The notes below the pieces were generated by a model, which had not been told where the DNA came from, did not search any database, and saw only the letters and a list, made by a program, of their open reading frames with translations. A stretch of DNA of 64,000 nucleotides from Phycisphaerae bacterium (lineage in GTDB: Bacteria > Planctomycetota > Phycisphaerae > Sedimentisphaerales > Anaerohalosphaeraceae): NCBI GenBank assembly GCA_014859965.1, contig JACZKQ010000147.1:1-64000 (forward strand). Direction: 5' to 3'. Positions 1 through 64,000 of this stretch are shown piece by piece. The position numbers and the translations under genes were made by a program. Each line of letters begins with the position of its first letter. Positions within the stretch are counted from its first letter, which is position 1.

Positions 1-2
1 GT

Positions 3-1565
3 ATTGCCGTGCGCTGGCCGCAGGTCTCTCCGCCCCCCTCCAAATGGGCCGATTGGGACGGCATCCGGATTGTTGAAAATGAAGTGTACAGTGGAAACGG
101 GGCATTGCTCATTTACGACAATGATCCGAAGAAGAACGTAACAGTGATGTACAAGCCCGCCATCGCCATTCCGGAAGCAGGCTTGCAATTGAGTTTCCGG
201 CACCGTGCCGCCGTCCCGGGACAGCGATTTCTCGTCACTCTCAATCACTATGATGCCGAGGACAAGTGGATATCAGGAAACAATAACGACATCCCCCTGC
301 ATGGCGACGGCCGCTGGCAGCACTTCAATGAGACTATCCGACACTTTCCGCCACAGGCAAAGTTCGTGCGTCTTTTCCTGCGCGCCACGCGATGGACCGA
401 CGACGGCGAAGGACTCGGCCTGGTCTGGTTTGATGATGTCTCACTGACCGATTTGGCGACGGGCAAAGAATACATCGAAGGCGGCGATTTCGAGCCGGAA
501 ACCAGGACCGAACCGGTCGCTCCCGCCGAATCCCTGAAGGCCCGGGTCGATTTCTCCGCATGGGACAAAGCCATGGCCCGCGCGATCGATCACTACAAAT
601 TCAATTCTTTTCGCGTCGATATACCCGGAATTGGCGGCGGCACCTTTCACGAGTTGTTCGAACCCCGTTTGCTCGGATTCGGCGAGAACGACCCCGAGTA
701 CCGGCTGCTGTTCGATTCCTATTGCCGCCAGCTCGAAGACCACCTCGTCCGGAAGGGATGGATCGACGAGGCCTATGTATACTGGTTCGACGAGCCGGAC
801 CCCGATCAGTACGCCTTCGTGAAGAATGGATTTGAAAAGCTCAAGCGCGCCTGCCCCCGAATCGACCGCATGCTCACCGAGCAGCCCGAAGAGGCCCTCG
901 CCGGAGGGCCCAATGTCTACTGCGTCATTTCCGATCTCTATCGGCACGCCGAAGCCGAGGCCCGCCGCGCCGCCGGCGACAAGTTCTGGTGGTATATCTG
1001 CACCGGCCCGAAGGCCCCCTACTGCACCCTCTTCATCGATCATCCCGGAACGGAACTGCGCGTCTGGCTATGGCAGACCTGGCAGCGCAACATCGAAGGC
1101 ATTCTGGTGTGGGATACCAACTACTGGACCAGTTCCGCCGCCTACCCCGACTCCACCCAGCCGCAGAACCCGTACGAAGACCCGATGGGCTGGACGAGCG
1201 GCTACAGCACGCCTGATGGTGAAAAACGGCCTTGGGGCAACGGCGACGGCCGATTCATCTATCCGCCGGAAGCGGCCGCCAACGCCAACCCGCCGCACCC
1301 CGTACTCGACGGCCCCGTCGACAGTATACGATGGGAAATGCTACGCGACGGCATTGAAGATTATGAATACCTCGCCATGCTAAAACGTCTTATCGCCGGA
1401 AACAAGGCACGCCTGAGCGCGGCCCAGGTCTCCGAATTCGAATCACTGCTGGAAGTCCCCGAGAGCATCACCCGCAGCATGACCGAATTCACGACCGATC
1501 CGGCTCCCATAGAGGCCCGGCGACGGCAGATCGCCCGCGCCATCGAGAGACTCACTCGCATGTAA
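3..1565 (+). CDS. DUF4091-type glycoside hydrolase (GH123-like), 5' truncated by window edge
   Basis: The frame is open to the first base, so the real start lies upstream; a GTG at position 9 is only the first possible codon here. The visible 518 residues begin with a beta-rich, carbohydrate-binding-like region (about residues 20-150, ending in a WFDDVSLTD motif). A catalytic-like part follows with YWFDEPDPDQY near residue 260, a Trp-rich WLWQTWQRNIEGILVWDTNYW-like stretch near 355, and RDGIEDYEYL near 450, all typical of DUF4091/GH123-like glycosidases. In that family the acidic pair acts on amino-sugar or related glycosides; the substrate here is unknown. The nearby sulfatases and lyase suggest a role in breaking down complex sulfated polysaccharide. 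Confidence 0.75.
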   Translation: MAVRWPQVSPPPSKWADWDGIRIVENEVYSGNGALLIYDNDPKKNVTVMYKPAIAIPEAGLQLSFRHRAAVPGQRFLVTLNHYDAEDKWISGNNNDIPLHGDGRWQHFNETIRHFPPQAKFVRLFLRATRWTDDGEGLGLVWFDDVSLTDLATGKEYIEGGDFEPETRTEPVAPAESLKARVDFSAWDKAMARAIDHYKFNSFRVDIPGIGGGTFHELFEPRLLGFGENDPEYRLLFDSYCRQLEDHLVRKGWIDEAYVYWFDEPDPDQYAFVKNGFEKLKRACPRIDRMLTEQPEEALAGGPNVYCVISDLYRHAEAEARRAAGDKFWWYICTGPKAPYCTLFIDHPGTELRVWLWQTWQRNIEGILVWDTNYWTSSAAYPDSTQPQNPYEDPMGWTSGYSTPDGEKRPWGNGDGRFIYPPEAAANANPPHPVLDGPVDSIRWEMLRDGIEDYEYLAMLKRLIAGNKARLSAAQVSEFESLLEVPESITRSMTEFTTDPAPIEARRRQIARAIERLTRM

Positions 1566-1571
1566 GGTCGC

Positions 1572-2174
1572 CTACTTGCCCTTTCGCATCGGCCGAAACA
1601 ATCGCGTGAGCATCCGGCTGTCAGCGCCGCTGCGCAGCGGGAAAACCCCGCTCTGCACCGAATTGACCTCCTCGATCGAATAAAACGCCTGCGGGTTGAA
1701 CTGCTTGATCATCCCCACCGCACGCGACAATTCCTTCCGCGGCACGATCGTGAACACAATCTTTACCTGACCCGTCTTCCCTTCTCCATCGACGGAGGTC
1801 ACCCCAAAATCGGCATTTCTGAAGCAGGCAATAAGGCTCGACGCGTCCCTCTTCGTAATCACCCGTATCATCACCAACCCCAGCGACAGCCGATCCGCAA
1901 TGCAGATGCCGATATAGTTGCCCATCGCAAATCCGCCCGCATAGGCAAGGTAGCAAATCGGGTTCGTCAGGTTCCGCATCACCTGGCCCACAGCCAGCAG
2001 CCACACGAGCACCTCTACAAATCCCACCAGCGGCGCCATGTACTTCATGCCGCGCGACACGAAAATCACACGCACCGTCCCCATGCTCACGTCGACTACC
2101 CGCGACAAGAAAATCAGAAACGGCAGCACTCCCCATGCATAAATCGGTGAATCGATCAGGCCCGCAATCCCCAT
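1572..2174 (-). CDS. DUF2179/DUF5698 (UPF0316) membrane protein
   Basis: 200 residues. Two or three hydrophobic segments at the N terminus (PFLIFLSRVVDVSMGTVRVI and later VEVLVWLLAVGQVM) are followed by a soluble C-terminal DUF2179-type domain of about 80 residues (VITKRDASSLIACFRNADFGVTSVDG). This is the usual UPF0316 layout; the biochemical role is unknown. The ATG at 2174 is preferred over the longer frame because the added 38 residues are Arg-rich, unlike the family, and would overlap the upstream lipoprotein gene. It starts 32 bases after that gene ends, so the two are probably co-transcribed. Confidence 0.8.
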   Translation of the reverse strand: MGIAGLIDSPIYAWGVLPFLIFLSRVVDVSMGTVRVIFVSRGMKYMAPLVGFVEVLVWLLAVGQVMRNLTNPICYLAYAGGFAMGNYIGICIADRLSLGLVMIRVITKRDASSLIACFRNADFGVTSVDGEGKTGQVKIVFTIVPRKELSRAVGMIKQFNPQAFYSIEEVNSVQSGVFPLRSGADSRMLTRLFRPMRKGK

Positions 2175-2206
2175 CGCCTCTGTTGTCCTCTCTCGGCGGC
2201 CACGCC

Positions 2207-2692
2207 TCAAGGCGTCGGCACGCTGAATACCAGTTCCGTAGAATTTTCCGCGTCGTGCCCATACAGCCTTGTCCCTGCGATGCGCCATTGCTTGACTGCC
2301 TGGATCGCCTGCATGAATGTTTCTTCCTGCCGCATCAGCCCCGGCGGCCCCGCCATCCGCGTCGACCCCAGCGAACCCGGCCAGCGCACCCGCCCTTTTG
2401 CCTCAATCTGCATTAACCCGAAGAACCGGTTGATGGAGCCAAATCCCGTGATGCGGCCGTCAGCGCCAAACTGCACGGTCGGCGGATCGCCCGCCAGCGG
2501 ATACGGCCGCCCCTGCACCATCATGCGCTCCAGCGTCCACTGCACATCCGTAATCCAGTCCAGGTGCGCCGCCGTTACCACCAGGCCGTCCCCGTCACCG
2601 CCGGCGCCGGCGCTGCTGCCGCCTTCCGGCGTCGCGCAACCGGCCATTGACAACAGGACCCCGCTCAAAATAAGCCAACAACTCCGAACCAT
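2207..2692 (-). CDS. META-domain-like lipoprotein
   Basis: 161 residues. A short hydrophobic signal ends in the lipobox LSMAGC, so the mature protein should be lipid-anchored at Cys18. A Gly/Ala linker precedes a domain with TDVQWTLERMMVQGRPYPL, then PTVQFGADGRITGFGSINRFFG, then a KQWRIAGTRLYGHD strand. This fits the META/HslJ fold (W-L-G start, F..dGr.sG..gcN middle). An RBS-like AGGAAGAG precedes the ATG. Its role is unknown; META proteins are linked to heat-shock and surface functions. It leads the DUF2179 gene on the same strand. Confidence 0.65.
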   Translation of the reverse strand: MVRSCWLILSGVLLSMAGCATPEGGSSAGAGGDGDGLVVTAAHLDWITDVQWTLERMMVQGRPYPLAGDPPTVQFGADGRITGFGSINRFFGLMQIEAKGRVRWPGSLGSTRMAGPPGLMRQEETFMQAIQAVKQWRIAGTRLYGHDAENSTELVFSVPTP

Positions 2693-2938
2693 ACCGACTC
2701 TTCCTTTCTATTTAAATGCTCACCCCCCGTCGCCCCCGCTCGAAACGTCAGTATAGACAGCCGCCCAAAAAAGATCACTGAAAAAAACAAACGCCCGCAC
2801 AATGTTCCGCAATTACGGCATTACTGGCTTCCTTGATTTTGAGCCTTCGTGAGCCTATAATGTGCATGCGGCCTTTTGCGCTCTGAAATTTCGGTGTGAG
2901 GTTTGCCCATCGGCCTGCCCTGTTGTTAAGGAGAAGTC

Positions 2939-4564
2939 ATGCAACACAAAAGCGATACCGGACTCAACCGTCGCAGCTTTCTTCATTTGGCGGGTATATC
3001 CGCGCTGGGCCTCACGGCATCCGCCGTGTGCGCTCGCGCCAACGGGAGCAAGCGCCCCAACGTCGCCATCATCCTCGCCGACGACCTCGGCTTCTCCGAC
3101 ATCGGCTGCTACGGCGGCGAGATCGAAACCCCCAACCTCGACCGCCTCGCCGCCGCCGGCCTGCGCTTCACCCACTTCTACAACACCGGCCGCTGCTGGC
3201 CCACCCGCGCCGCCATCATGACCGGCTACTACCCACACCAGATCCGCATGGACCCGTCCAAAGGCCGCCTGCCCAAGGCCGTCCGACTCATGCCCCACTA
3301 TCTGGCCCCGGCCGGCTACCGAACGTATCACAGCGGCAAGTGGCACGTCAACGGCGCGCCCCTGCCCGTCAAGGACGGCGGCTTCGACCGCTCTTTCGTC
3401 GTCCACGATCACGACCGTTTCTTCTCGCCCCGGAACATCGTCCTTGACGACCAGAAACTCCCCCCCGTCACCGAATCCCCAGATTACTATCTCACCTCCT
3501 CCATCGCCGACTACAGCATCGACTTCCTCAAGCAGCACCACGCAGATCACCGCGAAAAACCGTTCTTTCTGTACCTCGCCTTCACCACTCCTCACTTCCC
3601 GCTCCATGCAATGCAAAAAGATATCGACCACTACCGCGACCGCTACCTCGAAGGCTGGGACCAGATCCGCCAAACGCGTTTCGAGCGCCTCCGTTCCGAA
3701 GGCATCATCGACTGCGATCTCTCTAAACCCGAGCCTGAAACCATCCCCACGTGGAACCTGCCCGAGGAAGCCCTCCACACCCGCATCGGCCCCGGCGAAG
3801 CCGGCCGCGCCGTCCCGTGGACCGACCTCACCGACGAGCAGCGTCGCTTCCAAGCCACCAAGATGGCCATCCACGCCGCCATGGTCCACAGCATGGACCG
3901 CGACATCGGCCGCGTGCTCGACCAGATCAAGGCCATGAACGCCGACGACGACACCCTCGTCTTCTTTCTCTCCGACAACGGCGCAAGCGCAGAGCAGATC
4001 ATCCGCGGCGACGGCCACGACCCCGCCGCACCCGCCGGCTCCGCGGCCTCCTACCTCTGCCTCGGTCCCGGCTGGTCCACCGCCGCCAACACCCCCTTCC
4101 GCCTCCACAAGACCTGGGTCCACGAAGGCGGCATCGCCACGCCCCTCATCGTCCACTGGCCAAACGGTATCGCCGCCCGCGGCAGCCTCCGCCACGCGCC
4201 CGGCCACTGCATCGACTTCGTCCCGACCCTCCTCGACCTCCTCAAGATCGACCCGCCAAAAACGTGGAACGACCTCGAACCCCCCGCCCTGCCCGGAAAA
4301 AGCCTCCTGCCCGCCTTCGCCAAGGATCGCCCAATCGAACGCGACTTCCTTTTCTTCAGCCACATCAACAATCGCGCACTTCGCATTGGCGACTACAAAC
4401 TCGTCCGCACCCACGCCGACGCCGACTGGTCGCTCTACAATCTCGCCAAGGACCGCGACGAAGGCGAAGACCTTGCCGGCAAACACCCCAAAAAAGTAAA
4501 AGAAATGGCCAACCTCTGGGAAAAACTAAACACCGAATTCCAAACCGACTCCAAAGCCCCCTGA
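2939..4564 (+). CDS. secreted arylsulfatase (type I, Cys-type)
   Basis: 541 residues. The N terminus has a twin-arginine-like signal (NRRSFLHLAG followed by a hydrophobic run). The sulfatase core opens with PNVAIILADDLGFSDIGCYGG, the metal-binding Asp pair. The formylglycine site is CWPTR with Cys86, which fits the CxPxR consensus, so it needs a formylglycine-generating enzyme not seen in this window. The later FFLSDNGAS and the HPK-rich C terminus also match. It would remove sulfate from a carbohydrate or aryl ester in the periplasm. AAGGAG sits about 6 bases before the ATG. It is not in an operon with its neighbours. Confidence 0.9.
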   Translation: MQHKSDTGLNRRSFLHLAGISALGLTASAVCARANGSKRPNVAIILADDLGFSDIGCYGGEIETPNLDRLAAAGLRFTHFYNTGRCWPTRAAIMTGYYPHQIRMDPSKGRLPKAVRLMPHYLAPAGYRTYHSGKWHVNGAPLPVKDGGFDRSFVVHDHDRFFSPRNIVLDDQKLPPVTESPDYYLTSSIADYSIDFLKQHHADHREKPFFLYLAFTTPHFPLHAMQKDIDHYRDRYLEGWDQIRQTRFERLRSEGIIDCDLSKPEPETIPTWNLPEEALHTRIGPGEAGRAVPWTDLTDEQRRFQATKMAIHAAMVHSMDRDIGRVLDQIKAMNADDDTLVFFLSDNGASAEQIIRGDGHDPAAPAGSAASYLCLGPGWSTAANTPFRLHKTWVHEGGIATPLIVHWPNGIAARGSLRHAPGHCIDFVPTLLDLLKIDPPKTWNDLEPPALPGKSLLPAFAKDRPIERDFLFFSHINNRALRIGDYKLVRTHADADWSLYNLAKDRDEGEDLAGKHPKKVKEMANLWEKLNTEFQTDSKAP

Positions 4565-4593
4565 TCCATTGGCATGGAAAACTGAGACGCCGT

Positions 4594-5844
4594 TCAGACA
4601 CGCGTGAGCAGCCGTGTCGGCGTGCGGTGGAGTGTCGGCAGCTCGCTTTCGTTTTTGGCGGCATGGGTCATGTGGCGGATGGTTTCGCGGCGGGCGAGGA
4701 GTATCTGGGCGGGGTTTTGTTTTGCGATGTTGACCAGGATGCCGGCAGCGGCGGCACAGAGGAGCATGCTTGTTCCGCCGGCGGAGATAAAGGGCAGCGG
4801 AATGCCTTTCGTCGGCAGGACGACAGTAACGACCCCGATGTTGATGGCGGCCTGGATGGCGATGGTAAGCGTGATTCCGGCAGCGAGCAGTTTGCCGAAA
4901 CGGTCACGGCAGCGGATCGCCACCGTAAGGCCCAGTATCACGAGAAGGGCAAAGACGAGCACGACGAACAAAGCGCCGGCGAAGCCTAATTCCTCGGCGA
5001 TGATGGAGAAGATGAAGTCCGTGGTGTCCTCGGGGAGGTGCCCGTACTTCGAGATGCCCATGCCGAGGCCCTTGCCCCATGTTCGGCCGCCGGCGATGGC
5101 GATGAGCGACTGCTGGGCCTGATAGAGATTGGCTGGGCTGGCCAGTTCCGGACTAACGAACGCCTTGATTCGGTTGATGCGGGTGGGCGAGGCCATGACG
5201 GCGGCGACAAAGACCGGTGCCGCGGCGAGCGCAGGCACAACAAAATGCCACCAGCGGGCCCCGCCGATCAGGAGCATGACGAAAGTCAGCATCGCGATAA
5301 AGGCGGCGGTGCCGAAATCCTGCGTCACGATAAGCCCGACGACCAGGCCGGCAATGAGACAGATAGGGACAAACCGTTTCCAGAACAGGTGGACGGTGTC
5401 GGCAAAATAGTCGAGAAAAGCGGCCAGGAAAAAGACCATCGACCATTTGGCGAGTTCGGAGGGCTGGAAGCTGACCGAGGCCGGACCCAGGGGGATCACC
5501 AGCCAGCGGCGGGCCATGTTCTTCTCGGTGCCGAAGAGCAGCACCACCGCCAGGAGCACGATTGACACTCCTAACATATATGCCGCCAGCGAGCGTTTGG
5601 GGCCGCTGCGGTTGAAGCTGAACCAGCGGTAATCGATGCGGGAGGCCCCGTAAAGGATGGCGACCGCCAGGGGGAAGAAAAACAACTGTTTCAGTGTTGT
5701 AAACTGGTAAAAGTGGCGGAAACTGTAGCTGCTGCTGACATTGGCCCCGGCGGAGAAGACGAAGACCGTGCCCATGGCCATGAGCAAGAGCACGGCGGCC
5801 TCGATCAGATAGGCAATTCGGCTGTCTTTCGCTGCGGTAATCAA
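4594..5844 (-). CDS. ftsW: FtsW/RodA/SpoVE-family peptidoglycan polymerase
   Basis: 416 residues with about ten hydrophobic segments across the whole length. SEDS hallmarks are present: ARRWLVIPLGPASVSFQPSE near residue 120, TQDFGTA near 180, and the C-terminal LPTKGIPLPFISAGGTS near 350, which is closer to FtsW than to RodA. The enzyme polymerises lipid II with a class B PBP partner, here most likely the FtsI at 45-46.7 kb. The start is TTG at 5844, supported by a GGGAG box six bases upstream. It stands outside the dcw cluster in this genome, convergent with the sulfatase. It could be a RodA, since this organism also has mreBCD and PBP2. Confidence 0.85.
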   Translation of the reverse strand: MITAAKDSRIAYLIEAAVLLLMAMGTVFVFSAGANVSSSYSFRHFYQFTTLKQLFFFPLAVAILYGASRIDYRWFSFNRSGPKRSLAAYMLGVSIVLLAVVLLFGTEKNMARRWLVIPLGPASVSFQPSELAKWSMVFFLAAFLDYFADTVHLFWKRFVPICLIAGLVVGLIVTQDFGTAAFIAMLTFVMLLIGGARWWHFVVPALAAAPVFVAAVMASPTRINRIKAFVSPELASPANLYQAQQSLIAIAGGRTWGKGLGMGISKYGHLPEDTTDFIFSIIAEELGFAGALFVVLVFALLVILGLTVAIRCRDRFGKLLAAGITLTIAIQAAINIGVVTVVLPTKGIPLPFISAGGTSMLLCAAAAGILVNIAKQNPAQILLARRETIRHMTHAAKNESELPTLHRTPTRLLTRV

Positions 5845-5941
5845 TGTAATCTCCCGGCAAGACGGCGTGTCTACGCAAGCAGTCCGGTTATTGTCGGCAA
5901 ACGCAGGGCATTTGCGGTAAAAAACGGGCGGGGTCCGGCGG

Positions 5942-6745
5942 CTATTTCTTGGCGACGGCCTTAAAGAAGGTGTAACAGAAGACTCCGTCGGGTTCGGTGG
6001 TTCGGTGGAGGTCTCGGATGCCCTGGTCGAAGAGGTCGGGGGCGATCAGGTTGGCGGCGAGGGCGGGTTGGCGGACGCCTTCGACCATGGCGGTGAAGGT
6101 TTTTTTGGTGAAGCCGTCTACGAGGGCGGGTTTGGAGGCGTCGACATAGACCATGCGGGGGGAGACGCGGACGGCGTTGTAGCCTGCACTGTGGAGGAGG
6201 GGATACAATTCGCGGCCGATGTTGGCGTTGCCGCCAGCGCGACGCTGGAGTTCGACCTGGCAGCGGATGGCGGCGTGGGCGGCCTCACTGTGGGGGTGGA
6301 AGTAGGTCGAGCCGTGGTCGCCTTCGATGACGGTGATGGTGCCGCCGGGCTTGAGATGGGTCTTGAGGATTTCCAGAGCGTCGACCGGCCGCGGGAGATG
6401 CTCAAGGACGAAGCACACGAAGATGTGGTCGAACGATTCCGGGGCGAAGAGTAGGTTGAAGATGTCCGCCTGCTGAAACTGCACGTTCCTGAACCCGGCA
6501 GCAGCAACCTTCCGCTTGGCCTCCGCCAGTGACGACTCAGATATATCAATCGAAGTAATTAAAGCCCCCGGACTGTTCCTGGCCAGAGTAACCGTCTGGG
6601 CCCCAACCCCGCACCCGGCCTCCAGAACCCGGCTCCCCGCAGGATAGCACGTATCCCCATGCAGCAGATCAACCAAAGTAGAAGCCTGATCCTGCAAACG
6701 AACATTCTCGCGAGAATCATAACCGTGAACGTACTTCTCAGTCAT
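5942..6745 (-). CDS. class I SAM-dependent methyltransferase
   Basis: 267 residues. Motif I is VLEAGCGVGAQT near residue 45, followed by ITSIDISESSL, FQQADIFNL and FDHIFVCFVLEHLPRP, the standard Rossmann methyltransferase order. The C terminus (GRELYPLLHSAGYNAV, YCYTFFKA-like end) matches UbiE/methyltransferase-11/25 type small-molecule enzymes; the substrate is not predictable. The ATG at 6745 is chosen because it overlaps the end of the upstream gene by 8 bases and begins the conserved part. It is the third gene of a minus-strand operon with a membrane protein and a zinc-ribbon protein. Confidence 0.85.
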   Translation of the reverse strand: MTEKYVHGYDSRENVRLQDQASTLVDLLHGDTCYPAGSRVLEAGCGVGAQTVTLARNSPGALITSIDISESSLAEAKRKVAAAGFRNVQFQQADIFNLLFAPESFDHIFVCFVLEHLPRPVDALEILKTHLKPGGTITVIEGDHGSTYFHPHSEAAHAAIRCQVELQRRAGGNANIGRELYPLLHSAGYNAVRVSPRMVYVDASKPALVDGFTKKTFTAMVEGVRQPALAANLIAPDLFDQGIRDLHRTTEPDGVFCYTFFKAVAKK

Positions 6746-7106
6746 GCGCGTTCTTTCTGAAAACGGTACCGGGTACCTTTGATTTGCGGTTGATGAACCA
6801 GAGCGCAGCCGTGATGAGCGTAGACCAAAGAAAGAAATCGCCGACATGAAACGCTGCACTCACGATTGCACCGTAACGTTCTACAGACTCGTCCCCCAAG
6901 GCAATGGCTGACGGGAAATGGACGGCCCACCATACCGGGACAAGACACTCAGGCCCGGCGATCAGACAGAGCAACTCGAAAAGCAAGAAGACAGCCAGGC
7001 ACACAGCGAAGCTCAGCAGCAAGCGACGACGCAGAGTGGATAGAACACCCGCGATGAGACCGACGATGCCCATTCCCACATAAATGCTTTGCACGTCAAT
7101 CTTCAA
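6738..7106 (-). CDS. small integral membrane protein, unknown function
   Basis: 122 residues with three or four hydrophobic segments (IYVGMGIVGLIAGVL, LLLSFAVCLAVFLLFELLCLIAG, a weaker one near 75, and FFLWSTLITAALWFI) and a basic C-terminal tail. I do not recognise a family. The start is TTG at 7106 with GGGAG six bases upstream, the same arrangement as at ftsW. It lies 17 bases after the zinc-ribbon gene and overlaps the methyltransferase start by 8 bases, so the three are very probably co-translated. Confidence 0.65.
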   Translation of the reverse strand: MKIDVQSIYVGMGIVGLIAGVLSTLRRRLLLSFAVCLAVFLLFELLCLIAGPECLVPVWWAVHFPSAIALGDESVERYGAIVSAAFHVGDFFLWSTLITAALWFINRKSKVPGTVFRKNAHD

Positions 7107-7123
7107 CGTATACTCCCAACCGG

Positions 7124-7321
7124 CTATGAAATCACTCTGTAAAGCTCAACATAGCCGCAGGCAGAACACGCACGTGCGTTCACATTTCTCCTTGCTGCGA
7201 AAAAGCCGGGAGACTTGAAGTGGATATCCCAAGGGGCGCCACGCGGGTACAACCGCCCTTCCTCCCATTGGGTTTTACCGCACTTGGGACAACACTCCGT
7301 CTTCGGTTCCTGTTCGGTCAT
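7124..7321 (-). CDS. small zinc-ribbon protein
   Basis: 65 residues with two Cys pairs, CCPKCGK near residue 10 and CSACGY near residue 54, spaced like a treble-clef or zinc-ribbon fold that holds one zinc. The ending CSACGYVELYRV is common in small DUF-type zinc-ribbon proteins. A strong RBS (GGAGGGA) precedes the ATG. It is the first gene of the operon with the membrane protein and the methyltransferase. Function unknown. Confidence 0.7.
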   Translation of the reverse strand: MTEQEPKTECCPKCGKTQWEEGRLYPRGAPWDIHFKSPGFFAARRNVNARACSACGYVELYRVIS

Positions 7322-7419
7322 AGATATCCCTCCAGCCCGTCAAGACATGGCTTCTAGCGTACCTACACAGCATATGCAATTCTCTTGAACGAGTAGGGTC
7401 CGGTCAAGCAAAAACCTCC

Positions 7420-9426
7420 TCAATTGGGCATAATGCGCGCAGCAAGCGGGGCCTCCTTGCCTTGGGTTCGGATATGGGCTGCCGCCGATTGTTTTTGAAA
7501 GTTCAATTGAGTCTCTGCTATTTGGACAGTTACTTCGTTTGGGGTTTCGGCGATGGTGGTCTTTGGCACGGAGACGGTGTCGGCCATTGCAGCGGTTAGG
7601 ATGTTTAGGAAGTAGTTGGTTTGGGCGGGTTCGGTGGGGCTTATTTCTATTCGGCATGTTGGGGCCGGGCCGGTTTTTCGGTTGGGGTAGTATGTTCTTT
7701 CGCCTACTTTGTAGAGGTTGTCGCCGGAGATGAGTTCTACTTCCGGGTTTTCGGGCAGGAGGGTTTGGACGAAGAGGCGGCCTTTGCCATTGGTTATCGT
7801 GAGGGTGTCGCCGTCTTGGGTTGGGGTTTGCATGGCTTGGAGGAGCCAGGTCTTTTTGTAGTTGGGGCGGGTGGTCTTCACGCGATCGAAGATGACGAAG
7901 GTGTCGGGGCGGAGGTAGACGATCTGGCGGGTGAAGAGTTCGAGTTTGTTGGGGGAATAGGCGCCGGTGCAGTCGGCGGCGATGTAGACATATTCGCCCT
8001 TGTCCTCGAAGGCGAGGATGTCGCCGATGTCGTAAAGCGTGCGCCCCTTCTCCCAGGCCTGTGGGTCGGTTACGGCGCCGTTGTGGTGGGGCCAGTTGTG
8101 GTGCTGGCCGCCGTCGTTGGAGGATACGCTGCCGGCGCGGATGCCGGGCCAGGTCTCGGCGGGGTCGAAGATCAGGATCGTGTTGTGGGCGATGGTGCGG
8201 AGGTGGTAGTTGACGTCGTGCTTGGAGCCGAAGGCGTCGTAGTGGCCGCCGTCGCCGGCGAGTTCGTCGTGCTTGTAGATGAGGAAGTGGCCGACGTCGA
8301 GGTGCTGGTGGGCGGTGAAGCGGTCGCCGCATTTGAAGAAGAAGTGCGTGGCGTCGTCGGACCATGAGCTGCGGGCGTAGACGTAGCCGGGCCCGGTGCT
8401 GATGTGGGAGAGCTTAAAGGCGGCAAGTTCGCCGGCGGACACGGTGGGGTCGCGCCAGAGGAAATCCTTGTAGGCATAGTCGCCGACGGCGGAGCGCGGG
8501 GTGACCTCGTTGAAGGCATGCACGGCCTGATGCCCCAGATCGTCGCGGTAATGGTTGACGAGGATGCGTCGGGCGGAGAGCGTTTTGTCACGGTCGCCGC
8601 CGAAGACCCGGCCGCCGCCGTCGCCCATGGGGATGGCGCGGCGCGAGTTGTACGTGCTGATACCGGGGTAGGCCTCGAACATGCTGGCGACGGCGCGGTG
8701 CTTGAAGAAGGGCTCGGCGTCGGCGTAGTAGTCGACGCCCTCGCAGCGGAGGGCGACTTCGCAGAAGAAGAGCCATTCGTACAGGCAGTAGTTGCCATAG
8801 TAGCCCTCGGCCCAGCCGCCGCCGGCACAGGCGAGATTGACGGCCGGGGCTGCGCGGGTGAGCCAGTCGGTGCGGAGGGTTTGGAGGATCTGCGGGGCGC
8901 GGGGGTTTTCGTGGTAAGCGGCGTAACAGGCCAGGCCGATGCCCCAGTTTTTGTAGGCGTACCAGCCGTTGTGGAAGACGTGGGTTTCGGAGTCGACGTT
9001 GGCGTCGACGGTCTTGTTGACGTAGTCGCAGAAGGCGGCGCGTTCGGCGGCGGTCCAGTGCTCGTGGCACAGGTCATAGGCGATGGCACACAAAGCGAGA
9101 TCGGAGCCGAAGGTGACGTGGCCGGTGCGGATCGAGCCGGTGATGTACGTCATCGCGCGGTCGACAGCGGCGCGGCCGAGTTGGGGGTCCTGTTCGATTG
9201 CGGTGACGAGAGCCATGGAGATGATCTTGCTGTGGTCGTCGGCGTCGGAGTTACGGGCGACCTGGACGACGCGGTCATAGGCCGGTTTGCGCTCGGCGGC
9301 AAGCCGCTGAAGGTATTGGCGCGAGCCGAGGAGGCGCGGGTGGTCCCGGGGGACGGGGTGCGCGGCCAGGAGTGAGGATGGCAGTGCGATGAAGAGGAAT
9401 CCGGTCAGCAGTCTTTTATCAATCAT
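7420..9426 (-). CDS. secreted heparinase II/III-like polysaccharide lyase
   Basis: 668 residues. A signal peptide (LLTGFLFIALPSSLLAAHP) is followed by an alpha-helical toroid-like half (about 30-360) with HPRLLGSRQYLQRL and NWGIGLACYAAYHEN, then a beta-rich heparinase II/III half. The latter holds HQHLDVGHFLIYKHDELAGDGG near residue 400 and the RTIAHNTILIFDP motif, the usual metal and substrate region of the family. It should cleave uronic-acid glycans outside the cytoplasm. The ATG at 9426 starts a proper signal peptide; the longer frame adds nine residues. It lies about 65 bases downstream of a sulfatase on the same strand, which suggests joint action on a sulfated glycosaminoglycan-like substrate. 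Confidence 0.85.
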   Translation of the reverse strand: MIDKRLLTGFLFIALPSSLLAAHPVPRDHPRLLGSRQYLQRLAAERKPAYDRVVQVARNSDADDHSKIISMALVTAIEQDPQLGRAAVDRAMTYITGSIRTGHVTFGSDLALCAIAYDLCHEHWTAAERAAFCDYVNKTVDANVDSETHVFHNGWYAYKNWGIGLACYAAYHENPRAPQILQTLRTDWLTRAAPAVNLACAGGGWAEGYYGNYCLYEWLFFCEVALRCEGVDYYADAEPFFKHRAVASMFEAYPGISTYNSRRAIPMGDGGGRVFGGDRDKTLSARRILVNHYRDDLGHQAVHAFNEVTPRSAVGDYAYKDFLWRDPTVSAGELAAFKLSHISTGPGYVYARSSWSDDATHFFFKCGDRFTAHQHLDVGHFLIYKHDELAGDGGHYDAFGSKHDVNYHLRTIAHNTILIFDPAETWPGIRAGSVSSNDGGQHHNWPHHNGAVTDPQAWEKGRTLYDIGDILAFEDKGEYVYIAADCTGAYSPNKLELFTRQIVYLRPDTFVIFDRVKTTRPNYKKTWLLQAMQTPTQDGDTLTITNGKGRLFVQTLLPENPEVELISGDNLYKVGERTYYPNRKTGPAPTCRIEISPTEPAQTNYFLNILTAAMADTVSVPKTTIAETPNEVTVQIAETQLNFQKQSAAAHIRTQGKEAPLAARIMPN

Positions 9427-9491
9427 GAGTGGCTCCGATTCGTTGATGTCCAAAGTTCCTCGCGCCAGCCGGGCGACCGCAAGAGTCGCCT

Positions 9492-10997
9492 CTACATCAA
9501 CATATGACTTGAAACCTCGGCTTTGGCCGCACGCCAGCCGGCTCTTAGTTTGGCGGAGAGCTCAGCGACGGTGGATTGCATCTCGGAGACCGCGGCCATG
9601 TTCTTATTTTCGGCCGGGTCGGCGTAATGGTCGTAGAGTTCGCGTGCCATTACTTGGCCGTTTGAACGGTCCTGCCATTCGGTGTATCGCCAGCGCTCGG
9701 TGCGCATTGTGTAGCCCATAACCTTGCCTCGGGGGTACTGGCTGAAGGCGGCGGTTTTCCAGGGGCGGTTCGGGTTGTCGATCAGCGGGACGAAGCTCGT
9801 GCCTTCGCAGTGGGCAGGAACGGGCAGGCCGGCAAGCTCGCAAAGGCTTGGGTAGATATCGACAAATTCGGTCAGCGCACGCGTGCGTGCGGTGCGCTTC
9901 TTCTGGTTCGGCACCGAGACGAGCATCGGCACGCGCGTATCCAGTTCATAATTAGTGTGCTTGGACCAGAGGGCGTGCTCGCCGAGCTTCCAGCCGTGGT
10001 CGCCCCAGAGGATGACGACGGTGTTCCTGCGGAGGTCGAGGCGGTCCATTGCGTCGAGGAGGCGGCCGAGCTGGGCGTCCATGTATGAAACACAGGCGTT
10101 ATAAGCGTGAATGAGTGTGCGGGCAAGATCGTCGCTGCACGGGCCCTTTTTCGGGATGCCGTAATAGCCGCGCAGCTCGCCCCAGTCGGTCGGTGCGTAG
10201 GATGGGCTGTCAGCAGGCAGGAATGGATTGTCGGCGAGCGCAATATCCTCGCTGCGATACAGGTCCCAGTACTTCTTCGGTGCGTTGAAGGGCAGGTGCG
10301 GCTTGTAAAAACCCATTGCCATGAAGAACGGCTTGCCGCCTGCCTTGAGCCGGCGAAGCTCTTCGATGGCGTGGTCGGCGTTGGCCCCGTCGGGATAGTG
10401 GTTATCCGGCACGTCGGCGGCTTCATAGGCTGGGCCGCGGCCGTCCATGTTCGGGTTCTCGGAATTGTACTGGTTCATCTGCTCGATAGCTTCCTGGGTG
10501 ATGTACCCTCGGCCTTTCCACCCGCCTTCGGGAAATGTGCCGGCGCGAAACGGCGGTATGGACCAGCCCTGTTTGTCGTCAGTGGGGTGGTGGTAGATTT
10601 TGCCGATCGACAGCGTTTCGTAGCCATTGTTCCTGAAGTGCTGCGGCAGTGACAGGACGTCCGGCAGAGCCTTTCGCAACGGCGTGTTGAGGTCGTATAT
10701 CTTCGTGGAGTCGGGGCGCAGGCCGCTGAGCACACTGACCCGAGAAGGGGCGCAGACGGCCTGCTGGCAGTACGTGCGTTCAAACAGCAGGCCCTCGTGG
10801 GCGAGGCGGTCGATGTTGGGCGAAACAATCTGTTTCTTGCCGTAACAATTGAGCTGCGGGCGCAGGTCGTCGACGGCAATGAAGAGAACGTTGGGCCTGC
10901 TCTGCGCGGCGCCAGCCGATTCGGGGATCGCCGGCAAAGCCGCTGCGGCGGCCGATATGGCAAGAAAATTTCGGCGCGTAAGCGTTTTCTGTTCCAT
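9492..10997 (-). CDS. iduronate-2-sulfatase-like secreted sulfatase
   Basis: 501 residues. Tat-type signal TRRNFLAISAAAAALPA, then PNVLFIAVDDLRPQLNCYG, the metal-binding Asp pair with the DLRP variant typical of iduronate-2-sulfatases. The formylglycine site is CAPSR (Cys82), an exact match to CxPxR. KPFFMAMGFYKPHLPF and ILWGDHGWKLGEH near residues 230 and 325 are further family marks. GGAGG stands nine bases before the ATG at 10997; a GTG one codon earlier is possible. It is followed on the same strand by the heparinase-like lyase. Confidence 0.9.
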   Translation of the reverse strand: MEQKTLTRRNFLAISAAAAALPAIPESAGAAQSRPNVLFIAVDDLRPQLNCYGKKQIVSPNIDRLAHEGLLFERTYCQQAVCAPSRVSVLSGLRPDSTKIYDLNTPLRKALPDVLSLPQHFRNNGYETLSIGKIYHHPTDDKQGWSIPPFRAGTFPEGGWKGRGYITQEAIEQMNQYNSENPNMDGRGPAYEAADVPDNHYPDGANADHAIEELRRLKAGGKPFFMAMGFYKPHLPFNAPKKYWDLYRSEDIALADNPFLPADSPSYAPTDWGELRGYYGIPKKGPCSDDLARTLIHAYNACVSYMDAQLGRLLDAMDRLDLRRNTVVILWGDHGWKLGEHALWSKHTNYELDTRVPMLVSVPNQKKRTARTRALTEFVDIYPSLCELAGLPVPAHCEGTSFVPLIDNPNRPWKTAAFSQYPRGKVMGYTMRTERWRYTEWQDRSNGQVMARELYDHYADPAENKNMAAVSEMQSTVAELSAKLRAGWRAAKAEVSSHMLM

Positions 10998-11094
10998 CAC
11001 ACTTGTCCTCCACGGTACAGTTAGCGTTTAGCGGCACCACGTACCGCACACTTGATCCCGGGCAGTCCGCCGCACGGGGGGCGCCGGGCGGTTG

Positions 11095-11442
11095 CTACAA
11101 TTGGTCGACCTTCGCAGCAAGGATAAAGTCGTTTTCGTGCAGGCCCTTAATCTTGTGGGTGCAGAGCGTGACAACGACTTTCCCCCAGCCCACCTGTATA
11201 TCTGGATGGTGCTGCTGTTCTTCGGCGATCGCGCCGACCTTGTTGGCGAACTCAAGGGCCGCCTTGAAATCCTTAAACTTGAATTTTCTCTCCAGATGGC
11301 GGCCGTCGACGATGTGCCAGTCAGGATGGAGCTGCGCCTTCAGCGGTTCAATTTCGGAGGGCTTCAGGGGTCCGATGCCGCCTTTACAGGGAATACATTG
11401 ATTCTCCGCAAGCGGACATGGAGTATGGCTGTTCTGCGTCAT
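11095..11442 (-). CDS. pterin-4a-carbinolamine dehydratase
   Basis: 115 residues, the full family length. It shows the signature EEQQHHPDIQVGWGKVVV, matching the E-x3-H-H-P-x5-W dehydratase pattern, and the FKFKDFKAALEFANKVG helix. The N terminus carries the CIPCKGG segment seen in many bacterial members. The enzyme dehydrates 4a-hydroxytetrahydropterin, normally to recycle the cofactor of aromatic amino acid hydroxylases; no hydroxylase is visible here. It is divergent from the nucleotide-sugar dehydrogenase. Confidence 0.9.
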   Translation of the reverse strand: MTQNSHTPCPLAENQCIPCKGGIGPLKPSEIEPLKAQLHPDWHIVDGRHLERKFKFKDFKAALEFANKVGAIAEEQQHHPDIQVGWGKVVVTLCTHKIKGLHENDFILAAKVDQL

Positions 11443-11749
11443 ATCTGCTTTCCGACCTTTCTTGTCTTAACCCTGCATGGGCCGACCTGCACCTTGGGTC
11501 CGATCAATTATAGATCGGCCTCGGGGCGGCGTCAAATAAGAAGCTTCTCCTCCTGATTATCGGACATATGCGTTTTCTTGAAGGCCGGGCTGGTTTGTGA
11601 CGATATCAAAGCGCCCCGAAGAAATCGCTTGCACGCAATGAAACATCTGATAAAGTATGCCTGTGACATATTTTAGTGCGAGCGCAGCAGGCGGTCGCCG
11701 CGGGGATCGTATGCAGCATCAAATCATGTTTCAGATTAAGGATTCGGTC
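11443..11749. other. divergent intergenic region
   Basis: About 300 bases separate the minus-strand pterin dehydratase from the plus-strand dehydrogenase. Apart from the candidate promoter at 11629-11656 and two optional upstream start codons of the dehydrogenase (11657 and 11711), I see no gene or clear structure. Confidence 0.5.
11629..11656 (+). promoter_or_regulatory. candidate promoter for nucleotide-sugar dehydrogenase
   Basis: TTGCAC at 11629, a 16-base spacer and TAAAGT at 11651 resemble a sigma-70-type promoter. It would put transcription start near 11663, which favours the start codons at 11711 or 11750 over 11657. Confidence 0.35.
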
Positions 11750-13393
11750 ATGGCAGAGTATTCGGTAAGTCCGTCCGGTGAAAAATTCGCGATTCCCAGC
11801 CGCGAAGAATATGCACCCGAGCTTGAGCGGTTGGAGAAATTGACGGCCGCGGCCCGCAACGAGGGCAAGGAGATCGTCGTCGTGATGGGCGTCGGGTTCG
11901 TGGGAGCGGTGATGGCGGCTATCGTCGCTGACACGGTCGACAAGAAGACGGGCAAGCCCAGCAAATTCGTGATCGGCTGTCAGCGGCCGAGCCCGCGGAG
12001 CTACTGGAAGATCCCGCTGCTCAACCGGGGCCAGTCGCCGGTGAAGGCGGAGGACCCGGAGGTGGATCCAATGATTGCCCGCTGCGTGAATGAAAAGAAG
12101 ACGCTGGTCGCGACTTACAACAGCGATTGCTTGAAACTGGCCGACTGCGTGGTGGTCGACGTCCAGTGCGATTACAGCAAGCAGCACCTCGGCAACCTGC
12201 GCACAGGCGAGGCGGAAATGGGCGCCTTGGAGGCGACCATCAAGACCATCGGCGAGAAGGTCGAGCCGCATTGCCTGACACTGATCGAGACGACCGTGGC
12301 GCCGGGGACGACGGAGTTCGTTGCCTGGCCCATCATGAAGAAGGCATTCAAGGCGCGCGGGATCAAGAGTGATCCGCTGCTGGCGCACAGCTTCGAGCGA
12401 GTCATGCCGGGCAAAGAATACGTCTCCAGCATTCGCGATTTCTGGCGGGTGTGTTCGGGATGCAATGCGGAAGCGCGGCAGCGCGTGGAGAAGTTCCTGC
12501 GCGAGGTGCTGAACACCGAAGAATACCCGCTTACAGTCATGGATCGTCCCATCGAGTCGGAGACCACCAAAATTGTGGAGAACTCATATCGTGCGACGAT
12601 TCTGGCGTACCTTGACGAGTGGAGCCTGTTCGCCGAACGCAACGGCGTAGACCTGATGAAGGTGATCAAGGCAATCAAGATGCGTCCGACGCACAGCAAT
12701 ATGATCTTCCCGGGTCCGGGCATCGGCGGCTATTGCCTGCCCAAGGACGGCGGCCTGGGCTTCTGGGCGTACAAGCATATCCTGGGTTTCGAGGACGACA
12801 TCTTCAAGATCACAACCACGGCGATTGACATTAACGATACCCGCGGCCTGCACGTGGCGACCCTGACGCGCGACGCTCTTCGGAACATGGGCCGCTACAT
12901 TGCCGGCGCTAACGTGCTCCTGTGCGGGGCAAGTTATCGGCAGGACGTGGCGGACACGCGCTACAGCGGATCGGAGATCGTTGTACGAAAGCTCACCGAG
13001 ATGGGCGCCGAGATGCGGGTGCACGATCCGTACGTGGAACACTGGTACGAGCTCGAAAGCCAGGGCGATTATCCTGCCCCCGGCCATTCGTGGAGCCGGT
13101 TCTTCCGCAACCAGGATGAACTCGTGAACATGCGTGTTCAAAATGATCTGGCCGCGGCGCTGAAGGGTGCGGAGGCCTTGATTCTTGCGGTGCCGCACGA
13201 GCCTTATATGAATCTCGATCCGGACCAGATCGTCAAGTGGGCCGGGGCGCCGCTGGCGGTGATTGACTGCTTCGGCATTCTAAGCGACGATCGGATTCGG
13301 CGGTATTTCGAACTCGGCTGCGAGGTCAAGGCACTCGGCCGGGGGCATATCCAGCGGATCAAGGAGAGCGTACGGAGCAAGGCAAAAACCTGA
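11750..13393 (+). CDS. nucleotide-sugar dehydrogenase (UDP-glucose 6-dehydrogenase family)
   Basis: 547 residues from ATG 11750, chosen for its AAGGA box seven bases upstream; in-frame starts exist at 11657 and 11711. The N-terminal Rossmann motif is VVVMGVGFVGAVMA near residue 43. The catalytic cysteine is in GPGIGGYCLPKDGG (Cys329), and the conserved SETTKIVENSYRA helix precedes it. The C-terminal NAD/UDP-binding part has GASYRQDVADTRYSGS. It should oxidise a nucleotide sugar to its uronic acid with two NAD+. It is longer than usual (about 430-450), with extra sequence at 20-140, so the substrate may not be UDP-glucose. Confidence 0.85.
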   Translation: MAEYSVSPSGEKFAIPSREEYAPELERLEKLTAAARNEGKEIVVVMGVGFVGAVMAAIVADTVDKKTGKPSKFVIGCQRPSPRSYWKIPLLNRGQSPVKAEDPEVDPMIARCVNEKKTLVATYNSDCLKLADCVVVDVQCDYSKQHLGNLRTGEAEMGALEATIKTIGEKVEPHCLTLIETTVAPGTTEFVAWPIMKKAFKARGIKSDPLLAHSFERVMPGKEYVSSIRDFWRVCSGCNAEARQRVEKFLREVLNTEEYPLTVMDRPIESETTKIVENSYRATILAYLDEWSLFAERNGVDLMKVIKAIKMRPTHSNMIFPGPGIGGYCLPKDGGLGFWAYKHILGFEDDIFKITTTAIDINDTRGLHVATLTRDALRNMGRYIAGANVLLCGASYRQDVADTRYSGSEIVVRKLTEMGAEMRVHDPYVEHWYELESQGDYPAPGHSWSRFFRNQDELVNMRVQNDLAAALKGAEALILAVPHEPYMNLDPDQIVKWAGAPLAVIDCFGILSDDRIRRYFELGCEVKALGRGHIQRIKESVRSKAKT

Positions 13394-13421
13394 CCTGCTT
13401 GAGACGCTAAAGACTGTTTGC

Positions 13422-13449
13422 AAGGCCCGGCCGCACCGGGCCTTTTTTC
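13422..13449 (+). terminator. rho-independent terminator after the nucleotide-sugar dehydrogenase
   Basis: A nine-base perfect stem (AAGGCCCGG with CCGGGCCTT) closes a five-base loop and runs into six T residues. It lies 29 bases after the dehydrogenase stop and ahead of the exonuclease III gene. Confidence 0.85.
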
Positions 13450-13530
13450 TTGATTCAGAGCAACGATAACGGCATTATGGATGCGGCGGCCGCAAGCATC
13501 GACTTTTCTTTGGGTTTGAAGGCGACAGAT

Positions 13531-14298
13531 ATGATGAGAATCGCGACGTTTAACGCCAACTCGATACGAAGCCGGCTCGACATCATTCTCGGATGGGTGC
13601 AAGAGAACAGCCCCGACGTACTGTGCATTCAGGAAACCAAGGTGCAGGATCATGAGTTCCCCATCGAGATTTTTGCAAAGGCGGGCTACCAGATTGTCTT
13701 CCGCGGGCAGAAGAGTTACAACGGTGTCGCCACTGTGAGCCGTCTGCCCATCGGCGACTGCGTCGTCGAGATGGGCGAGATCGATACAGAGGCCCGCTTT
13801 CTGCAGACGGTGATCGGCGGTGTCACGATTCTCAACACCTATGTGCCGCAGGGCTTCGCGCGCGACAGCGTTCGGTTCGAATACAAGCTGCAATGGCTGG
13901 CGGCGCTGGGCGATTATTTGGAACGCAACTTTACGCCCGAGATGCCGCTGGTCTGGGCAGGCGACTTCAACAGCGCTCTTGACGAACGCGACGTTTACAA
14001 CCCCAAAACTCTGTGGGGCAGCGTCTGCTACTGCGCGGAGGTGCAGGAGGCGATCCAGCGGATCATGGCGTGGGGTTTCGCAGATCTCTTTCGCATGCAC
14101 AACGAGGAAGCCGGGCAGTACACGTTCTGGGACTACCGGGCGCGGAGCTACCAAAAAAACAACGGCTGGCGTCTCGACTATATCATGGCCACGGCGCCTT
14201 TGGCGGCCAAATGCACGAACTGTTGGATCGACACCGCCCCGCGCGCCCTCGACAAAGCCAGCGACCACACCTTCCTTGTCGCCGAATTCGACGTGTGA
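13531..14298 (+). CDS. xth: exodeoxyribonuclease III
   Basis: 255 residues. All endonuclease/exonuclease/phosphatase marks are present in order: RIATFNANSIRSR, CIQETKVQD (metal-binding Glu), LNTYVPQG, WAGDFNSALDERDV, WRLDYIMA and the terminal SDHTFLVAEF. It removes nucleotides from 3' ends and cuts at abasic sites in base excision repair. The ATG at 13531 has GAAGG eight bases upstream; the frame is open to 13450 but that part is not family-like and overlaps the terminator tail. Confidence 0.93.
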   Translation: MMRIATFNANSIRSRLDIILGWVQENSPDVLCIQETKVQDHEFPIEIFAKAGYQIVFRGQKSYNGVATVSRLPIGDCVVEMGEIDTEARFLQTVIGGVTILNTYVPQGFARDSVRFEYKLQWLAALGDYLERNFTPEMPLVWAGDFNSALDERDVYNPKTLWGSVCYCAEVQEAIQRIMAWGFADLFRMHNEEAGQYTFWDYRARSYQKNNGWRLDYIMATAPLAAKCTNCWIDTAPRALDKASDHTFLVAEFDV

Positions 14299-14374
14299 TT
14301 ACCTGTCCCGCATATGCTTACCAGCATAGTGCGTCCGGTCTACCCCGCCAATCACCGCAAACTGCCTGTGGCAC

Positions 14375-15529
14375 TCAGAACTGGTTAGGATCGGCGGTGA
14401 CGCTTTCAACCGAGATCATGTCGGCTAAATCGGGGACATCGACGACTTGGGCGGCCGCTTCGTCCTTCTTATCCTCGAGCAGGTCGGCAAGCGGCTTTGT
14501 CAGGTCACCCGCCTTAAACAAGGCGATCTCGTAGACCCAGCCCTTGTGACGGTCACGAAACTTTTGGGCCGCGTCCCGCGCCAGGAGTTTGGCTTCCTTG
14601 GCCTTCAACTCCTCATCCGACTCCGAGCCGTCGCGCTTGACCGTCACCTCCGTCGTATCCGTAAACGCCGCATCCGCGGTGAGGAATGTCTTGTCACCCT
14701 TCTTTGCGATCTTGAAGGTATAGACCGTCGAATCCTTCAGACGCGCCACGTAAGTAGTATCAAAGGTGAGCCCCTCGGCTTTGGCTGCCGACTGTACGTC
14801 GGCAAATTGCAGGCTCGACAGCGCCCCGAAGACCTGCCGGTAATCGCTGCCCTTCCACTTCTTGCCGTCCGGCAGTCCCGACGCCAGCACGATCTCCTCG
14901 CTGTCGCCTTCCCGCTGCAGCGTATAAGCACCGTCGGGGCCGGTCACGGTCACCGTCTGCATCTTGTCTCGCTCGGTGCTGGTGAGCCGCTTGTCGATAT
15001 AGTCCATGCTCGACATCCGCGGCCACGGGGCATTCTCCACAAGATAAACGTCGTCGCTCGCCAGCAGGCGGACGTATACCTTCTGCGTGTCCGGATTGGT
15101 CTCACTGATGACGATGCCGCCGAAGCCCTCGATCGGCTTGGCCTCGGCGTTAAGGAATTTCACGATGTAACGCGCCGTATCTTCGCTGACGCCCAGATCC
15201 TTGTGATTCTGCGCGCTGCTGGTCACCCGTTCGACGGTCTTGATGTCGAGGATCTCAGCCACGAGGCCGTTGATCTCATTGACCAGCGCCGGGTAGTTCT
15301 CTTTATTGGTCACCACGTAGCCGCCCTTTGCGTTCCGTGTGATCTTCGTTTCCTCGTCCTTGCTAACGAGGACCACCGTGGCGATCTTGCTCGTGTCCAG
15401 ACCCTGAACCAGGTTCACATTGCGGCCTGAAAACGACGGCGTCTGTTTGCTCACCTGCGACGTCAGCACCGCGAGCACCGCCATGACCGCCGCCGCCACA
15501 CCCAACATCATAAGTTTCCGATTGCTCAT
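14375..15529 (-). CDS. DUF4340 domain protein of a Gld-type ABC system
   Basis: 384 residues. One N-terminal membrane anchor (LGVAAAVMAVLAVLTS) is followed by repeated beta-rich units, each with the DUF4340 pattern of a strand, ITRNAKGGYVVTN, and an LVAEILDIKTVERVTS helix; the second unit is near residues 200-330. DUF4340 proteins sit beside GldG-like ABC auxiliary proteins in many bacteria and probably act in the periplasm; no enzymatic role is known. GGGAG precedes the ATG by eight bases. It is the last gene of the four-gene cassette, 22 bases after GldG. Confidence 0.8.
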   Translation of the reverse strand: MSNRKLMMLGVAAAVMAVLAVLTSQVSKQTPSFSGRNVNLVQGLDTSKIATVVLVSKDEETKITRNAKGGYVVTNKENYPALVNEINGLVAEILDIKTVERVTSSAQNHKDLGVSEDTARYIVKFLNAEAKPIEGFGGIVISETNPDTQKVYVRLLASDDVYLVENAPWPRMSSMDYIDKRLTSTERDKMQTVTVTGPDGAYTLQREGDSEEIVLASGLPDGKKWKGSDYRQVFGALSSLQFADVQSAAKAEGLTFDTTYVARLKDSTVYTFKIAKKGDKTFLTADAAFTDTTEVTVKRDGSESDEELKAKEAKLLARDAAQKFRDRHKGWVYEIALFKAGDLTKPLADLLEDKKDEAAAQVVDVPDLADMISVESVTADPNQF

Positions 15530-15551
15530 TCTATGACTCCCGATCTGTTAC

Positions 15552-17519
15552 TCAAGCGTCGCTTGCATGACTGATATAGTGTCGTTTCATCATACTTCTG
15601 CGAACCCCCAGCGAGATAGCGATCAACAGAATAATCGCCGGGCCCGGCAGGGTACAAAGGTTGCGAAGGGTGATCCCCAGATTTTCAATCCGCCGCACCT
15701 TCTGCATCTTGACCTTGCGAAGCTGCGTCTGGAGTTCGCGGATCTTGGCCTCCACAGCCATCTTCTCGTTGAGAATCTGCGCCTCGATGATTTTGCCTTC
15801 TTCGCCCCTGGCGGAGGAGAGAATCTCATTGAGTTTCTGCTGGAAGCCGGCGATCTCGGCGTTGATTTTGGCTTCTTCGCCGGCGGTTTCCTCTTCGGCT
15901 TGGCGCTCGATTTCATCGACGACGGTGAACGGCCGCTTGAAATTGCCCCGCGACCGAATCGCGATGAGATTGCTCGAACCGCCCAGGTCCTCGATGGCGT
16001 TAAGCATCAGGGACGCGTTGTCGTCCACCACCGTTATACCGAAAAACGAATCGCGATAGGCGACGATATCGCTGACGAAGTCCACATCGGAGAATACGAT
16101 CACCGCACAATCCGCAGCCGCTTCGGTCAGGCCGGTGACGGTTTTCATTTTCTTTTCCTGTTCATCACCTTCGGCATCTGCATCGGCTTCGGTATCCTCA
16201 ATCTGGATGCCGTTGGGAAACGCCGATTTCGGCCTGCCGGTCATGAGATAACCCATGTTCACTGGGGCCGAGCCGTCCGTAAACCTGGCCAGGAGCGCCG
16301 CATGATCCGGCATGGCCAGTTCGTACGGGCTTGATATTCTCCATGCGTTCCCCCGGGAGGTCGTCGTCAACAGCGGCGTCAGCCTGACCCCGGACTCCTG
16401 GCCTTCGACGGCGGTCTTCTTCAGCACGCCGGGAAACATCATGTTGACTTTGTTGAGTTCGGCGGTAATCACGGTGTCTTCGTTAAAACAGTCCTGCGGC
16501 CTTGTCAGCGCCAGTATACCGATGATCTTTTGCGGCCGCTCATTGGGCCTGAACGACCCCGTCACCGCCAGAGCGCGATCACCGGCGAACGTGTTTGCGG
16601 GCATTTCCAGACCCCACGCCCGCAGCAGTTCCGGGAGATTCGAGTTGGATTCGGGCATGCGCCCCATCTGCATGGCCATCGGATCGGGACGGTCTGCTAT
16701 GCAGTGCGGGTCCACGCAGACAATCGCCCGGCCGCCCTTGAGCACGTACTGGTCGATGGCAAACTGTGTCTTCTCGGAGAATCCTTTGGGATGGATGACC
16801 AAAAGAATATCGACGTCCCTGATTTCATCGACTTCCGTGTCGAGTTGATTAACCTCATAGCTCTGCTGCAAGTGTCTGACCAGGCCCCACGGCTGCTGTG
16901 GCTGACGGCCCTGTGCGGCCATCATCTGGGCCATGTATCCCGTGTCGCCCATCAGCGACAGAGAACTGATGATCCCCACCCGCGTCTTCTGGCGCGTCAT
17001 CGCCGTGTCAATGAGATAGCTGATGTCGTACTCGACAAAATTCTGACGGTCCGGCGAGAAAAACGGAACCGTCTTTTCCACCCCGAACTGTGTCTGCAGG
17101 ACCATGCCAAAAAAGAAGTTTTCTTCTTCGTTGATCGCGAAGCGCTTCAGGCCATAGCGGATCGCATCCACTTCTTCATCAGAAAACGGCCGCGGATCGA
17201 TCACTTCCAGTTGGATCTTGCCTTTGGACGTCGAAACGTACTCGTCAAGGAGCGCCTTAACGAACGTGTAATAATTATTGAAGAAGCGAATCTGGTCCGG
17301 GCCCTTCATCGCAGCGGTTTTGGTGTAATACAGTTTGATCTTGACCGGCTGGTTCAACTGTTCAACGATAGCCTTTGTGCCCTCGGAAAGCGTATACAGC
17401 CGCTGCTCCGTGATATCGGCCCGAAGCGAGCCGCCTATGTTCTGGGTGATGCTGATCGCCGAAACAGCAATGACGGCGATAAACACAACCGCGATGATTG
17501 CACGCATCAGTCTGTTCAT
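15552..17519 (-). CDS. GldG-family ABC auxiliary protein
   Basis: 655 residues. An N-terminal transmembrane helix (AIIAVVFIAVIAVSAISI) leads to the conserved RADITEQRLYTLSEGTKAIVEQL motif of the family, an IFT52/GldG-like domain (VGIISSLSLMG, DVDILLVIHPKGFSEKTQFAIDQYVLKGGRAIVCVDP) and a C-terminal coiled coil (about 545-625). A final membrane helix (LPGPAIILLIAISLGV) ends the protein. It acts with the ABC permease and ATPase upstream, probably in the envelope. The start overlaps the permease stop by one base (TAATG), so translation is coupled. Confidence 0.85.
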   Translation of the reverse strand: MNRLMRAIIAVVFIAVIAVSAISITQNIGGSLRADITEQRLYTLSEGTKAIVEQLNQPVKIKLYYTKTAAMKGPDQIRFFNNYYTFVKALLDEYVSTSKGKIQLEVIDPRPFSDEEVDAIRYGLKRFAINEEENFFFGMVLQTQFGVEKTVPFFSPDRQNFVEYDISYLIDTAMTRQKTRVGIISSLSLMGDTGYMAQMMAAQGRQPQQPWGLVRHLQQSYEVNQLDTEVDEIRDVDILLVIHPKGFSEKTQFAIDQYVLKGGRAIVCVDPHCIADRPDPMAMQMGRMPESNSNLPELLRAWGLEMPANTFAGDRALAVTGSFRPNERPQKIIGILALTRPQDCFNEDTVITAELNKVNMMFPGVLKKTAVEGQESGVRLTPLLTTTSRGNAWRISSPYELAMPDHAALLARFTDGSAPVNMGYLMTGRPKSAFPNGIQIEDTEADADAEGDEQEKKMKTVTGLTEAAADCAVIVFSDVDFVSDIVAYRDSFFGITVVDDNASLMLNAIEDLGGSSNLIAIRSRGNFKRPFTVVDEIERQAEEETAGEEAKINAEIAGFQQKLNEILSSARGEEGKIIEAQILNEKMAVEAKIRELQTQLRKVKMQKVRRIENLGITLRNLCTLPGPAIILLIAISLGVRRSMMKRHYISHASDA

Positions 17520-18250
17520 TAGCTTGCCTTCCTTTCATTCAGGATAACACTGCACGCCGCGACCCATCCCGTAATGAGGATGAGGAAATATGCGATGTTG
17601 CTGAAGGCGACCATCCCCTTGACCATCGATTCAAACTGTGTCTGGACAAACAGGCTCTCGGCCACGCCAAGCAGGCCCGCAGGCAGGGCCGCGGACAGGT
17701 AATTGAGGGTGGTCGGCAACCCGGCTAACATCAGTGCCAGGCAGGTCACACACGCCAGAATCACGCTGATCACCTGGTTCTTCGACAACGCTGAGAAAAA
17801 TGACCCGATTGCGAGGAACATTCCGGCGACCAGCAGACTCCCCACGTACCCGGCGATAATCAGCCCTGCGTCCGGATCGCCCAGATACGCCACCGTTACG
17901 GGAATCGGAAACGTCAGCACCAGGGCAATCGCCAGAAACGTCCAGGCGGCTAAGAACTTGCCGATCACCGCCTGCGAAACAGTAATCGGCAGCGTAAACA
18001 ATAGCTCAATCGAGCCGGTCTTTCGCTCTTCCGCCCACAGCCGCATCGCCGCCGCCGGTCCCATGAAGGCCAGAAACCAGGGCAGCGTTCTAAAGAATAT
18101 TGTCATGTCCGCCTGACGAAACTCGTAAAATCCATCTCTGAACGTCCACCAGCCCGCGATAAAAAGGAAAATGACCAGGAAGACGTATGCCACCGGCGTA
18201 GCGAAGTACCCCTTCAACTCTCGTTTGTAAACCGCCCAAAAGCCATTCAT
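17519..18250 (-). CDS. ABC transporter permease (GldF/NosY type)
   Basis: 243 residues with six hydrophobic segments, starting YKRELKGYFATPVAYVFLVIFLFIAG, the typical ABC-2 permease opening. The family mark MRLWAEERKTGSIELLFTLPIT is at about residue 80. The upstream extension to 18661 overlaps the ATPase gene and is not membrane-like, so the ATG at 18250 is used. It pairs with the ATPase 44 bases upstream and the GldG protein downstream. In Bacteroidetes the homologous set serves gliding; elsewhere the exported substrate is unknown. Confidence 0.88.
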   Translation of the reverse strand: MNGFWAVYKRELKGYFATPVAYVFLVIFLFIAGWWTFRDGFYEFRQADMTIFFRTLPWFLAFMGPAAAMRLWAEERKTGSIELLFTLPITVSQAVIGKFLAAWTFLAIALVLTFPIPVTVAYLGDPDAGLIIAGYVGSLLVAGMFLAIGSFFSALSKNQVISVILACVTCLALMLAGLPTTLNYLSAALPAGLLGVAESLFVQTQFESMVKGMVAFSNIAYFLILITGWVAACSVILNERKAS

Positions 18251-18294
18251 AGTATTGACTCCTGCACTGTCATGAAAATGCAAAACGCTTCGGA

Positions 18295-19017
18295 TTATGC
18301 AATCTTTTTTGTGGATGTGATCTTGCGGAATACCTCGTCGAGCGTGCAATGGTGCTTCTCTTTCAGCGCCTTGGGCGTCGAATCGACGAGTATCTGACCG
18401 CGGGCGATGATAACCGCCCGGTTGCAAACGATCTCGACCTCTTCCAGGATATGAGTGGAAATGATAATGCACTTGTCCCTGGCCATCTCGTTGATCAACT
18501 GCCGCACCTCGTGCTTTTGATTCGGATCCAGACCATCCGTCGGCTCGTCGAGGATCAGCACCTGCGGATCGTGAATCAGCGCCTGTGCCAGTCCGACGCG
18601 GCGTTTGTAGCCTTTGGAGAGTGTATCGATCGTCTGATGATATACCGAATCGATGGAACACATCGGCACAATGCGGTCCAGCGCTTTCTTCCTCGCCATG
18701 CCCTTGATCTGGCGTGCGTCGCAGACAAAGTCGAGGAACCCCCCTACCGTCATTTCAGGATACGCCGGCGCGTTCTCCGCCAGGTACCCGATGCACTTGC
18801 GGACGGCCATGCTGTCAGTCAGAATATCGTGGCCGCAGATTTGGGCCGTGCCGCTGTCAGGTGTGAGAAAACAGGCCAACATCTTCATCGCTGTGCTTTT
18901 GCCCGCCCCGTTAGGCCCAAGAAAGCCCAGGACATCACCCTTTGCCGCCTCGAACGCTATGTTGTCAACGGCCACGATCGGCCCGAACGTACGTCGCAAC
19001 TGCCTGACACTGATCAT
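18295..19017 (-). CDS. ABC transporter ATP-binding protein (GldA/NatA type)
   Basis: 240 residues. Walker A is GFLGPNGAGKST near residue 32, the Q-loop region is IGYLAENAPAYPEMTV, the signature is LSKGYKRRVGLAQAL and Walker B is VLILDEPTDGLDP, followed by the switch His in STHILEEVE. These residues are intact, so it should hydrolyse ATP. The ATG at 19017 begins the conserved ISVRQLRRTFG. It is the first gene of the cassette with permease, GldG and DUF4340 proteins. Confidence 0.92.
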   Translation of the reverse strand: MISVRQLRRTFGPIVAVDNIAFEAAKGDVLGFLGPNGAGKSTAMKMLACFLTPDSGTAQICGHDILTDSMAVRKCIGYLAENAPAYPEMTVGGFLDFVCDARQIKGMARKKALDRIVPMCSIDSVYHQTIDTLSKGYKRRVGLAQALIHDPQVLILDEPTDGLDPNQKHEVRQLINEMARDKCIIISTHILEEVEIVCNRAVIIARGQILVDSTPKALKEKHHCTLDEVFRKITSTKKIA

Positions 19018-19386
19018 GTTCGTCTCCCAAATGAGTATGGACGGAAGCAATGCGGTCAGTCCGCATGGCTTAGCGCTGCTTTACGTCCAATTCTATTGAA
19101 TGGTTCGTACTTTTTAGTGTTTTTTGTACGCTTGTCAACCCTGAAACGCCCAAACTTCCGTACCCGCCCCGCCGAAAAAACAAGCTTCTTTCCAGTAACC
19201 TGTCTTTGAATCTCTCGAATCACCTGAGCAAAGCCGGCGGCACCGGCACAAACGCCGTTGTTCCAAACCAAATGGCTAAGGGGCAAACGCCCCCCTTAAG
19301 AGCCGCTCCGTTGATGGACGACTCGGCTTGCACCGCCTCCGCGGGGCGGTTGTTGTGTTCTTTGCGATACCTCTGTTCAACAGCAA
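19018..19386. other. intergenic region upstream of the ABC cassette
   Basis: The stretch should hold the promoter of the minus-strand ABC operon. A TTGACA-like box can be read on the minus strand near 19136, but no good -10 lies 16-18 bases away. A GC-rich inverted repeat (CCGCC/GGCGG) near 19340-19356 is followed by a T-rich run. I see no gene. Confidence 0.4.
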
Positions 19387-19457
19387 CTGGGGAACTAGGA
19401 TTCGAACCTAGACTAAATGATCCAGAGTCATTTGTGCTGCCGTTACACTATTCCCCA
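19387..19457 (-). tRNA. tRNA-Gln (anticodon CUG)
   Basis: Read on the minus strand, the acceptor TGGGGAA pairs with TTCCCCA, the T arm is CTAGG-TTCGAAT-CCTAG, and the anticodon stem AATGA/TCATT holds loop CTCTGGA with anticodon CUG, reading CAG. Discriminator G; CCA is not encoded. About 71 bases. Confidence 0.93.
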
Positions 19458-19940
19458 AATATTTTCCATCCTCTAATACTCGGCCCCGCACGCCATGTTT
19501 CTTTACTTTCCGCGGGCAGGTCATGAGAAAAACGCAGAATATACCTGCCAGGCGGCATTCTGTCCAGCCTCTTCCCAAAAAAAGTCGTTTGCCCGACAGT
19601 TCTGCGTCATCGGCCGGGCTGCGAATCTGTTCGGATTGCTCCCTGAAAAACCGACTGAGATGTGACTGAAAGAGGGGCAGGATTGTTCAAGAAATTTTCT
19701 TGAACCGTGGGATATCTTGTGTACGATGATGCAGCCTTCTGAACATCTGGTTGTATCCATGTTAAAACGGCGTAATAATGCCGTAACGCGAACGCGGCCT
19801 GCTCCGCCTGGACAGTCCTCGCTTGTGGCCGGAACCTTCCGGTCCCGTCGAACTTCGGCCCAAAGATTATCGCGTTTCGGGCTGATTCTCTCGCACGGCC
19901 GCGGAAATCAGGCGGAGAACACCGCAGAGGAATAGCAGCT
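19458..19940. other. intergenic region before the receiver gene
   Basis: About 480 bases between tRNA-Gln and the receiver-domain gene. Short open frames on both strands do not look like protein genes. I see no repeat or RNA gene; the promoters of both flanking transcripts should lie here. Confidence 0.4.
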
Positions 19941-20357
19941 ATGAACAGAAAAATAAAGACCCTCATCGTGGACGACGATAGCGCATCCACCCTGCTTCTC
20001 AAAATACACCTTGAAAGGTACGGCCCCTGCCAGACCACGGATAATGGCGATCTCGCCATTCACGCCTACCGCAGCGGCCTTGACGAGGGTGATCCGTACG
20101 ACCTTGTTTGCCTGGACATCAACATGCCGCGAATCTCCGGCCATGAGGTTCTCTGTAAGTTGCGGGAGGCCGATGCTGAGTCAGGCATCGCCCCGGACCG
20201 CCGCGGCAAGGTCATCATGGTTACCGCCATGGGCGACGTACAGAACATCACAGCCGCGCACCGCTACGGATGTGACGGTTTCATTATAAAGCCCGTCACC
20301 AGAGACAATCTCGAGAAAGAACTCAGAAAGGTCGGCCTCCTGCCAGCCGCCGACTGA
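19941..20357 (+). CDS. stand-alone response regulator receiver (CheY-like)
   Basis: 138 residues forming a single receiver domain and nothing else. The acidic pocket is DDD at 11-13, the phospho-acceptor is Asp59 in LVCLDINMP, the switch Thr is Thr95 in VIMVTAMGD and the conserved Lys is Lys117 in FIIKPV, so phosphorylation should work. A small insertion with DAESGIAPDRRGK precedes the fourth strand. With no output domain it should act by protein contact. No histidine kinase is nearby. GAGG precedes the ATG by about nine bases. Confidence 0.92.
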   Translation: MNRKIKTLIVDDDSASTLLLKIHLERYGPCQTTDNGDLAIHAYRSGLDEGDPYDLVCLDINMPRISGHEVLCKLREADAESGIAPDRRGKVIMVTAMGDVQNITAAHRYGCDGFIIKPVTRDNLEKELRKVGLLPAAD

Positions 20358-20462
20358 GAACCTTTGAGTCAAAAGCGCTGTCTTCACCTCAAATTACGCA
20401 CTGTCACCCCCGCAGGGGGCATTCAAGCGCACCTCGGACGCACGAAATATTGACATACATAC

Positions 20463-20491
20463 TTGACTTTTGGGCAATTTAGACGTAGAGT
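20463..20491 (+). promoter_or_regulatory. candidate promoter of the nucleotidyltransferase-kinase gene
   Basis: TTGACT at 20463, 17-base spacer, TAGAGT at 20486. It lies 50 bases ahead of the start codon at 20541. The match is moderate. Confidence 0.35.
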
Positions 20492-20540
20492 AACAATAGC
20501 GTTCAATGAATGACGTATGTGCAGCGCAACGTCGTGACCT

Positions 20541-23489
20541 ATGAATAAACCTGAAATGTCGGAATTCGTGTCCCCTCGCCCCCTGGCCGCCGCCGCGGCG
20601 CCGGCGTTTAGAAAGGTTCTCAATCCCGATAGCCTCAACGGTTACGGCGGCATAGTCAAAGACACGCCTGTACTGGTGTTGTTGGCGGCGGGGGCAGGTA
20701 CGCGTTTTGGCCTGAACCCCAAGTGTGCGCAAACCATTGATGGAAAAGCTCTTGCCCGTCATACTATCGACGCTTTCCGAAATTTCAGTCCGTCGCCGGT
20801 CATCTGTGTCGTGGGCTATCGATGGGAGGAGGTCTCGGCGGCATTGGGGCCGGACAATGTTTATGTACGTTCGGACAACCCCGCCGGCGGTACGGGATTC
20901 GCCGCATTTGAAGCGTTCAGTGTAAATGCCCTTGCCCAGTCCAATCCGCTGCTTATTGTCGCGATGGGCGATCGTATAGTGCCGGCATCGGTGTTTGCCC
21001 GCCTGTGCCGGATCCACGGCGGCCCGCAGGAAGCGGACCTGACGTTTTTGAGCGCGATTTACGAGCCGCCGAAGAACCGGGGCAAGGGACGGGTGCTGCG
21101 GGACGAAAACCGGCGGGTATTGCGGATCGTCGAGGAACGCGACATTACGGCCCAGGAAGCCGGCGGATCACGACTGGCGCTTCTGGACCTGACCGAAGGC
21201 AACTGCCCACTATACGCGATCCGCGCCCAAACGCTTGCAAAGCATTTGGGAGCCGTGACGAACGCCAATGCCCAGCGGCAGTACTATTTAACCGATATCG
21301 TCGCATCCATCAGCAGCGCCGGCGGTGTGATTCGCACGGTGACCACGACCGCCGCCGATCCGGAATACGATGTGCTTTGCTCGGACGTGACGCGGCCGGA
21401 GGATCTTGCTGTATTAAGAGGATTACTGGCGTCGGCCGGTGGGTTGCCCCAGGGCGACGCACAGAGCGTCGACGCGGCAGCAAAAACGATCATGCTCGAC
21501 CGGCCGCCGGGCCAGATCGCTTCCATCGCCCGCCAGTTGGAGGAACTGCTTGAGCAAATTCGAAGCGACACCCTTCAGTTTACGCCGGATCGCCCCGTCG
21601 CCATCGGCATTTCAGGAGGGCGCCTGCGGATCGCGTTCATGCACCCGGATATGGTCCGGTTCTTTGGCCCCGCATGGCAGATGCCCATCGGCGCCGGCGA
21701 CGCGTCAGGCAACGAACAGATCGTGATGCTCGCCCAAAGCACCGATGACCGCCGCATCCACCTGTTTCCCATGAATCCGGAGTATCGCCGGACGGGCAAT
21801 AGCATCTGCGCCGAGAACGAAGTCATGTATCCGGGCGAAGACATTACCGACCCCCACGCGTATGAACAGTTCGGCACTGCGATGAGCGAAAGCCTGCTGG
21901 GTTCTCTGGGGTATTTCAGCGAGGATCAGCTCAGGCAGTTGCGCCGGGACCGCCACCCTCTGCCGCCCCCGGCGAGGTGGATAAGCAACAATATGCGGCA
22001 CCCGTTTGCACTCATAGGCAACGCCGTCGCGTCGATGCGGACGCTGCGCGGCGATCTGGGCGAACGTGTGCGGCATCGCCTCGGACGAGATAATTTTGAA
22101 GGTTTGTCGATGGTCCTGACCGGCGACATTCCTCAAGGCGGCTTTTCCAGTTCTTCGGCTGTCACCGTGGCTGGGCTCAACGCAATGAACGCGCTGTTTA
22201 AGACTGAAATTCCGCCGGACGTGCTCGTCGAGCTTGCCTGCCAGGCCGAGTATGGCACCGGTGTACGCGCCGGCTCGCTCGATCAGGCGACCGAACAAAA
22301 AGGCAAAGCCGAACAGGGTACGCTCATCTCCTCGAATCCGAAGGACAGCTATCGCATTCTGGGCACGTACCGGGCGCCGACAGACCGGTTCCGCATTATT
22401 TTTCCATACACCGTTGATCGCGACCGCGAGGCGTGGCGCTGGTCATGGGGCGCGTATGCGCAGGACACGGCGGACGACGGCGGGCTGACGACAGGCGAAA
22501 CCCGCAAGATGACAGGCAAGGCCGCTGAACTTGCGGCCGTGCTCACCCGTTTGCCGCTGGAAAGCGATTTTTTCGAGCACGTCCAGGACGATCTCGTGTC
22601 CGACGGCCTGCTGTCTCATGAGAGTCGTGTCTGGATTTGTTCCGTTCTGCGGGAACTGCCGCTGCTTGTCAGGCTGGAGGACCTTCAGGCACAGGTCAGG
22701 GCACAGCGCGATTGGTACGTCGGCCAATTGTGCAGCACGAGCGATCTTGACGCCGCCGCGGCAAGCCGCAAAGCCGATACCCTGATCGCCTCGCTTTTCA
22801 AAGGCTGGCGTGAGCCGCTGCTGCGGCGGACAGTTGGCGGCTGGGTCATGACCGAGCAAGGCGTTCCAATGCGGGCCATGGTTGCGTACCTCTTCGGCGA
22901 GGTGGCAAAAAACTTCTATCTCATCCACCACACGGACGAGTGGATCGAATACGTCACGCGATCGCAGCGCGGTGATCGCTGTGTCGAGATCGCCGCGGAG
23001 GTGCTGCCGCCGCGCGAAGCCATGGAAGGCGAACTCGAATTTGAGCGGGGACTCAAAGGCCCGGAACTTATGGATCGCTGGCTGGACCGTTATGACGCCG
23101 TGCCGTTCGACTACAACCAGGGTCTCGACGACGCCTCGCTCTCGCATGAAAGTCCACCCGATGTCGCCGCACTAACGGGATCGAATTTCTTCCGGGGATT
23201 GGCGCTGATCGATCTTGCCGAGGCGATGCTCAAAAGAGCCTTTGGAGCTGACGCCGTGGCGGTACGAATAAATGCGGCCGGACAGGGCGATTACTGGCAG
23301 GTGCACGTAGATACCCAAAAGGCCGACCCGGAAGACGTCAAGCGGTTCATACGCAGGGCATTTTACCGCCGCTTCGGACTGTCTCCCAATCCGGACTTCG
23401 TACAGCTTTATTCCGGCGGCGGCGCAGCGGGTGTTCGCCTGAACAGGTTTGATTTGCTCCCGCAACTGATTCAGCGGCTTAGGATGTGA
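20541..23489 (+). CDS. bifunctional nucleotidyltransferase - GHMP sugar kinase fusion
   Basis: 982 residues. Residues 40-300 form a sugar-1-phosphate nucleotidyltransferase with LLAAGAGTRFGLNPK at 48-61 (the GlmU-type GxGTR loop), VAMGDRIVP and a YYLTDIV motif near 250. Residues 345-980 look like a GHMP kinase: GGRLRIAFMHPDMVRFFG near 360 in the sugar-binding position, GDIPQGGFSSSSA with the phosphate loop at 533-540, and a Gly-rich C-terminal motif YSGGGAAG near 957. The order is the same as in Bacteroides Fkp, which phosphorylates fucose and then makes GDP-fucose, but the transferase half resembles GlmU instead. It probably turns a free sugar into an NDP-sugar; substrate and nucleotide are unknown. 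Confidence 0.75.
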   Translation: MNKPEMSEFVSPRPLAAAAAPAFRKVLNPDSLNGYGGIVKDTPVLVLLAAGAGTRFGLNPKCAQTIDGKALARHTIDAFRNFSPSPVICVVGYRWEEVSAALGPDNVYVRSDNPAGGTGFAAFEAFSVNALAQSNPLLIVAMGDRIVPASVFARLCRIHGGPQEADLTFLSAIYEPPKNRGKGRVLRDENRRVLRIVEERDITAQEAGGSRLALLDLTEGNCPLYAIRAQTLAKHLGAVTNANAQRQYYLTDIVASISSAGGVIRTVTTTAADPEYDVLCSDVTRPEDLAVLRGLLASAGGLPQGDAQSVDAAAKTIMLDRPPGQIASIARQLEELLEQIRSDTLQFTPDRPVAIGISGGRLRIAFMHPDMVRFFGPAWQMPIGAGDASGNEQIVMLAQSTDDRRIHLFPMNPEYRRTGNSICAENEVMYPGEDITDPHAYEQFGTAMSESLLGSLGYFSEDQLRQLRRDRHPLPPPARWISNNMRHPFALIGNAVASMRTLRGDLGERVRHRLGRDNFEGLSMVLTGDIPQGGFSSSSAVTVAGLNAMNALFKTEIPPDVLVELACQAEYGTGVRAGSLDQATEQKGKAEQGTLISSNPKDSYRILGTYRAPTDRFRIIFPYTVDRDREAWRWSWGAYAQDTADDGGLTTGETRKMTGKAAELAAVLTRLPLESDFFEHVQDDLVSDGLLSHESRVWICSVLRELPLLVRLEDLQAQVRAQRDWYVGQLCSTSDLDAAAASRKADTLIASLFKGWREPLLRRTVGGWVMTEQGVPMRAMVAYLFGEVAKNFYLIHHTDEWIEYVTRSQRGDRCVEIAAEVLPPREAMEGELEFERGLKGPELMDRWLDRYDAVPFDYNQGLDDASLSHESPPDVAALTGSNFFRGLALIDLAEAMLKRAFGADAVAVRINAAGQGDYWQVHVDTQKADPEDVKRFIRRAFYRRFGLSPNPDFVQLYSGGGAAGVRLNRFDLLPQLIQRLRM

Positions 23490-23577
23490 CTGAACCTAAC
23501 ACACGTTTGACGTTTGTCCTGCCGACAGTATATACGATCAAGCGAGTCCGCTATATGGAACCGCAGGGCATATTCCG

Positions 23578-23592
23578 TTAACGCGGCGTTAA
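23578..23592. repeat. short palindrome upstream of the DUF1549 operon
   Basis: TTAACGC and GCGTTAA are separated by one base and flanked on both sides by TATTCCG. It lies about 135 bases before the DUF1549 start, in a place suited to an operator. Confidence 0.4.
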
Positions 23593-23729
23593 TATTCCGA
23601 TATAAAGCAGGCTAACAGCCTTTCGCAGGTTTTTTTAGCAATTCGCCGACGGCCCGGAACGTCTGGATAAGCTTGAACGCCAAAGGTTTGTGCAGGCGGG
23701 TTACGGCTGTATAGTGGGAGTTTTGCGTG

Positions 23730-25301
23730 ATGGTCAAGCGATTTGGCTCTGCGGCCCTTCTTTGGCTGTTAATCGGTGTCGCGACGGCTCTGGCCGCCCA
23801 GCCTTTTGACGGCAGCCCGGTGGGCGCCCCTAAAACCGAGATCGACAAGCTTGTTTTCGGCAGACTGGAACAAGCAGGCATACCGCCGGCGAACCTCTGC
23901 TCGGATGCCGTTTTTGTCCGCCGAGCCTTCCTCGATATCATCGGCACCCTGCCGACCGCCGACGAGGCACAATCCTTTATCGCTGACGAGCACGCCGACA
24001 AACGCAGCGCACTAATCGACCGACTGCTCGCGCGGGGGGAATTTGTCGACTACTGGACGATGAAATGGGGCGATGTGCTCCGCGTCAAAGCAGAATTTCC
24101 GATCAATTTGTGGCCGAATGCGGTGCAGGCGTACGATTACTGGATCCGCACGAGTATCCGTGACAACATGCCCTATGACCGCTTCGTCCGCCAGATGCTC
24201 ACCTCCAGCGGGAGCAATTTCCGGGTGGGTCAGGTCAATTTCTACCGTGCCGTTCAAAGCCAGGAACCGCAGTCGCTGGCCCAGGCGGTGGCATTAACAT
24301 TTATGGGCGTCCGGGCCGACAAATGGCCTAAAGAGCAGCTGGACGGTATGGCGGCCTTCTTCTCGCAGATCGACTTCAAGCCAAGCGGCGAATGGAAGGA
24401 AGAAATCGTCCGCTTTGACCCCGACAAGACGACCGGAGAGGCCCGCGCGGCCCTGCCGGCGGGGGTCTTTCCCGACGGTTCTCGCGCGAGGTTCAGCCCC
24501 AGCCGTGACCCGCGGGAGATGTTTGCCGACTGGCTCATCGATCCGGAAAACCCGTGGTTTACGCGCAATATTGTTAACCGTGTTTGGGCCTGGCTGTTGG
24601 GGCGAGGCATCATTCACGAACCTGACGACATCCGTCCGGATAACCCGCCGAGTAATCCGGAACTGCTGGCTCTGCTGGAAAAGGAACTGATCGCAGCCAA
24701 ATACGATCTCAAACACCTTTACCGGCTCATCCTGAACTCGCAGACGTATCAGCTTTCTTCGATCGCGGCGAGCGACAAGCCCGAGGCGGAGGTCCTTTTC
24801 GCACATTACCCGTTGCGACGACTGGAAGCGGAGGTACTGATCGACGCCCTCAACCAGATCACCGGGACCACCGAGAAGTATTCCAGCGCAGTTCCGGAGC
24901 CGTTCACCTTCATCCCCGAAGAGCAACGCTCAATCGAGTTGGCCGACGGCAGCATCACCAGTTCGTTTCTGGAGATGTTCGGCCGCTCCTCGCGCGACAC
25001 CGGCCTGGTCGGTGAGCGCAACAACAACCCGTCGGCGGCCCAGCGGCTCCATATGCTCAACTCCAGCCACATCCAACGCAAGATCGAACAGGGCCCCAGG
25101 ATGCGTGCCCTGGCCCAATCAAAAAAGACTACGCGAGTAGTGATCGACGAAATCTATCTGACCATTCTCTCGCGTTTTCCCACGGATGCAGAAAGGAAAA
25201 CGGTGGAAACTTATGCCCAGTCGGCCGCAAGCCGACGCGACGCGGCGGTAGATCTGGCCTGGGCCCTGATCAACAGCGCCGAGTTTCTCTACCGGCATTG
25301 A
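23730..25301 (+). CDS. secreted DUF1549-DUF1553 planctomycete protein, compact form
   Basis: 523 residues. A signal peptide (LLWLLIGVATALAAQP) is followed by a DUF1549 domain (about 36-245) with FVRRAFLDIIGTLPTADEAQSF and YDRFVRQMLTSSGSN, then a DUF1553 domain (about 262-515) with NPWFTRNIVNRVWAWLLGRGI and LYRLILNSQTYQLSS. There is no CxxCH heme site and no PSCyt1 domain at the N terminus, which longer relatives (800-1100 residues) have. Function unknown. GTG at 23727 and ATG at 23730 are both possible; the ATG is used. It starts an operon with DUF1501 and PPC-like genes. Confidence 0.9.
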   Translation: MVKRFGSAALLWLLIGVATALAAQPFDGSPVGAPKTEIDKLVFGRLEQAGIPPANLCSDAVFVRRAFLDIIGTLPTADEAQSFIADEHADKRSALIDRLLARGEFVDYWTMKWGDVLRVKAEFPINLWPNAVQAYDYWIRTSIRDNMPYDRFVRQMLTSSGSNFRVGQVNFYRAVQSQEPQSLAQAVALTFMGVRADKWPKEQLDGMAAFFSQIDFKPSGEWKEEIVRFDPDKTTGEARAALPAGVFPDGSRARFSPSRDPREMFADWLIDPENPWFTRNIVNRVWAWLLGRGIIHEPDDIRPDNPPSNPELLALLEKELIAAKYDLKHLYRLILNSQTYQLSSIAASDKPEAEVLFAHYPLRRLEAEVLIDALNQITGTTEKYSSAVPEPFTFIPEEQRSIELADGSITSSFLEMFGRSSRDTGLVGERNNNPSAAQRLHMLNSSHIQRKIEQGPRMRALAQSKKTTRVVIDEIYLTILSRFPTDAERKTVETYAQSAASRRDAAVDLAWALINSAEFLYRH

Positions 25302-25338
25302 TGCCGCCGTGCAAAGGACACTGACAAAGGGGAACCCT

Positions 25339-26685
25339 ATGAATGCCACAAATGTTCTGAGCCGTCAATTGCATCGTTCAATAACGCGCCGTGACGCAAT
25401 GCGCCTCGGCCTGTGCGGCACGGCGGGACTGCTGCTGGGCGACCGGCTCGCTTTTCCCGTTGCGGCTGCGCCCGCGCCGGCAAAAGCTAAGGCGGTCATC
25501 CAGATATGGATGTGGGGCGGCCCGGCGCACCTGGACACCTTCGACCCGAAACCCGAAGCAGGGAACGATTACACCGGCCCGTTGACCAACCCGATCGCCA
25601 CGAACGTCGATGGCATCAGAATCGGCGAACTGCTCCCGGAACTGGCAAAACAGGCCGACAAATATTCCATCATCCGCAGCATGACCCACGGTATAAACGG
25701 CCATGAAACCGCGGCTTATATGGTGCAGACCGGCCGCAAGCCCGGCGACGGGCAGGTCTACCCGTCCGTGGGCGCTGTGGTTTCCCTGTTCAAGGGCTAC
25801 GACGCCGGATACAAGGGGCTGATTCCGCCCTATATTGTATTGACAACACCGCAGGGGCGGTTTTCTGAAGCCGGTTTTCTCGGATCGCGTTACAAACCAT
25901 TCGCCACAGGCGGCGACCCTGGGAGGACACCCTTTGTGGTTGAGGGTGTAGTCGCCCAGGGAATCACGGTAAAGCGGCAGAAGGCCCGCCGCGAGTTGCT
26001 CGGCCAACTTGATACCCTCGGCCGGGCGGCGCAGGCGGACCCGCAGCTTGCGGCCATGACGCAGGCTGAAAAACAGGCCTATGATCTGATTTTAGGCGAC
26101 GCAGGCAAGGTTTTCGACCTGACCGAGGAAGACGCCAAATTGCGGGAACAATACGGCATGAACACGTTTGGCCAGTCCTGTTTGGCGGCCCGGCGGCTCG
26201 TCGAACGCGGCGTACCTTATGTAACGATCAATGCCAAAGGCTGGGACACGCACAAGGCCCATTTCACCGCCATGCGTCAAAAACTGCCGCAGATGGACAA
26301 GGGTATGGCGACTCTGCTGCAGGACCTGACCGACCGGGGTTTGCTGGACAGCACGATCGTATGGTGGAGCGGCGAGTTCGGCCGGACGCCCAAGGTGCAG
26401 TGGGAAGCCCCATGGAACGGCGGACGCAACCACTTCGGCAAGGTCTTTTCGGCGGTGGTCGCCGGTGGCGGTTTCAAGGGCGGACAGGTCGTCGGCGCGA
26501 CGGATGCAACCGGCGAAGAGGTGAAAGATCGGCCCGTGTACCCGGTAGACCTGATCGGCAGCATGTACGAACTGTTGGGCATTGATGCAAGTGCAGCCCT
26601 GCCGCATCCGCAGGGTGTCCCTATCAGCGTCCTGCCGTCCGGCGACGGCGTCAGCGCGGGTGGGCGGCTCAAAGAGATCATGTAA
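25339..26685 (+). CDS. DUF1501 protein (Tat-exported, sulfatase-fold-like)
   Basis: 448 residues. A Tat-like leader ITRRDAMRLGLCGTAGLLLG is followed by the DUF1501 marks QIWMWGGPAHLDTFDPKPEAG, ELLPELAKQADKYSIIRSMTHG and VWWSGEFGRTPKVQ, and NHFGKVFSAVVAGGGFKGGQVVGATD near the end. DUF1501 has an alkaline-phosphatase-like fold, but no activity is established. AAAGGGGA lies five to six bases before the ATG at 25339. It sits 37 bases after the DUF1549 gene and 12 bases before the PPC-like gene, the usual planctomycete arrangement. Confidence 0.92.
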   Translation: MNATNVLSRQLHRSITRRDAMRLGLCGTAGLLLGDRLAFPVAAAPAPAKAKAVIQIWMWGGPAHLDTFDPKPEAGNDYTGPLTNPIATNVDGIRIGELLPELAKQADKYSIIRSMTHGINGHETAAYMVQTGRKPGDGQVYPSVGAVVSLFKGYDAGYKGLIPPYIVLTTPQGRFSEAGFLGSRYKPFATGGDPGRTPFVVEGVVAQGITVKRQKARRELLGQLDTLGRAAQADPQLAAMTQAEKQAYDLILGDAGKVFDLTEEDAKLREQYGMNTFGQSCLAARRLVERGVPYVTINAKGWDTHKAHFTAMRQKLPQMDKGMATLLQDLTDRGLLDSTIVWWSGEFGRTPKVQWEAPWNGGRNHFGKVFSAVVAGGGFKGGQVVGATDATGEEVKDRPVYPVDLIGSMYELLGIDASAALPHPQGVPISVLPSGDGVSAGGRLKEIM

Positions 26686-26697
26686 AAGGAGATTGCC

Positions 26698-28761
26698 ATG
26701 ATACGACGATGGCAGATAGTAGTCTGTGCGGCGGCGGTGCTTATAGCCGGGCCGTCGGCCTCCGCCCAGCGCGTCCCGGAAATAGGCTACATCTACCCCG
26801 CGGGCGCCCGCCAGGGCAGCGCCGTTGACGTGGCGCTCGCCGGACGATATCTGGAAAAGGTCACCGGCGCAGTGGTTTCCGGCGGCGGCATTCAGGTCAG
26901 CCTCGTTGAACACGTCAAGCCCCTCAACGGCAAGGACATCACCCTTCTGCGCGACCGGCTCAAAGAGCTGCAAGCACAGGTCGCCCCCAAGAAGGGCGCG
27001 ACAAAGGACTCCGGCGACGACGGAAAAGCCTTGCCGAATGCCGGCGAGGAGATTGATCCCGAGGCCGTCGACAAGGAGATGGCGGAGATCAAGAAGAAGC
27101 TGGGTAATCCGAAGAACCAGAATCGTGAGAATCCACAACTCGCAGAAGACCTCCTGTTGCGGATAGACGTGTCGCCCGATGCGGCGCCGGGACGGCGCGA
27201 GCTGCGTATCGAGACGGCGACAGGCCTGTCCAATCCGTTGGTGTTCTATGTCGGCAATCTGCCGGAGCACAACGAGAAGGAGCCCAACGAAAAAGCGGCG
27301 GACATCCAGGTCCTGCCCGCCCTTCCGCTGATCATCAACGGGCAGGTCATGCCCGGCGACGTTGATCGCTTTAAAATCCCCCTTAAAAAGGGCATGCGTC
27401 TGGTCGTCCGGGCCGCGGCGCGAGACCTGATCCCCTACCTCGCCGACGGCGTGCCCGGCTGGTTCCAGGCGACCCTCGGCCTGTACGACGCCGACGGCAA
27501 AGAAGTGGCTTACGTGGATGATTACACCTTTAATCCCGACCCCGTGCTCGTGTGCGAAGTCCCCGCCGACGGCCAGTACGTGCTGGAGATCAAGGATGCG
27601 ATCTATCGGGGACGCGAAGACTTTGTTTATCGCATCACGGCGGGCGAGCTGCCGTTTGTGACGAGCATCTTCCCGCTCGGCGGGCCTGCGGGCGCAGAGA
27701 CCATTGTCGAGGTCAAGGGCTGGAACCTGCCGCAGGACAAGCTCACCGTGAACGCCGCAGAAAGCGCCGGCGGGATTATTCCGGTTTCTGTCGGCAAGAG
27801 CCAGTGGGTCTCCAACACCCTGCCGTTTGCGGTGGGTACACTGCCGGAAAGACTCGAACAGGAACCCAACGATCAGCCCTCCGAGGCTCGCAAGATCACG
27901 CTGCCGATTGTCATCAACGGTCGGATTGAGAGAGCAGGCGACTGCGACGTCTTCTGCTTCGAAGGCCGCGCCGGCGATGCGATTGTCGCCGAGGTGCACG
28001 CCCGGCGGCTGGAGTCGCCGCTGGATTCGACAATTAAGCTGACCGACGCCGACGGCCGAACGTTGATCGCCAACGACGACCACGAAGACAGGGGCGCCGG
28101 CCTCATCACGCACCATGCCGACTCACTGATCAGCACCACACTGCCCGCCGACGGGACATATTATTTGCACCTTTCCGACGCCCAGCGCAAGGGCGGCCCG
28201 GACTACGGCTATCGGCTGCGCATCAGTCCGCCGCAGCCGGACTTCGAGCTGCGCATCGTGCCGTCGACCGTCACCGTGCGCGCCGGCTCGACTGTGCCCG
28301 TTACGGTCCACGCCCTGCGAAAGGACGGCTTCGCGGGCGATATCACCGTGATGCTTAAAGACGCCCCCGAGGGCTTCACGCTGAGCGGAGGTAAGATCGC
28401 CGCCGATAAGACGGAGGTCAAGATGTCGCTGAAGGCCCCGTCTGGCGGCATGAAAATACCTGCGACTCTGGCGTTCGAGGGCATCGCAGCAATTGACGGC
28501 CGCAAGATCGTGCGCCGGGCTGTACCCGCCGACAACAAGATGCAGGCGTTCTTCTACTGGCACATGGTGTGTGCGGAGGATTTTAAGGTCGCCGTTCTCG
28601 GACGGGCCGCACCCGCAAAGAAACCCGCCGCCAACACAGCAAAACCGGCCCCTAAGCCTGCGGCACAAACCGCCAGCAATGCCAAGCCAGCCGCAAGAAC
28701 GGCGAAGGCCGCCGCAGGCATCGCCAAACCGCCATTAACCAGGAAAGCGAATACACAATGA
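26698..28761 (+). CDS. secreted PPC-domain protein with Lys/Ala/Pro-rich tail
   Basis: 687 residues. A signal peptide (VVCAAAVLIAGPSASAQR) leads into an IPT/TIG-like strand region (PEIGYIYPAGARQGSAVDVALAG). Two prepeptidase C-terminal-like modules carry the tell-tale EKEPNEKAADIQ (near 200) and EQEPNDQPSEARKI (near 385) openings and the GDVDRFKIPLKKG and GDCDVFCFEGRAG strands. Ig-like strands follow, and the last 60 residues are low-complexity Ala/Lys/Pro. An AAAGGAG box precedes the ATG. It is the third gene of the operon. It likely works at the cell surface with the other two; the function is unknown. Confidence 0.82.
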   Translation: MIRRWQIVVCAAAVLIAGPSASAQRVPEIGYIYPAGARQGSAVDVALAGRYLEKVTGAVVSGGGIQVSLVEHVKPLNGKDITLLRDRLKELQAQVAPKKGATKDSGDDGKALPNAGEEIDPEAVDKEMAEIKKKLGNPKNQNRENPQLAEDLLLRIDVSPDAAPGRRELRIETATGLSNPLVFYVGNLPEHNEKEPNEKAADIQVLPALPLIINGQVMPGDVDRFKIPLKKGMRLVVRAAARDLIPYLADGVPGWFQATLGLYDADGKEVAYVDDYTFNPDPVLVCEVPADGQYVLEIKDAIYRGREDFVYRITAGELPFVTSIFPLGGPAGAETIVEVKGWNLPQDKLTVNAAESAGGIIPVSVGKSQWVSNTLPFAVGTLPERLEQEPNDQPSEARKITLPIVINGRIERAGDCDVFCFEGRAGDAIVAEVHARRLESPLDSTIKLTDADGRTLIANDDHEDRGAGLITHHADSLISTTLPADGTYYLHLSDAQRKGGPDYGYRLRISPPQPDFELRIVPSTVTVRAGSTVPVTVHALRKDGFAGDITVMLKDAPEGFTLSGGKIAADKTEVKMSLKAPSGGMKIPATLAFEGIAAIDGRKIVRRAVPADNKMQAFFYWHMVCAEDFKVAVLGRAAPAKKPAANTAKPAPKPAAQTASNAKPAARTAKAAAGIAKPPLTRKANTQ

Positions 28762-28770
28762 GATGCAGGC

Positions 28771-28873
28771 AGCCCGCCTGAAATTCAGGCGGAGGCTCGC
28801 CGGGCCGGGATTCGTCCTCAGTCTTCGTGCTGCACGAAAGCCGGCGCAGCGCAATACCGCAGTCCGGTATTGC
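28771..28873. repeat. cluster of three inverted repeats between convergent genes
   Basis: Three palindromes lie between the stops of the PPC-like gene and the permease-PEBP gene: CCGCCTGAA/TTCAGGCGG at 28774-28792 (extended by AGC/GCT to 28797), TTCGTGC/GCACGAA at 28824-28838, and GCAATACCG/CGGTATTGC at 28851-28873. None has a T tract of terminator length. They may end transcription from both sides. Confidence 0.6.
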
Positions 28874-28905
28874 AATGTACTGCTGCACCTCAACCCGCCC
28901 GGCTG

Positions 28906-29376
28906 CTACCGCTTGTACTTGCCCATGAGATCGCCTTGGGCGAGGATGTGCCTTTTCATGGCCTTTTCCACCTCGCCCTTGGTCGCGCCGGGCGGGAGGT
29001 CGAGCATCGTGTCGAGCGCGTAGAGCTTGAAGTAGTAGCGATGCGTTCCGCTGGGCGGCGCCGGCCCGCCGTAGCCGAGTCTGTGGAAATCGGTCGTCCC
29101 GTGGAAGCCGCCGTTTTCCAGCGTCTCATCCGGCGGCACGCCTTCGGGAAGCGAAGTCGTTTCCGGCGGCATGTTATAGATCACCCAGTGCACCCACGTG
29201 CCCATCGGCGCATCCGGGTCGTCGCTGATGAGCACGATGCTCTCTGTGCCGTCGGGTGCGCCTTGCCACTGCAGCGGCGGCGAGATGTCCTCGCCGTCGG
29301 CGGTGTATTTGGCCGGAATCATTTGCCCTTCTTCGAACGCCGAACTCGTCACCTGAATCGTCGTCTGAACAACCAT
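28906..29376 (-). CDS. internal start: separate PEBP protein within the fusion
   Basis: 156 residues from ATG 29376, the normal length of a bacterial YbhB-like protein. On the minus strand GGAGGTGA at 29388-29381 lies four bases before the ATG (seven from GGAGG), the best ribosome binding site in the neighbourhood. The PEBP motifs DPDAPMGTWVHW and GTHRYYFKLYALD are complete in this shorter product. PEBP proteins bind phosphate-like ligands; the bacterial role is unclear. Whether it is made apart from the permease needs protein evidence. Confidence 0.5.
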   Translation of the reverse strand: MVVQTTIQVTSSAFEEGQMIPAKYTADGEDISPPLQWQGAPDGTESIVLISDDPDAPMGTWVHWVIYNMPPETTSLPEGVPPDETLENGGFHGTTDFHRLGYGGPAPPSGTHRYYFKLYALDTMLDLPPGATKGEVEKAMKRHILAQGDLMGKYKR

Positions 29377-30684
29377 AGACTCACCTCCATCTGCGGGAAT
29401 ACAAAAGTACAGAATCGATAACGCGCTTATGACCCACATGGCCGGCTTGACCCGCCCGGCTTTGCCCGCGACCGTCTGCACCAGCGCATACGCAATGAAG
29501 CCGAATGCAAGCCCGGTGCTTATAGAGTAGCTCAGTGCGATCATGACGATGATCACAAAGGCCGGCAGCGCCGCTTCCAGATCGGCAAAGTCAATCCGCC
29601 TGACTTCTTTCATCATGAACAGCCCCACCATTATCAATGCCGGCGCCGTCGCGTAGGCCGGCACCACTGCGACCACCGGCACAAAAAAAGCCGCCAACAG
29701 AAACAGCACGCCCGTGACTACCGCCGTCAGCCCGGTTCGGCCGCCCTGCTCGATACCCGAGGCCGACTCGATATAGGCCGTCGTTGTTGACGTGCCGCAG
29801 ACTGCTCCGAACATCGTCGCGCCGGCGTCGATAGCTAACAGCCGGTCGAGGTTTCTCACCCTGCCCTCTTCATCGACCAGACCGGCCGATGGGGCCACCG
29901 CCAGAAGCGTGCCGACGCTGTCGAACATGTCGATGAACATCAGTGTGAAAATGCTGCCCATAAGGCTCCACTTCAGTGCCCCGGCGATATCCAGTTGAAA
30001 CGCCACCGCCGAAACAGGCAGCCGAAACGCCGCCCATTGCGCGGGCGGCTCGGCGTACCCGAAAATCACCGCCAGCAGCGTGGAAAAGCCGATGCCAAGC
30101 AGCAACGCGCCGCAGATACGCTTCATCTCACAGAACAGCATCACCAGCAAGCCGGCCAGCCCGATCAGGACCGTCGGCGTCAGCGGCGCCGCCTGCACCA
30201 GCGTGGCGGGACTGTCGACCACGATGCCCAGATTCTGCAGGCCCATGAAGGTGATGAACAGTCCGATACCCACGGCGATCGCACTGATGAGCGGCTGCGG
30301 AATGGCCTCGACCAGTTTGCGCCGCAGGCCGACAAAAGTCAGCACCAGAAACAGGAGCCCCGACAGAAAAACCACGCCCAGCGCAGTCTGCCAGGAAACC
30401 CGCCCTTCGCTGCCGATGACAAGGGTGTACGCAAAAAAGGCGTTGAGCCCCATGCCCGGCGCCATCGCAATCGGTGCGTTGGCGACAAGGCCCACGACCA
30501 TCGTCGCCGCCGCCGTCACAATGCATGTCACTGCGATCAGGGCCCCCTTATCCATCCCGGTCTGGCTGAGAATCCCGGGATGCACAAAGATCACATACGC
30601 CATCGTCAGGAACGTAGTCGCACCTGCGACGCACTCCGTCCGCAACCGACTCCCCCGCTCCCGCAACCTGAAAGCATTTTTCAC
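28906..30684 (-). CDS. AzgA-type purine permease fused in frame to PEBP (YbhB-like) domain
   Basis: 592 residues. Residues 1-430 are an NCS2 permease with about twelve hydrophobic segments and the AzgA/PbuG marks GATTFLTMAYVIFVHP, NAPIAMAPGMGLNAFFAYTLV, TLMFIDMFDSVGTLLAV and GTSTTTAYIESASGIEQGGRTGL, which import guanine, hypoxanthine or adenine. Residues 437-592 are a complete YbhB/YbcL PEBP domain (SDDPDAPMGTWVHWVIYNMP, GYGGPAPPSGTHRYYFKLYALD). No stop codon separates them. A consensus GGAGGTGA and an ATG at 29376 sit exactly at the junction, so the PEBP part can also be made alone. The permease start is GTG at 30684. Confidence 0.85.
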   Translation of the reverse strand: MKNAFRLRERGSRLRTECVAGATTFLTMAYVIFVHPGILSQTGMDKGALIAVTCIVTAAATMVVGLVANAPIAMAPGMGLNAFFAYTLVIGSEGRVSWQTALGVVFLSGLLFLVLTFVGLRRKLVEAIPQPLISAIAVGIGLFITFMGLQNLGIVVDSPATLVQAAPLTPTVLIGLAGLLVMLFCEMKRICGALLLGIGFSTLLAVIFGYAEPPAQWAAFRLPVSAVAFQLDIAGALKWSLMGSIFTLMFIDMFDSVGTLLAVAPSAGLVDEEGRVRNLDRLLAIDAGATMFGAVCGTSTTTAYIESASGIEQGGRTGLTAVVTGVLFLLAAFFVPVVAVVPAYATAPALIMVGLFMMKEVRRIDFADLEAALPAFVIIVMIALSYSISTGLAFGFIAYALVQTVAGKAGRVKPAMWVISALSILYFCIPADGGESMVVQTTIQVTSSAFEEGQMIPAKYTADGEDISPPLQWQGAPDGTESIVLISDDPDAPMGTWVHWVIYNMPPETTSLPEGVPPDETLENGGFHGTTDFHRLGYGGPAPPSGTHRYYFKLYALDTMLDLPPGATKGEVEKAMKRHILAQGDLMGKYKR

Positions 30685-31064
30685 TATGCCTGCCTTTCAC
30701 CCCCGCTGATGCGAACGACTGCCGGCTTGCCGCCTTCCGGAACCGCAACACAGCGTGTTCGCAATCCGCCCTTCCGACTTCACCACAGCGTTCATACTGA
30801 CGCAATTTCTCCCAGAGCCAGATATCATCTACACACGGCCCCCAATCATGTCCACAAAAAAATGCCCACAATGCAAATAGGCGACCGCCGCCAACCACAA
30901 CCGTCGGGATATGCATACCGGACCCTCTACAACCTGCCGTTTTATCACCCCGCTGTGGGCGCAAAACCTGCCCGCTCCACGGCCGCTGCAAAAAAAAAGC
31001 AATTTTTTTTATCAAAAAGGGGCTTGCAAGGTTCGACACTATGCGTATACTCTTGCAGAGTAAT
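30685..31064. other. intergenic region between permease and tRNA-Gly
   Basis: About 380 bases. Apart from the A and T tracts (30990-31010) and the tRNA-Gly promoter at the right end, I see no gene. Open frames here are long only because of shadowing from the permease gene. Confidence 0.4.
30990..31051 (+). promoter_or_regulatory. promoter of tRNA-Gly(GCC) with upstream A/T tracts
   Basis: TTGCAA at 31024, 16-base spacer, TATACT at 31046, 13 bases before the mature tRNA. A nine-A tract and an eight-T tract at 30990-31010 sit where an UP element would bind the polymerase alpha subunit. Confidence 0.7.
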
Positions 31065-31136
31065 GCGGGCGTAGCTCAGTGGTAGAGCGTCACGTTGCCA
31101 ACGTGAATGTCGTGAGTTCAAATCTCATCGCCCGCT
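31065..31136 (+). tRNA. tRNA-Gly (anticodon GCC)
   Basis: Acceptor GCGGGCG pairs with CGCCCGC; anticodon stem TCACG/CGTGA with loop TTGCCAA gives anticodon GCC. The T arm holds GTTCAAAT. Discriminator T; no encoded CCA. 72 bases. Confidence 0.95.
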
Positions 31137-31146
31137 GTTTTCGTGG

Positions 31147-31328
31147 TGTACGGGCCATTTTGGGCCTGTACAGGGCCGAAATTGAATAGTACTCGTATAT
31201 AGCCCGTGCGAGGTACCGGCTAAGCAGATAGTCCGGCGCTGGTCGCACAGGTGATGGGAGCCCCGAAATGGGCCCAGGAAACAGACGATAGCAGGCTAAG
31301 GGAAAATGCTTCCCAAGGCCTTTTTTTT
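31147..31328 (+). ncRNA. candidate structured RNA or attenuator leader upstream of trigger factor
   Basis: The 230 bases between tRNA-Gly and tig fold into several hairpins: GTACGGGCC/GGCCTGTAC at about 31148-31171, GTGCGA/TCGCAC at 31206-31248 enclosing a CCGG/CCGG pair, TGGG..CCC/GGGCCCA at 31255-31276, then the terminator at 31294-31328. I could not match it to SRP RNA, 6S RNA, tmRNA or a known riboswitch. It could be a small RNA processed from the tRNA transcript, or a leader that controls tig. Confidence 0.45.
31294..31328 (+). terminator. intrinsic terminator 43 bases before trigger factor
   Basis: GGCT-AA-GGGAA pairs with TTCCC-AA-GGCC around a five-base loop, with a 2x2 internal loop, and is followed by eight T residues. 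It is well separated from the tig ribosome binding site at 31355-31362, so it ends an upstream transcript or acts as an attenuator. Confidence 0.75.
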
Positions 31329-31370
31329 ATTTTTGCAGCCGCTTATGGCTTCAGAAAAGGAGTTGATGAC

Positions 31371-32939
31371 ATGGCAAAAGAAGAAGAAAACCAGGACGTG
31401 CAGGCAGATGAGTCCGAAGCAGTTGCCGAAAACGAAACCGCTGAGACCGAAGATAAAAAGGAAAATCTGCACGAAAAGAACATCGTGACCGTCGAAGACA
31501 GCGGCCCATGCAAGAAAAGGGTCACCATCGAGATTCCGGAAGAGACCATCAAGGTCTCGCTGGATGAACAATATCAGGACCTTCGCAAGGAAGCGGCCAT
31601 ACCGGGTTTCCGAAGAGGTCGCGCCCCCCTGCGGCTTGTCGAAAAGCGATTTGGCAGCGACGTCGGCCTGCAGGTGAAGGTCAAGCTCATGGCGGATGCT
31701 TCCCAGGCGGCTATGGACGCCCAGAAAATGGACGTCATCGGCGACCCTGACATCGATCACGAAAAGGTCGAACTGCCCGAAAGCGGACCCATGCGATTCG
31801 ATTTTGAGGTCGAGGTCCGGCCCCAGTTTGAGCTGCCTAAACTCGAGGGCATTGCAGTCGAAAAGCCGGTCATCGAAGTCACCGACGAGGATATCGATCA
31901 GGAAATTCTCGGCATGCGCAAACGCGCCGGCGTCTGGGTGCCCAAGGAAGGCGGCGAAGTCGAAGAAGGCGATCAGGTCGTTGCCGGCATCGTCATGGCG
32001 ATTGCCGACGTCGAAGAACACGAAAAGCTCGACAACGTCGAAATATTTGTGCAGGACAGGGGATTCGTCGGCGGCGTTCCCGTCGAGGGCCTCACCACGC
32101 TTCTGGCGGGCGCAAAGGTTGGTGACCGCAAGGAAACGTCTGTCGACGTTCCCAAGACCTACTTCAACGAACAATACCGCGGCAAGAAGGTTGACATCAC
32201 AATCGAGATCCGCGATATCAAGCGGCTCGAACCCGCCGTGCTCGATGAGGAATTTCTGCGGCGATACGGCGTAGACAGTGAAGACGAGTTACGCGAACGC
32301 CTGATGGAAATGCATCGCGCGCAAGCCGAGCAGCAGGCCCGCTCGTCCATGGCCGATCAGGTCTATAAGCACCTGCTCGAACAGGCGAAGTTTGATCTCC
32401 CGGAAAGCATCGTAGCCGACCAGTCCACTCGCATCCTGCAGCGGCAGTACACCAATATGCTCATGCGGGGTCTGCCGCGCGAGCAGGTGGAACAGCAGAT
32501 GCAGCAGCTTCGGGCAAGCAGCGACGAGCAGGCCCAGGAGCAGTTGAAACTGTTCTTCATCATGGACAAGGTCGCCGAAAAGCTGGAGATTACCGCCTCC
32601 GAGGAGGAAATCAACGGTCATATCGCCCAGATCGCCGCCCAGCGCAACCGCCGGCCCGACAAGGTTCGCGAAGAACTCGCCAAGGACGGTTCTCTGGCTC
32701 AGTTCGCCCTTCAGGTGCGCGAGCAGAAGTGCATTGAGAAGATCCTCGAAAGTGCAAAGATCAGCGATGTGAAACCGGACCAGAAGAAGGACAAGCCCAA
32801 GAAGGCCGCCAAGGCGAAGGCGCCGGAAAAAGATTCGGCAGAACCCGCTGATGAGGCCGCCGTAGACGACACCACGGAAACCAAAGCAGCGAGGAAAACC
32901 GCGGCTTCCAAGCGAACGCGTAAAAAAGACGTTGAGTAG
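31371..32939 (+). CDS. tig: trigger factor, with long charged N- and C-terminal extensions
   Basis: 522 residues, about 90 longer than the usual 430. An acidic N-terminal stretch (residues 1-35) precedes the ribosome-binding domain with PGFRRGRAPLRLVEKRFG (the GFRxGxxP signature, near 80-95). A PPIase-like middle domain (about 195-290) and a helical chaperone part follow. The last 60 residues are Lys/Ala/Glu-rich. It holds nascent chains at the ribosome exit. AAAAGGAG lies eight bases before the ATG at 31371, which rejects the longer frame. It leads two clpP genes, a common tig-clpP arrangement. Confidence 0.93.
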   Translation: MAKEEENQDVQADESEAVAENETAETEDKKENLHEKNIVTVEDSGPCKKRVTIEIPEETIKVSLDEQYQDLRKEAAIPGFRRGRAPLRLVEKRFGSDVGLQVKVKLMADASQAAMDAQKMDVIGDPDIDHEKVELPESGPMRFDFEVEVRPQFELPKLEGIAVEKPVIEVTDEDIDQEILGMRKRAGVWVPKEGGEVEEGDQVVAGIVMAIADVEEHEKLDNVEIFVQDRGFVGGVPVEGLTTLLAGAKVGDRKETSVDVPKTYFNEQYRGKKVDITIEIRDIKRLEPAVLDEEFLRRYGVDSEDELRERLMEMHRAQAEQQARSSMADQVYKHLLEQAKFDLPESIVADQSTRILQRQYTNMLMRGLPREQVEQQMQQLRASSDEQAQEQLKLFFIMDKVAEKLEITASEEEINGHIAQIAAQRNRRPDKVREELAKDGSLAQFALQVREQKCIEKILESAKISDVKPDQKKDKPKKAAKAKAPEKDSAEPADEAAVDDTTETKAARKTAASKRTRKKDVE

Positions 32940-33087
32940 ACCGGGCAAATAGCGAATAACACAGAAAGATTCTGACGCAAATGCCCGATATAGGGAACAC
33001 ACAGGCGCGGATGCGCGCGTCCCGCCGGACGCCGCATCGCGTGCCTGATAATGTGCTCGTTACCAGTACAGTTTCAAGGAAAATTTG

Positions 33088-33750
33088 ATGCTTTACCAAC
33101 ATGCAAACAACCGGCCGGACCCCCAGCCCCAACTTCAGGGCGTCTCGTACCAGCGCACCCGTGAGATGACGCTGGACGATATGCTTTTGGAAAATCGTAT
33201 AGTATTCATGATCGGGGAGATTTCCTACCGGATGGCGACCGAAGTTATCATGAAAATGCTCTATCTTGACAACCTGAAGCGCGGCGTCGAGATCAGCCTG
33301 TATATCAATTCGCCCGGCGGCAGTGTCGACGATACGATGGCCATTTATGACACCATGCAATTCATCGGTTCGCCGGTTGCGACATACTGTATCGGACGCG
33401 CACAGTCCGGCGCGGCCGTAATACTGGCCGCCGGCACCAAGGGCAGAAGACACGCCCTGCCGCACGCCAAGGTCATGCTGCACCAGCCGTGGGGCGGCGT
33501 CACCGGCCAGGCCGCCGATATTCAGATCCAGGCGGAGGAAATTCTCAAAGCCAAGAAAATGATCAACGAGATCCTTTCCAAGCACACCGGCGCAGATATC
33601 GAGCGTCTTCAGAAAGAAACGGAGCGCGACAAATATCTGACCGCGGACGAGGCCTTTAAGTACGGGCTCATCGACGAAGTCCTCCACGAAACCGAGGACA
33701 GCAAGAAGGGCAAAAAAGAAGCAGATAAGAAGGAACCTGACAAGAAATAG
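33088..33750 (+). CDS. clpP: ATP-dependent Clp protease proteolytic subunit (variant site context)
   Basis: 220 residues. The peptidase marks are INSPGGSVDD, GRAQSGAAVILAAG with catalytic Ser107, MLHQPWGG with His132, and ERDKYLTADEA carrying the catalytic Asp. The triad is complete, but the usual ASM around the serine is QSG. The C-terminal tail is Lys-rich (residues 204-220). AAGGA is seven bases before ATG 33088. It lies 148 bases after tig and 74 before a second clpP; clpX is not next to them. Confidence 0.93.
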   Translation: MLYQHANNRPDPQPQLQGVSYQRTREMTLDDMLLENRIVFMIGEISYRMATEVIMKMLYLDNLKRGVEISLYINSPGGSVDDTMAIYDTMQFIGSPVATYCIGRAQSGAAVILAAGTKGRRHALPHAKVMLHQPWGGVTGQAADIQIQAEEILKAKKMINEILSKHTGADIERLQKETERDKYLTADEAFKYGLIDEVLHETEDSKKGKKEADKKEPDKK

Positions 33751-33824
33751 CCGCCGATTGCGGCCGGTCCCGCGTGCGCATACGACCGCCGCGACCTGTG
33801 AAACCAGAAGATTTGAGGATCAAG

Positions 33825-34454
33825 ATGGCAGTCAATCAAAACCTTGTGCCCATCGTCATTGAGAAATCGGGCCGCGGCGAACGCGCCTACGACATCTTTT
33901 CGCGACTCCTGAAGGACCGGGTGATTTTTCTCGGCGGCATGGTCGACGACGACAGCGCCAATCTCATCATCGCCCAGATGCTCTTCCTCAGCAATGAGGA
34001 CAGCAAGGCCGACATTCACTTTTACATCAATTCGCCCGGCGGAGTGATCACCTCCGGCCTGGCCATTTATGACACCATGCGTTTTCTCCGGTGCAGCGTC
34101 GCCACCTACTGTGTCGGCCAAGCCGCCAGCATGGGGGCCGTCCTTTTTGCAGGCGGCACCGCCGAAAAACGCTTCATGCTGCCTAACAGCCGCGTGCTCC
34201 TCCATCAGCCGCTGATTTCGGGCATTCTGACTGGCCCGGCGACCGATCTGGAAATCGAAGCGAAGGAAATTCTCCGCCTGCGGGCCCGATTATATAAGAT
34301 TCTCGGCGAGCACTGCAGCAAAGACCCCGCCCAGGTGGAACTGGATTGTGACCGCAATCTGTGGCTGGAAGCGGACGAGGCCATCAACTACGGTCTTGCC
34401 GACCGCATCCTCCAAAAAGCTCCGGAGATTGCCTCGGGGGAATCTGAACAGTAA
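33825..34454 (+). CDS. clpP: ATP-dependent Clp protease proteolytic subunit (canonical)
   Basis: 209 residues. FYINSPGGVITSGLAIYDTM, GQAASMGAVLFAGG with catalytic Ser102, VLLHQPLISG with His127, and the DCDRNLWLEADEA segment with the catalytic Asp are all canonical. The ATG at 33825 has GAGGAT just upstream and begins the standard N terminus LVPIVIEKSGRGERAYDIFSRLLKDR. It probably forms a mixed tetradecamer with the preceding ClpP, as in other bacteria with two subunits. The lipoprotein gene begins 10 bases later. Confidence 0.95.
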   Translation: MAVNQNLVPIVIEKSGRGERAYDIFSRLLKDRVIFLGGMVDDDSANLIIAQMLFLSNEDSKADIHFYINSPGGVITSGLAIYDTMRFLRCSVATYCVGQAASMGAVLFAGGTAEKRFMLPNSRVLLHQPLISGILTGPATDLEIEAKEILRLRARLYKILGEHCSKDPAQVELDCDRNLWLEADEAINYGLADRILQKAPEIASGESEQ

Positions 34455-34464
34455 GGAACGTCTC

Positions 34465-35088
34465 ATGCGCACGCGCGTGTTCGCCTTCAAAATCCTTTCG
34501 GCGCTGATCCCGGCTTTGGCGCTTGTGCCGGCGGGCGGCTGTCGGAACGGCGACACGGGCCGCCCGCAATGGGAGCAGGTCAGGGAACTCCAGACCGAAC
34601 GCACCGAACTGAGGCTCCAGGTCGAAGAACTCCAGGCCCAAAACGAGCAGCTCGCCCAGCAGGTGGACGCGCTGGCTGCACTCCAACGCGAGGTGAGGCT
34701 TGAAGCGCTGGACACTGTAAAGGCGATTGAGCTTTCCCGGCGCACCGGCCTCTTCGATAAAGACAACGACGGCACGAAGGAGTCACTGATCGTCTACCTC
34801 CGGATCATCGATGAGGCCGGCGACGCCGTGAAGAACACAGGGGAGGTCGAAGTGCAGCTCTGGGACCTCAACGCCCCTGAGGCCGAAGCCCTGCTGGGAA
34901 AATGGCAAGTTACGCCTGATGAACTCACACGGCTTTGGGCGTCTACCATCATGACCAGCTACTATCGGCTGACATTCAACGTCGCCGACATCAATCCCGC
35001 CGGCCGCGGGGAGCTGACCGTCAGGGTCACGTTTACCGATTACCTCACCGGCAAGGTACTGCGGCAGCAAACCGTCATCAAACCCTAA
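34465..35088 (+). CDS. lipoprotein with short coiled coil, unknown function
   Basis: 207 residues from ATG 34465 with AAGGA upstream. The signal peptide ends in a lipobox-like PAGGC, so Cys25 should carry lipid. A coiled coil (about 35-75) rich in Glu, Leu and Gln follows, then a beta-rich domain with DNDGTKESLIVYLRIIDEAGDAVKNTGEVEVQLWDL and YYRLTFNVADINPAGRGELTVRVTFTDYLTGKVL, a domain type seen in planctomycete lipoproteins. It starts 10 bases after clpP2, so co-transcription is likely. Function unknown. Confidence 0.65.
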   Translation: MRTRVFAFKILSALIPALALVPAGGCRNGDTGRPQWEQVRELQTERTELRLQVEELQAQNEQLAQQVDALAALQREVRLEALDTVKAIELSRRTGLFDKDNDGTKESLIVYLRIIDEAGDAVKNTGEVEVQLWDLNAPEAEALLGKWQVTPDELTRLWASTIMTSYYRLTFNVADINPAGRGELTVRVTFTDYLTGKVLRQQTVIKP

Positions 35089-35165
35089 GGCTTCAGCCAT
35101 CCACCCGCGGCACGCTTCTGAAAAAACAATCTTGCAGATTCCCATGGCCTCGGTATCATACCGCC

Positions 35166-36155
35166 ATGGAAGAATTCAAAAACAAGATTGTATGTGGCGA
35201 CTGCATTGAGGTTTTAGGCACAGTCAGGGAACCCTTTGCCGACTTGATTTTCGCGGACCCTCCCTTCAATATCGGCTACGAGTACGACACGTACGACGAC
35301 GTTGTAGACAGCGAAGAGTACGTGGCATGGACCGGCAAATGGATGGAGGCCTGCTGCAATGTGCTCAAGCCGACCGGTTCATTCTATGTCGCCATTGGCG
35401 ATGATTTTGCGGCACACGTGCGGATTATCGGCGACAAATTGGGGCTGACGCTTCGCAACTGGATTATCTGGCATTACACCTTCGGCCAGCAGACCAAATT
35501 CAAGTTCGCCCGCGCCCACACACATGTGTTCTATTTCACCAAGGACCCCAAAAACTTCACGTTTAACGATTACGCGGTGCGCGTGCCTTCGGACCGGCAG
35601 TTGATCTATAATGACAAACGCGCCGACCCGCGCGGCAAGATGCCGGATGACGTGTGGAACCAGTACTCGCGGGTCTGCGGCACGTTCAAGGAGCGCCAGC
35701 GGTGGCATCCCTGTCAGATGCCCGAACTGCTGTTGGCCCGCATCATCGCCGTCAGCTCCAATCCTGGCGATTTCGTTTTCGATCCGTTCAGCGGTTCGGG
35801 GACTACTGCGGCGGTTGCCTGCCAGTTGGAACGCATTTACTCAGGCACTGACATTTCCGAGAGCTATGTCGCCAATACGGCCGTAAGGATTCGCAGTCTG
35901 AAACGCTCGGCGGCCGCCCAGGCCTGTGAGTCCGGACCGTTGACACCACGCGAGGATCTGGAACTCAAACGGCTCTTCGTCGACGTCGGTATTCCCGCAA
36001 AAGAGATACAGCAGAACCCGAAAATACTCGGCATTTTGACCGAACAGTTGGCCCTTCGCATGAATAATAACAAGCGCTACCAAAAAGAAACAATTGCTGT
36101 CGCCTTGGCGGATCTTACTTCTTGTTTAACACGAAATCAAAGGATATCCGGCTGA
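35166..36155 (+). CDS. orphan beta-class DNA methyltransferase (N6-adenine or N4-cytosine)
   Basis: 329 residues. The catalytic DPPF (31-34) precedes the AdoMet motif FSGSGTT (208-214), the order of beta-class enzymes, with the target-recognition part between. DPPF fits N6-adenine better than N4-cytosine but does not settle it. The C-terminal 80 residues (ELKRLFVDVGIPAKEIQQNP) form an extra domain. No restriction endonuclease or specificity gene lies nearby, so it looks like a solitary, possibly regulatory methylase. It overlaps the next gene, lnt, by 34 bases. Confidence 0.88.
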   Translation: MEEFKNKIVCGDCIEVLGTVREPFADLIFADPPFNIGYEYDTYDDVVDSEEYVAWTGKWMEACCNVLKPTGSFYVAIGDDFAAHVRIIGDKLGLTLRNWIIWHYTFGQQTKFKFARAHTHVFYFTKDPKNFTFNDYAVRVPSDRQLIYNDKRADPRGKMPDDVWNQYSRVCGTFKERQRWHPCQMPELLLARIIAVSSNPGDFVFDPFSGSGTTAAVACQLERIYSGTDISESYVANTAVRIRSLKRSAAAQACESGPLTPREDLELKRLFVDVGIPAKEIQQNPKILGILTEQLALRMNNNKRYQKETIAVALADLTSCLTRNQRISG

Positions 36156-37816
36156 ATCTTGCCGCGTTTGCAGCGTCGGCTCTGATGCTGACCGTAGTGC
36201 AGGCACCGTTTCGGGGGGGATTTCTGGCATGGATTTGCCTGGTTCCCTTTGTTCTGGTTTGCCGCCCCCAAGCCCCTGTGCGGCGGCTTGTCTGGACAGC
36301 ATACCTGGTCGGCTTTCTTTACTGGCTTGCCAATCTCTATTGGGTCGGGCTTGTCACCGTCCCCGCCTACATTGTTTTCAGCATGGTGCAGGGGCTGTAC
36401 TGGCCCATTCTGGCGGTGACCATTCGCTTTGTTCGCAGGAAATGGCCTGGCGGACTCACTTTCGCGGTGCCCCTGATCTTTGTGGGCGCAGAGGCCTTTC
36501 AGAGCGTCCTCTTCACGGGCTTCGCCTGGCGTCTGCTCGCCCACAGCCAGTGGAGCAACCTGCCTGTCATTCAGATCGCCGATATCTTCGGTCAGTTAGG
36601 GGTTTCGTTCGTCATCGGCCTGGTCAACGGCTTCATCGCCGACCTGGTTATCGCCGCCTCCGAACGCCGCCTCGTGCGACCCTTGGTTCTGGCCAAGGCG
36701 GGCATTGTTTCCGCAGCCGTGGCCGCCACATTGCTCTATGGATACCACCGGCTTGCGGAGACCCCTGATCATACCATTGCGGGGCCGCTGTTGGGCTCGG
36801 TCCAGCCGAACATCCCTTCGCAAGTCAAGGAACTCTCTGAATCCGGCGACTCCATCCTCGACGGCCTTCTGACGGACAGCAACGCCTGCCTCGACGCCGG
36901 CGCCTCGCTTGTCGCCTGGCCCGAAACGATCGTCCTTAGCAGCCTCAACCGCGGCTATGTTGATCTTTGCCGTGAAGACACACGGCCCAGAGTGTATGAC
37001 CGAATCATCGCCAGCCATGTCAAAGAACGCGGCTATGTGCTGCTCGGAGCCCATTCTTCAACCGTCGATACGCGTGACTACACCATCACGGACCGATATA
37101 ATTCAGCCTTCCTGTATACCCCCGCGGGGGAACAAACCGCCCGCTACGACAAGATTCACCTGGTGCCCTTCGGCGAATATCTTCCATTCCGGCAAAGCTT
37201 CCCTGTTTTGTACAACTTAATTCTCAAGTTAAGCCCCTATGACTACGACTATAACCTTACCAAGGGCACCGAATATACGACCTTTGAGATAAACGGACAG
37301 ACCCGTGCATACCGTTTCGGCGTACTCATCTGCTACGAAGATACCGATCCCACGGTGACCCGCAGGATGGTTGTCTCGCCCGAAGGCGACAAAAAGGTCG
37401 ACTGGCTTGTCAATATAAGCAACGACGGCTGGTATGTGCGATGGAAAGACAATGTGGTCTTACCCAGCATGGAATTGCCGCAAAGAACGGCGATCACGGT
37501 CTTTCGGGCTGTCGAAAACCGTGTTGGAATCATTCGCAGCGTGAACACCGGCATCAGTTGCATGATTGACTCGACCGGCCGTATACGCAACGGCTTTGAA
37601 AGCGGAACCCTCCCGCGGGAGGCCATGGACCGCCAGGGTGTCGCGGGGTGGTTCACCGACCGGATTGCTGTCGACGGCCGGACCACGGTCTTCAGCCGAT
37701 ACGGCCGCTGGCTTGACATCCTGTGCGGCGGTGTCCTGAGTGTGGCGATAATCGGGGCGTTCGGCAGCAGTATCGCCGAAGCTCGCAGATTGCCCGGCAA
37801 GGCGCCAAACCGCTGA
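36122..37816 (+). CDS. lnt: apolipoprotein N-acyltransferase
   Basis: 564 residues. Six or seven N-terminal membrane segments (residues 10-210) lead to a nitrilase-type domain. The catalytic triad is visible: Glu268 in AWPETIV, Lys344 in KIHLVPFGEYLP and Cys404 in LICYEDTDP. It adds the third acyl chain to lipoproteins in the inner membrane, which fits the several lipoproteins in this window. The only workable start is TTG at 36122, inside the end of the methyltransferase gene, so a coupled start is likely. Confidence 0.9.
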   Translation: MFNTKSKDIRLNLAAFAASALMLTVVQAPFRGGFLAWICLVPFVLVCRPQAPVRRLVWTAYLVGFLYWLANLYWVGLVTVPAYIVFSMVQGLYWPILAVTIRFVRRKWPGGLTFAVPLIFVGAEAFQSVLFTGFAWRLLAHSQWSNLPVIQIADIFGQLGVSFVIGLVNGFIADLVIAASERRLVRPLVLAKAGIVSAAVAATLLYGYHRLAETPDHTIAGPLLGSVQPNIPSQVKELSESGDSILDGLLTDSNACLDAGASLVAWPETIVLSSLNRGYVDLCREDTRPRVYDRIIASHVKERGYVLLGAHSSTVDTRDYTITDRYNSAFLYTPAGEQTARYDKIHLVPFGEYLPFRQSFPVLYNLILKLSPYDYDYNLTKGTEYTTFEINGQTRAYRFGVLICYEDTDPTVTRRMVVSPEGDKKVDWLVNISNDGWYVRWKDNVVLPSMELPQRTAITVFRAVENRVGIIRSVNTGISCMIDSTGRIRNGFESGTLPREAMDRQGVAGWFTDRIAVDGRTTVFSRYGRWLDILCGGVLSVAIIGAFGSSIAEARRLPGKAPNR

Positions 37817-37866
37817 GCATGAACATGAAATTGAAGCCTCAATTTTAATTGAAGGGATATTTGCAA

Positions 37867-38853
37867 ATGAAAGTCTGGACCTTTTCAGTCCTTTCGACAT
37901 TCATCCTCAGCGCCGGCTGCACCATCAACCAGACTGCTCTCAGCGGGCCCGACACACCCCCGGTCGACCTCTCTTCACTCGACAACAAGGCCGTAAGGAT
38001 CGTCAGGGACGCTCTCAGCGACGAACACGGGCTCATGCGAATGCACGCGGTTGAAGTGGTCGCCACCACGGGACGCCGCGACCTTATGCCCAAGGTCCTA
38101 AGCCTGTTGAGCGATCCGCATGTCGCCGTTCGATTCGCAGCCGCCGCCGCTGTTGGCGATATGCGATACTCCGCGGGTGAATATTCCGTGAAACCCATGA
38201 TTGAAGATCCCGATGTCAACGTGCGAATTGCCGCCGCTTATGCGATGGCGCGACTCGGAAAAGCCGAATATGCCGAATGGATATCCAACGCCGCTAAAAA
38301 TCCCGATCCGACTGTACGCGCGAATGCCGTGCTGCTGTTGGGCAAACTCGGCGACACAAAGTATCTGCCGAAGGTGTACGAGGCGATGTACGACGTGGAA
38401 TCCACGGACAAAGTCAGATTTCAGGCCGTCGAGTCTATCGCGATGCTAAAAGACCAGAAAATCTACAAAGATCGTCTTTGGGCCCTGCTCATCAGCAAGT
38501 TTGCCGACGACCGCGTCATGGGAATCCGCGGCATGGCCGCCCTTGGCACCACCGAAGCAAAGGACGCCATACTGACCATGCTCGCCGATGAGGTGCCTGA
38601 AGTACGCCTGTGCGCAGCCGAACAGTTGGGCCGCATCGGCAACCAGGCCGGAGAAGCCGAAGTCGTCGCCTATTTCGAGCAAGGCAGACCCGACCTGAAC
38701 CAGACCTCCGTCGCCAACACCTTTGCCGCCATGGCGATTGGCCGGATTGGTACCGAACCTTTGAAGAAATATTTGCCCGCATTGCTCCAGAGCAATTCGA
38801 AAATCATTCAACTCAGTACCGCCCAGTCGGTACTGCTGCTGTCCCGCCAATAA
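37867..38853 (+). CDS. HEAT-repeat lipoprotein
   Basis: 328 residues from ATG 37867, with GAAGGGAT upstream. A signal peptide with the lipobox LSAGC (Cys18) is followed by about eight HEAT-like helical pairs of about 35 residues, each with a D-P-x-V-x-V/R-x-x-A-A-x-A-L/M-G pattern (for example PHVAVRFAAAAAVGDM, DPDVNVRIAAAYAMARLG, VPEVRLCAAEQLGRIG). Such alpha-solenoids bind proteins; the partner is unknown. It follows lnt by 50 bases. Confidence 0.8.
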   Translation: MKVWTFSVLSTFILSAGCTINQTALSGPDTPPVDLSSLDNKAVRIVRDALSDEHGLMRMHAVEVVATTGRRDLMPKVLSLLSDPHVAVRFAAAAAVGDMRYSAGEYSVKPMIEDPDVNVRIAAAYAMARLGKAEYAEWISNAAKNPDPTVRANAVLLLGKLGDTKYLPKVYEAMYDVESTDKVRFQAVESIAMLKDQKIYKDRLWALLISKFADDRVMGIRGMAALGTTEAKDAILTMLADEVPEVRLCAAEQLGRIGNQAGEAEVVAYFEQGRPDLNQTSVANTFAAMAIGRIGTEPLKKYLPALLQSNSKIIQLSTAQSVLLLSRQ

Positions 38854-39228
38854 TGGAGCTCTGCGGCCGACAACAACAGCAAGGCGCGCCTCGTAAAACA
38901 AGAAACAAGGGTATAAAGTAGCCGCCGGCGACAGGTTCGCTAATGCCGCGGCCATTTTTTGTCGATTTACAGGTTGCGCTTTGTTCGCTATCGCCTGAAC
39001 ACCGGATGGCTTACGTTTTGGGTCGACCCGCAAACGGCTAACTGTATGCAGGATAATATATTAGCCCTTACCAAAAATAGCTTGACCTTATGCGTGCGGT
39101 AGCGTACAATTTTGCTTGAGATTCGCCGCAGATTTGTGCCTGCGGAGGCGGCATGTGACTGTATCAGTACTGATATGCGCCGGCCTGTCGCCACCTTGCA
39201 ATTTAATCACGAGGAAAGGAGTTTAGTT
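38854..39228. other. intergenic region with the promoter of the cell-shape operon
   Basis: About 375 bases. It contains the strong promoter at 39082-39110 and the ribosome binding site (GAGGAAAGGAG at 39211-39221) of the coiled-coil gene. I see no gene in the rest. Confidence 0.5.
39082..39110 (+). promoter_or_regulatory. promoter of the mre operon
   Basis: TTGACC at 39082, exactly 17 bases of spacer, TACAAT at 39105. The leader to the TTG start at 39229 would be about 110 bases. Confidence 0.65.
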
Positions 39229-40092
39229 TTGAGTACTCTTACCAAGATTTTGATCGTTTTGCTGTCGTTATTCTCGTTTTTTCTTTGTGGCACGGTGGTG
39301 ACCTACGTAGGCAATGCAAACAATTACAAGAAGCTCTACGAGGCTGAAAAGAGCGCCAAAGATGTCGCCCTGGCCGAAAAGGCCAGCGCACTGCGGCAGT
39401 ACAACGAACAAGTAGACGAGTTCAAGAAACGCACTGAGAAATTCACCGGGCAGATCCAGTTGCTCGAAGATGAAAAGAGCAAACTGGTCGCCGACCTGCG
39501 AACCGCCGAACGCGACAGTCTGAAGTATCAGGCACGCGCCGACAGTTGGCAGGGCATTCTGACCGGATTCGAGCAGACGATCGCCAACCTGGAGCAGTCG
39601 CTTAAGGTTACGCAGGAACAACTCGACACGGTGCGCAAGGCGGACATTCAGGAGAAGCAGGAATTCAACCAGTTGACCGCCCGTCTTTATGAGACGCTGG
39701 TCCAGTTGGAAACGCTGCGGGCCGACAAACGCCGCCTGCTGGAAGAGAAAACGGCAATGGAAGATCAGTTCCGCAAGGCGTCCGGCGGACAGACGGTCTC
39801 GGCGAAAGCAAACGTCGTTACGCCCAGACCTTCACTTGCTGCACCTGTCAGCGCCATGCCCGGGGCAACCGACCTCAAAGGCCTCATTACCGAAGTCGGC
39901 GAATCGCTCGTGTCCGTCTCTATCGGGGCAGCCGACGGCGTATCCAAAGGCATGATTTTCCACGTCACCCGAGGAGATGAGTTCGTGTGCGATGTCATGA
40001 TTACCGACGTCGATACCAACAAAGCAGCGGGCGTGCTCGATCTCAAAATACAACAGCCCAGAATCGGCGATACCGTAAGCACAAGGCTTTAA
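39229..40092 (+). CDS. membrane-anchored coiled-coil protein at the head of the mre operon
   Basis: 287 residues from TTG 39229, seven bases after GGAG. An N-terminal transmembrane helix (IVLLSLFSFFLCGTVVTYV) leads to a long coiled coil (about 30-200) with LEQSLKVTQEQLDTVR. A C-terminal beta domain (about 218-287) has GESLVSVSIGAADGVSKGMIFHV and IGDTVSTRL, a pattern also seen in MreC and FlgT-type C-terminal domains. It lies upstream of mreB and is probably exported to the periplasm. It may act with the MreBCD complex; this is inference from position. Confidence 0.7.
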   Translation: MSTLTKILIVLLSLFSFFLCGTVVTYVGNANNYKKLYEAEKSAKDVALAEKASALRQYNEQVDEFKKRTEKFTGQIQLLEDEKSKLVADLRTAERDSLKYQARADSWQGILTGFEQTIANLEQSLKVTQEQLDTVRKADIQEKQEFNQLTARLYETLVQLETLRADKRRLLEEKTAMEDQFRKASGGQTVSAKANVVTPRPSLAAPVSAMPGATDLKGLITEVGESLVSVSIGAADGVSKGMIFHVTRGDEFVCDVMITDVDTNKAAGVLDLKIQQPRIGDTVSTRL

Positions 40093-40096
40093 CCGT

Positions 40097-40252
40097 ATGA
40101 GTTCAATGAGAAAACCAGTTTCAGTCAGCGATCTGTACACGGCCATATTGGCCCTGGCGACGGGGGTGGTGTTAACGACTGCGATTTTTGTTGCAGTCAA
40201 ATGCCACACCGACTACGGAGAGATCTTCACGATCTTTCAGTCGGCGCGCTGA
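40097..40252 (+). CDS. 51-residue single-span membrane protein between the coiled-coil gene and mreB
   Basis: 51 residues in frame from ATG 40097 to TGA 40252. A short polar start with a basic patch (RKPVSVSD) is followed by one hydrophobic span (LYTAILALATGVVLTTAIFVAV) and a polar tail ending FQSAR. The start is four bases after the stop of the coiled-coil gene, so translation is probably coupled; AAGG is ten bases ahead. mreB follows by about 80 bases. I do not recognise it. Confidence 0.6.
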   Translation: MSSMRKPVSVSDLYTAILALATGVVLTTAIFVAVKCHTDYGEIFTIFQSAR

Positions 40253-40334
40253 TGTTCGGCGTCAGGTCGGATCAGGAAGTCCGGCCGGTTGACATCTTAA
40301 TATTGCCCCCTATCCAAGTTTGAAGGGAGTCAAA

Positions 40335-41390
<1,056 letters not shown>

Positions 41391-41453
41391 CCGCAAGCCC
41401 CACGGCCGTGCCGACGACCGCGCCGCGGGGCCGCAGAGAGAAGTGTCAATGAC

Positions 41454-42290
41454 ATGGCGCACAGGCAACATAACATGTCTCGAGGAACTCTCTTTTTTAC
41501 GCTGCTGATCGCCGCCATCATCATGCAGGTCGTGCCGCATCGACACACCAAGCGACTCAACATGTTCTTTCTCAATGTTTTCAGTCCCGTTCTCAACATC
41601 GGTCTGCCCGGGTTCTCCGGCATCTTTCGCCCGGCGTCCTCGACCGATGAACTTGTTTCACAGGCCAAATACAACGAGTTGGTGAAGGTCTACAAAAACA
41701 CACAAGCCGCCCTGATCGAAATGCACAGCAGGTACGAAACTCTTGCACGCATCCGCAGCGGATTGCCCAAACCCGGCCCCGGCCTGGTGCGGACCCGAGT
41801 CACAACCGCCGCCATCAGCGATTTCAGCCAGGAAATTATCGTCAACGAAGGTTCGGATGCCGGCCTCAAAGTAGGCCAGCTTGTGCTTTGTGGAAAACAA
41901 AGCGGCGTCATCGGCTCGATCAGCGAAGTCCGCGAAGGCACCGCCACCGTGCAATTGGTCACTGATTCAGGGCATACGCTGATGGTCGCGGTCTGGCGCG
42001 AAGGCCGAGAAAACTACATTTCCGGCAAGATGGTTGGCAACGGAAAGGACGCGTGTAAGATCCCGCTGCTCTCGAGGGAATACGATATTCGCGTCGGCGA
42101 CACCGTTTTTGCCGCGCCGCGGCAGGGTCTCCTCGACACCCCAATCATCATCGGTGAAGTCGCCGCCGTTGTTAACGATCAGAACCGACCGCTGCTGTGG
42201 GACATCACCGTCCGGCCTATCTTCGACCGCCAGAGCCTCAGCGAGGTGGTGGTCATCGTCATGAACCCAAGGGAAACGAACCGCCCATGA
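41454..42290 (+). CDS. mreC: rod shape-determining protein MreC
   Basis: 278 residues. An N-terminal transmembrane segment (LFFTLLIAAIIMQVVPH) precedes a coiled-coil part (about 60-95) and the MreC beta core with DFSQEIIVNEGSDAGLKVGQLVL, GVIGSISEVREGTATVQLVTDSGH and VGDTVFAAP near 210. It is a periplasmic scaffold between MreB and the penicillin-binding protein. A second ATG seven codons in is possible. It ends 39 bases before mreD. Confidence 0.85.
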   Translation: MAHRQHNMSRGTLFFTLLIAAIIMQVVPHRHTKRLNMFFLNVFSPVLNIGLPGFSGIFRPASSTDELVSQAKYNELVKVYKNTQAALIEMHSRYETLARIRSGLPKPGPGLVRTRVTTAAISDFSQEIIVNEGSDAGLKVGQLVLCGKQSGVIGSISEVREGTATVQLVTDSGHTLMVAVWREGRENYISGKMVGNGKDACKIPLLSREYDIRVGDTVFAAPRQGLLDTPIIIGEVAAVVNDQNRPLLWDITVRPIFDRQSLSEVVVIVMNPRETNRP

Positions 42291-42329
42291 AAACCATTGT
42301 GGGTATCCGCCGTCACAACGGGACATAAC

Positions 42330-42848
42330 ATGAGAATATACTGGATTCGTTTTTTTATCTTCATTGTTGTACTGACGGTGTTCAGTGCGGGCAGCCTGTT
42401 CAACGTCATCTCCATACGGAATATTGCACCCGACCTTCTGCTGATCGCGACGGTTTTCTTCGCCATTCACTGCGTCACCCCCCATGCCGTCGCCGCCTCT
42501 TTCGCCATCGGCTTTGCCGCCGACCTGTCCGGCGCCGCCATGGGCCCCAACATGCTGGCCTTCGGGCTGCTCGGGTCGCTCATCTCTCAACTGCAGCGCG
42601 TCGTCATCATGAAACGTGTCCTTCATCAAGCGGTCGCCATCTTCATCTTCGCCCTGATTGCCGGCGCCTTGATTCAGTTGCTTTATTATTTCAAAATGGA
42701 CCAGACCTCGCCGCAGGTTTTTAGGACAATTCTCGGCGGCGCCCTCTATTCCGGCGCGGCGGCGCCTTTAATGTGGCTTGTGCTGACCGCCTTCGCCATG
42801 TGGCTCGGTTATCATCCGCAGCGCTACAGGCGCATGTCCTACAGGTGA
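42330..42848 (+). CDS. mreD: rod shape-determining protein MreD
   Basis: 172 residues, almost fully hydrophobic with four to five membrane segments and the MreD-like PDLLLIATVFFAIH and FAADLSGAAMGPNMLAFGLLG motif region. Sequence identity in this family is low, so position between mreC and a class B PBP gene is the main support. It is an integral partner of MreC. PBP2 begins three bases after its stop. Confidence 0.8.
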   Translation: MRIYWIRFFIFIVVLTVFSAGSLFNVISIRNIAPDLLLIATVFFAIHCVTPHAVAASFAIGFAADLSGAAMGPNMLAFGLLGSLISQLQRVVIMKRVLHQAVAIFIFALIAGALIQLLYYFKMDQTSPQVFRTILGGALYSGAAAPLMWLVLTAFAMWLGYHPQRYRRMSYR

Positions 42849-42851
42849 GGC

Positions 42852-44963
42852 GTGTACAAAAAAAGGCTTTACATTCTGGTTTCCTGCTGTGCAGCCGCCG
42901 GGGCCGTGTGTATCCTGCGGCTGGCTTTGCTGCAGCTTTTCCAAGGGGAGGATTACCGCGCACGCATGGACCGCATGCGCATTCTCGCGCCCGAGTCGCT
43001 GCCCACCGTCCGCGGAAACATTCTGGATCGAACCGGCAACGTTCTGGCCCTGGACAGGCCCGTCTTCTGGCTCCATGTGAATTACCGTCTCACGAAATCG
43101 GCCGACGCCCGATACCGCCGCGCCGCCGTTCTCATCGCCGCCGAAAAAGGCACAAACAGGCAGCAGGCCGAGCGCGCCTACGATGCGGATAATGCAGTCC
43201 AACTGGAGACGCTCAGGGAAGTCATCGAGAAATGCGCCGAGGTGATGAACTGCACCACCGATGTCGTTCTCGAACGCATTAATGAAATCAACGACAGAAT
43301 ATGGGAGCGCAGAGAGTTCTACGCATGGTCCGACAACTGCCCTGATTCACCCCTGAACCGCCAATACCGCTATGTTCCCCAAAGCAAGGCCCGTGAAGAA
43401 TTCGCCGCGCGCTTCGATGCCGACACCCGGCTTAAACTCGCCTCCAAGAGCGACCGCCGCGAAATGTATAATTCCCAGCTCCTTTTCGAACTTGATGAAG
43501 CACAACTGGCCCGCGCACACAGCGCGTTTCTCGCCATCAAAGACGTGGATATCCTGCCCGAAGCCAAGCGGGACTACCCGTTCGGGGCCGCCGCCTGCCA
43601 GATCATCGGCTGGGTCGGCCCGGTTCAGGAGACAGAACGCGAGTTTTTTCATGATGACACCTACCTTCGCTACCTCGACAACGACATCTGCGGTGCAAGC
43701 GGCGTCGAACGGGTGTGCGAGGCTTTGCTCCGCGGCCGCCGCGGCGAAGTGACTTACGACAAGAGCCACAATGTCGTCGCCCGAAAGCCCGCCCAGTTCG
43801 GAAAGGACATTCGTCTGTCACTCGACATCCGCCTTCAGCAGCGGATCGAAAAGTTTCTGGCCGATCGCGGGTTGAACCCCAACGCCGACAAGGGCGCCGC
43901 CGTCGTTGTCATCGACGTGGCCACCGCAGATATCCTGGCCATGGTCTCAACCCCCGTTTTTGACCTTAACACCGTCCGCCTCAACTATAACGAGCTGGCC
44001 GCCGACACGGTCGCCCGCCCCCTGCTGAACAAGGCCCTTGCCGAACACTATCCGCCCGGCTCCACCATTAAACCCGTGTTGTTAGCCATCGGCCTGAAGG
44101 AAAAGAAGATCGGGCCTGGGGAGATCATCTCCTGCCCGTCTCACGCGGCTCCGGAGGGCTGGCCCAATTGCCTGCTTTTTCGCGATCACTTCGTAGGGCA
44201 CGACACGAAATGGGCCAATACACCCCGCAACGCCGTTCGCGGCAGTTGCAACATCTTCTTCTCGCATCTGGCCGATCGCATCGAGCCGGACGTTCTCCAG
44301 CGGAGGCTCTTTGAATTCGGTTACGGACGCCGCATCCTCCCGGGCCCCTTCGCGCTGCCCGGCCAGGCGACTCTCGACATCCAGAGCGGCCTCAATCGAT
44401 TTCTTCCCGAATCCACCGGCTACATCTCCTCGAAAATCCCCCCGGGTCCGGTGACCCGGGCTGAAAACCTGCCTGGCCTTTACAGAGCCGATCGCAAGCA
44501 GTTCGGCATCGGCCAGGGCAATCTCGCGGCCACCGTACTTCAGGTCGCCAATGCCGCCGCCGTCCTCGCCCGGGAAGGTATCTACAAGAACCCCCGGCTA
44601 TTTCTCGATGACGCCGACGTTTCCAACAGCCGTCAGATAGACCTCGGACTGTCGGCAGGCACTCTTGCCGTCGTGCGTGACGGCATGCGCGCGGCTGTCG
44701 CCGAGGTCAGCGGAACGGGCTACAATGCGTTCAAAGACAGCCCCCTCAATCGTACCGACGTCAAAGTTTTTGGCAAGACCGGCTCCACCACGGGTCGCTT
44801 CAACGCATGGTTTGTGTGTTTTGCGGAGGATTCGGCCGGCCGGGCGGTATCTCTGGCTATTGTTGTCGAAGGTGGAAAAAGCGGCTCCGGCGACGCCGCA
44901 CCGCTGGCGAGCACCATACTCGAGTACTGTCACGCCGCCGGGTACATCGGCAGAAAACTTTAG
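42852..44963 (+). CDS. mrdA: penicillin-binding protein 2 (elongasome transpeptidase)
   Basis: 703 residues from GTG 42852, just after AGGTGAGG. A short cytoplasmic start and one membrane anchor (LVSCCAAAGAVCILRLALLQLF) lead to a PBP dimerisation region (about 50-300) and the transpeptidase domain. Active-site motifs are STIK (Ser404, Lys407), SCN (Ser465) and KTG (Lys642). It cross-links new side-wall peptidoglycan together with MreBCD and a SEDS polymerase. It ends eight bases from the convergent ftsI stop. Confidence 0.92.
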   Translation: MYKKRLYILVSCCAAAGAVCILRLALLQLFQGEDYRARMDRMRILAPESLPTVRGNILDRTGNVLALDRPVFWLHVNYRLTKSADARYRRAAVLIAAEKGTNRQQAERAYDADNAVQLETLREVIEKCAEVMNCTTDVVLERINEINDRIWERREFYAWSDNCPDSPLNRQYRYVPQSKAREEFAARFDADTRLKLASKSDRREMYNSQLLFELDEAQLARAHSAFLAIKDVDILPEAKRDYPFGAAACQIIGWVGPVQETEREFFHDDTYLRYLDNDICGASGVERVCEALLRGRRGEVTYDKSHNVVARKPAQFGKDIRLSLDIRLQQRIEKFLADRGLNPNADKGAAVVVIDVATADILAMVSTPVFDLNTVRLNYNELAADTVARPLLNKALAEHYPPGSTIKPVLLAIGLKEKKIGPGEIISCPSHAAPEGWPNCLLFRDHFVGHDTKWANTPRNAVRGSCNIFFSHLADRIEPDVLQRRLFEFGYGRRILPGPFALPGQATLDIQSGLNRFLPESTGYISSKIPPGPVTRAENLPGLYRADRKQFGIGQGNLAATVLQVANAAAVLAREGIYKNPRLFLDDADVSNSRQIDLGLSAGTLAVVRDGMRAAVAEVSGTGYNAFKDSPLNRTDVKVFGKTGSTTGRFNAWFVCFAEDSAGRAVSLAIVVEGGKSGSGDAAPLASTILEYCHAAGYIGRKL

Positions 44964-44971
44964 TGTGAGGC

Positions 44972-46702
44972 TTACCGCTGGTTCTTTTCGAGATAGGTCA
45001 ATGTCTTCTCCATGATCTCGCGGAAGACCGGGGCCGCCACACGTCCCCCGCTGTAGCCCTTGCCAAGCGCTTTGTTGGGCTTGCGTATCGTTACCAATGT
45101 CACTACCTGAGGCACGTCCGCAGGCGCCCCGCCCACAAAAGACGCCGTATAATTGACCGTGTCGTACTTGCCGTTGGTCGCAATGTTCGCCGTACCCGTT
45201 TTACCCCATGTCTGCCATTTCTCCAGGGCCGCTTCCTTGCCCGTCCCCTCGTTGACCACGTTGGTTAACGCCTCCCGAACGACCCATTCCGCCACTTCCT
45301 GTTTGATCAGATGCCCTGCCAGATTCGCCCGCCGGCTGACTTGTGTCACCTCACCTTTATCGTCCACTACTGCCCGCACCAGATGCGGCGTAACCGGACT
45401 GCCGCCGTTTGCCAGAATCGCGAACGCGCGGATGATCTGTAACGCCGTCACGCTGATCTCGTGCCCGTATGGAATGCGCGTAATCGTATACGACGACCAC
45501 TCGTTTGTGGGCCGCAGGCTGCCCGCATCCTCACCCGGCAGGTCCACGCCCGTAGGCTGCCCGAATCCGAACAACCGCACAACCTCATAAAGATTCTTTT
45601 GCCCCATCTTCTGGCCGATCTTCGCCATTCCGATATTGCTGGACTCCGTCAGAATCGCCTTTACTGTCATATTGCCGAAGCGATGCCCGGCCCATTCGCC
45701 GATGCGGTACTTCTCATAATAGCCATCCTCGCAGTAAATCCGGTCCGTTGTATGGAGAAGTCCCTTGTCCAGCGCCCCGGCCACGACGATCGGTTTGAAG
45801 ATACTGCCCGGCTCGAAAGGGTCTGTCAGCGCACGATTGCGCAGCCGGCCGATGTCAGCCTTGCCGAACTCCAGCGGATCGTAATCCGGCAGTGAGACCA
45901 GCGCCAGAATGGCCCCGGTCCACGGGTTCATCACGACCGCCGCCCCTGATTCCGCCTGATATGCCTGAACCTGCTTCATCAGCGCCGACCGCGCAAACTC
46001 CTGGATGGTCGAATCGATCGTCAGCACGATCGACGAGCCGTCGCGCGCCGCAACGCTCCGTTTTGTATCCATTCCGATAGGGTACCGGCGTTTGTCCACC
46101 AAAAAAACGTGATTGCCGCGCGACCCCTTCAGAAGGGATTCGTAGGACCGCTCCGCACCGGAAAGGCCGATCTTGTCGAAATCGTTCGGATCGGTATTGC
46201 CGCCGATGAAACCCACCACATGGGACGTCAGCGCGCCCATGGGATAGTAGCGGCGATATTGCGACTGGATGCCCACCCCGCGAAGGTTCGCCGCGACAAT
46301 CGCCTCCCGCTGTGCTTCGGTAATCCCCTCCTTAATCGCCACGAATCGCCGCGTCCGGCGTTCCGCGATCATATCGCAAATCTCCATCGCCCCCATTCCA
46401 AGAACATCCTGAAGCGCGCCCGCCGTTTCCATGACGTCGTCCCAGTGCCCCAGAACGCCCGGATCGATAAATACGGTCTGAATCTTATTGCTCGCCGCCA
46501 GAACCCGTCCGCCCACACCGCCGCTGTCCAGAATGCGCCCCCGCTGCGGCTCCTGTCGTGTGTACGCATGCAGCGACGAGTATGCTTCGTCCGCATAATA
46601 ATCGGCCTGACAGTGTTGAAGATAAAACAGGCGCCACCCCAGGAGGCCGAACACGACCACCATCAGCACGTGAAGCACCACAATGAGAGGCTGCATCTTC
46701 AT
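44972..46702 (-). CDS. ftsI: division transpeptidase FtsI (PBP3)
   Basis: 576 residues. One membrane helix (IVVLHVLMVVVFGLLGW) is followed by the PBP dimerisation domain with RGRILDSGG and the transpeptidase domain. Active-site motifs are SIFK (Ser300, Lys303), SSN and KTGT (Lys501). It cross-links septal peptidoglycan. It lies 19 bases after an ftsL-like gene in the dcw-type cluster, which supports FtsI over a second PBP2. Confidence 0.92.
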   Translation of the reverse strand: MKMQPLIVVLHVLMVVVFGLLGWRLFYLQHCQADYYADEAYSSLHAYTRQEPQRGRILDSGGVGGRVLAASNKIQTVFIDPGVLGHWDDVMETAGALQDVLGMGAMEICDMIAERRTRRFVAIKEGITEAQREAIVAANLRGVGIQSQYRRYYPMGALTSHVVGFIGGNTDPNDFDKIGLSGAERSYESLLKGSRGNHVFLVDKRRYPIGMDTKRSVAARDGSSIVLTIDSTIQEFARSALMKQVQAYQAESGAAVVMNPWTGAILALVSLPDYDPLEFGKADIGRLRNRALTDPFEPGSIFKPIVVAGALDKGLLHTTDRIYCEDGYYEKYRIGEWAGHRFGNMTVKAILTESSNIGMAKIGQKMGQKNLYEVVRLFGFGQPTGVDLPGEDAGSLRPTNEWSSYTITRIPYGHEISVTALQIIRAFAILANGGSPVTPHLVRAVVDDKGEVTQVSRRANLAGHLIKQEVAEWVVREALTNVVNEGTGKEAALEKWQTWGKTGTANIATNGKYDTVNYTASFVGGAPADVPQVVTLVTIRKPNKALGKGYSGGRVAAPVFREIMEKTLTYLEKNQR

Positions 46703-46721
46703 TCGCAGTTTAGCAGACTCC

Positions 46722-46952
46722 TCAAGGAGTAATCTTTGTATTCTTTTCCACGTGTTCGCTGATCACGCTCGGATTCAGTAATTCTTCCAGGCTCAACTGC
46801 ATCTGACCTAACTGAAGGCGCAGATTGTCCTGCACCACGATGGCCTTGCGGCAGCGGAAGAACACGCGGCTGGACGACACCCGCATGTGAACGGTACCGA
46901 TCAGAACAGCCGTAAGGAAAAATATGATGAATATCAGTCTGGATCGCGACAT
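46722..46952 (-). CDS. ftsL: FtsL-like small bitopic membrane protein
   Basis: 76 residues. A basic start (SRSRL) and one membrane helix (IFIIFFLTAVLIGTVHMRV) precede a periplasmic heptad-rich stretch (VVQDNLRLQLGQMQLSLEELLNP), the FtsL layout. The ATG at 46952 is preferred over TTG at 46964. Sequence alone would not name it; its place directly ahead of ftsI in a cluster starting with mraZ-rsmH does. Confidence 0.65.
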   Translation of the reverse strand: MSRSRLIFIIFFLTAVLIGTVHMRVSSSRVFFRCRKAIVVQDNLRLQLGQMQLSLEELLNPSVISEHVEKNTKITP

Positions 46953-46973
46953 GAACCCCGGCAACGCCGGCCT

Positions 46974-47870
46974 TTATCGTTTGGGAAGTTTCAGGACCGT
47001 GCCCTCAACGATGTCGTCCGCATTGCGGATGTGCTCGCGGTTCAGCTTCAGAATCTCATCCACCCGCTTGACCGTCCCGAGATGTTTGCTGGATATCTGT
47101 GAAAGACTGTCACCCTTCTTGACAACGTACTGAATGGTGTCCGGGGCAGCATTGACCTTCGGCACTTCAACTTTCGGCGCCTGCACTTGCGATGCCTGGG
47201 CTTGGGATGCCTGGGCTTGGGATACCGGGACTTGAGGCGTCTCGTCGACATCCTTCTGCTTGCTGAACACGTCCTTGACTCTGTCCATCCACGTGTTCGC
47301 CTGCTCCACCGATTTGACCGGCACATCCGCCGTTATCGCCGGAGCGTCCACCGATTGCGGGTTGAGATCGGGAATCGCAAGAACTTGACCAATCTGAAGC
47401 GTATACGGCGCTTTGAGCCCGTTGGCCCTGGCAATCGCCTCAATCGCGGATTTCGTTTTGCCCGTTTCCGGTCCGTACACCAAAGAAGCAATCGTTGTCA
47501 GATATTCACCGGACTTGACCTGGTGACGGACCAGGCGGCGTTCAGGGACAACCGCCGACGGGATCGTCGCGCTTACTGCGGCGGCGTGCGCCATAGCGGT
47601 TTGCACGATTTCGGGCGGAAGATCCACCACCAACACTTCCGTGGGCGCCGGCACTTGCCGGGACGGTACACTCGCTGCCCGAGGCAGTGACACCTCGTTG
47701 ACAGGGCCTTCGAGGACGATGTTCGGCCTGGGCAAGAGCGCCACCGATGTTTCGACAGCGCCCTCGGCCTCCGACCCGTGAAAGACGTTCGGCAGCCCGT
47801 TCACCAGAAAGGCAATAATTACAATGAAAACAAGCCCGAGTAACAGGCCGACTTTGGCGTCAGCAGTCAT
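46974..47870 (-). CDS. membrane-anchored protein with two LysM domains
   Basis: 298 residues. An N-terminal helix (VGLLLGLVFIVIIAFLVNG) anchors it. LysM 1 lies near 120-170 (HQVKSGEYLTTIASLVYG to GQVLAIPDL) and LysM 2 near 248-298 (YVVKKGDSLSQISSKHLG to TVLKLPKR). Between them is a Gln/Ala/Val-rich repeat (SQAQASQAQASQVQA). LysM binds peptidoglycan glycan chains. It stands inside the dcw cluster, between rsmH and ftsL, so a cell-wall or division role is likely. AAAGGAG precedes the ATG by nine bases. Confidence 0.85.
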   Translation of the reverse strand: MTADAKVGLLLGLVFIVIIAFLVNGLPNVFHGSEAEGAVETSVALLPRPNIVLEGPVNEVSLPRAASVPSRQVPAPTEVLVVDLPPEIVQTAMAHAAAVSATIPSAVVPERRLVRHQVKSGEYLTTIASLVYGPETGKTKSAIEAIARANGLKAPYTLQIGQVLAIPDLNPQSVDAPAITADVPVKSVEQANTWMDRVKDVFSKQKDVDETPQVPVSQAQASQAQASQVQAPKVEVPKVNAAPDTIQYVVKKGDSLSQISSKHLGTVKRVDEILKLNREHIRNADDIVEGTVLKLPKR

Positions 47871-47886
47871 CTCTGAAACTCCTTTT

Positions 47887-48810
47887 TCAACTCATCCTTA
47901 AGCGTGCTATTCTCAGCTTGGCGCTTCGCGCCCTCGGGTTCTGCTTCACCTCGTCCTCCGCGGCAGTCATCGGCTTTTTCGTCAGGATTTCATAAATTCC
48001 TTTTGCCGCCTTTTCCCGAAAGTCCAACTTCACAATGCGGTCTTCCAGGCTGTGAAAACTGATCACCGCGATCAGCCCGCCGGGGTTAAGCAACCCGCTT
48101 CCCACCGAAAGCAGTGCTGTTAACGCCCCTAATTCGTCGTTGACGGCTATGCGCAGCGCCTGAAATGTACGCGTCGCCGGATGAATGCGGTATCTGTGGC
48201 CCCGCCCCCCTTGCCCCAGGGCCCTGCTGATGATCGCCGCCAGTTCACCGGTCGTTTCGATCCGGCGACCGGAGCGGCTCTGGACAATGAACCGGGCTAT
48301 CCTCCGTGACGCCCGGTCCTCACCGTATTGGAAGATCAAATCGGCCAGCGACTTCTCGTCATATCCGTTGACGATATCCGCCGCTGTCTGGTCCAGCCTG
48401 TCGTCCAGCCTCATATCCAGAGGCATGTTTTCCTGAAAACTCAGACCCCGCTGCGATTCGCCGAGCTGACCCGAGCAGAATCCGAGGTCCGCAAATATTA
48501 AATCAGCCTTGCGTATCCGGCAGGCCGCGGCCGTTTCCGCGATCCGCCGAAAGTTCTCACGCACCAGAACAATCCGGCACGCAAGGCTGCTCAGTCTCGT
48601 GCGGGCCCTTTCGATACACCCCTCATCGACGTCCAGCCCGAGCAGGAGTCCGTCAGGGCCCAACGCGCCGCCGAACAGAAGGCTGTGGCCTCCGTGCCCA
48701 ACTGTGGCATCGATCACCGTCCCGTCCCTGGGAACCTTGATCTGTTCGGCTAACCTGTCAACCAGCACAGGCGTATGTGAATTCGGCGAAGTCTCATCCA
48801 CACCATTCAC
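47887..48810 (-). CDS. rsmH: 16S rRNA (cytosine-1402 N4) methyltransferase
   Basis: 307 residues starting at GTG 48810. The family opening HTPVLVDRLAEQI, the AdoMet motif VIDATVGHGGHS, DLGFCSGQLGESQRGLSF (the DLGxSSxQ motif with Phe-Cys in place of Gly-Ser), and the C-terminal NPGGLIAVISFHSLEDRIVK are present. It modifies the ribosomal P site. It follows the 69-residue gene in the mraZ operon, as rsmH follows mraZ in most bacteria. Confidence 0.93.
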   Translation of the reverse strand: MNGVDETSPNSHTPVLVDRLAEQIKVPRDGTVIDATVGHGGHSLLFGGALGPDGLLLGLDVDEGCIERARTRLSSLACRIVLVRENFRRIAETAAACRIRKADLIFADLGFCSGQLGESQRGLSFQENMPLDMRLDDRLDQTAADIVNGYDEKSLADLIFQYGEDRASRRIARFIVQSRSGRRIETTGELAAIISRALGQGGRGHRYRIHPATRTFQALRIAVNDELGALTALLSVGSGLLNPGGLIAVISFHSLEDRIVKLDFREKAAKGIYEILTKKPMTAAEDEVKQNPRARSAKLRIARLRMS

Positions 48811-48852
48811 CGATTTCGTTATCTATCTTCACAGCCGCACTCATTGCGACCG

Positions 48853-49062
48853 TCATCCTGCCGCACTAATCACGCCGCGACCCGCCAGGCGATCTACATG
48901 CTCCGAAAACATCACTCCGGCAAACAGCGCACTGCTCCGCCTGAGTCGCTCCAGCCGCTCGTTGAGAACGTCGACTGAGGCCAAAGTCGCCTCATCCACC
49001 CGCCGGAGCCCTCGGAGGCTTTCCTGCACAACCTTCACATCATCCGTGTGTGTCGCCAACAT
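48853..49062 (-). CDS. 69-residue protein between mraZ and rsmH, unknown
   Basis: 69 residues from ATG 49062, starting 13 bases after mraZ ends. It is soluble and mostly helical, with a possible coiled coil (SLRGLRRVDEATLASVDVLNERLERL) and a C-terminal RGVISAAG. I do not recognise it. mraZ normally precedes rsmH directly, so this gene is an insertion in the conserved order. A longer frame to 49200 overlaps mraZ and is not supported. Confidence 0.55.
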   Translation of the reverse strand: MLATHTDDVKVVQESLRGLRRVDEATLASVDVLNERLERLRRSSALFAGVMFSEHVDRLAGRGVISAAG

Positions 49063-49075
49063 GCTTAACCCCTTA

Positions 49076-49555
49076 TCAAACGTCAAGTTCACGACTTTGT
49101 TTCTGCAGTACCGACTGCCTGGCCTGCATGATCTGGCTTTGGAATTGATCGAGGTTGTCCTCCAGATACCTCTCCCAGTTCTCCGTATTCCAAAGCTCAA
49201 TGTGATCGCGCACCCCGACCAACGTCAGGTTACTCTCAAGCTTGGCCCGCTTTCGAAGCCGCTCGGAAAGCAGTAACCGCCCTTGCCGATCCAACTCAAC
49301 CTTGTTGGCCAGTGCGAAACTGAGCCGCTCATACGAAACGGCTTCGTCCGGAGCACCCATCCCTGGCGCACCGGCGAGGGCGATCTGCTGAAAAGACTTC
49401 TCGGGATAGAGGCAAAGAACACCATTTGCCCCCAACACCAGGTAAAAACTGCTGCCGTGCTCCTCCACGTCAATCTGTCCGCGGAGCTTGTTCGAGATGA
49501 ACAGTCGGTTCTTATCATCCAGCGTGTGTTCATATTCGCCTGTTAGCATCAGCAT
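49076..49555 (-). CDS. mraZ: transcriptional regulator MraZ
   Basis: 159 residues from ATG 49555; an ATG two codons later is possible. It opens with LTGEYEHTLDDKNRLFIS (the D-K-G/N-R MraZ repeat) and has the second repeat SFALANKVELDRQGRLLLSERLRKRAKL near 90-120. Two SpoVT/AbrB-like halves make the ring-shaped DNA-binding protein that controls its own operon. It is the first gene of mraZ-69aa-rsmH-LysM-ftsL-ftsI. See the promoter and repeats upstream. Confidence 0.93.
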   Translation of the reverse strand: MLMLTGEYEHTLDDKNRLFISNKLRGQIDVEEHGSSFYLVLGANGVLCLYPEKSFQQIALAGAPGMGAPDEAVSYERLSFALANKVELDRQGRLLLSERLRKRAKLESNLTLVGVRDHIELWNTENWERYLEDNLDQFQSQIMQARQSVLQKQSRELDV

Positions 49556-49563
49556 GATATATA

Positions 49564-49591
49564 TCCCACTGGCGTCCCACCGGGCCACCAA
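49564..49591 (-). promoter_or_regulatory. candidate MraZ operator (three 11-bp repeats)
   Basis: On the minus strand, TTGGTG, GTGGGA and GTGGGA start at exact 11-base steps (plus-strand TCCCAC at 49564 and 49575, CACCAA at 49586), between the mraZ promoter and its start codon. MraZ of E. coli and Mycoplasma binds TGGG-type repeats ahead of mraZ, at about 10-base spacing. Confidence 0.5.
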
Positions 49592-49601
49592 GTTATGGGA
49601 A

Positions 49602-49629
49602 ATCATACCACCTGATACCACTCTGTCAA
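49602..49629 (-). promoter_or_regulatory. promoter of the mraZ/dcw operon
   Basis: Read on the minus strand: TTGACA (49629-49624), 16-base spacer, TATGAT (49607-49602), close to the sigma-70 consensus. The transcript would start near 49595, about 40 bases ahead of mraZ. Confidence 0.75.
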
Positions 49630-49642
49630 CACAAAATCCCAT

Positions 49643-50031
49643 TTCGTCGAAAAAAAACCTTGTTTCAGTCCCCCCTTGATTCAGGACGCTGTAAGCCCTG
49701 TCAGATTACACCTACCACATCCTGCGTAAGATGGTCGCCCACAGGGGATATGTTGGGCCTACCCCCCTTGCAAAGCAGTAATTTGGCAGTCGTGCAGAAA
49801 CCAAGAGAAATTAAGGAAGTGATGCGTCCGATAACAGAAAAATCTGCGGCGAACCCTCAAAATGACAGTGGGCGATGGGAACCGAACCTAAGTAACTAAT
49901 CCTTTGCCGGTAACCTTCAAAAGTCGTATCTAAAAAAGACAGGGCCTGCACCGTTTGGTACAAGCCCCGTCTTGTTCTCTTTATTCAGGTGCTTACGGTA
50001 AAACGCTAAAACCCGAATATTTTCTGTGATG
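49643..50031. other. intergenic region between mraZ promoter and the large LamG gene
   Basis: About 390 bases. It holds the terminator at 49932-49973; the remaining 280 bases show no gene, repeat or RNA that I recognise. Confidence 0.5.
49932..49973 (-). terminator. terminator of the LamG gene pair
   Basis: On the minus strand, a 13-base stem with two mismatches (AAGACGGGGCTTG against CAGGCCCTGTCTT) is followed by a T run. It lies 60 bases after the 1040-residue gene. Confidence 0.7.
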
Positions 50032-53000
50032 TTACCACCTGTCGCACGGAATCAGGTTGCATTCCATCCAGCCTTGCATGAAAATTGCAAAGTCAGCCAA
50101 GTCAGTCACGCAGTCACCGTTCAGGTCATACTCAGGAAATTCGGAACAAACACCCGTTGCTCCTGTGTCTGCCACATAAATCGATGAAGCCTCGACAGGT
50201 GTTAGAGCATAGTTGTAGATCTTGACATCGTCAATTAAACCAGACCACGGATTTCCACCATTTGCCTCAGAGGAACCGATGACCAGAGTCGAGTCAGGCT
50301 TTCTTGCGAACGAGAAATTGCCCGAAACAGCAGGCTCGCCATTGATGTACATAATACCCCTGGTTCCGTCAAAGGTCGCAATGATATGTGTCCACTGATC
50401 GATATGATTGGACCATCCGCCGCTTGCAAGCTGACCGGCAGTCCACGACTGGAAGTAAATAGAGTCTCCGTTGAAGGAGCATTCCAGGTGCCAGTAGTTA
50501 TCGGTGTCATTCCATGCATCTCTCTTTCCAATGATACCCTGCCATGTAGCTCCTGTTCCTGTCCATTTAGCCCAGCAGGCTACTGAAAGCCTGTTGGTGA
50601 CCTCTGAGGGATTCCACCTTCCGATTTCAACAAAGTCACTGCTGGTTCCGCCAAATGAGTAGGCGCCGTCCCCGATTTTACCCTGCACGATCGAGACATT
50701 ACCGCGTGCCAATCCGTGATGTCCTTCGCCTGAGGAGTCCTCAACGAAATCAGGCTCACCGGCTTGACCTTTTGTATCGAACGTATAGTGAGCTACCATT
50801 CTTGCGACTTCGAGACGTGCGGCCCTGGAAGTTTTCGGACCCGATGGATTACTTGCGGTACAGGTGTACCTTCCACCCGAATCCTCAGCAACCACGATTT
50901 GGAGAGTCGCGGCCGTACCGATTATCTCGTCGCTGCCCTGTTTCTTCCATTCGTACGTGACGGGCTGAGTCTGTGAACTGACGTTGAACGTAAAGGAGAC
51001 AGTCTCGCCAACTCTGCCGAATGTATCGACGGGCTGAGCGACAACATCCGGAACCAGCTTGATAGCTTCAACATACCAGACATCACCTTTTTGAGTGATG
51101 CCGCCGTAACGTACATCGACACGCCAGTAGATTTCGTCTTCGTAGTTCAGGTCCGCAGCAGCAATAACGGCCTGCATATCGCTCACCGTTACATAAGGTT
51201 CTGCATTAGGATCATTGGCAACAGCCTCGTCCTTCGTCCAGATCACATCATAAGCGACCTGGCCGCCACACGGGCCCAGAACAGCCTTTTCCCAGGTGAG
51301 CGTCAGGTCAACGTCAGGATTGATCCAGCCGTTGCCGTCCTGAGCTGGTGAGTATTGGGGATCAGTTACTTTCCAGTCCGGGCCACCGAATAACACATTA
51401 TCCACGCGATGTTCGTTGGATACGCCGCCGGTGCGAGCGCCAAAGCCAAATCGGCCGACGAAGGGCGTATATCCCGTGACGGGGACTGCATCAAATAAAG
51501 TCTCGGGGAGACCGCCTTGTCGAGTCACCACCAACGTCAGTAGGTTCGAACGGAAAGATATGTCCACATGATGCCACCCGGTGCCTTCCATAGTAAATGA
51601 CGGGACAGCGGATGCAACGACGACATTGTTTAGTCGAATGTCGAAATAGTTGCCGCCGACTTGTGCTTCACCGCCATTGTCGTACAGGTCGATGCCAATC
51701 GAAAGCGACGCGGCGCCGGGACCTGATTCGCCAAATATCGCCGTCGGGCCATAAACGCTGGAATTCAGAAGAGCGAAACTCAGCCCGTCGGCGCCGGTAG
51801 CATTAAGGGCCAGGAAATCAAACGAAACCTTGAAGTCCGCAACAGGATCGGTCGAGATCGGATCGAATATAACCGAACCGCTCAGGCTGCCGGCGTTCCG
51901 AGTAAGCCTCATCGAGCCGTCATGGACAGTGGCGTCGCCATTGACCGTGAAACCCGGGCCGCCGCCCTCAAAGTCGTAAAGCACGCTTTCGCCAGTGACG
52001 ATTGTCAAAACGGCTGAAGCCGAAGCAGTTTCACCCCAGGCGTTGGTAACAACACAGTAATAACTGCCTTCCGCGTCTGTAACGAGGGTATCGCCGATTT
52101 CACCATTAATGGCGCCATTGTCATCATACCACTGATAACTCAGATCGCCGCCATCGTCATTGATACCGCTTGTTGCTGTGACTGAAAAAGCACCCAGACA
52201 ACCACCGGGGCCAACTGACACACTAACAGGATCGCCTGTAACAATCGGAGCCATTCTCATGCTGTCGAACATAAACATTGCACCGAGAACATTGTTGGGC
52301 TCTGCAACAGTGTCGATGCGAACGAAGTACCTTGTGTCGTTAATCAGGGCGCCACCGGCAATTGCATCAAGAGAAACCGAAGTTCCGTTGACCGTGGCGA
52401 CAAGATATTCGCCCTTATTGTTAGGATCACCGACTTGGGGCGAAGTCCCGAAGTACACATTGAACTGGCTGCCGCCCAGCGGATTGGTCCATGAAAGAGT
52501 TTCGCCGGCAAGAGGAACATCACCTGCATATGCCGCCGGAGAATTGACAATAAGCGGCAATGAAAGATCTCCATCAGCGATGAAAACGGCATCGTTTTCA
52601 TTCGATGACATTGCGTATCTTACCTCGAGGAAATCTCCGCCGCCTTGTTCGTAGAACAGCACTTCGATAAGGTGTGGACCGGCGCTGAGAGCTATAGGAG
52701 CAACTGTCTTTCCAAATCCGGGATCGGGAGGAGCTGCACCTTCGCCGCCATGCAGGCCATCAAAATTTGCAACAAGAACGCCGTCGACAAAAATGATAAT
52801 ACCATCGTCGCCATCGCCCCAGAAGCTGTAGTTTCCTGCTGTCGCGATATTGAGAATGGCAATCTGCCGATACGTGTAGGTTTCGGCCCAATCATTCGAC
52901 GGGCCGACTTTGAAGTTGTTCAGTTCGCCGAATGGCCCAACATTAAGCTCGCCATCGGGAGCAGGAACGGTTAACCAATCAATTGCCCGCAATGCCGGAT

Positions 53001-53154
53001 CGGGATTGCCATCACCATTCGCGTCGACATAAAACTCTCCTTCTCCAATTGGTGCAATAACATGGCCCCACAGTTCATAATAAACTGCGGCTTTGACAGG
53101 AACAACCATCAGACCTAAACATAAAACCATAACTAACAGTAATACTCTATTCAT
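50032..53154 (-). CDS. large secreted PA14-like/Ig/lectin-like/LamG protein with dockerin-like end
   Basis: 1040 residues. A signal peptide (VLLLVMVLCLGLMVVPVKA) starts a chain of modules: PA14-like (about 25-190), Fn3-like (about 205-300), Ig-like (about 305-390), a legume-lectin-like module from VLYDFEGGGPGFTVNG to RVDNVLF (about 393-595), another Fn3-like (about 600-710), Ig-like (about 712-800) and LamG (about 805-1000). The end has one EF-hand-like dockerin repeat, DLNGDCVTDLADFAIFMQGW. It is a surface or secreted carbohydrate-binding protein with no visible catalytic site. GGAGGAC precedes the ATG by eight bases. Confidence 0.8.
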   Translation of the reverse strand: MNRVLLLVMVLCLGLMVVPVKAAVYYELWGHVIAPIGEGEFYVDANGDGNPDPALRAIDWLTVPAPDGELNVGPFGELNNFKVGPSNDWAETYTYRQIAILNIATAGNYSFWGDGDDGIIIFVDGVLVANFDGLHGGEGAAPPDPGFGKTVAPIALSAGPHLIEVLFYEQGGGDFLEVRYAMSSNENDAVFIADGDLSLPLIVNSPAAYAGDVPLAGETLSWTNPLGGSQFNVYFGTSPQVGDPNNKGEYLVATVNGTSVSLDAIAGGALINDTRYFVRIDTVAEPNNVLGAMFMFDSMRMAPIVTGDPVSVSVGPGGCLGAFSVTATSGINDDGGDLSYQWYDDNGAINGEIGDTLVTDAEGSYYCVVTNAWGETASASAVLTIVTGESVLYDFEGGGPGFTVNGDATVHDGSMRLTRNAGSLSGSVIFDPISTDPVADFKVSFDFLALNATGADGLSFALLNSSVYGPTAIFGESGPGAASLSIGIDLYDNGGEAQVGGNYFDIRLNNVVVASAVPSFTMEGTGWHHVDISFRSNLLTLVVTRQGGLPETLFDAVPVTGYTPFVGRFGFGARTGGVSNEHRVDNVLFGGPDWKVTDPQYSPAQDGNGWINPDVDLTLTWEKAVLGPCGGQVAYDVIWTKDEAVANDPNAEPYVTVSDMQAVIAAADLNYEDEIYWRVDVRYGGITQKGDVWYVEAIKLVPDVVAQPVDTFGRVGETVSFTFNVSSQTQPVTYEWKKQGSDEIIGTAATLQIVVAEDSGGRYTCTASNPSGPKTSRAARLEVARMVAHYTFDTKGQAGEPDFVEDSSGEGHHGLARGNVSIVQGKIGDGAYSFGGTSSDFVEIGRWNPSEVTNRLSVACWAKWTGTGATWQGIIGKRDAWNDTDNYWHLECSFNGDSIYFQSWTAGQLASGGWSNHIDQWTHIIATFDGTRGIMYINGEPAVSGNFSFARKPDSTLVIGSSEANGGNPWSGLIDDVKIYNYALTPVEASSIYVADTGATGVCSEFPEYDLNGDCVTDLADFAIFMQGWMECNLIPCDRW

Positions 53155-53222
53155 TTCTTGGTCCTCCAGTTCTTTAATAGAATCCTATATAAACTTAAAC
53201 CTCTCAGATAGTTTTACTATTG

Positions 53223-55211
53223 TTATGGCTTACAATCCGGAACGAGATTGCACTGCATCCACCCGGATACAAGCAACGCGAGGTCTTCGACGCCGACTCT
53301 ACAGTCACCGTTGAAATCCATTGCAGGATTACCGCCGACACAGATCATTGCGTCAAGGACGATTTCGGTATAGAGCTGGGCAGCTTCGGCAGCATTCATG
53401 GCAAAATCGTAAATGCGGCAATCATCAACCCAGCCACGCCAGAGCGCGTCACCATGAGCGCGTTTGCCCAAGCGGACAATATCCTGAGTCTGGAGGTTTG
53501 TGGTCGCAGAACCACCGTAAACACCATCGACATACCACGTAACAGTGTCGTTTTCAAAAGTACCAATCAGTAAATGCCATTCGCCATCGATTGCGTGCAT
53601 GCTCCACTCTGCTCCGTAGCGATGTATGCAATACTGATCCTGGCCGCCCTGCCTGTTGAAGTCAAAACTCTGCTCAGCTAATCCTTCGGTGCTGCTGAAC
53701 CCGAAAATGTTGCTCCATTCGTCGATCTGAGTCCACGGAACAGAGTTCTTTGCCCAACAGGTGATTGTCCTGGGCATTTCGCCTGTGATACCGACACCAC
53801 CAAACGCTACATATTGATCTTTCTCCGAATCAATGTTAACACCGATCGCCAATCCGTCCATGCCTTCAATAAACATGTCGTTGGCATCTGCCGGTGCGTT
53901 ATTGATTATGCCATCAGAACCGAAGCCTGCAACAGCCTTAACATCGCCGTCGAGCTTCCACCAGCCCAACATATGCTTGATCCTCAGAGATGCTGAATCA
54001 GACTGTGTACTGCCGTTTGGATTTGTCGCGACACAGTAGTAATCCGCAGCATCGCTATCCTGCGCATCCGCAATCGTCAGGACATTGGAGATTTCACCAG
54101 GAATGGCTGCAACGCCTTTGTACCACTGATACGTTACCGCAGCGTCAGACGCAGCCTCACAAGTGAAGCTTGCTGCCTGGCCGGGCCAGATTAGTACATT
54201 AGAAGGATGAACAGTGATTTTGGGCTTTATGCCCTTTGTCGTGAAAGACCACCAGTTGCCCACCGACTTCACATTTGGATCGGTTCCGGAAAGGTCGACT
54301 CTATCTATCCTCCAGAAGTATGCCGTCTCAACCAAGAGTGGCTCAGCCGGAGTATAAGCCGGTTCGGTCACATATGCTTTGGTGACATCGTTGGAATCGC
54401 CTATTCCGTCTGTCTGAAGATTAACCTGATATACCTCGCCTGCTCCCAAAGCGATCTCGGGGGCATCCCAACTCAGTGTAACATCCTGCGGTACATCAAT
54501 GGCGCCGTTTCTCGGCGATGGGTTTGTGGCGTCCTTGGGTGTACTGATTGTTACATTATCGACGCGATGTTCATTGCTTACCCCGCCGGTGCGGGCACCA
54601 AAGCCAAATCGGCCTGCAAAGGGCATAAATCCGGTTACGCGAACTGCATCAAATAACGTTTCGGCGACACCGCCTTGGGGGGTTACCACCAATGTCAGGA
54701 AGCCCGAATTGAAGGATATTCCCACATGATGCCACCCGGTGCCTTCCATAGTAAATGACGGAACAGCGGATGCAACGACCACATTGTTTACTCGAATGTC
54801 GAAATAGTTGCCGCCAACTTGTGCTTCACCGCCATTGTCGTACAGGTCGATGCCAATCGAAAGCGACGCGGCGCCCGGACCTGATTCGCCGAACAACGCC
54901 GTCGGACCATAAACGCTGGAATCCAGAAGGGCGAAACTCATACCGTCGGCGCCATCCGCATTAAGGGCCAGGAAGTCAAACGAAGCCTCGAAGCCCGTAA
55001 CAGGATCGGTTGAGATCTGATCGAATATAACCGAACCGTTCAGGCTGCCCGCGTTTTGAGTCAGCCTCAACGAACCGTTATGGACAGTGGCATCGCCATT
55101 GACCGTGAAGCCCGGGCCGCCGCCCTCAAAGTTGTAAAGCACGCTTGCATTAGAGATTCCAACAATGACAATCATTGTCAGAAACCACGATAAGTTGCTT
55201 CTGTACCTCAT
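53223..55211 (-). CDS. secreted lectin-like/Ig/LamG protein with dockerin-like end (paralog)
   Basis: 662 residues from ATG 55211 with GGAGGAC nine bases upstream; the longer frame adds a polar stretch before the signal peptide. Modules in order: signal peptide (LSWFLTMIVIVGISNAS), the same lectin-like domain as its neighbour (about 24-225), Fn3-like (about 230-340), Ig-like (about 345-425), LamG (about 430-610) and one EF-hand repeat DFNGDCRVGVEDLALLVSGW. It lacks the PA14-like and first Ig modules of the larger protein. It ends 68 bases before that gene, so the two likely form an operon. Confidence 0.8.
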   Translation of the reverse strand: MRYRSNLSWFLTMIVIVGISNASVLYNFEGGGPGFTVNGDATVHNGSLRLTQNAGSLNGSVIFDQISTDPVTGFEASFDFLALNADGADGMSFALLDSSVYGPTALFGESGPGAASLSIGIDLYDNGGEAQVGGNYFDIRVNNVVVASAVPSFTMEGTGWHHVGISFNSGFLTLVVTPQGGVAETLFDAVRVTGFMPFAGRFGFGARTGGVSNEHRVDNVTISTPKDATNPSPRNGAIDVPQDVTLSWDAPEIALGAGEVYQVNLQTDGIGDSNDVTKAYVTEPAYTPAEPLLVETAYFWRIDRVDLSGTDPNVKSVGNWWSFTTKGIKPKITVHPSNVLIWPGQAASFTCEAASDAAVTYQWYKGVAAIPGEISNVLTIADAQDSDAADYYCVATNPNGSTQSDSASLRIKHMLGWWKLDGDVKAVAGFGSDGIINNAPADANDMFIEGMDGLAIGVNIDSEKDQYVAFGGVGITGEMPRTITCWAKNSVPWTQIDEWSNIFGFSSTEGLAEQSFDFNRQGGQDQYCIHRYGAEWSMHAIDGEWHLLIGTFENDTVTWYVDGVYGGSATTNLQTQDIVRLGKRAHGDALWRGWVDDCRIYDFAMNAAEAAQLYTEIVLDAMICVGGNPAMDFNGDCRVGVEDLALLVSGWMQCNLVPDCKP

Positions 55212-55994
55212 TTTCTGTGTCCTCCATAATAAAATATAATTCGACTCACGTTTCTTTTCTGAAACACATCTCAAAGAGCCTGCTGCAACACCTGCATCTT
55301 TCGCACCCTCATATGGAAATCAGGCCTCGACAATACTGCCGCGAAATCCGGCTATTGTTAAGATACATATCCCGCAGGCGCATGGAAGTAAACGCAATTC
55401 TGTGCCACAAAGAAGGTTTAAAGAAATAAGAAGTGTAAAGAACCGCGACTTGAAGGTAGTGATCTTTCCTGCGGGCTATACGACTCGCCCGACCACCCCC
55501 AGAAGAAATGCGGCCTCTCTCCATTACCACACAGCCTCACTCCCAAAGATGAAAACACCTTCCATCTACGTCGCTACACATGACTCTATTCTCCATAATA
55601 GCCTTATCATTTCCGCAACGTCAAGGAAAAAACCTTCACATCGCACAAAAAAGGCCAATTTGCTTCTTTTTGGCACCCGAATGGTCATTCCTTGTGCTTC
55701 TACCCGATCTGGCCGGCGTCGATCTCTTCGGCCTGATCCAGAAAGAAGCGGCTCACAATTACGACAACCAAGACCTGATTGCCGAGTTTCAGGCAGTCAA
55801 TTACGCCTCAGCGGCTATTGGCACATGTTTCGCAATTCCGACGACACCTTTAAACCCGACTTCTTCGCCATTTCGGTAACTCTCCTTAGATTAAGCTGTG
55901 ATACGTGCAAAAAGTTGCCCGGAAAGTTACCCGACCCGAAACGGCCGCGTCAAGGGAAAATCGTAAGACGTGCAAAAGAAAGGACTTAAAAAAC
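55212..55994. other. gene-poor region between the LamG pair and tRNA-Gly
   Basis: About 780 bases. Open frames on the plus strand (55402-55989 and 55580-55879) have no ribosome binding site and a composition unlike the neighbouring genes; I do not support them. The promoter of the LamG pair should be near 55220-55300. Confidence 0.45.
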
Positions 55995-56065
55995 AGCGGG
56001 CGATGGGAATCGAACCCACATGACCAGCTTGGAAGGCTGGGGCTTTACCATTAAGCTACGCCCGC
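55995..56065 (-). tRNA. tRNA-Gly (anticodon UCC)
   Basis: On the minus strand the acceptor GCGGGCG pairs with CGCCCGC, the anticodon stem is CCAGC/GCTGG with loop CTTCCAA, and the T arm holds GTTCGATTC. Discriminator T, no encoded CCA. 71 bases. Confidence 0.95.
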
Positions 56066-56090
56066 GTGCCGCCTTAGCGACAGAAATGGG

Positions 56091-56119
56091 AACATATTCA
56101 AAAACGTACCCCCTGTCAA
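56091..56119 (-). promoter_or_regulatory. promoter of tRNA-Gly(UCC)
   Basis: On the minus strand TTGACA (56119-56114), 17-base spacer, TATGTT (56096-56091), about 25 bases before the mature tRNA. Confidence 0.7.
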
Positions 56120-56275
56120 TACAAAACGCCTAAAAACCCCTAAAACGCCCCGCCGCCGCATTGCGGGGTTGAATGCTGCTCCATAGGCTTCCAAACGGGA
56201 CTGGATATTATTCCCTTATTGATTACAATGGTCGGACCGATTAACTACAGAACTGCACATTGGGAGTTCACGTGA

Positions 56276-57574
56276 ATGGATATTAAGCAGGCCGCCGCCC
56301 GGGCAAAGGCGGCATCAATATATCTGGCCGCCGCAAAAGGCGACCTCAAGAACCGTGCCCTGGCCGACATCGCCGGTGCGATAAAGGCCAATGCCGCCCG
56401 CATCGTCGAGGCCAACCGGAAGGACCTCGCCCAGGCCGAGAAGGACAATGTCGCTAAACCCCTTCTCAAGCGACTCAAGTTCGATGAAGAGAAAATCGCC
56501 GAGGTGTGCCGCGGCATCCAGAGTCTCATTGACATGCCAGACCCGGTGGGCGGCACGCTTTCGGCGACCGAACTCGACACGGGCCTGGAACTCTACAAGG
56601 TCAGTTGTCCTATCGGCGTTATCGGCGTCATCTTCGAATCCCGCCCCGACGCTCTGGTCCAGATTTCGTCGCTCTGCCTCAAGAGCGCCAATGCCGTACT
56701 CCTCAAGGGCGGCAGCGAAGCCGCCCACACAAACCGCATCCTCGCCGACGTGATCGCACAGGCGAGCGAAAGTGCCGGCATGCCCGAAGGCTGGCTGGGT
56801 CTGCTTGAAACCCGAGCCGACGTCGCCCAGATGCTGGACCTCGACGCATATATCGATCTAATCGTGCCCCGCGGCAGCAATGAATTCGTCCGGCACATCA
56901 TGGACAACACCAACATCCCCGTGCTCGGCCATGCCGACGGAATCTGCCACGTCTACGTCGATGCCAAAGCCGACCTCGACATGGCCATCAGGATTGCCGT
57001 CGATTCCAAGTGCCAGTATGTCGCGGTCTGCAACGCCGCCGAAACACTGCTCGTGCACAACGATATCGCAGACACATTCCTTCCCGCCGTCAAGCAAGCG
57101 TTTGACGAGAAAAATGTCGCCCTTGTCGGATGTGAACGGACGGCCGAGATAATCGATGTCGCGCCCGCCGACGAGCAGGACTGGAAGACCGAATACCTCG
57201 ATGCCATCCTGTCCATCAAGGTCGTCAATAATCTTGACGAGGCCATACGGCACATCAACCGCTATGGCTCGCGGCATACGGACGCCATCGTCACGCGCGA
57301 TCCGGCCGCCGCCGCCGCTTTTATGGACCTCGTCGACAGCGCCGACGTCCTGGTCAACTGCAGTACCCGCTTCAGCGACGGCTTCCGCTACGGCCTTGGC
57401 GCCGAGGTGGGCATCAGCACCAACAAGATCCACGCCCGCGGGCCCGTAGGACTCGAAGGCCTACTCATCTATAAGTGGCGTCTCATCGGCAAGGGCCACA
57501 TCGTCGCCGACTACTCCGGCCCCGGCGCAAAAACCTTCACCCATAAGAAACTGGATAAACCCTACGGATTGTGA
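56276..57574 (+). CDS. proA: gamma-glutamyl phosphate reductase
   Basis: 432 residues. ProA marks are VIFESRPDALVQISSLCLKSANAVLLKGG, DLIVPRGSNEFVRHIMDNTNIPVLGHADGICHVYVD, the catalytic Cys252 in YVAVCNAAETLLVH, and the end TNKIHARGPVGLEGLLIYKWRL. It reduces gamma-glutamyl phosphate to the semialdehyde in proline synthesis. TGGGAG precedes the ATG by nine bases. Its stop overlaps the proB start (TGATG), so the two are coupled. Confidence 0.95.
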   Translation: MDIKQAAARAKAASIYLAAAKGDLKNRALADIAGAIKANAARIVEANRKDLAQAEKDNVAKPLLKRLKFDEEKIAEVCRGIQSLIDMPDPVGGTLSATELDTGLELYKVSCPIGVIGVIFESRPDALVQISSLCLKSANAVLLKGGSEAAHTNRILADVIAQASESAGMPEGWLGLLETRADVAQMLDLDAYIDLIVPRGSNEFVRHIMDNTNIPVLGHADGICHVYVDAKADLDMAIRIAVDSKCQYVAVCNAAETLLVHNDIADTFLPAVKQAFDEKNVALVGCERTAEIIDVAPADEQDWKTEYLDAILSIKVVNNLDEAIRHINRYGSRHTDAIVTRDPAAAAAFMDLVDSADVLVNCSTRFSDGFRYGLGAEVGISTNKIHARGPVGLEGLLIYKWRLIGKGHIVADYSGPGAKTFTHKKLDKPYGL

Positions 57575-58674
57575 TGCGCGACTTCAGCAGATCAAATCGA
57601 ATCGTCGTCAAGATCGGCACCGCCACCCTCAGCAAAGACGGCGGCGTCGACACACAGTACTTCCGCAGTGTCGCGGCACAATTAGCCGAACTCATTCGCC
57701 AGGGCCGCCAGGTCGTCATCGTCACCAGCGGCGCCATCGGCATGGGCGCCGGCCTCCTCAAACTCAAAGGCCCTGTCGCCGACATGAAGATGCGCCAGGC
57801 CTGCGCCGCCATCGGCCAGCCGCTCCTCATGCAGGAATACCGCAAGGCCTTCAGCGAATTCGATATCCACGTTGCCCAGGCACTGCTCACCGCCGAAGTG
57901 CTCAACCACCGCAAGACCTATCTCAACCTTCGCAATTCCGTCGAGACGCTGCTCAAGCTCGGCGTCGTGCCCGTCCTCAACGAAAACGACAGCGTCTCCA
58001 CCGCCGAGATCGGATCGGCTTTCGGCGATAATGACAAACTCAGCGCCCTGGTTGCAAGCAAGATCGACGCCGACCTGCTCATCATGCTCTCGGATATCGA
58101 CGCCCTCTATGACAAGGACCCCCGCAAACACCCGGACGCCCGGCCCATCGACGCCGTGTTCGAAATCTCCGACAAGATCACGCGCGGCGCCGGCAGCCGC
58201 GGCAGCACGTACTCCACAGGCGGCATGAGAACCAAAATCGAAGCCGCAAAGATCGCCGCCCAGGCGGGCTGCCGCATCGTCCTTGCCCACGGCCGGGCCC
58301 CCGATGTCATCACACGCATCATGGCCGGCGAGCAGGTCGGCACAATTTTCATGCCAAAACGCCGCCTCGGCAACCGCGCCCGATGGATCCTCAACAGCGT
58401 GCCCGCCGGAACCGTCCGCATCGACGACGGCGCTATGAACGCCCTGCGAAAAAACAAGAGCCTTCTGCCCAGCGGCGTCACCGACGTGAAAGGCGCTTTT
58501 AAGGCCGGGGATGTCGTCATGCTCAACGAGAACGCCAAGGCCGTCACCAGCCTCGGCGCAGAAGAACTCAAGACGCTCGCCGGCAAACACAGTCGACAGA
58601 TCCGCCAGATCCTCGGCCCCGCCAGAAAAGACGTAGTAGCCGCCCCCGAAGACATCGTCTTCCTCGATTACTGA
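57574..58674 (+). CDS. proB: glutamate 5-kinase with PUA domain
   Basis: 366 residues from ATG 57574, which shares one base with the proA stop. The amino-acid kinase domain has IVVKIGTATLSKDGG, VIVTSGAIGMGAGLL, LNENDSVSTAEI and STGGMRTKIEAAKIAAQAGCRIVLAHG; the C-terminal 80 residues form the PUA domain. It phosphorylates glutamate as the first step of proline synthesis and in the family is inhibited by proline. The order proA-proB is the reverse of the common proB-proA. Confidence 0.95.
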   Translation: MRDFSRSNRIVVKIGTATLSKDGGVDTQYFRSVAAQLAELIRQGRQVVIVTSGAIGMGAGLLKLKGPVADMKMRQACAAIGQPLLMQEYRKAFSEFDIHVAQALLTAEVLNHRKTYLNLRNSVETLLKLGVVPVLNENDSVSTAEIGSAFGDNDKLSALVASKIDADLLIMLSDIDALYDKDPRKHPDARPIDAVFEISDKITRGAGSRGSTYSTGGMRTKIEAAKIAAQAGCRIVLAHGRAPDVITRIMAGEQVGTIFMPKRRLGNRARWILNSVPAGTVRIDDGAMNALRKNKSLLPSGVTDVKGAFKAGDVVMLNENAKAVTSLGAEELKTLAGKHSRQIRQILGPARKDVVAAPEDIVFLDY

Positions 58675-58714
58675 ACCTCCTGAACCCGCACCCGCCCTGT
58701 TTAACCAGTTTATT

Positions 58715-60295
58715 CTATCCCCCCTGCTTCTTTAGTATCGGCAGCAGCTTGCAGCCCCGCGAGTACTCCGGTTTGGCCCGAATCAGATTGACCGTGTCCG
58801 CCTGCTCCCAGACCTGAGACGTCAACGTAATATTCTTGCCGCGAAGTCTGTTGAACACCGTCTGCACGAACGTTCTTTCGTCCAGCGCCTGCAGGTCCGG
58901 ATTTACCGCGATAACCAGCCGGGGCATGCCGATCTCGTTCTGCGTCTCCCAGAATTGATAATCGTCAGGCCCGCCCCCCGCTTCTTGAACAACATCCGCC
59001 ACCACCGAGTCAAGTTCCGACCCCAATAGCGTCATCCCTTCACAAGTCAGCTTGTCGTAACTGCGAACCTGCGCCACATGGACATTCATCCCCAATTGCC
59101 CGAACACGCAACTGCACGGTCGCACTTCCATATGCCCGAAATCCCCCAGTTCCGTATTAAACATCACTTTGCATGCGGTCGTCAGCATCGACGTCAGCAG
59201 ATAACTGTCGACGGCATGATCGCCGATCGCACTGCGGTGCCGTCGCTGAATGATCGCATGCCGATCCAGATAGATGTGCATGTCGTCGCAATGCTCCCCG
59301 TCTTTGCAGGACGCCCCTATCAATCCCGTCTCGGTGGCAACGTATCGCGTGAAGCACTTGACCCCCGCCGACTGGATAAACGATGCACGCTGAGGAGTCA
59401 GCGGCTCCCCCCCGGTAAACACCACATTTCCTGAAATGTCTGCGCCTTTCTCGATCGCCATCCGGATAAGCCGAACCGCCGAACTTGCATAAGTTCGCAC
59501 CATGCAGGACCCTTTAGCCTTGGTGGTCGCCTCCATCCATCGCAGGACCTTCTCCGCTTCATCCACGCCCACGAACTCAGGACGAGGAACAGGATACCCC
59601 AGTATTCTGCAACATAACAGCAGGTTGTTCAACGCCGCTCTGTCCCGGCGTGAAGCATTCGCGTCTCCCGTCTGCAACTGCGAGAACCACTTGTCCGGTA
59701 TCTTGTGATACTTCAGGTTCATCAGCAGGTTGTGAATGCCGGACGTGCACGGCAGCGTCGGCAGCCAAAAAGCCAGCGGCACGTTCCGCAGACCCTGATC
59801 ATCGTAAAACAATAATTCGTTCGCCGCCTCCTCGGCCAGAAAACCCCAGTTGTACGCCACTTGAACGCCTTTGGAACGGCTGCCGCTGGTGCGGGCCTGA
59901 ATACTGATCTTGTGACGCCGCGGATTGTCAAAATCGGTCTCGCACGCTTCCACCGTCAGCCCGTTGCGGCAAATCGGAACCCTTGACTTGAACTCCTGCA
60001 GCGACACGTAAACACCTGCCTCCTTGAGTCTGTCAAGCGTCTGCTCCAACCCGTCCCGCCTGACGTTCGCCTCCAGGTCGGCATACTCGCATCCCGCCCA
60101 TAACAAGAGCGCACGATAAGGACTCCCCGGATGCCCGTACACAAGCTCTCGCGCTGTTTGCAGAAAGTTCTGTTCCCGGTTCTCCATCCGCCGCCGCACC
60201 GCCTCGAAAGCCTCCTGTCGCGTTAAAGGCTGCCTGGCATATCGATGCAGTGCAACAACGTTTTGCAAGATGAATTTGAGATCGCGCGGCCGCAT
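58715..60295 (-). CDS. ANL-superfamily adenylating ligase (phenylacetate-CoA ligase/CapK-like)
   Basis: 526 residues from ATG 60295, seven bases after AAGGAG. ARTSGSRSKG near 150 replaces the usual SSGTTGKP phosphate loop, VVFTGGEPLTPQRASFIQSAGV and YVATETGLIG mark the adenylation site, and LTTACKVMFNTELGDFG matches the conserved TGD region. The C-terminal small domain holds ACEGM-like and MPRLVIAVNPD stretches. PaaK/CapK-like enzymes activate a carboxylate with ATP, often for CoA transfer; the substrate is unknown. It is the last gene of the operon with the aldehyde dehydrogenase fusion and the isopropylmalate-dehydrogenase-like enzyme. Confidence 0.75.
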   Translation of the reverse strand: MRPRDLKFILQNVVALHRYARQPLTRQEAFEAVRRRMENREQNFLQTARELVYGHPGSPYRALLLWAGCEYADLEANVRRDGLEQTLDRLKEAGVYVSLQEFKSRVPICRNGLTVEACETDFDNPRRHKISIQARTSGSRSKGVQVAYNWGFLAEEAANELLFYDDQGLRNVPLAFWLPTLPCTSGIHNLLMNLKYHKIPDKWFSQLQTGDANASRRDRAALNNLLLCCRILGYPVPRPEFVGVDEAEKVLRWMEATTKAKGSCMVRTYASSAVRLIRMAIEKGADISGNVVFTGGEPLTPQRASFIQSAGVKCFTRYVATETGLIGASCKDGEHCDDMHIYLDRHAIIQRRHRSAIGDHAVDSYLLTSMLTTACKVMFNTELGDFGHMEVRPCSCVFGQLGMNVHVAQVRSYDKLTCEGMTLLGSELDSVVADVVQEAGGGPDDYQFWETQNEIGMPRLVIAVNPDLQALDERTFVQTVFNRLRGKNITLTSQVWEQADTVNLIRAKPEYSRGCKLLPILKKQGG

Positions 60296-60335
60296 CGGTT
60301 GCTCCTTATTCTCCCGTAAATCTCGGACTAAAAAA

Positions 60336-62282
60336 CTACACTCCGCCGTACACCGTTTGTATCTGCGTGTAAAAACTGCGGTCTCCTTCTCCATGCTCCG
60401 GCGGTCCGATTCCGGATTGCTTCCAGCCTCCGAAGGGAAGGGTCGCATCCACGCCCGCAGTGGACGAATTCAGCTTCAGCACGCCGGCTTGCGCTTCTTC
60501 AAGGAACCGCAGCAGCAGCCCCTCATTGTCGCTGAATAAGGAAGCCGCAAGGCCGTGGCGTACGCCGTTGCACAAATCGAGCGCCTGGTCGAAATCATCC
60601 GCTTGCTGCACCACAAGCACCGGGCCCATTGTTTCTTCCTGAACGACCGCGTGCCCAGGCTCAGCACAGCAGATAATAGCCGGCCGTACATATGCCCCCC
60701 TCTTAAACCACATCTGCTCGGCATTGGCCCCGTGCGTAAGGATCACTCTATGCGACTGGTTGCCGGAGCGCACCGCCTCGACTATCTCTTCAATCTCGGC
60801 CCGCTTGGCCGGGCTTATAACCGGACCTATGTCGACGCCCGGATTGAGCGGATCGTTGCAGACAAGCTGATTAGCCGCAGTCTCCAGCTCTCCCAGGAAT
60901 CTCTCCAACATTGAAGAATGCACAATCACCCGCCGATTCGCCGTGCATCGCTGTCCGGCAAATGCAAATGCGCCCCACGCCGCTTCTCCGGCCGCATGCG
61001 CTATGTCCGCGTAATCCCAGACGATCGCTGCGTTGTTGCCGCTCAGTTCAGCTTGTATCGGCAACATGCGTCTGGAACAGATCTCCTGTATCGCGTAGCC
61101 TGCTCTGATTGAACCCGTAAGAGTTACCGCATTGATATTGGCATCGTCCGCAAGTCTTCTTGCCGTCGTGTGGTCCCCCGTCAGGAGACGAACAACGTCC
61201 TCCGGTATGCCGCTGTCCCGCAGCAGTTTGATCATCGCCTCCGCCACGCGAGTCGCCGCCGGGGCAGGTTTCCAGACCACCGTATTGCCGAAAGCCAAAG
61301 CCGGCGCAATTTTGCCCAACGGAACGGCAACCGGATTGTTCCACGCGGTAATGATTGCCACGACGCCCACGGGGCGATACCGAACCGAGCCCGCTCCGTC
61401 CCTTCTTTCAGACTCTGCCGACCCTGCCCGCCGTACCACGTCTCCGATGCTGCATATCGCCCTGCTGATTTCTTCGTGACAATGCGACAGCGGCTTTCCG
61501 ATATCCATCGCCATTTGTCCGGCCAGTTCGTCTCTCATCGCCTCAAGCCCGTCCGAGACGGCCTCTAAAGCCTGCTGCCGAACCGCACCCGCCGTCCTGG
61601 ACCATCGCTTAAAGGCATCCCGTGCGATCCCCGCTTCGGCGGCTGCATCGTCCGCGCCGCCTGTTGGCCGCTCGAAGAGAATTTCGTCGACACAGCGCGG
61701 GCTGCGGTGAACAAATGACGACGACGCGCCGCGATCCGGACGAGAAAGAATGGATTTCCAGGGCTCAAACACCACGCATCGGTCGCTGAGCCATCGATAT
61801 GTCGACGCCGAATACGTCGGATCGTTGCTCGCAGCAGCGTCTTCGGCGATATAGACGTGATACCCCCGCTCCAAACACTCCACCGCAACTGTACGCACAC
61901 AGGCGTGAAGATGTAGACCGGCAATGATAACCGTATCGCATTGCACCCGCTTCAGAGCCTTGTCCAGTTCGCCGTCCGCAAATGCGTTGAATCCCGTTTT
62001 CTCTACGACCGTCTCGCCCTCGAGCACCCGCAGTTCGCGCGGCGGCCTGTGTCCCTCCGTTCCGGCGACACAAACCCATCGATCCGATTTCTGCCAATGC
62101 GGCAGACGTTCGTCTTTGTCTCGCCTTACTGTCGTCCAGACGTGGATGACCGGAATCTGCCGCCTGCGACATTCCTCCAGCAGCGACATGATTCTCTTTA
62201 CAAATACTTCAGCCGACGGTTGGAGATCGGAGGCTGCAAGGTAGTCATTCTGAATGTCGACTAAAATGAGTGACGTGCGCAT
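60336..62282 (-). CDS. isochorismatase-like hydrolase fused to aldehyde dehydrogenase
   Basis: 648 residues from ATG 62282. Residues 1-185 are a cysteine hydrolase with triad Asp9 (LVDIQNDY), Lys95 (VVEKTGFNAF) and Cys128 (GLHLHACVRTVAVE). Residues 200-648 are an NAD(P)-dependent aldehyde dehydrogenase with WNNPVAVPLGKIAPALAFGNTVVWKP, Glu412 in IQAELSGN and Cys446 in GQRCTANRR. The end PFGGWKQSGIGPPEHG..FYTQIQTVY is closest to ketoglutaric-semialdehyde or succinate-semialdehyde dehydrogenases. A hydrolysis and an oxidation could act in series. The start overlaps the preceding gene by 22 bases. Confidence 0.82.
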   Translation of the reverse strand: MRTSLILVDIQNDYLAASDLQPSAEVFVKRIMSLLEECRRRQIPVIHVWTTVRRDKDERLPHWQKSDRWVCVAGTEGHRPPRELRVLEGETVVEKTGFNAFADGELDKALKRVQCDTVIIAGLHLHACVRTVAVECLERGYHVYIAEDAAASNDPTYSASTYRWLSDRCVVFEPWKSILSRPDRGASSSFVHRSPRCVDEILFERPTGGADDAAAEAGIARDAFKRWSRTAGAVRQQALEAVSDGLEAMRDELAGQMAMDIGKPLSHCHEEISRAICSIGDVVRRAGSAESERRDGAGSVRYRPVGVVAIITAWNNPVAVPLGKIAPALAFGNTVVWKPAPAATRVAEAMIKLLRDSGIPEDVVRLLTGDHTTARRLADDANINAVTLTGSIRAGYAIQEICSRRMLPIQAELSGNNAAIVWDYADIAHAAGEAAWGAFAFAGQRCTANRRVIVHSSMLERFLGELETAANQLVCNDPLNPGVDIGPVISPAKRAEIEEIVEAVRSGNQSHRVILTHGANAEQMWFKRGAYVRPAIICCAEPGHAVVQEETMGPVLVVQQADDFDQALDLCNGVRHGLAASLFSDNEGLLLRFLEEAQAGVLKLNSSTAGVDATLPFGGWKQSGIGPPEHGEGDRSFYTQIQTVYGGV

Positions 62283-63442
62283 GCCGCCTCTTCTGAATCC
62301 GCAATATTGAACACCTCCTGTGCGACCCGCTCCGCCATCGCCTGCGTTCCTGCTATGCAGCAGCCGGGCGCCGCCAAATCCGCCGTGCGCCAGCCTTGGC
62401 CCCATGCATTGGTCAAAGCCCCTTCAATCAGCGATGCGGCCTCGACCAGTCCGAAACTTTCGCGCAGCAGCATGGCAAGAGACAAAATCTGTCCTGCGGG
62501 ATTGGCGATGTCCTTGCCTGCGATGTCGTGCGCGCTTCCATGATTTGTCTGATACACGGCTTTCCCGTCCGCTCCGAAATTGCCCGAGAACGTTGCCCCT
62601 CTCGACCCCGTCAGCACCCCGCTGACGTCGACGAGAATGTCCCCGAAAAGGTTCGGCGTTGCTATCACGTCGAATTGGCAAGGGTGCCCAACAATCTCGT
62701 AAGCCGCAAGATCGACGTTCATCATCACCGCGTCCACCCCATACTTGTCAGCCGATTGCCTGCTGATGTCCTGCCATAGTTCGCTGATTGCAGGCACGCC
62801 GTCCTGCTTGACGATCACGTGCATTTTGCCGCTGCGGCTTGCCGCCGCTCGGCAGGCGACTTCGATAAGGCGTCTTACCTGTAATTCACTATAGCTGAAA
62901 GAGTGTTCCGCAATCGCCCCTTCCTCCGTTGCAAATGTTTGCCACCGACCCTGGTAAACACCCCCTGTATTATCCCTCACAATAAGGATGTCTGCATCCA
63001 TATTCTGCTTCGAAAGAATCCCGGCATCGGCTAATTGAGGCCACGGCCGAACGGGTACGAATTTGCAGAAAAGGTCGAAAACTTTGCGCTGATCGTAAAC
63101 GTATCGGCGTCCTCCCGGTCCGCTGAGGATAGCTCCGTTCTGAGCGAAGACATCTTCGCAGAACATCACTACCGAATCGGGAAGCGGCCGACCACACAGA
63201 GCCTCCGCCTCTTCGCCGATAGGACCGCCGTGCCGAAGTTCGAACTTCGTCCCAAGTACCTGTTCTACCGCCCTTAATACACCAAGACTTGCCCTTACGA
63301 TTTCAGGACCGATCCCCGTGCCTTCGATGACACCGATTACCGGTCGCGAACCCGGTTTTGCAGCAAAACCGTCCGCACTGTTTCCGGCTGCAAAGGCTTT
63401 CAGACTCTTTGATTCCCATCCTTCTTGTTGCTTGCAGTCCAT
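62261..63442 (-). CDS. isocitrate/isopropylmalate dehydrogenase-family enzyme
   Basis: 393 residues. After a 33-residue N-terminal extension the beta-decarboxylating dehydrogenase fold begins with PVIGVIEGTGIGPEIVRAS. NMDADILIVRDNTGGVYQG, DVIATPNLFGDILVDVSGVLTG and NHGSAHDIAGKDIANPAGQILSLAMLL are the substrate, metal and NAD regions. Members oxidise and usually decarboxylate a 2-hydroxy acid such as isopropylmalate, isocitrate or tartrate; the substrate loops are atypical, so none can be assigned. An in-frame TGA sits just before the ATG at 63442. First gene of the three-gene operon. Confidence 0.85.
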   Translation of the reverse strand: MDCKQQEGWESKSLKAFAAGNSADGFAAKPGSRPVIGVIEGTGIGPEIVRASLGVLRAVEQVLGTKFELRHGGPIGEEAEALCGRPLPDSVVMFCEDVFAQNGAILSGPGGRRYVYDQRKVFDLFCKFVPVRPWPQLADAGILSKQNMDADILIVRDNTGGVYQGRWQTFATEEGAIAEHSFSYSELQVRRLIEVACRAAASRSGKMHVIVKQDGVPAISELWQDISRQSADKYGVDAVMMNVDLAAYEIVGHPCQFDVIATPNLFGDILVDVSGVLTGSRGATFSGNFGADGKAVYQTNHGSAHDIAGKDIANPAGQILSLAMLLRESFGLVEAASLIEGALTNAWGQGWRTADLAAPGCCIAGTQAMAERVAQEVFNIADSEEAACARHSF

Positions 63443-63921
63443 TGTTCACGCCGATCAAGTTGCATTCCTTTGTTACAGGCGCAGTCCGACCTGTCTGGCA
63501 AAGACATTTTGGAGATCGCCATAACTGCCCTGCTCCGTATTCCATCACTGGCGGACAAGAACTCCACCACCATCGCAAAACCGTCCCCCCCGTCGCCGTC
63601 ACAAACGCATCAGCGTCCGATAGCGGCACACCACGGTTTATGACGCGTATCTTACGACCCGACCCGACGAAATGCAAACCTTTCCAGGCAACTCATTGAT
63701 AAAGTTTTCTGGCTTGTCTCATGGACAGATCGCCCAAACGTGGAGCCAAGCGAAAGTCACCGGGTTAACTGGTATGAGACGGCTCCTGTTTGCCATTTTG
63801 CAAATACGCGTCGCGTTTATTATATAGAATAAACAGCAAGGCAGCCGCCCAAACTCACAGTCTTTGACCCGTGTTTTCCTGTTGACAGCACACGACCTAT
63901 CCGATATCGTAGCCGAACAAA
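63443..63921. other. upstream region of the carboxylate operon
   Basis: About 480 bases. A minus-strand open frame runs to 63677 and partly overlaps the dehydrogenase gene; its first 30 residues look protein-like (VINRGVPLSDADAF) but the rest does not, so it may be a decayed gene. The operon promoter should be here. The right end holds the tRNA-Leu promoter. Confidence 0.4.
63882..63910 (+). promoter_or_regulatory. promoter of tRNA-Leu
   Basis: TTGACA at 63882, 17-base spacer, TATCGT at 63905. It predicts a start near 63917, a few bases before the mature tRNA at 63922. Confidence 0.75.
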
Positions 63922-64000
63922 GCCGGAGTGGCGGAATGGCAGACGCGCGGGATTCAAAATCCCGTCCTGGCAACAGGGTGTGGGTTCAAGTCCCACCTCC
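63922..64000 (+). tRNA. tRNA-Leu (anticodon CAA), cut by the window end
   Basis: Acceptor GCCGGAG begins at 63922, the D arm has TGGCGGAATGGC, and the anticodon stem CGGGA/TCCCG holds TTCAAAA with anticodon CAA. A long variable arm (CTGG..CAGGG) marks a class II tRNA. The final three acceptor bases and discriminator lie outside the window. Confidence 0.93.

Follow-up and report, generated by a model that had tools for sequence, protein, structure and literature searches.

In the EntA-EntB-EntE system, a dehydrogenase and an isochorismatase-family hydrolase feed an adenylating ligase. The same logic can be read in three neighbouring genes of the Phycisphaerae bacterium stretch analysed here (64,000 nucleotides, hereafter the window), which encode a beta-decarboxylating hydroxyacid dehydrogenase homologue (IDHL), a fusion of an isochorismatase-like hydrolase with an aldehyde dehydrogenase (ALDH), denoted as HAD, and a PaaK-like ANL ligase (Table 1). 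However, the dehydrogenase of this trio belongs to another family than that of the EntA-EntB-EntE system, and an ALDH is additionally present. Judged by sequence, each of the three enzymes belongs to a known superfamily and has no named function inside it, and none of the three gave an NCBIfam family match above cut-off. The original prediction named no pathway known to combine these enzymes, and a search of the open-access literature likewise found no description of the IDHL, HAD and ligase set.

Table 1. Features of the trio and of its insertion slot in the window.
Feature	Position	Strand	Length	Family or remark
IDHL, beta-decarboxylating hydroxyacid dehydrogenase homologue (NAD-type)	62261-63442	-	393 aa	PF00180
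HAD, isochorismatase-like cysteine hydrolase + aldehyde dehydrogenase fusion	60336-62282	-	648 aa	PF00857 + PF00171
PaaK-like ANL (adenylate-forming) ligase	58715-60295	-	526 aa	no Pfam family
IDHL/HAD overlap	62261-62282	-	22 bases	from ORF coordinates
HAD-ligase gap	60296-60335	-	40 bases	AAGGAG ribosome-binding-like site upstream of ligase ATG 60295
proB (glutamate 5-kinase)	57571-58674	+		left slot border; homologues in 12/15 relatives
tRNA-Leu(CAA)	63922-64000	+		right slot border; runs beyond window end; ARAGORN on L020 5923-6006

The trio is transcribed from the minus strand in the order IDHL, HAD and ligase, convergently with proB. The HAD and ligase reading frames open at 62405 and 60448, respectively; when ATG 62282 and ATG 60295 are taken as the starts, HAD has the length given in Table 1 and the one-strand arrangement of the original prediction, with its overlap and its gap, is reproduced to the base. 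The overlap between IDHL and HAD is consistent with translational coupling. A scan for promoters and terminators gave nothing beyond the shuffled-sequence level, and no transferase, carrier protein, transporter or regulator was found beside the trio in the window.

In six relatives, tRNA-Leu(CAA) directly follows proB, within about 65-140 bases, and the slot between them is empty. In the window, the trio fills the space from the end of proB at 58674 to the start of the tRNA gene at 63922. Because the slot is empty in the six relatives and filled here, the trio appears to have come as one block, and a joint arrival of the three genes is probable. A search for flanking repeats that could mark the insertion gave only weak, chance-like ones around the trio. 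It should be noted that a genome of the window's own family (G142) carries a 70%-identical ligase at a different site, without the IDHL and HAD pair, so the ligase may have a family history of its own and need not have arrived with the pair.

Two-domain HAD homologues are rare: the window's phylum yielded 4 in 216 genomes, the phylum to which the Nitrospirae locus L015 belongs 1 in 242, and that of the Deltaproteobacteria locus L017 1 in 189. All six genomes with a full-length HAD also carry the IDHL subfamily, at 39-48% identity across the three phyla, and this recurrence rules out a chance neighbourhood. The two genes are same-strand neighbours in five of the six (the window, G700, G1192, G135 and G044), one of these five being split by a contig break. 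This is the deltaproteobacterial genome G700, in which contig C231 ends with IDHL and 75 N-terminal residues of HAD, and the remainder of HAD, with the ligase behind it, opens contig C107; most simply, the break divides the same three-gene order as in the window. The order is permuted to ligase, IDHL and HAD in G1192, where glycosyltransferases, SPASM radical-SAM genes and a flippase surround the set. In the sixth genome (G071), HAD lies ~1.2 kb from IDHL in divergent orientation, with a PhyH-type oxygenase gene between them. The ligase adjoins IDHL and HAD in three of the six genomes (the window, G700 and G1192). In G135 and G044, IDHL is followed by HAD with neither a ligase nor an NRPS beside the pair, and a ligase homologue was not found in G135, G044 or G071 at single-sequence sensitivity. 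The proposal that these genes form one system thus gains from the co-occurrence of IDHL and HAD in all six genomes, the ligase joining them in three. Had the homologues been mostly scattered among unrelated neighbours, the prediction would have lost its ground; this is not so for IDHL and HAD, but it is partly so for the ligase, which is found apart from the pair in at least five other loci.

IDHL matches PF00180 at 5.8e-64 (Pfam), and the window genome contains three further PF00180 genes. Its best curated model is leuB (TIGR00169), with 209.6 bits against a cut-off of 353.2 bits, and it falls below every NCBIfam equivalog cut-off. In a phylogenetic tree, the IDHL proteins formed a 100/100 clade apart from other PF00180 proteins in the same genomes. 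The metal Asp triad (D244/D268/D272), K212, Y163, R119, R156 and the NAD-type D306 are invariant in the six IDHL proteins. Based on alignment to solved LeuB structures, these invariant positions correspond to R94, R132, Y139, K185, D217, D241, D245 and D278 in LeuB numbering. IDHL and LeuB therefore share the fold family, the metal Asp triad, the Lys and Tyr, two substrate Arg residues and the NAD-type Asp, and IDHL has the catalytic Lys, Tyr and metal Asp residues that are conserved in PF00180 enzymes. On these grounds, IDHL is likely to be a decarboxylating dehydrogenase.

However, the substrate pocket of IDHL differs from that of LeuB. The third substrate Arg of LeuB is replaced by V, S or T in all six IDHL proteins, so that the FANLRP motif of LeuB corresponds to F(C/L)K..P, with V/S/T at the Arg position. 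Thirteen LeuB residues ahead of the substrate helix, beside the substrate pocket, are deleted, and K-G-L-L of LeuB reads R-(F/Y)-V-Y in IDHL, the Leu-Leu pair having become V-Y in all six. IDHL thus lacks both marks of LeuB, namely a score above the equivalog cut-off and the Leu pair together with three substrate Arg residues. In plant IPMDH, the Leu pair lies near the aliphatic chain of the substrate and sets specificity (PMC8468904). Since the Leu pair, the third Arg and the 13-residue stretch are all changed, the substrate of IDHL would not be isopropylmalate. A role of IDHL as an enzyme of leucine biosynthesis or of the TCA cycle is ruled out by the clade, the cut-offs and the pocket.

HAD contains PF00857 (1.7e-35) in its N-terminal hydrolase half, at about residues 4-165, and PF00171 (3.7e-115) in its C-terminal ALDH half, at residues 195-644. 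The Asp-Lys-Cys triad of the hydrolase (D9/K95/C128) is present in every HAD sequence covering these positions, and the ALDH residues N315, K338, E412 and C446 are invariant where covered. HAD therefore carries the signature of oxidising NAD-dependent ALDHs (Cys, general-base Glu and oxyanion Asn), and the invariant E412 and C446 suggest oxidation of an aldehyde to an acid. The closest relatives of the hydrolase half are N-carbamoylsarcosine amidase-like, biuret and nicotinamidase-type hydrolases, with which it has the Asp-Lys-Cys triad and PF00857 in common. Unlike the named isochorismatase-like hydrolases, it is fused to an ALDH and scores far under all named equivalog cut-offs. The ALDH half most resembles catabolic semialdehyde dehydrogenases, among them the 2,5-dioxovalerate type, sharing the catalytic Cys, Glu, Asn and Lys and a full-length PF00171 domain. 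In contrast to these enzymes, it is fused to a hydrolase and scores no higher than 304.7 bits where the NCBIfam cut-off is 750 bits, and the HAD proteins form their own clade in the tree. The predicted structure of HAD (pLDDT 49.5) was too poor to use.

The ligase gave no Pfam match, and the NCBIfam PaaK model matched it at 1e-5 with 24.3 bits against a cut-off of 700, which is below the curated level for PaaK. However, a PDB search with its family profile yielded PaaK-like ligases (4e-6 to 4e-5), and hhalign aligned it with CapK/PaaK neighbours at 95.7% probability. The top folds for the ligase model, which is weak (pLDDT 59.5) and only indicative, were acyl-ACP synthetases and other ANL enzymes. 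Conserved across the family are a TSGS-like P-loop, Y318/E322, D385, a pair of Cys residues and the C-terminal Lys516; its similarity to ANL enzymes over the adenylating core, with the P-loop and the C-terminal Lys conserved, is remote but consistent. A TSGS-like P-loop, Y-x-x-x-E, a Gly-Asp segment and a C-terminal Lys are common to the window ligase and PaaK/CapK ligases, whereas the window ligase differs from them in lacking a Pfam match, in resembling them only remotely at the profile level and in having a conserved N-terminal region of ~80 residues. From this remote but consistent similarity, we assign it to the ANL superfamily as a PaaK-like ligase. Pfam and the remote PaaK profile matches thus agree with the families originally assigned to the three genes (decarboxylating dehydrogenase, hydrolase-ALDH fusion and ANL ligase), and in a column check every catalytic residue tested was present, as had been claimed for the active sites.

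Relatives of the ligase, aligned at 30-70% identity, occur without IDHL or HAD in at least five other loci (G142, L015, L018, G1257 and G1251). L016 is cut at the ligase, and its genome gave no match to HAD that extends over the hydrolase. In G142 (L019:4424-11353), the ligase follows a heme-synthesis run with a radical-SAM/SPASM protein and HemA-, HemC- and CobA/HemD-like ORFs. The ligases of two Nitrospirae loci (L015:7094-9554 and L018:7046-9533) directly follow an NMT1/SsuA-like protein, 73% identical between the loci and with no signal peptide visible, which might be another source of the acid or a sensor. Another ligase relative (L052) adjoins radical-SAM and CapK-like genes. At L054:8448-10971, a distant relative overlaps a downstream gene for a GNAT acetyltransferase, a possible acyl-transfer partner.

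In G071, an NRPS with the domains A-T-C...TE starts 9 bases after IDHL and stands in the place of the ligase, which is thus the exchangeable part of the set. In A domains, an Asp binds the amino group of the substrate, and its loss speaks for an acid that lacks an alpha-amino group. The A domain of the G071 NRPS has Ala at the position of the amino-binding Asp of LgrA in the alignment and would therefore favour such an acid. The NRPS at L063:13122-17576 consists of A-T-C, an apparent C-terminal remnant of an A domain, a T domain with GGNL for GGHSL, and then a thioesterase, and has a long KP-repeat linker. The insertion between proB and the tRNA gene, the exchangeable activating enzyme and the divergence of the IDHL pocket from LeuB all go beyond the original prediction.

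With moderate confidence, we propose that the set is a biosynthetic cassette, able to move between genomes, by which a small non-amino carboxylic acid is made and adenylated for transfer to another molecule. The proposal rests on the recurrent linkage of IDHL with HAD, the frequent presence of an acid-activating enzyme beside them, the NRPS and glycan contexts in G071 and G1192, the invariant ALDH residues and the insertion into the slot. That the trio serves one pathway, as the original prediction suggested, is well supported, whereas the semialdehyde that it raised as a possible intermediate is conjectural; for biosynthesis over degradation, the support is moderate. We infer that the enzymes would act on a single carbon skeleton in the following order. 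Using NAD+ and a divalent metal, IDHL would oxidise a 2-hydroxy-3-carboxy acid and release CO2; the hydrolase half of HAD would cleave a C-N (amide-type) bond; its ALDH half would convert an aldehyde to the free acid, presumably one without an amino group; and the ligase, or the NRPS, would turn this acid into an acyl-adenylate. Candidate acceptors of the acyl group are a carrier protein, CoA, a sugar, a lipid or a peptide. Speculatively, loss of the third Arg could mean that the IDHL substrate lacks one carboxylate of malate, in which case decarboxylation would yield an aldehyde for HAD. Counting against the cassette are the pair without ligase or NRPS in G135 and G044, the ligases that occur without the pair, and the lack of a transferase, carrier protein or transporter next to the window trio.

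A catabolic operon, in which an environmental amide or hydroxy acid would be degraded and the CoA ester formed by the ligase would enter central metabolism, is suggested by the relatives of both HAD halves named above, by the Rieske oxygenase that follows the pair in G044, and by PaaK, itself a catabolic enzyme. However, the NRPS context in G071 and the glycan context in G1192 argue against it, as do the rare and patchy distribution of the set and the lack of a transporter or regulator beside the trio, and we consider this explanation unlikely. The pair and the ligase might also be two systems side by side, IDHL and HAD forming one conserved pathway and the ligase being an independent neighbour. 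The ligase is missing beside the pair in three of six genomes and occurs alone elsewhere, including next to NMT1/SsuA-like proteins and heme genes, but its adjacency in three phyla and in two different gene orders, and the NRPS in its place in a fourth case, make such a coincidence improbable.

In the LuxE/LuxC pairing, a ligase stands beside an ALDH-superfamily reductase, and the trio, with its PaaK-like ligase next to an enzyme of the ALDH superfamily, is reminiscent of it. By analogy, the ligase would adenylate an acid and the ALDH half would reduce the acyl group to an aldehyde. However, HAD belongs to PF00171 and not to the LuxC family, the general-base E412 is kept in all six HAD proteins as expected for hydrolytic oxidation, and the scheme gives IDHL and the hydrolase no role, so that reduction of this kind is very improbable. 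Returning to the biosynthetic cassette, a broader and more tentative reading is that it represents an undescribed, horizontally moving pathway in several phyla, in which a new acyl building block is made by a new dehydrogenase subfamily and a hydrolase-ALDH fusion and is loaded by interchangeable enzymes (PaaK-like ligase or NRPS). IDHL and HAD could then serve as a compact gene signature of an acid-supply route, with which new clusters for natural products or surface polymers could be sought in Planctomycetota, Nitrospirota and other groups. The trio further extends PF00180 by a subfamily whose substrate pocket is altered and contributes an ANL ligase family missed by current domain libraries, and its three soluble-looking enzymes make the identity of the acid directly testable.

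Rieske oxygenases that are 62-64% identical to one another occur in L016 (L016:3042-4283), G044 (L065:11190-12428) and G135 (C13:690674-691882), two of the three beside the ligase or the IDHL and HAD pair. As a core partner, the oxygenase was rejected, since neither the window genome nor most of the others contain it and 54% relatives occur in Caballeronia. Plasmid-borne copies were likewise dismissed (no match for the ligase, ALDH matches of only 33-37%), as was a defence or phage origin, for which PADLOC gave 0 matches and PHROG only generic ALDH/dehydrogenase families with no assigned function. Elsewhere in the window, two related large secreted-looking proteins are encoded in tandem (50032-53154 and 53223-55274); they have repeats in common and a dockerin-like segment (D-NGDC...) at the C-terminus.
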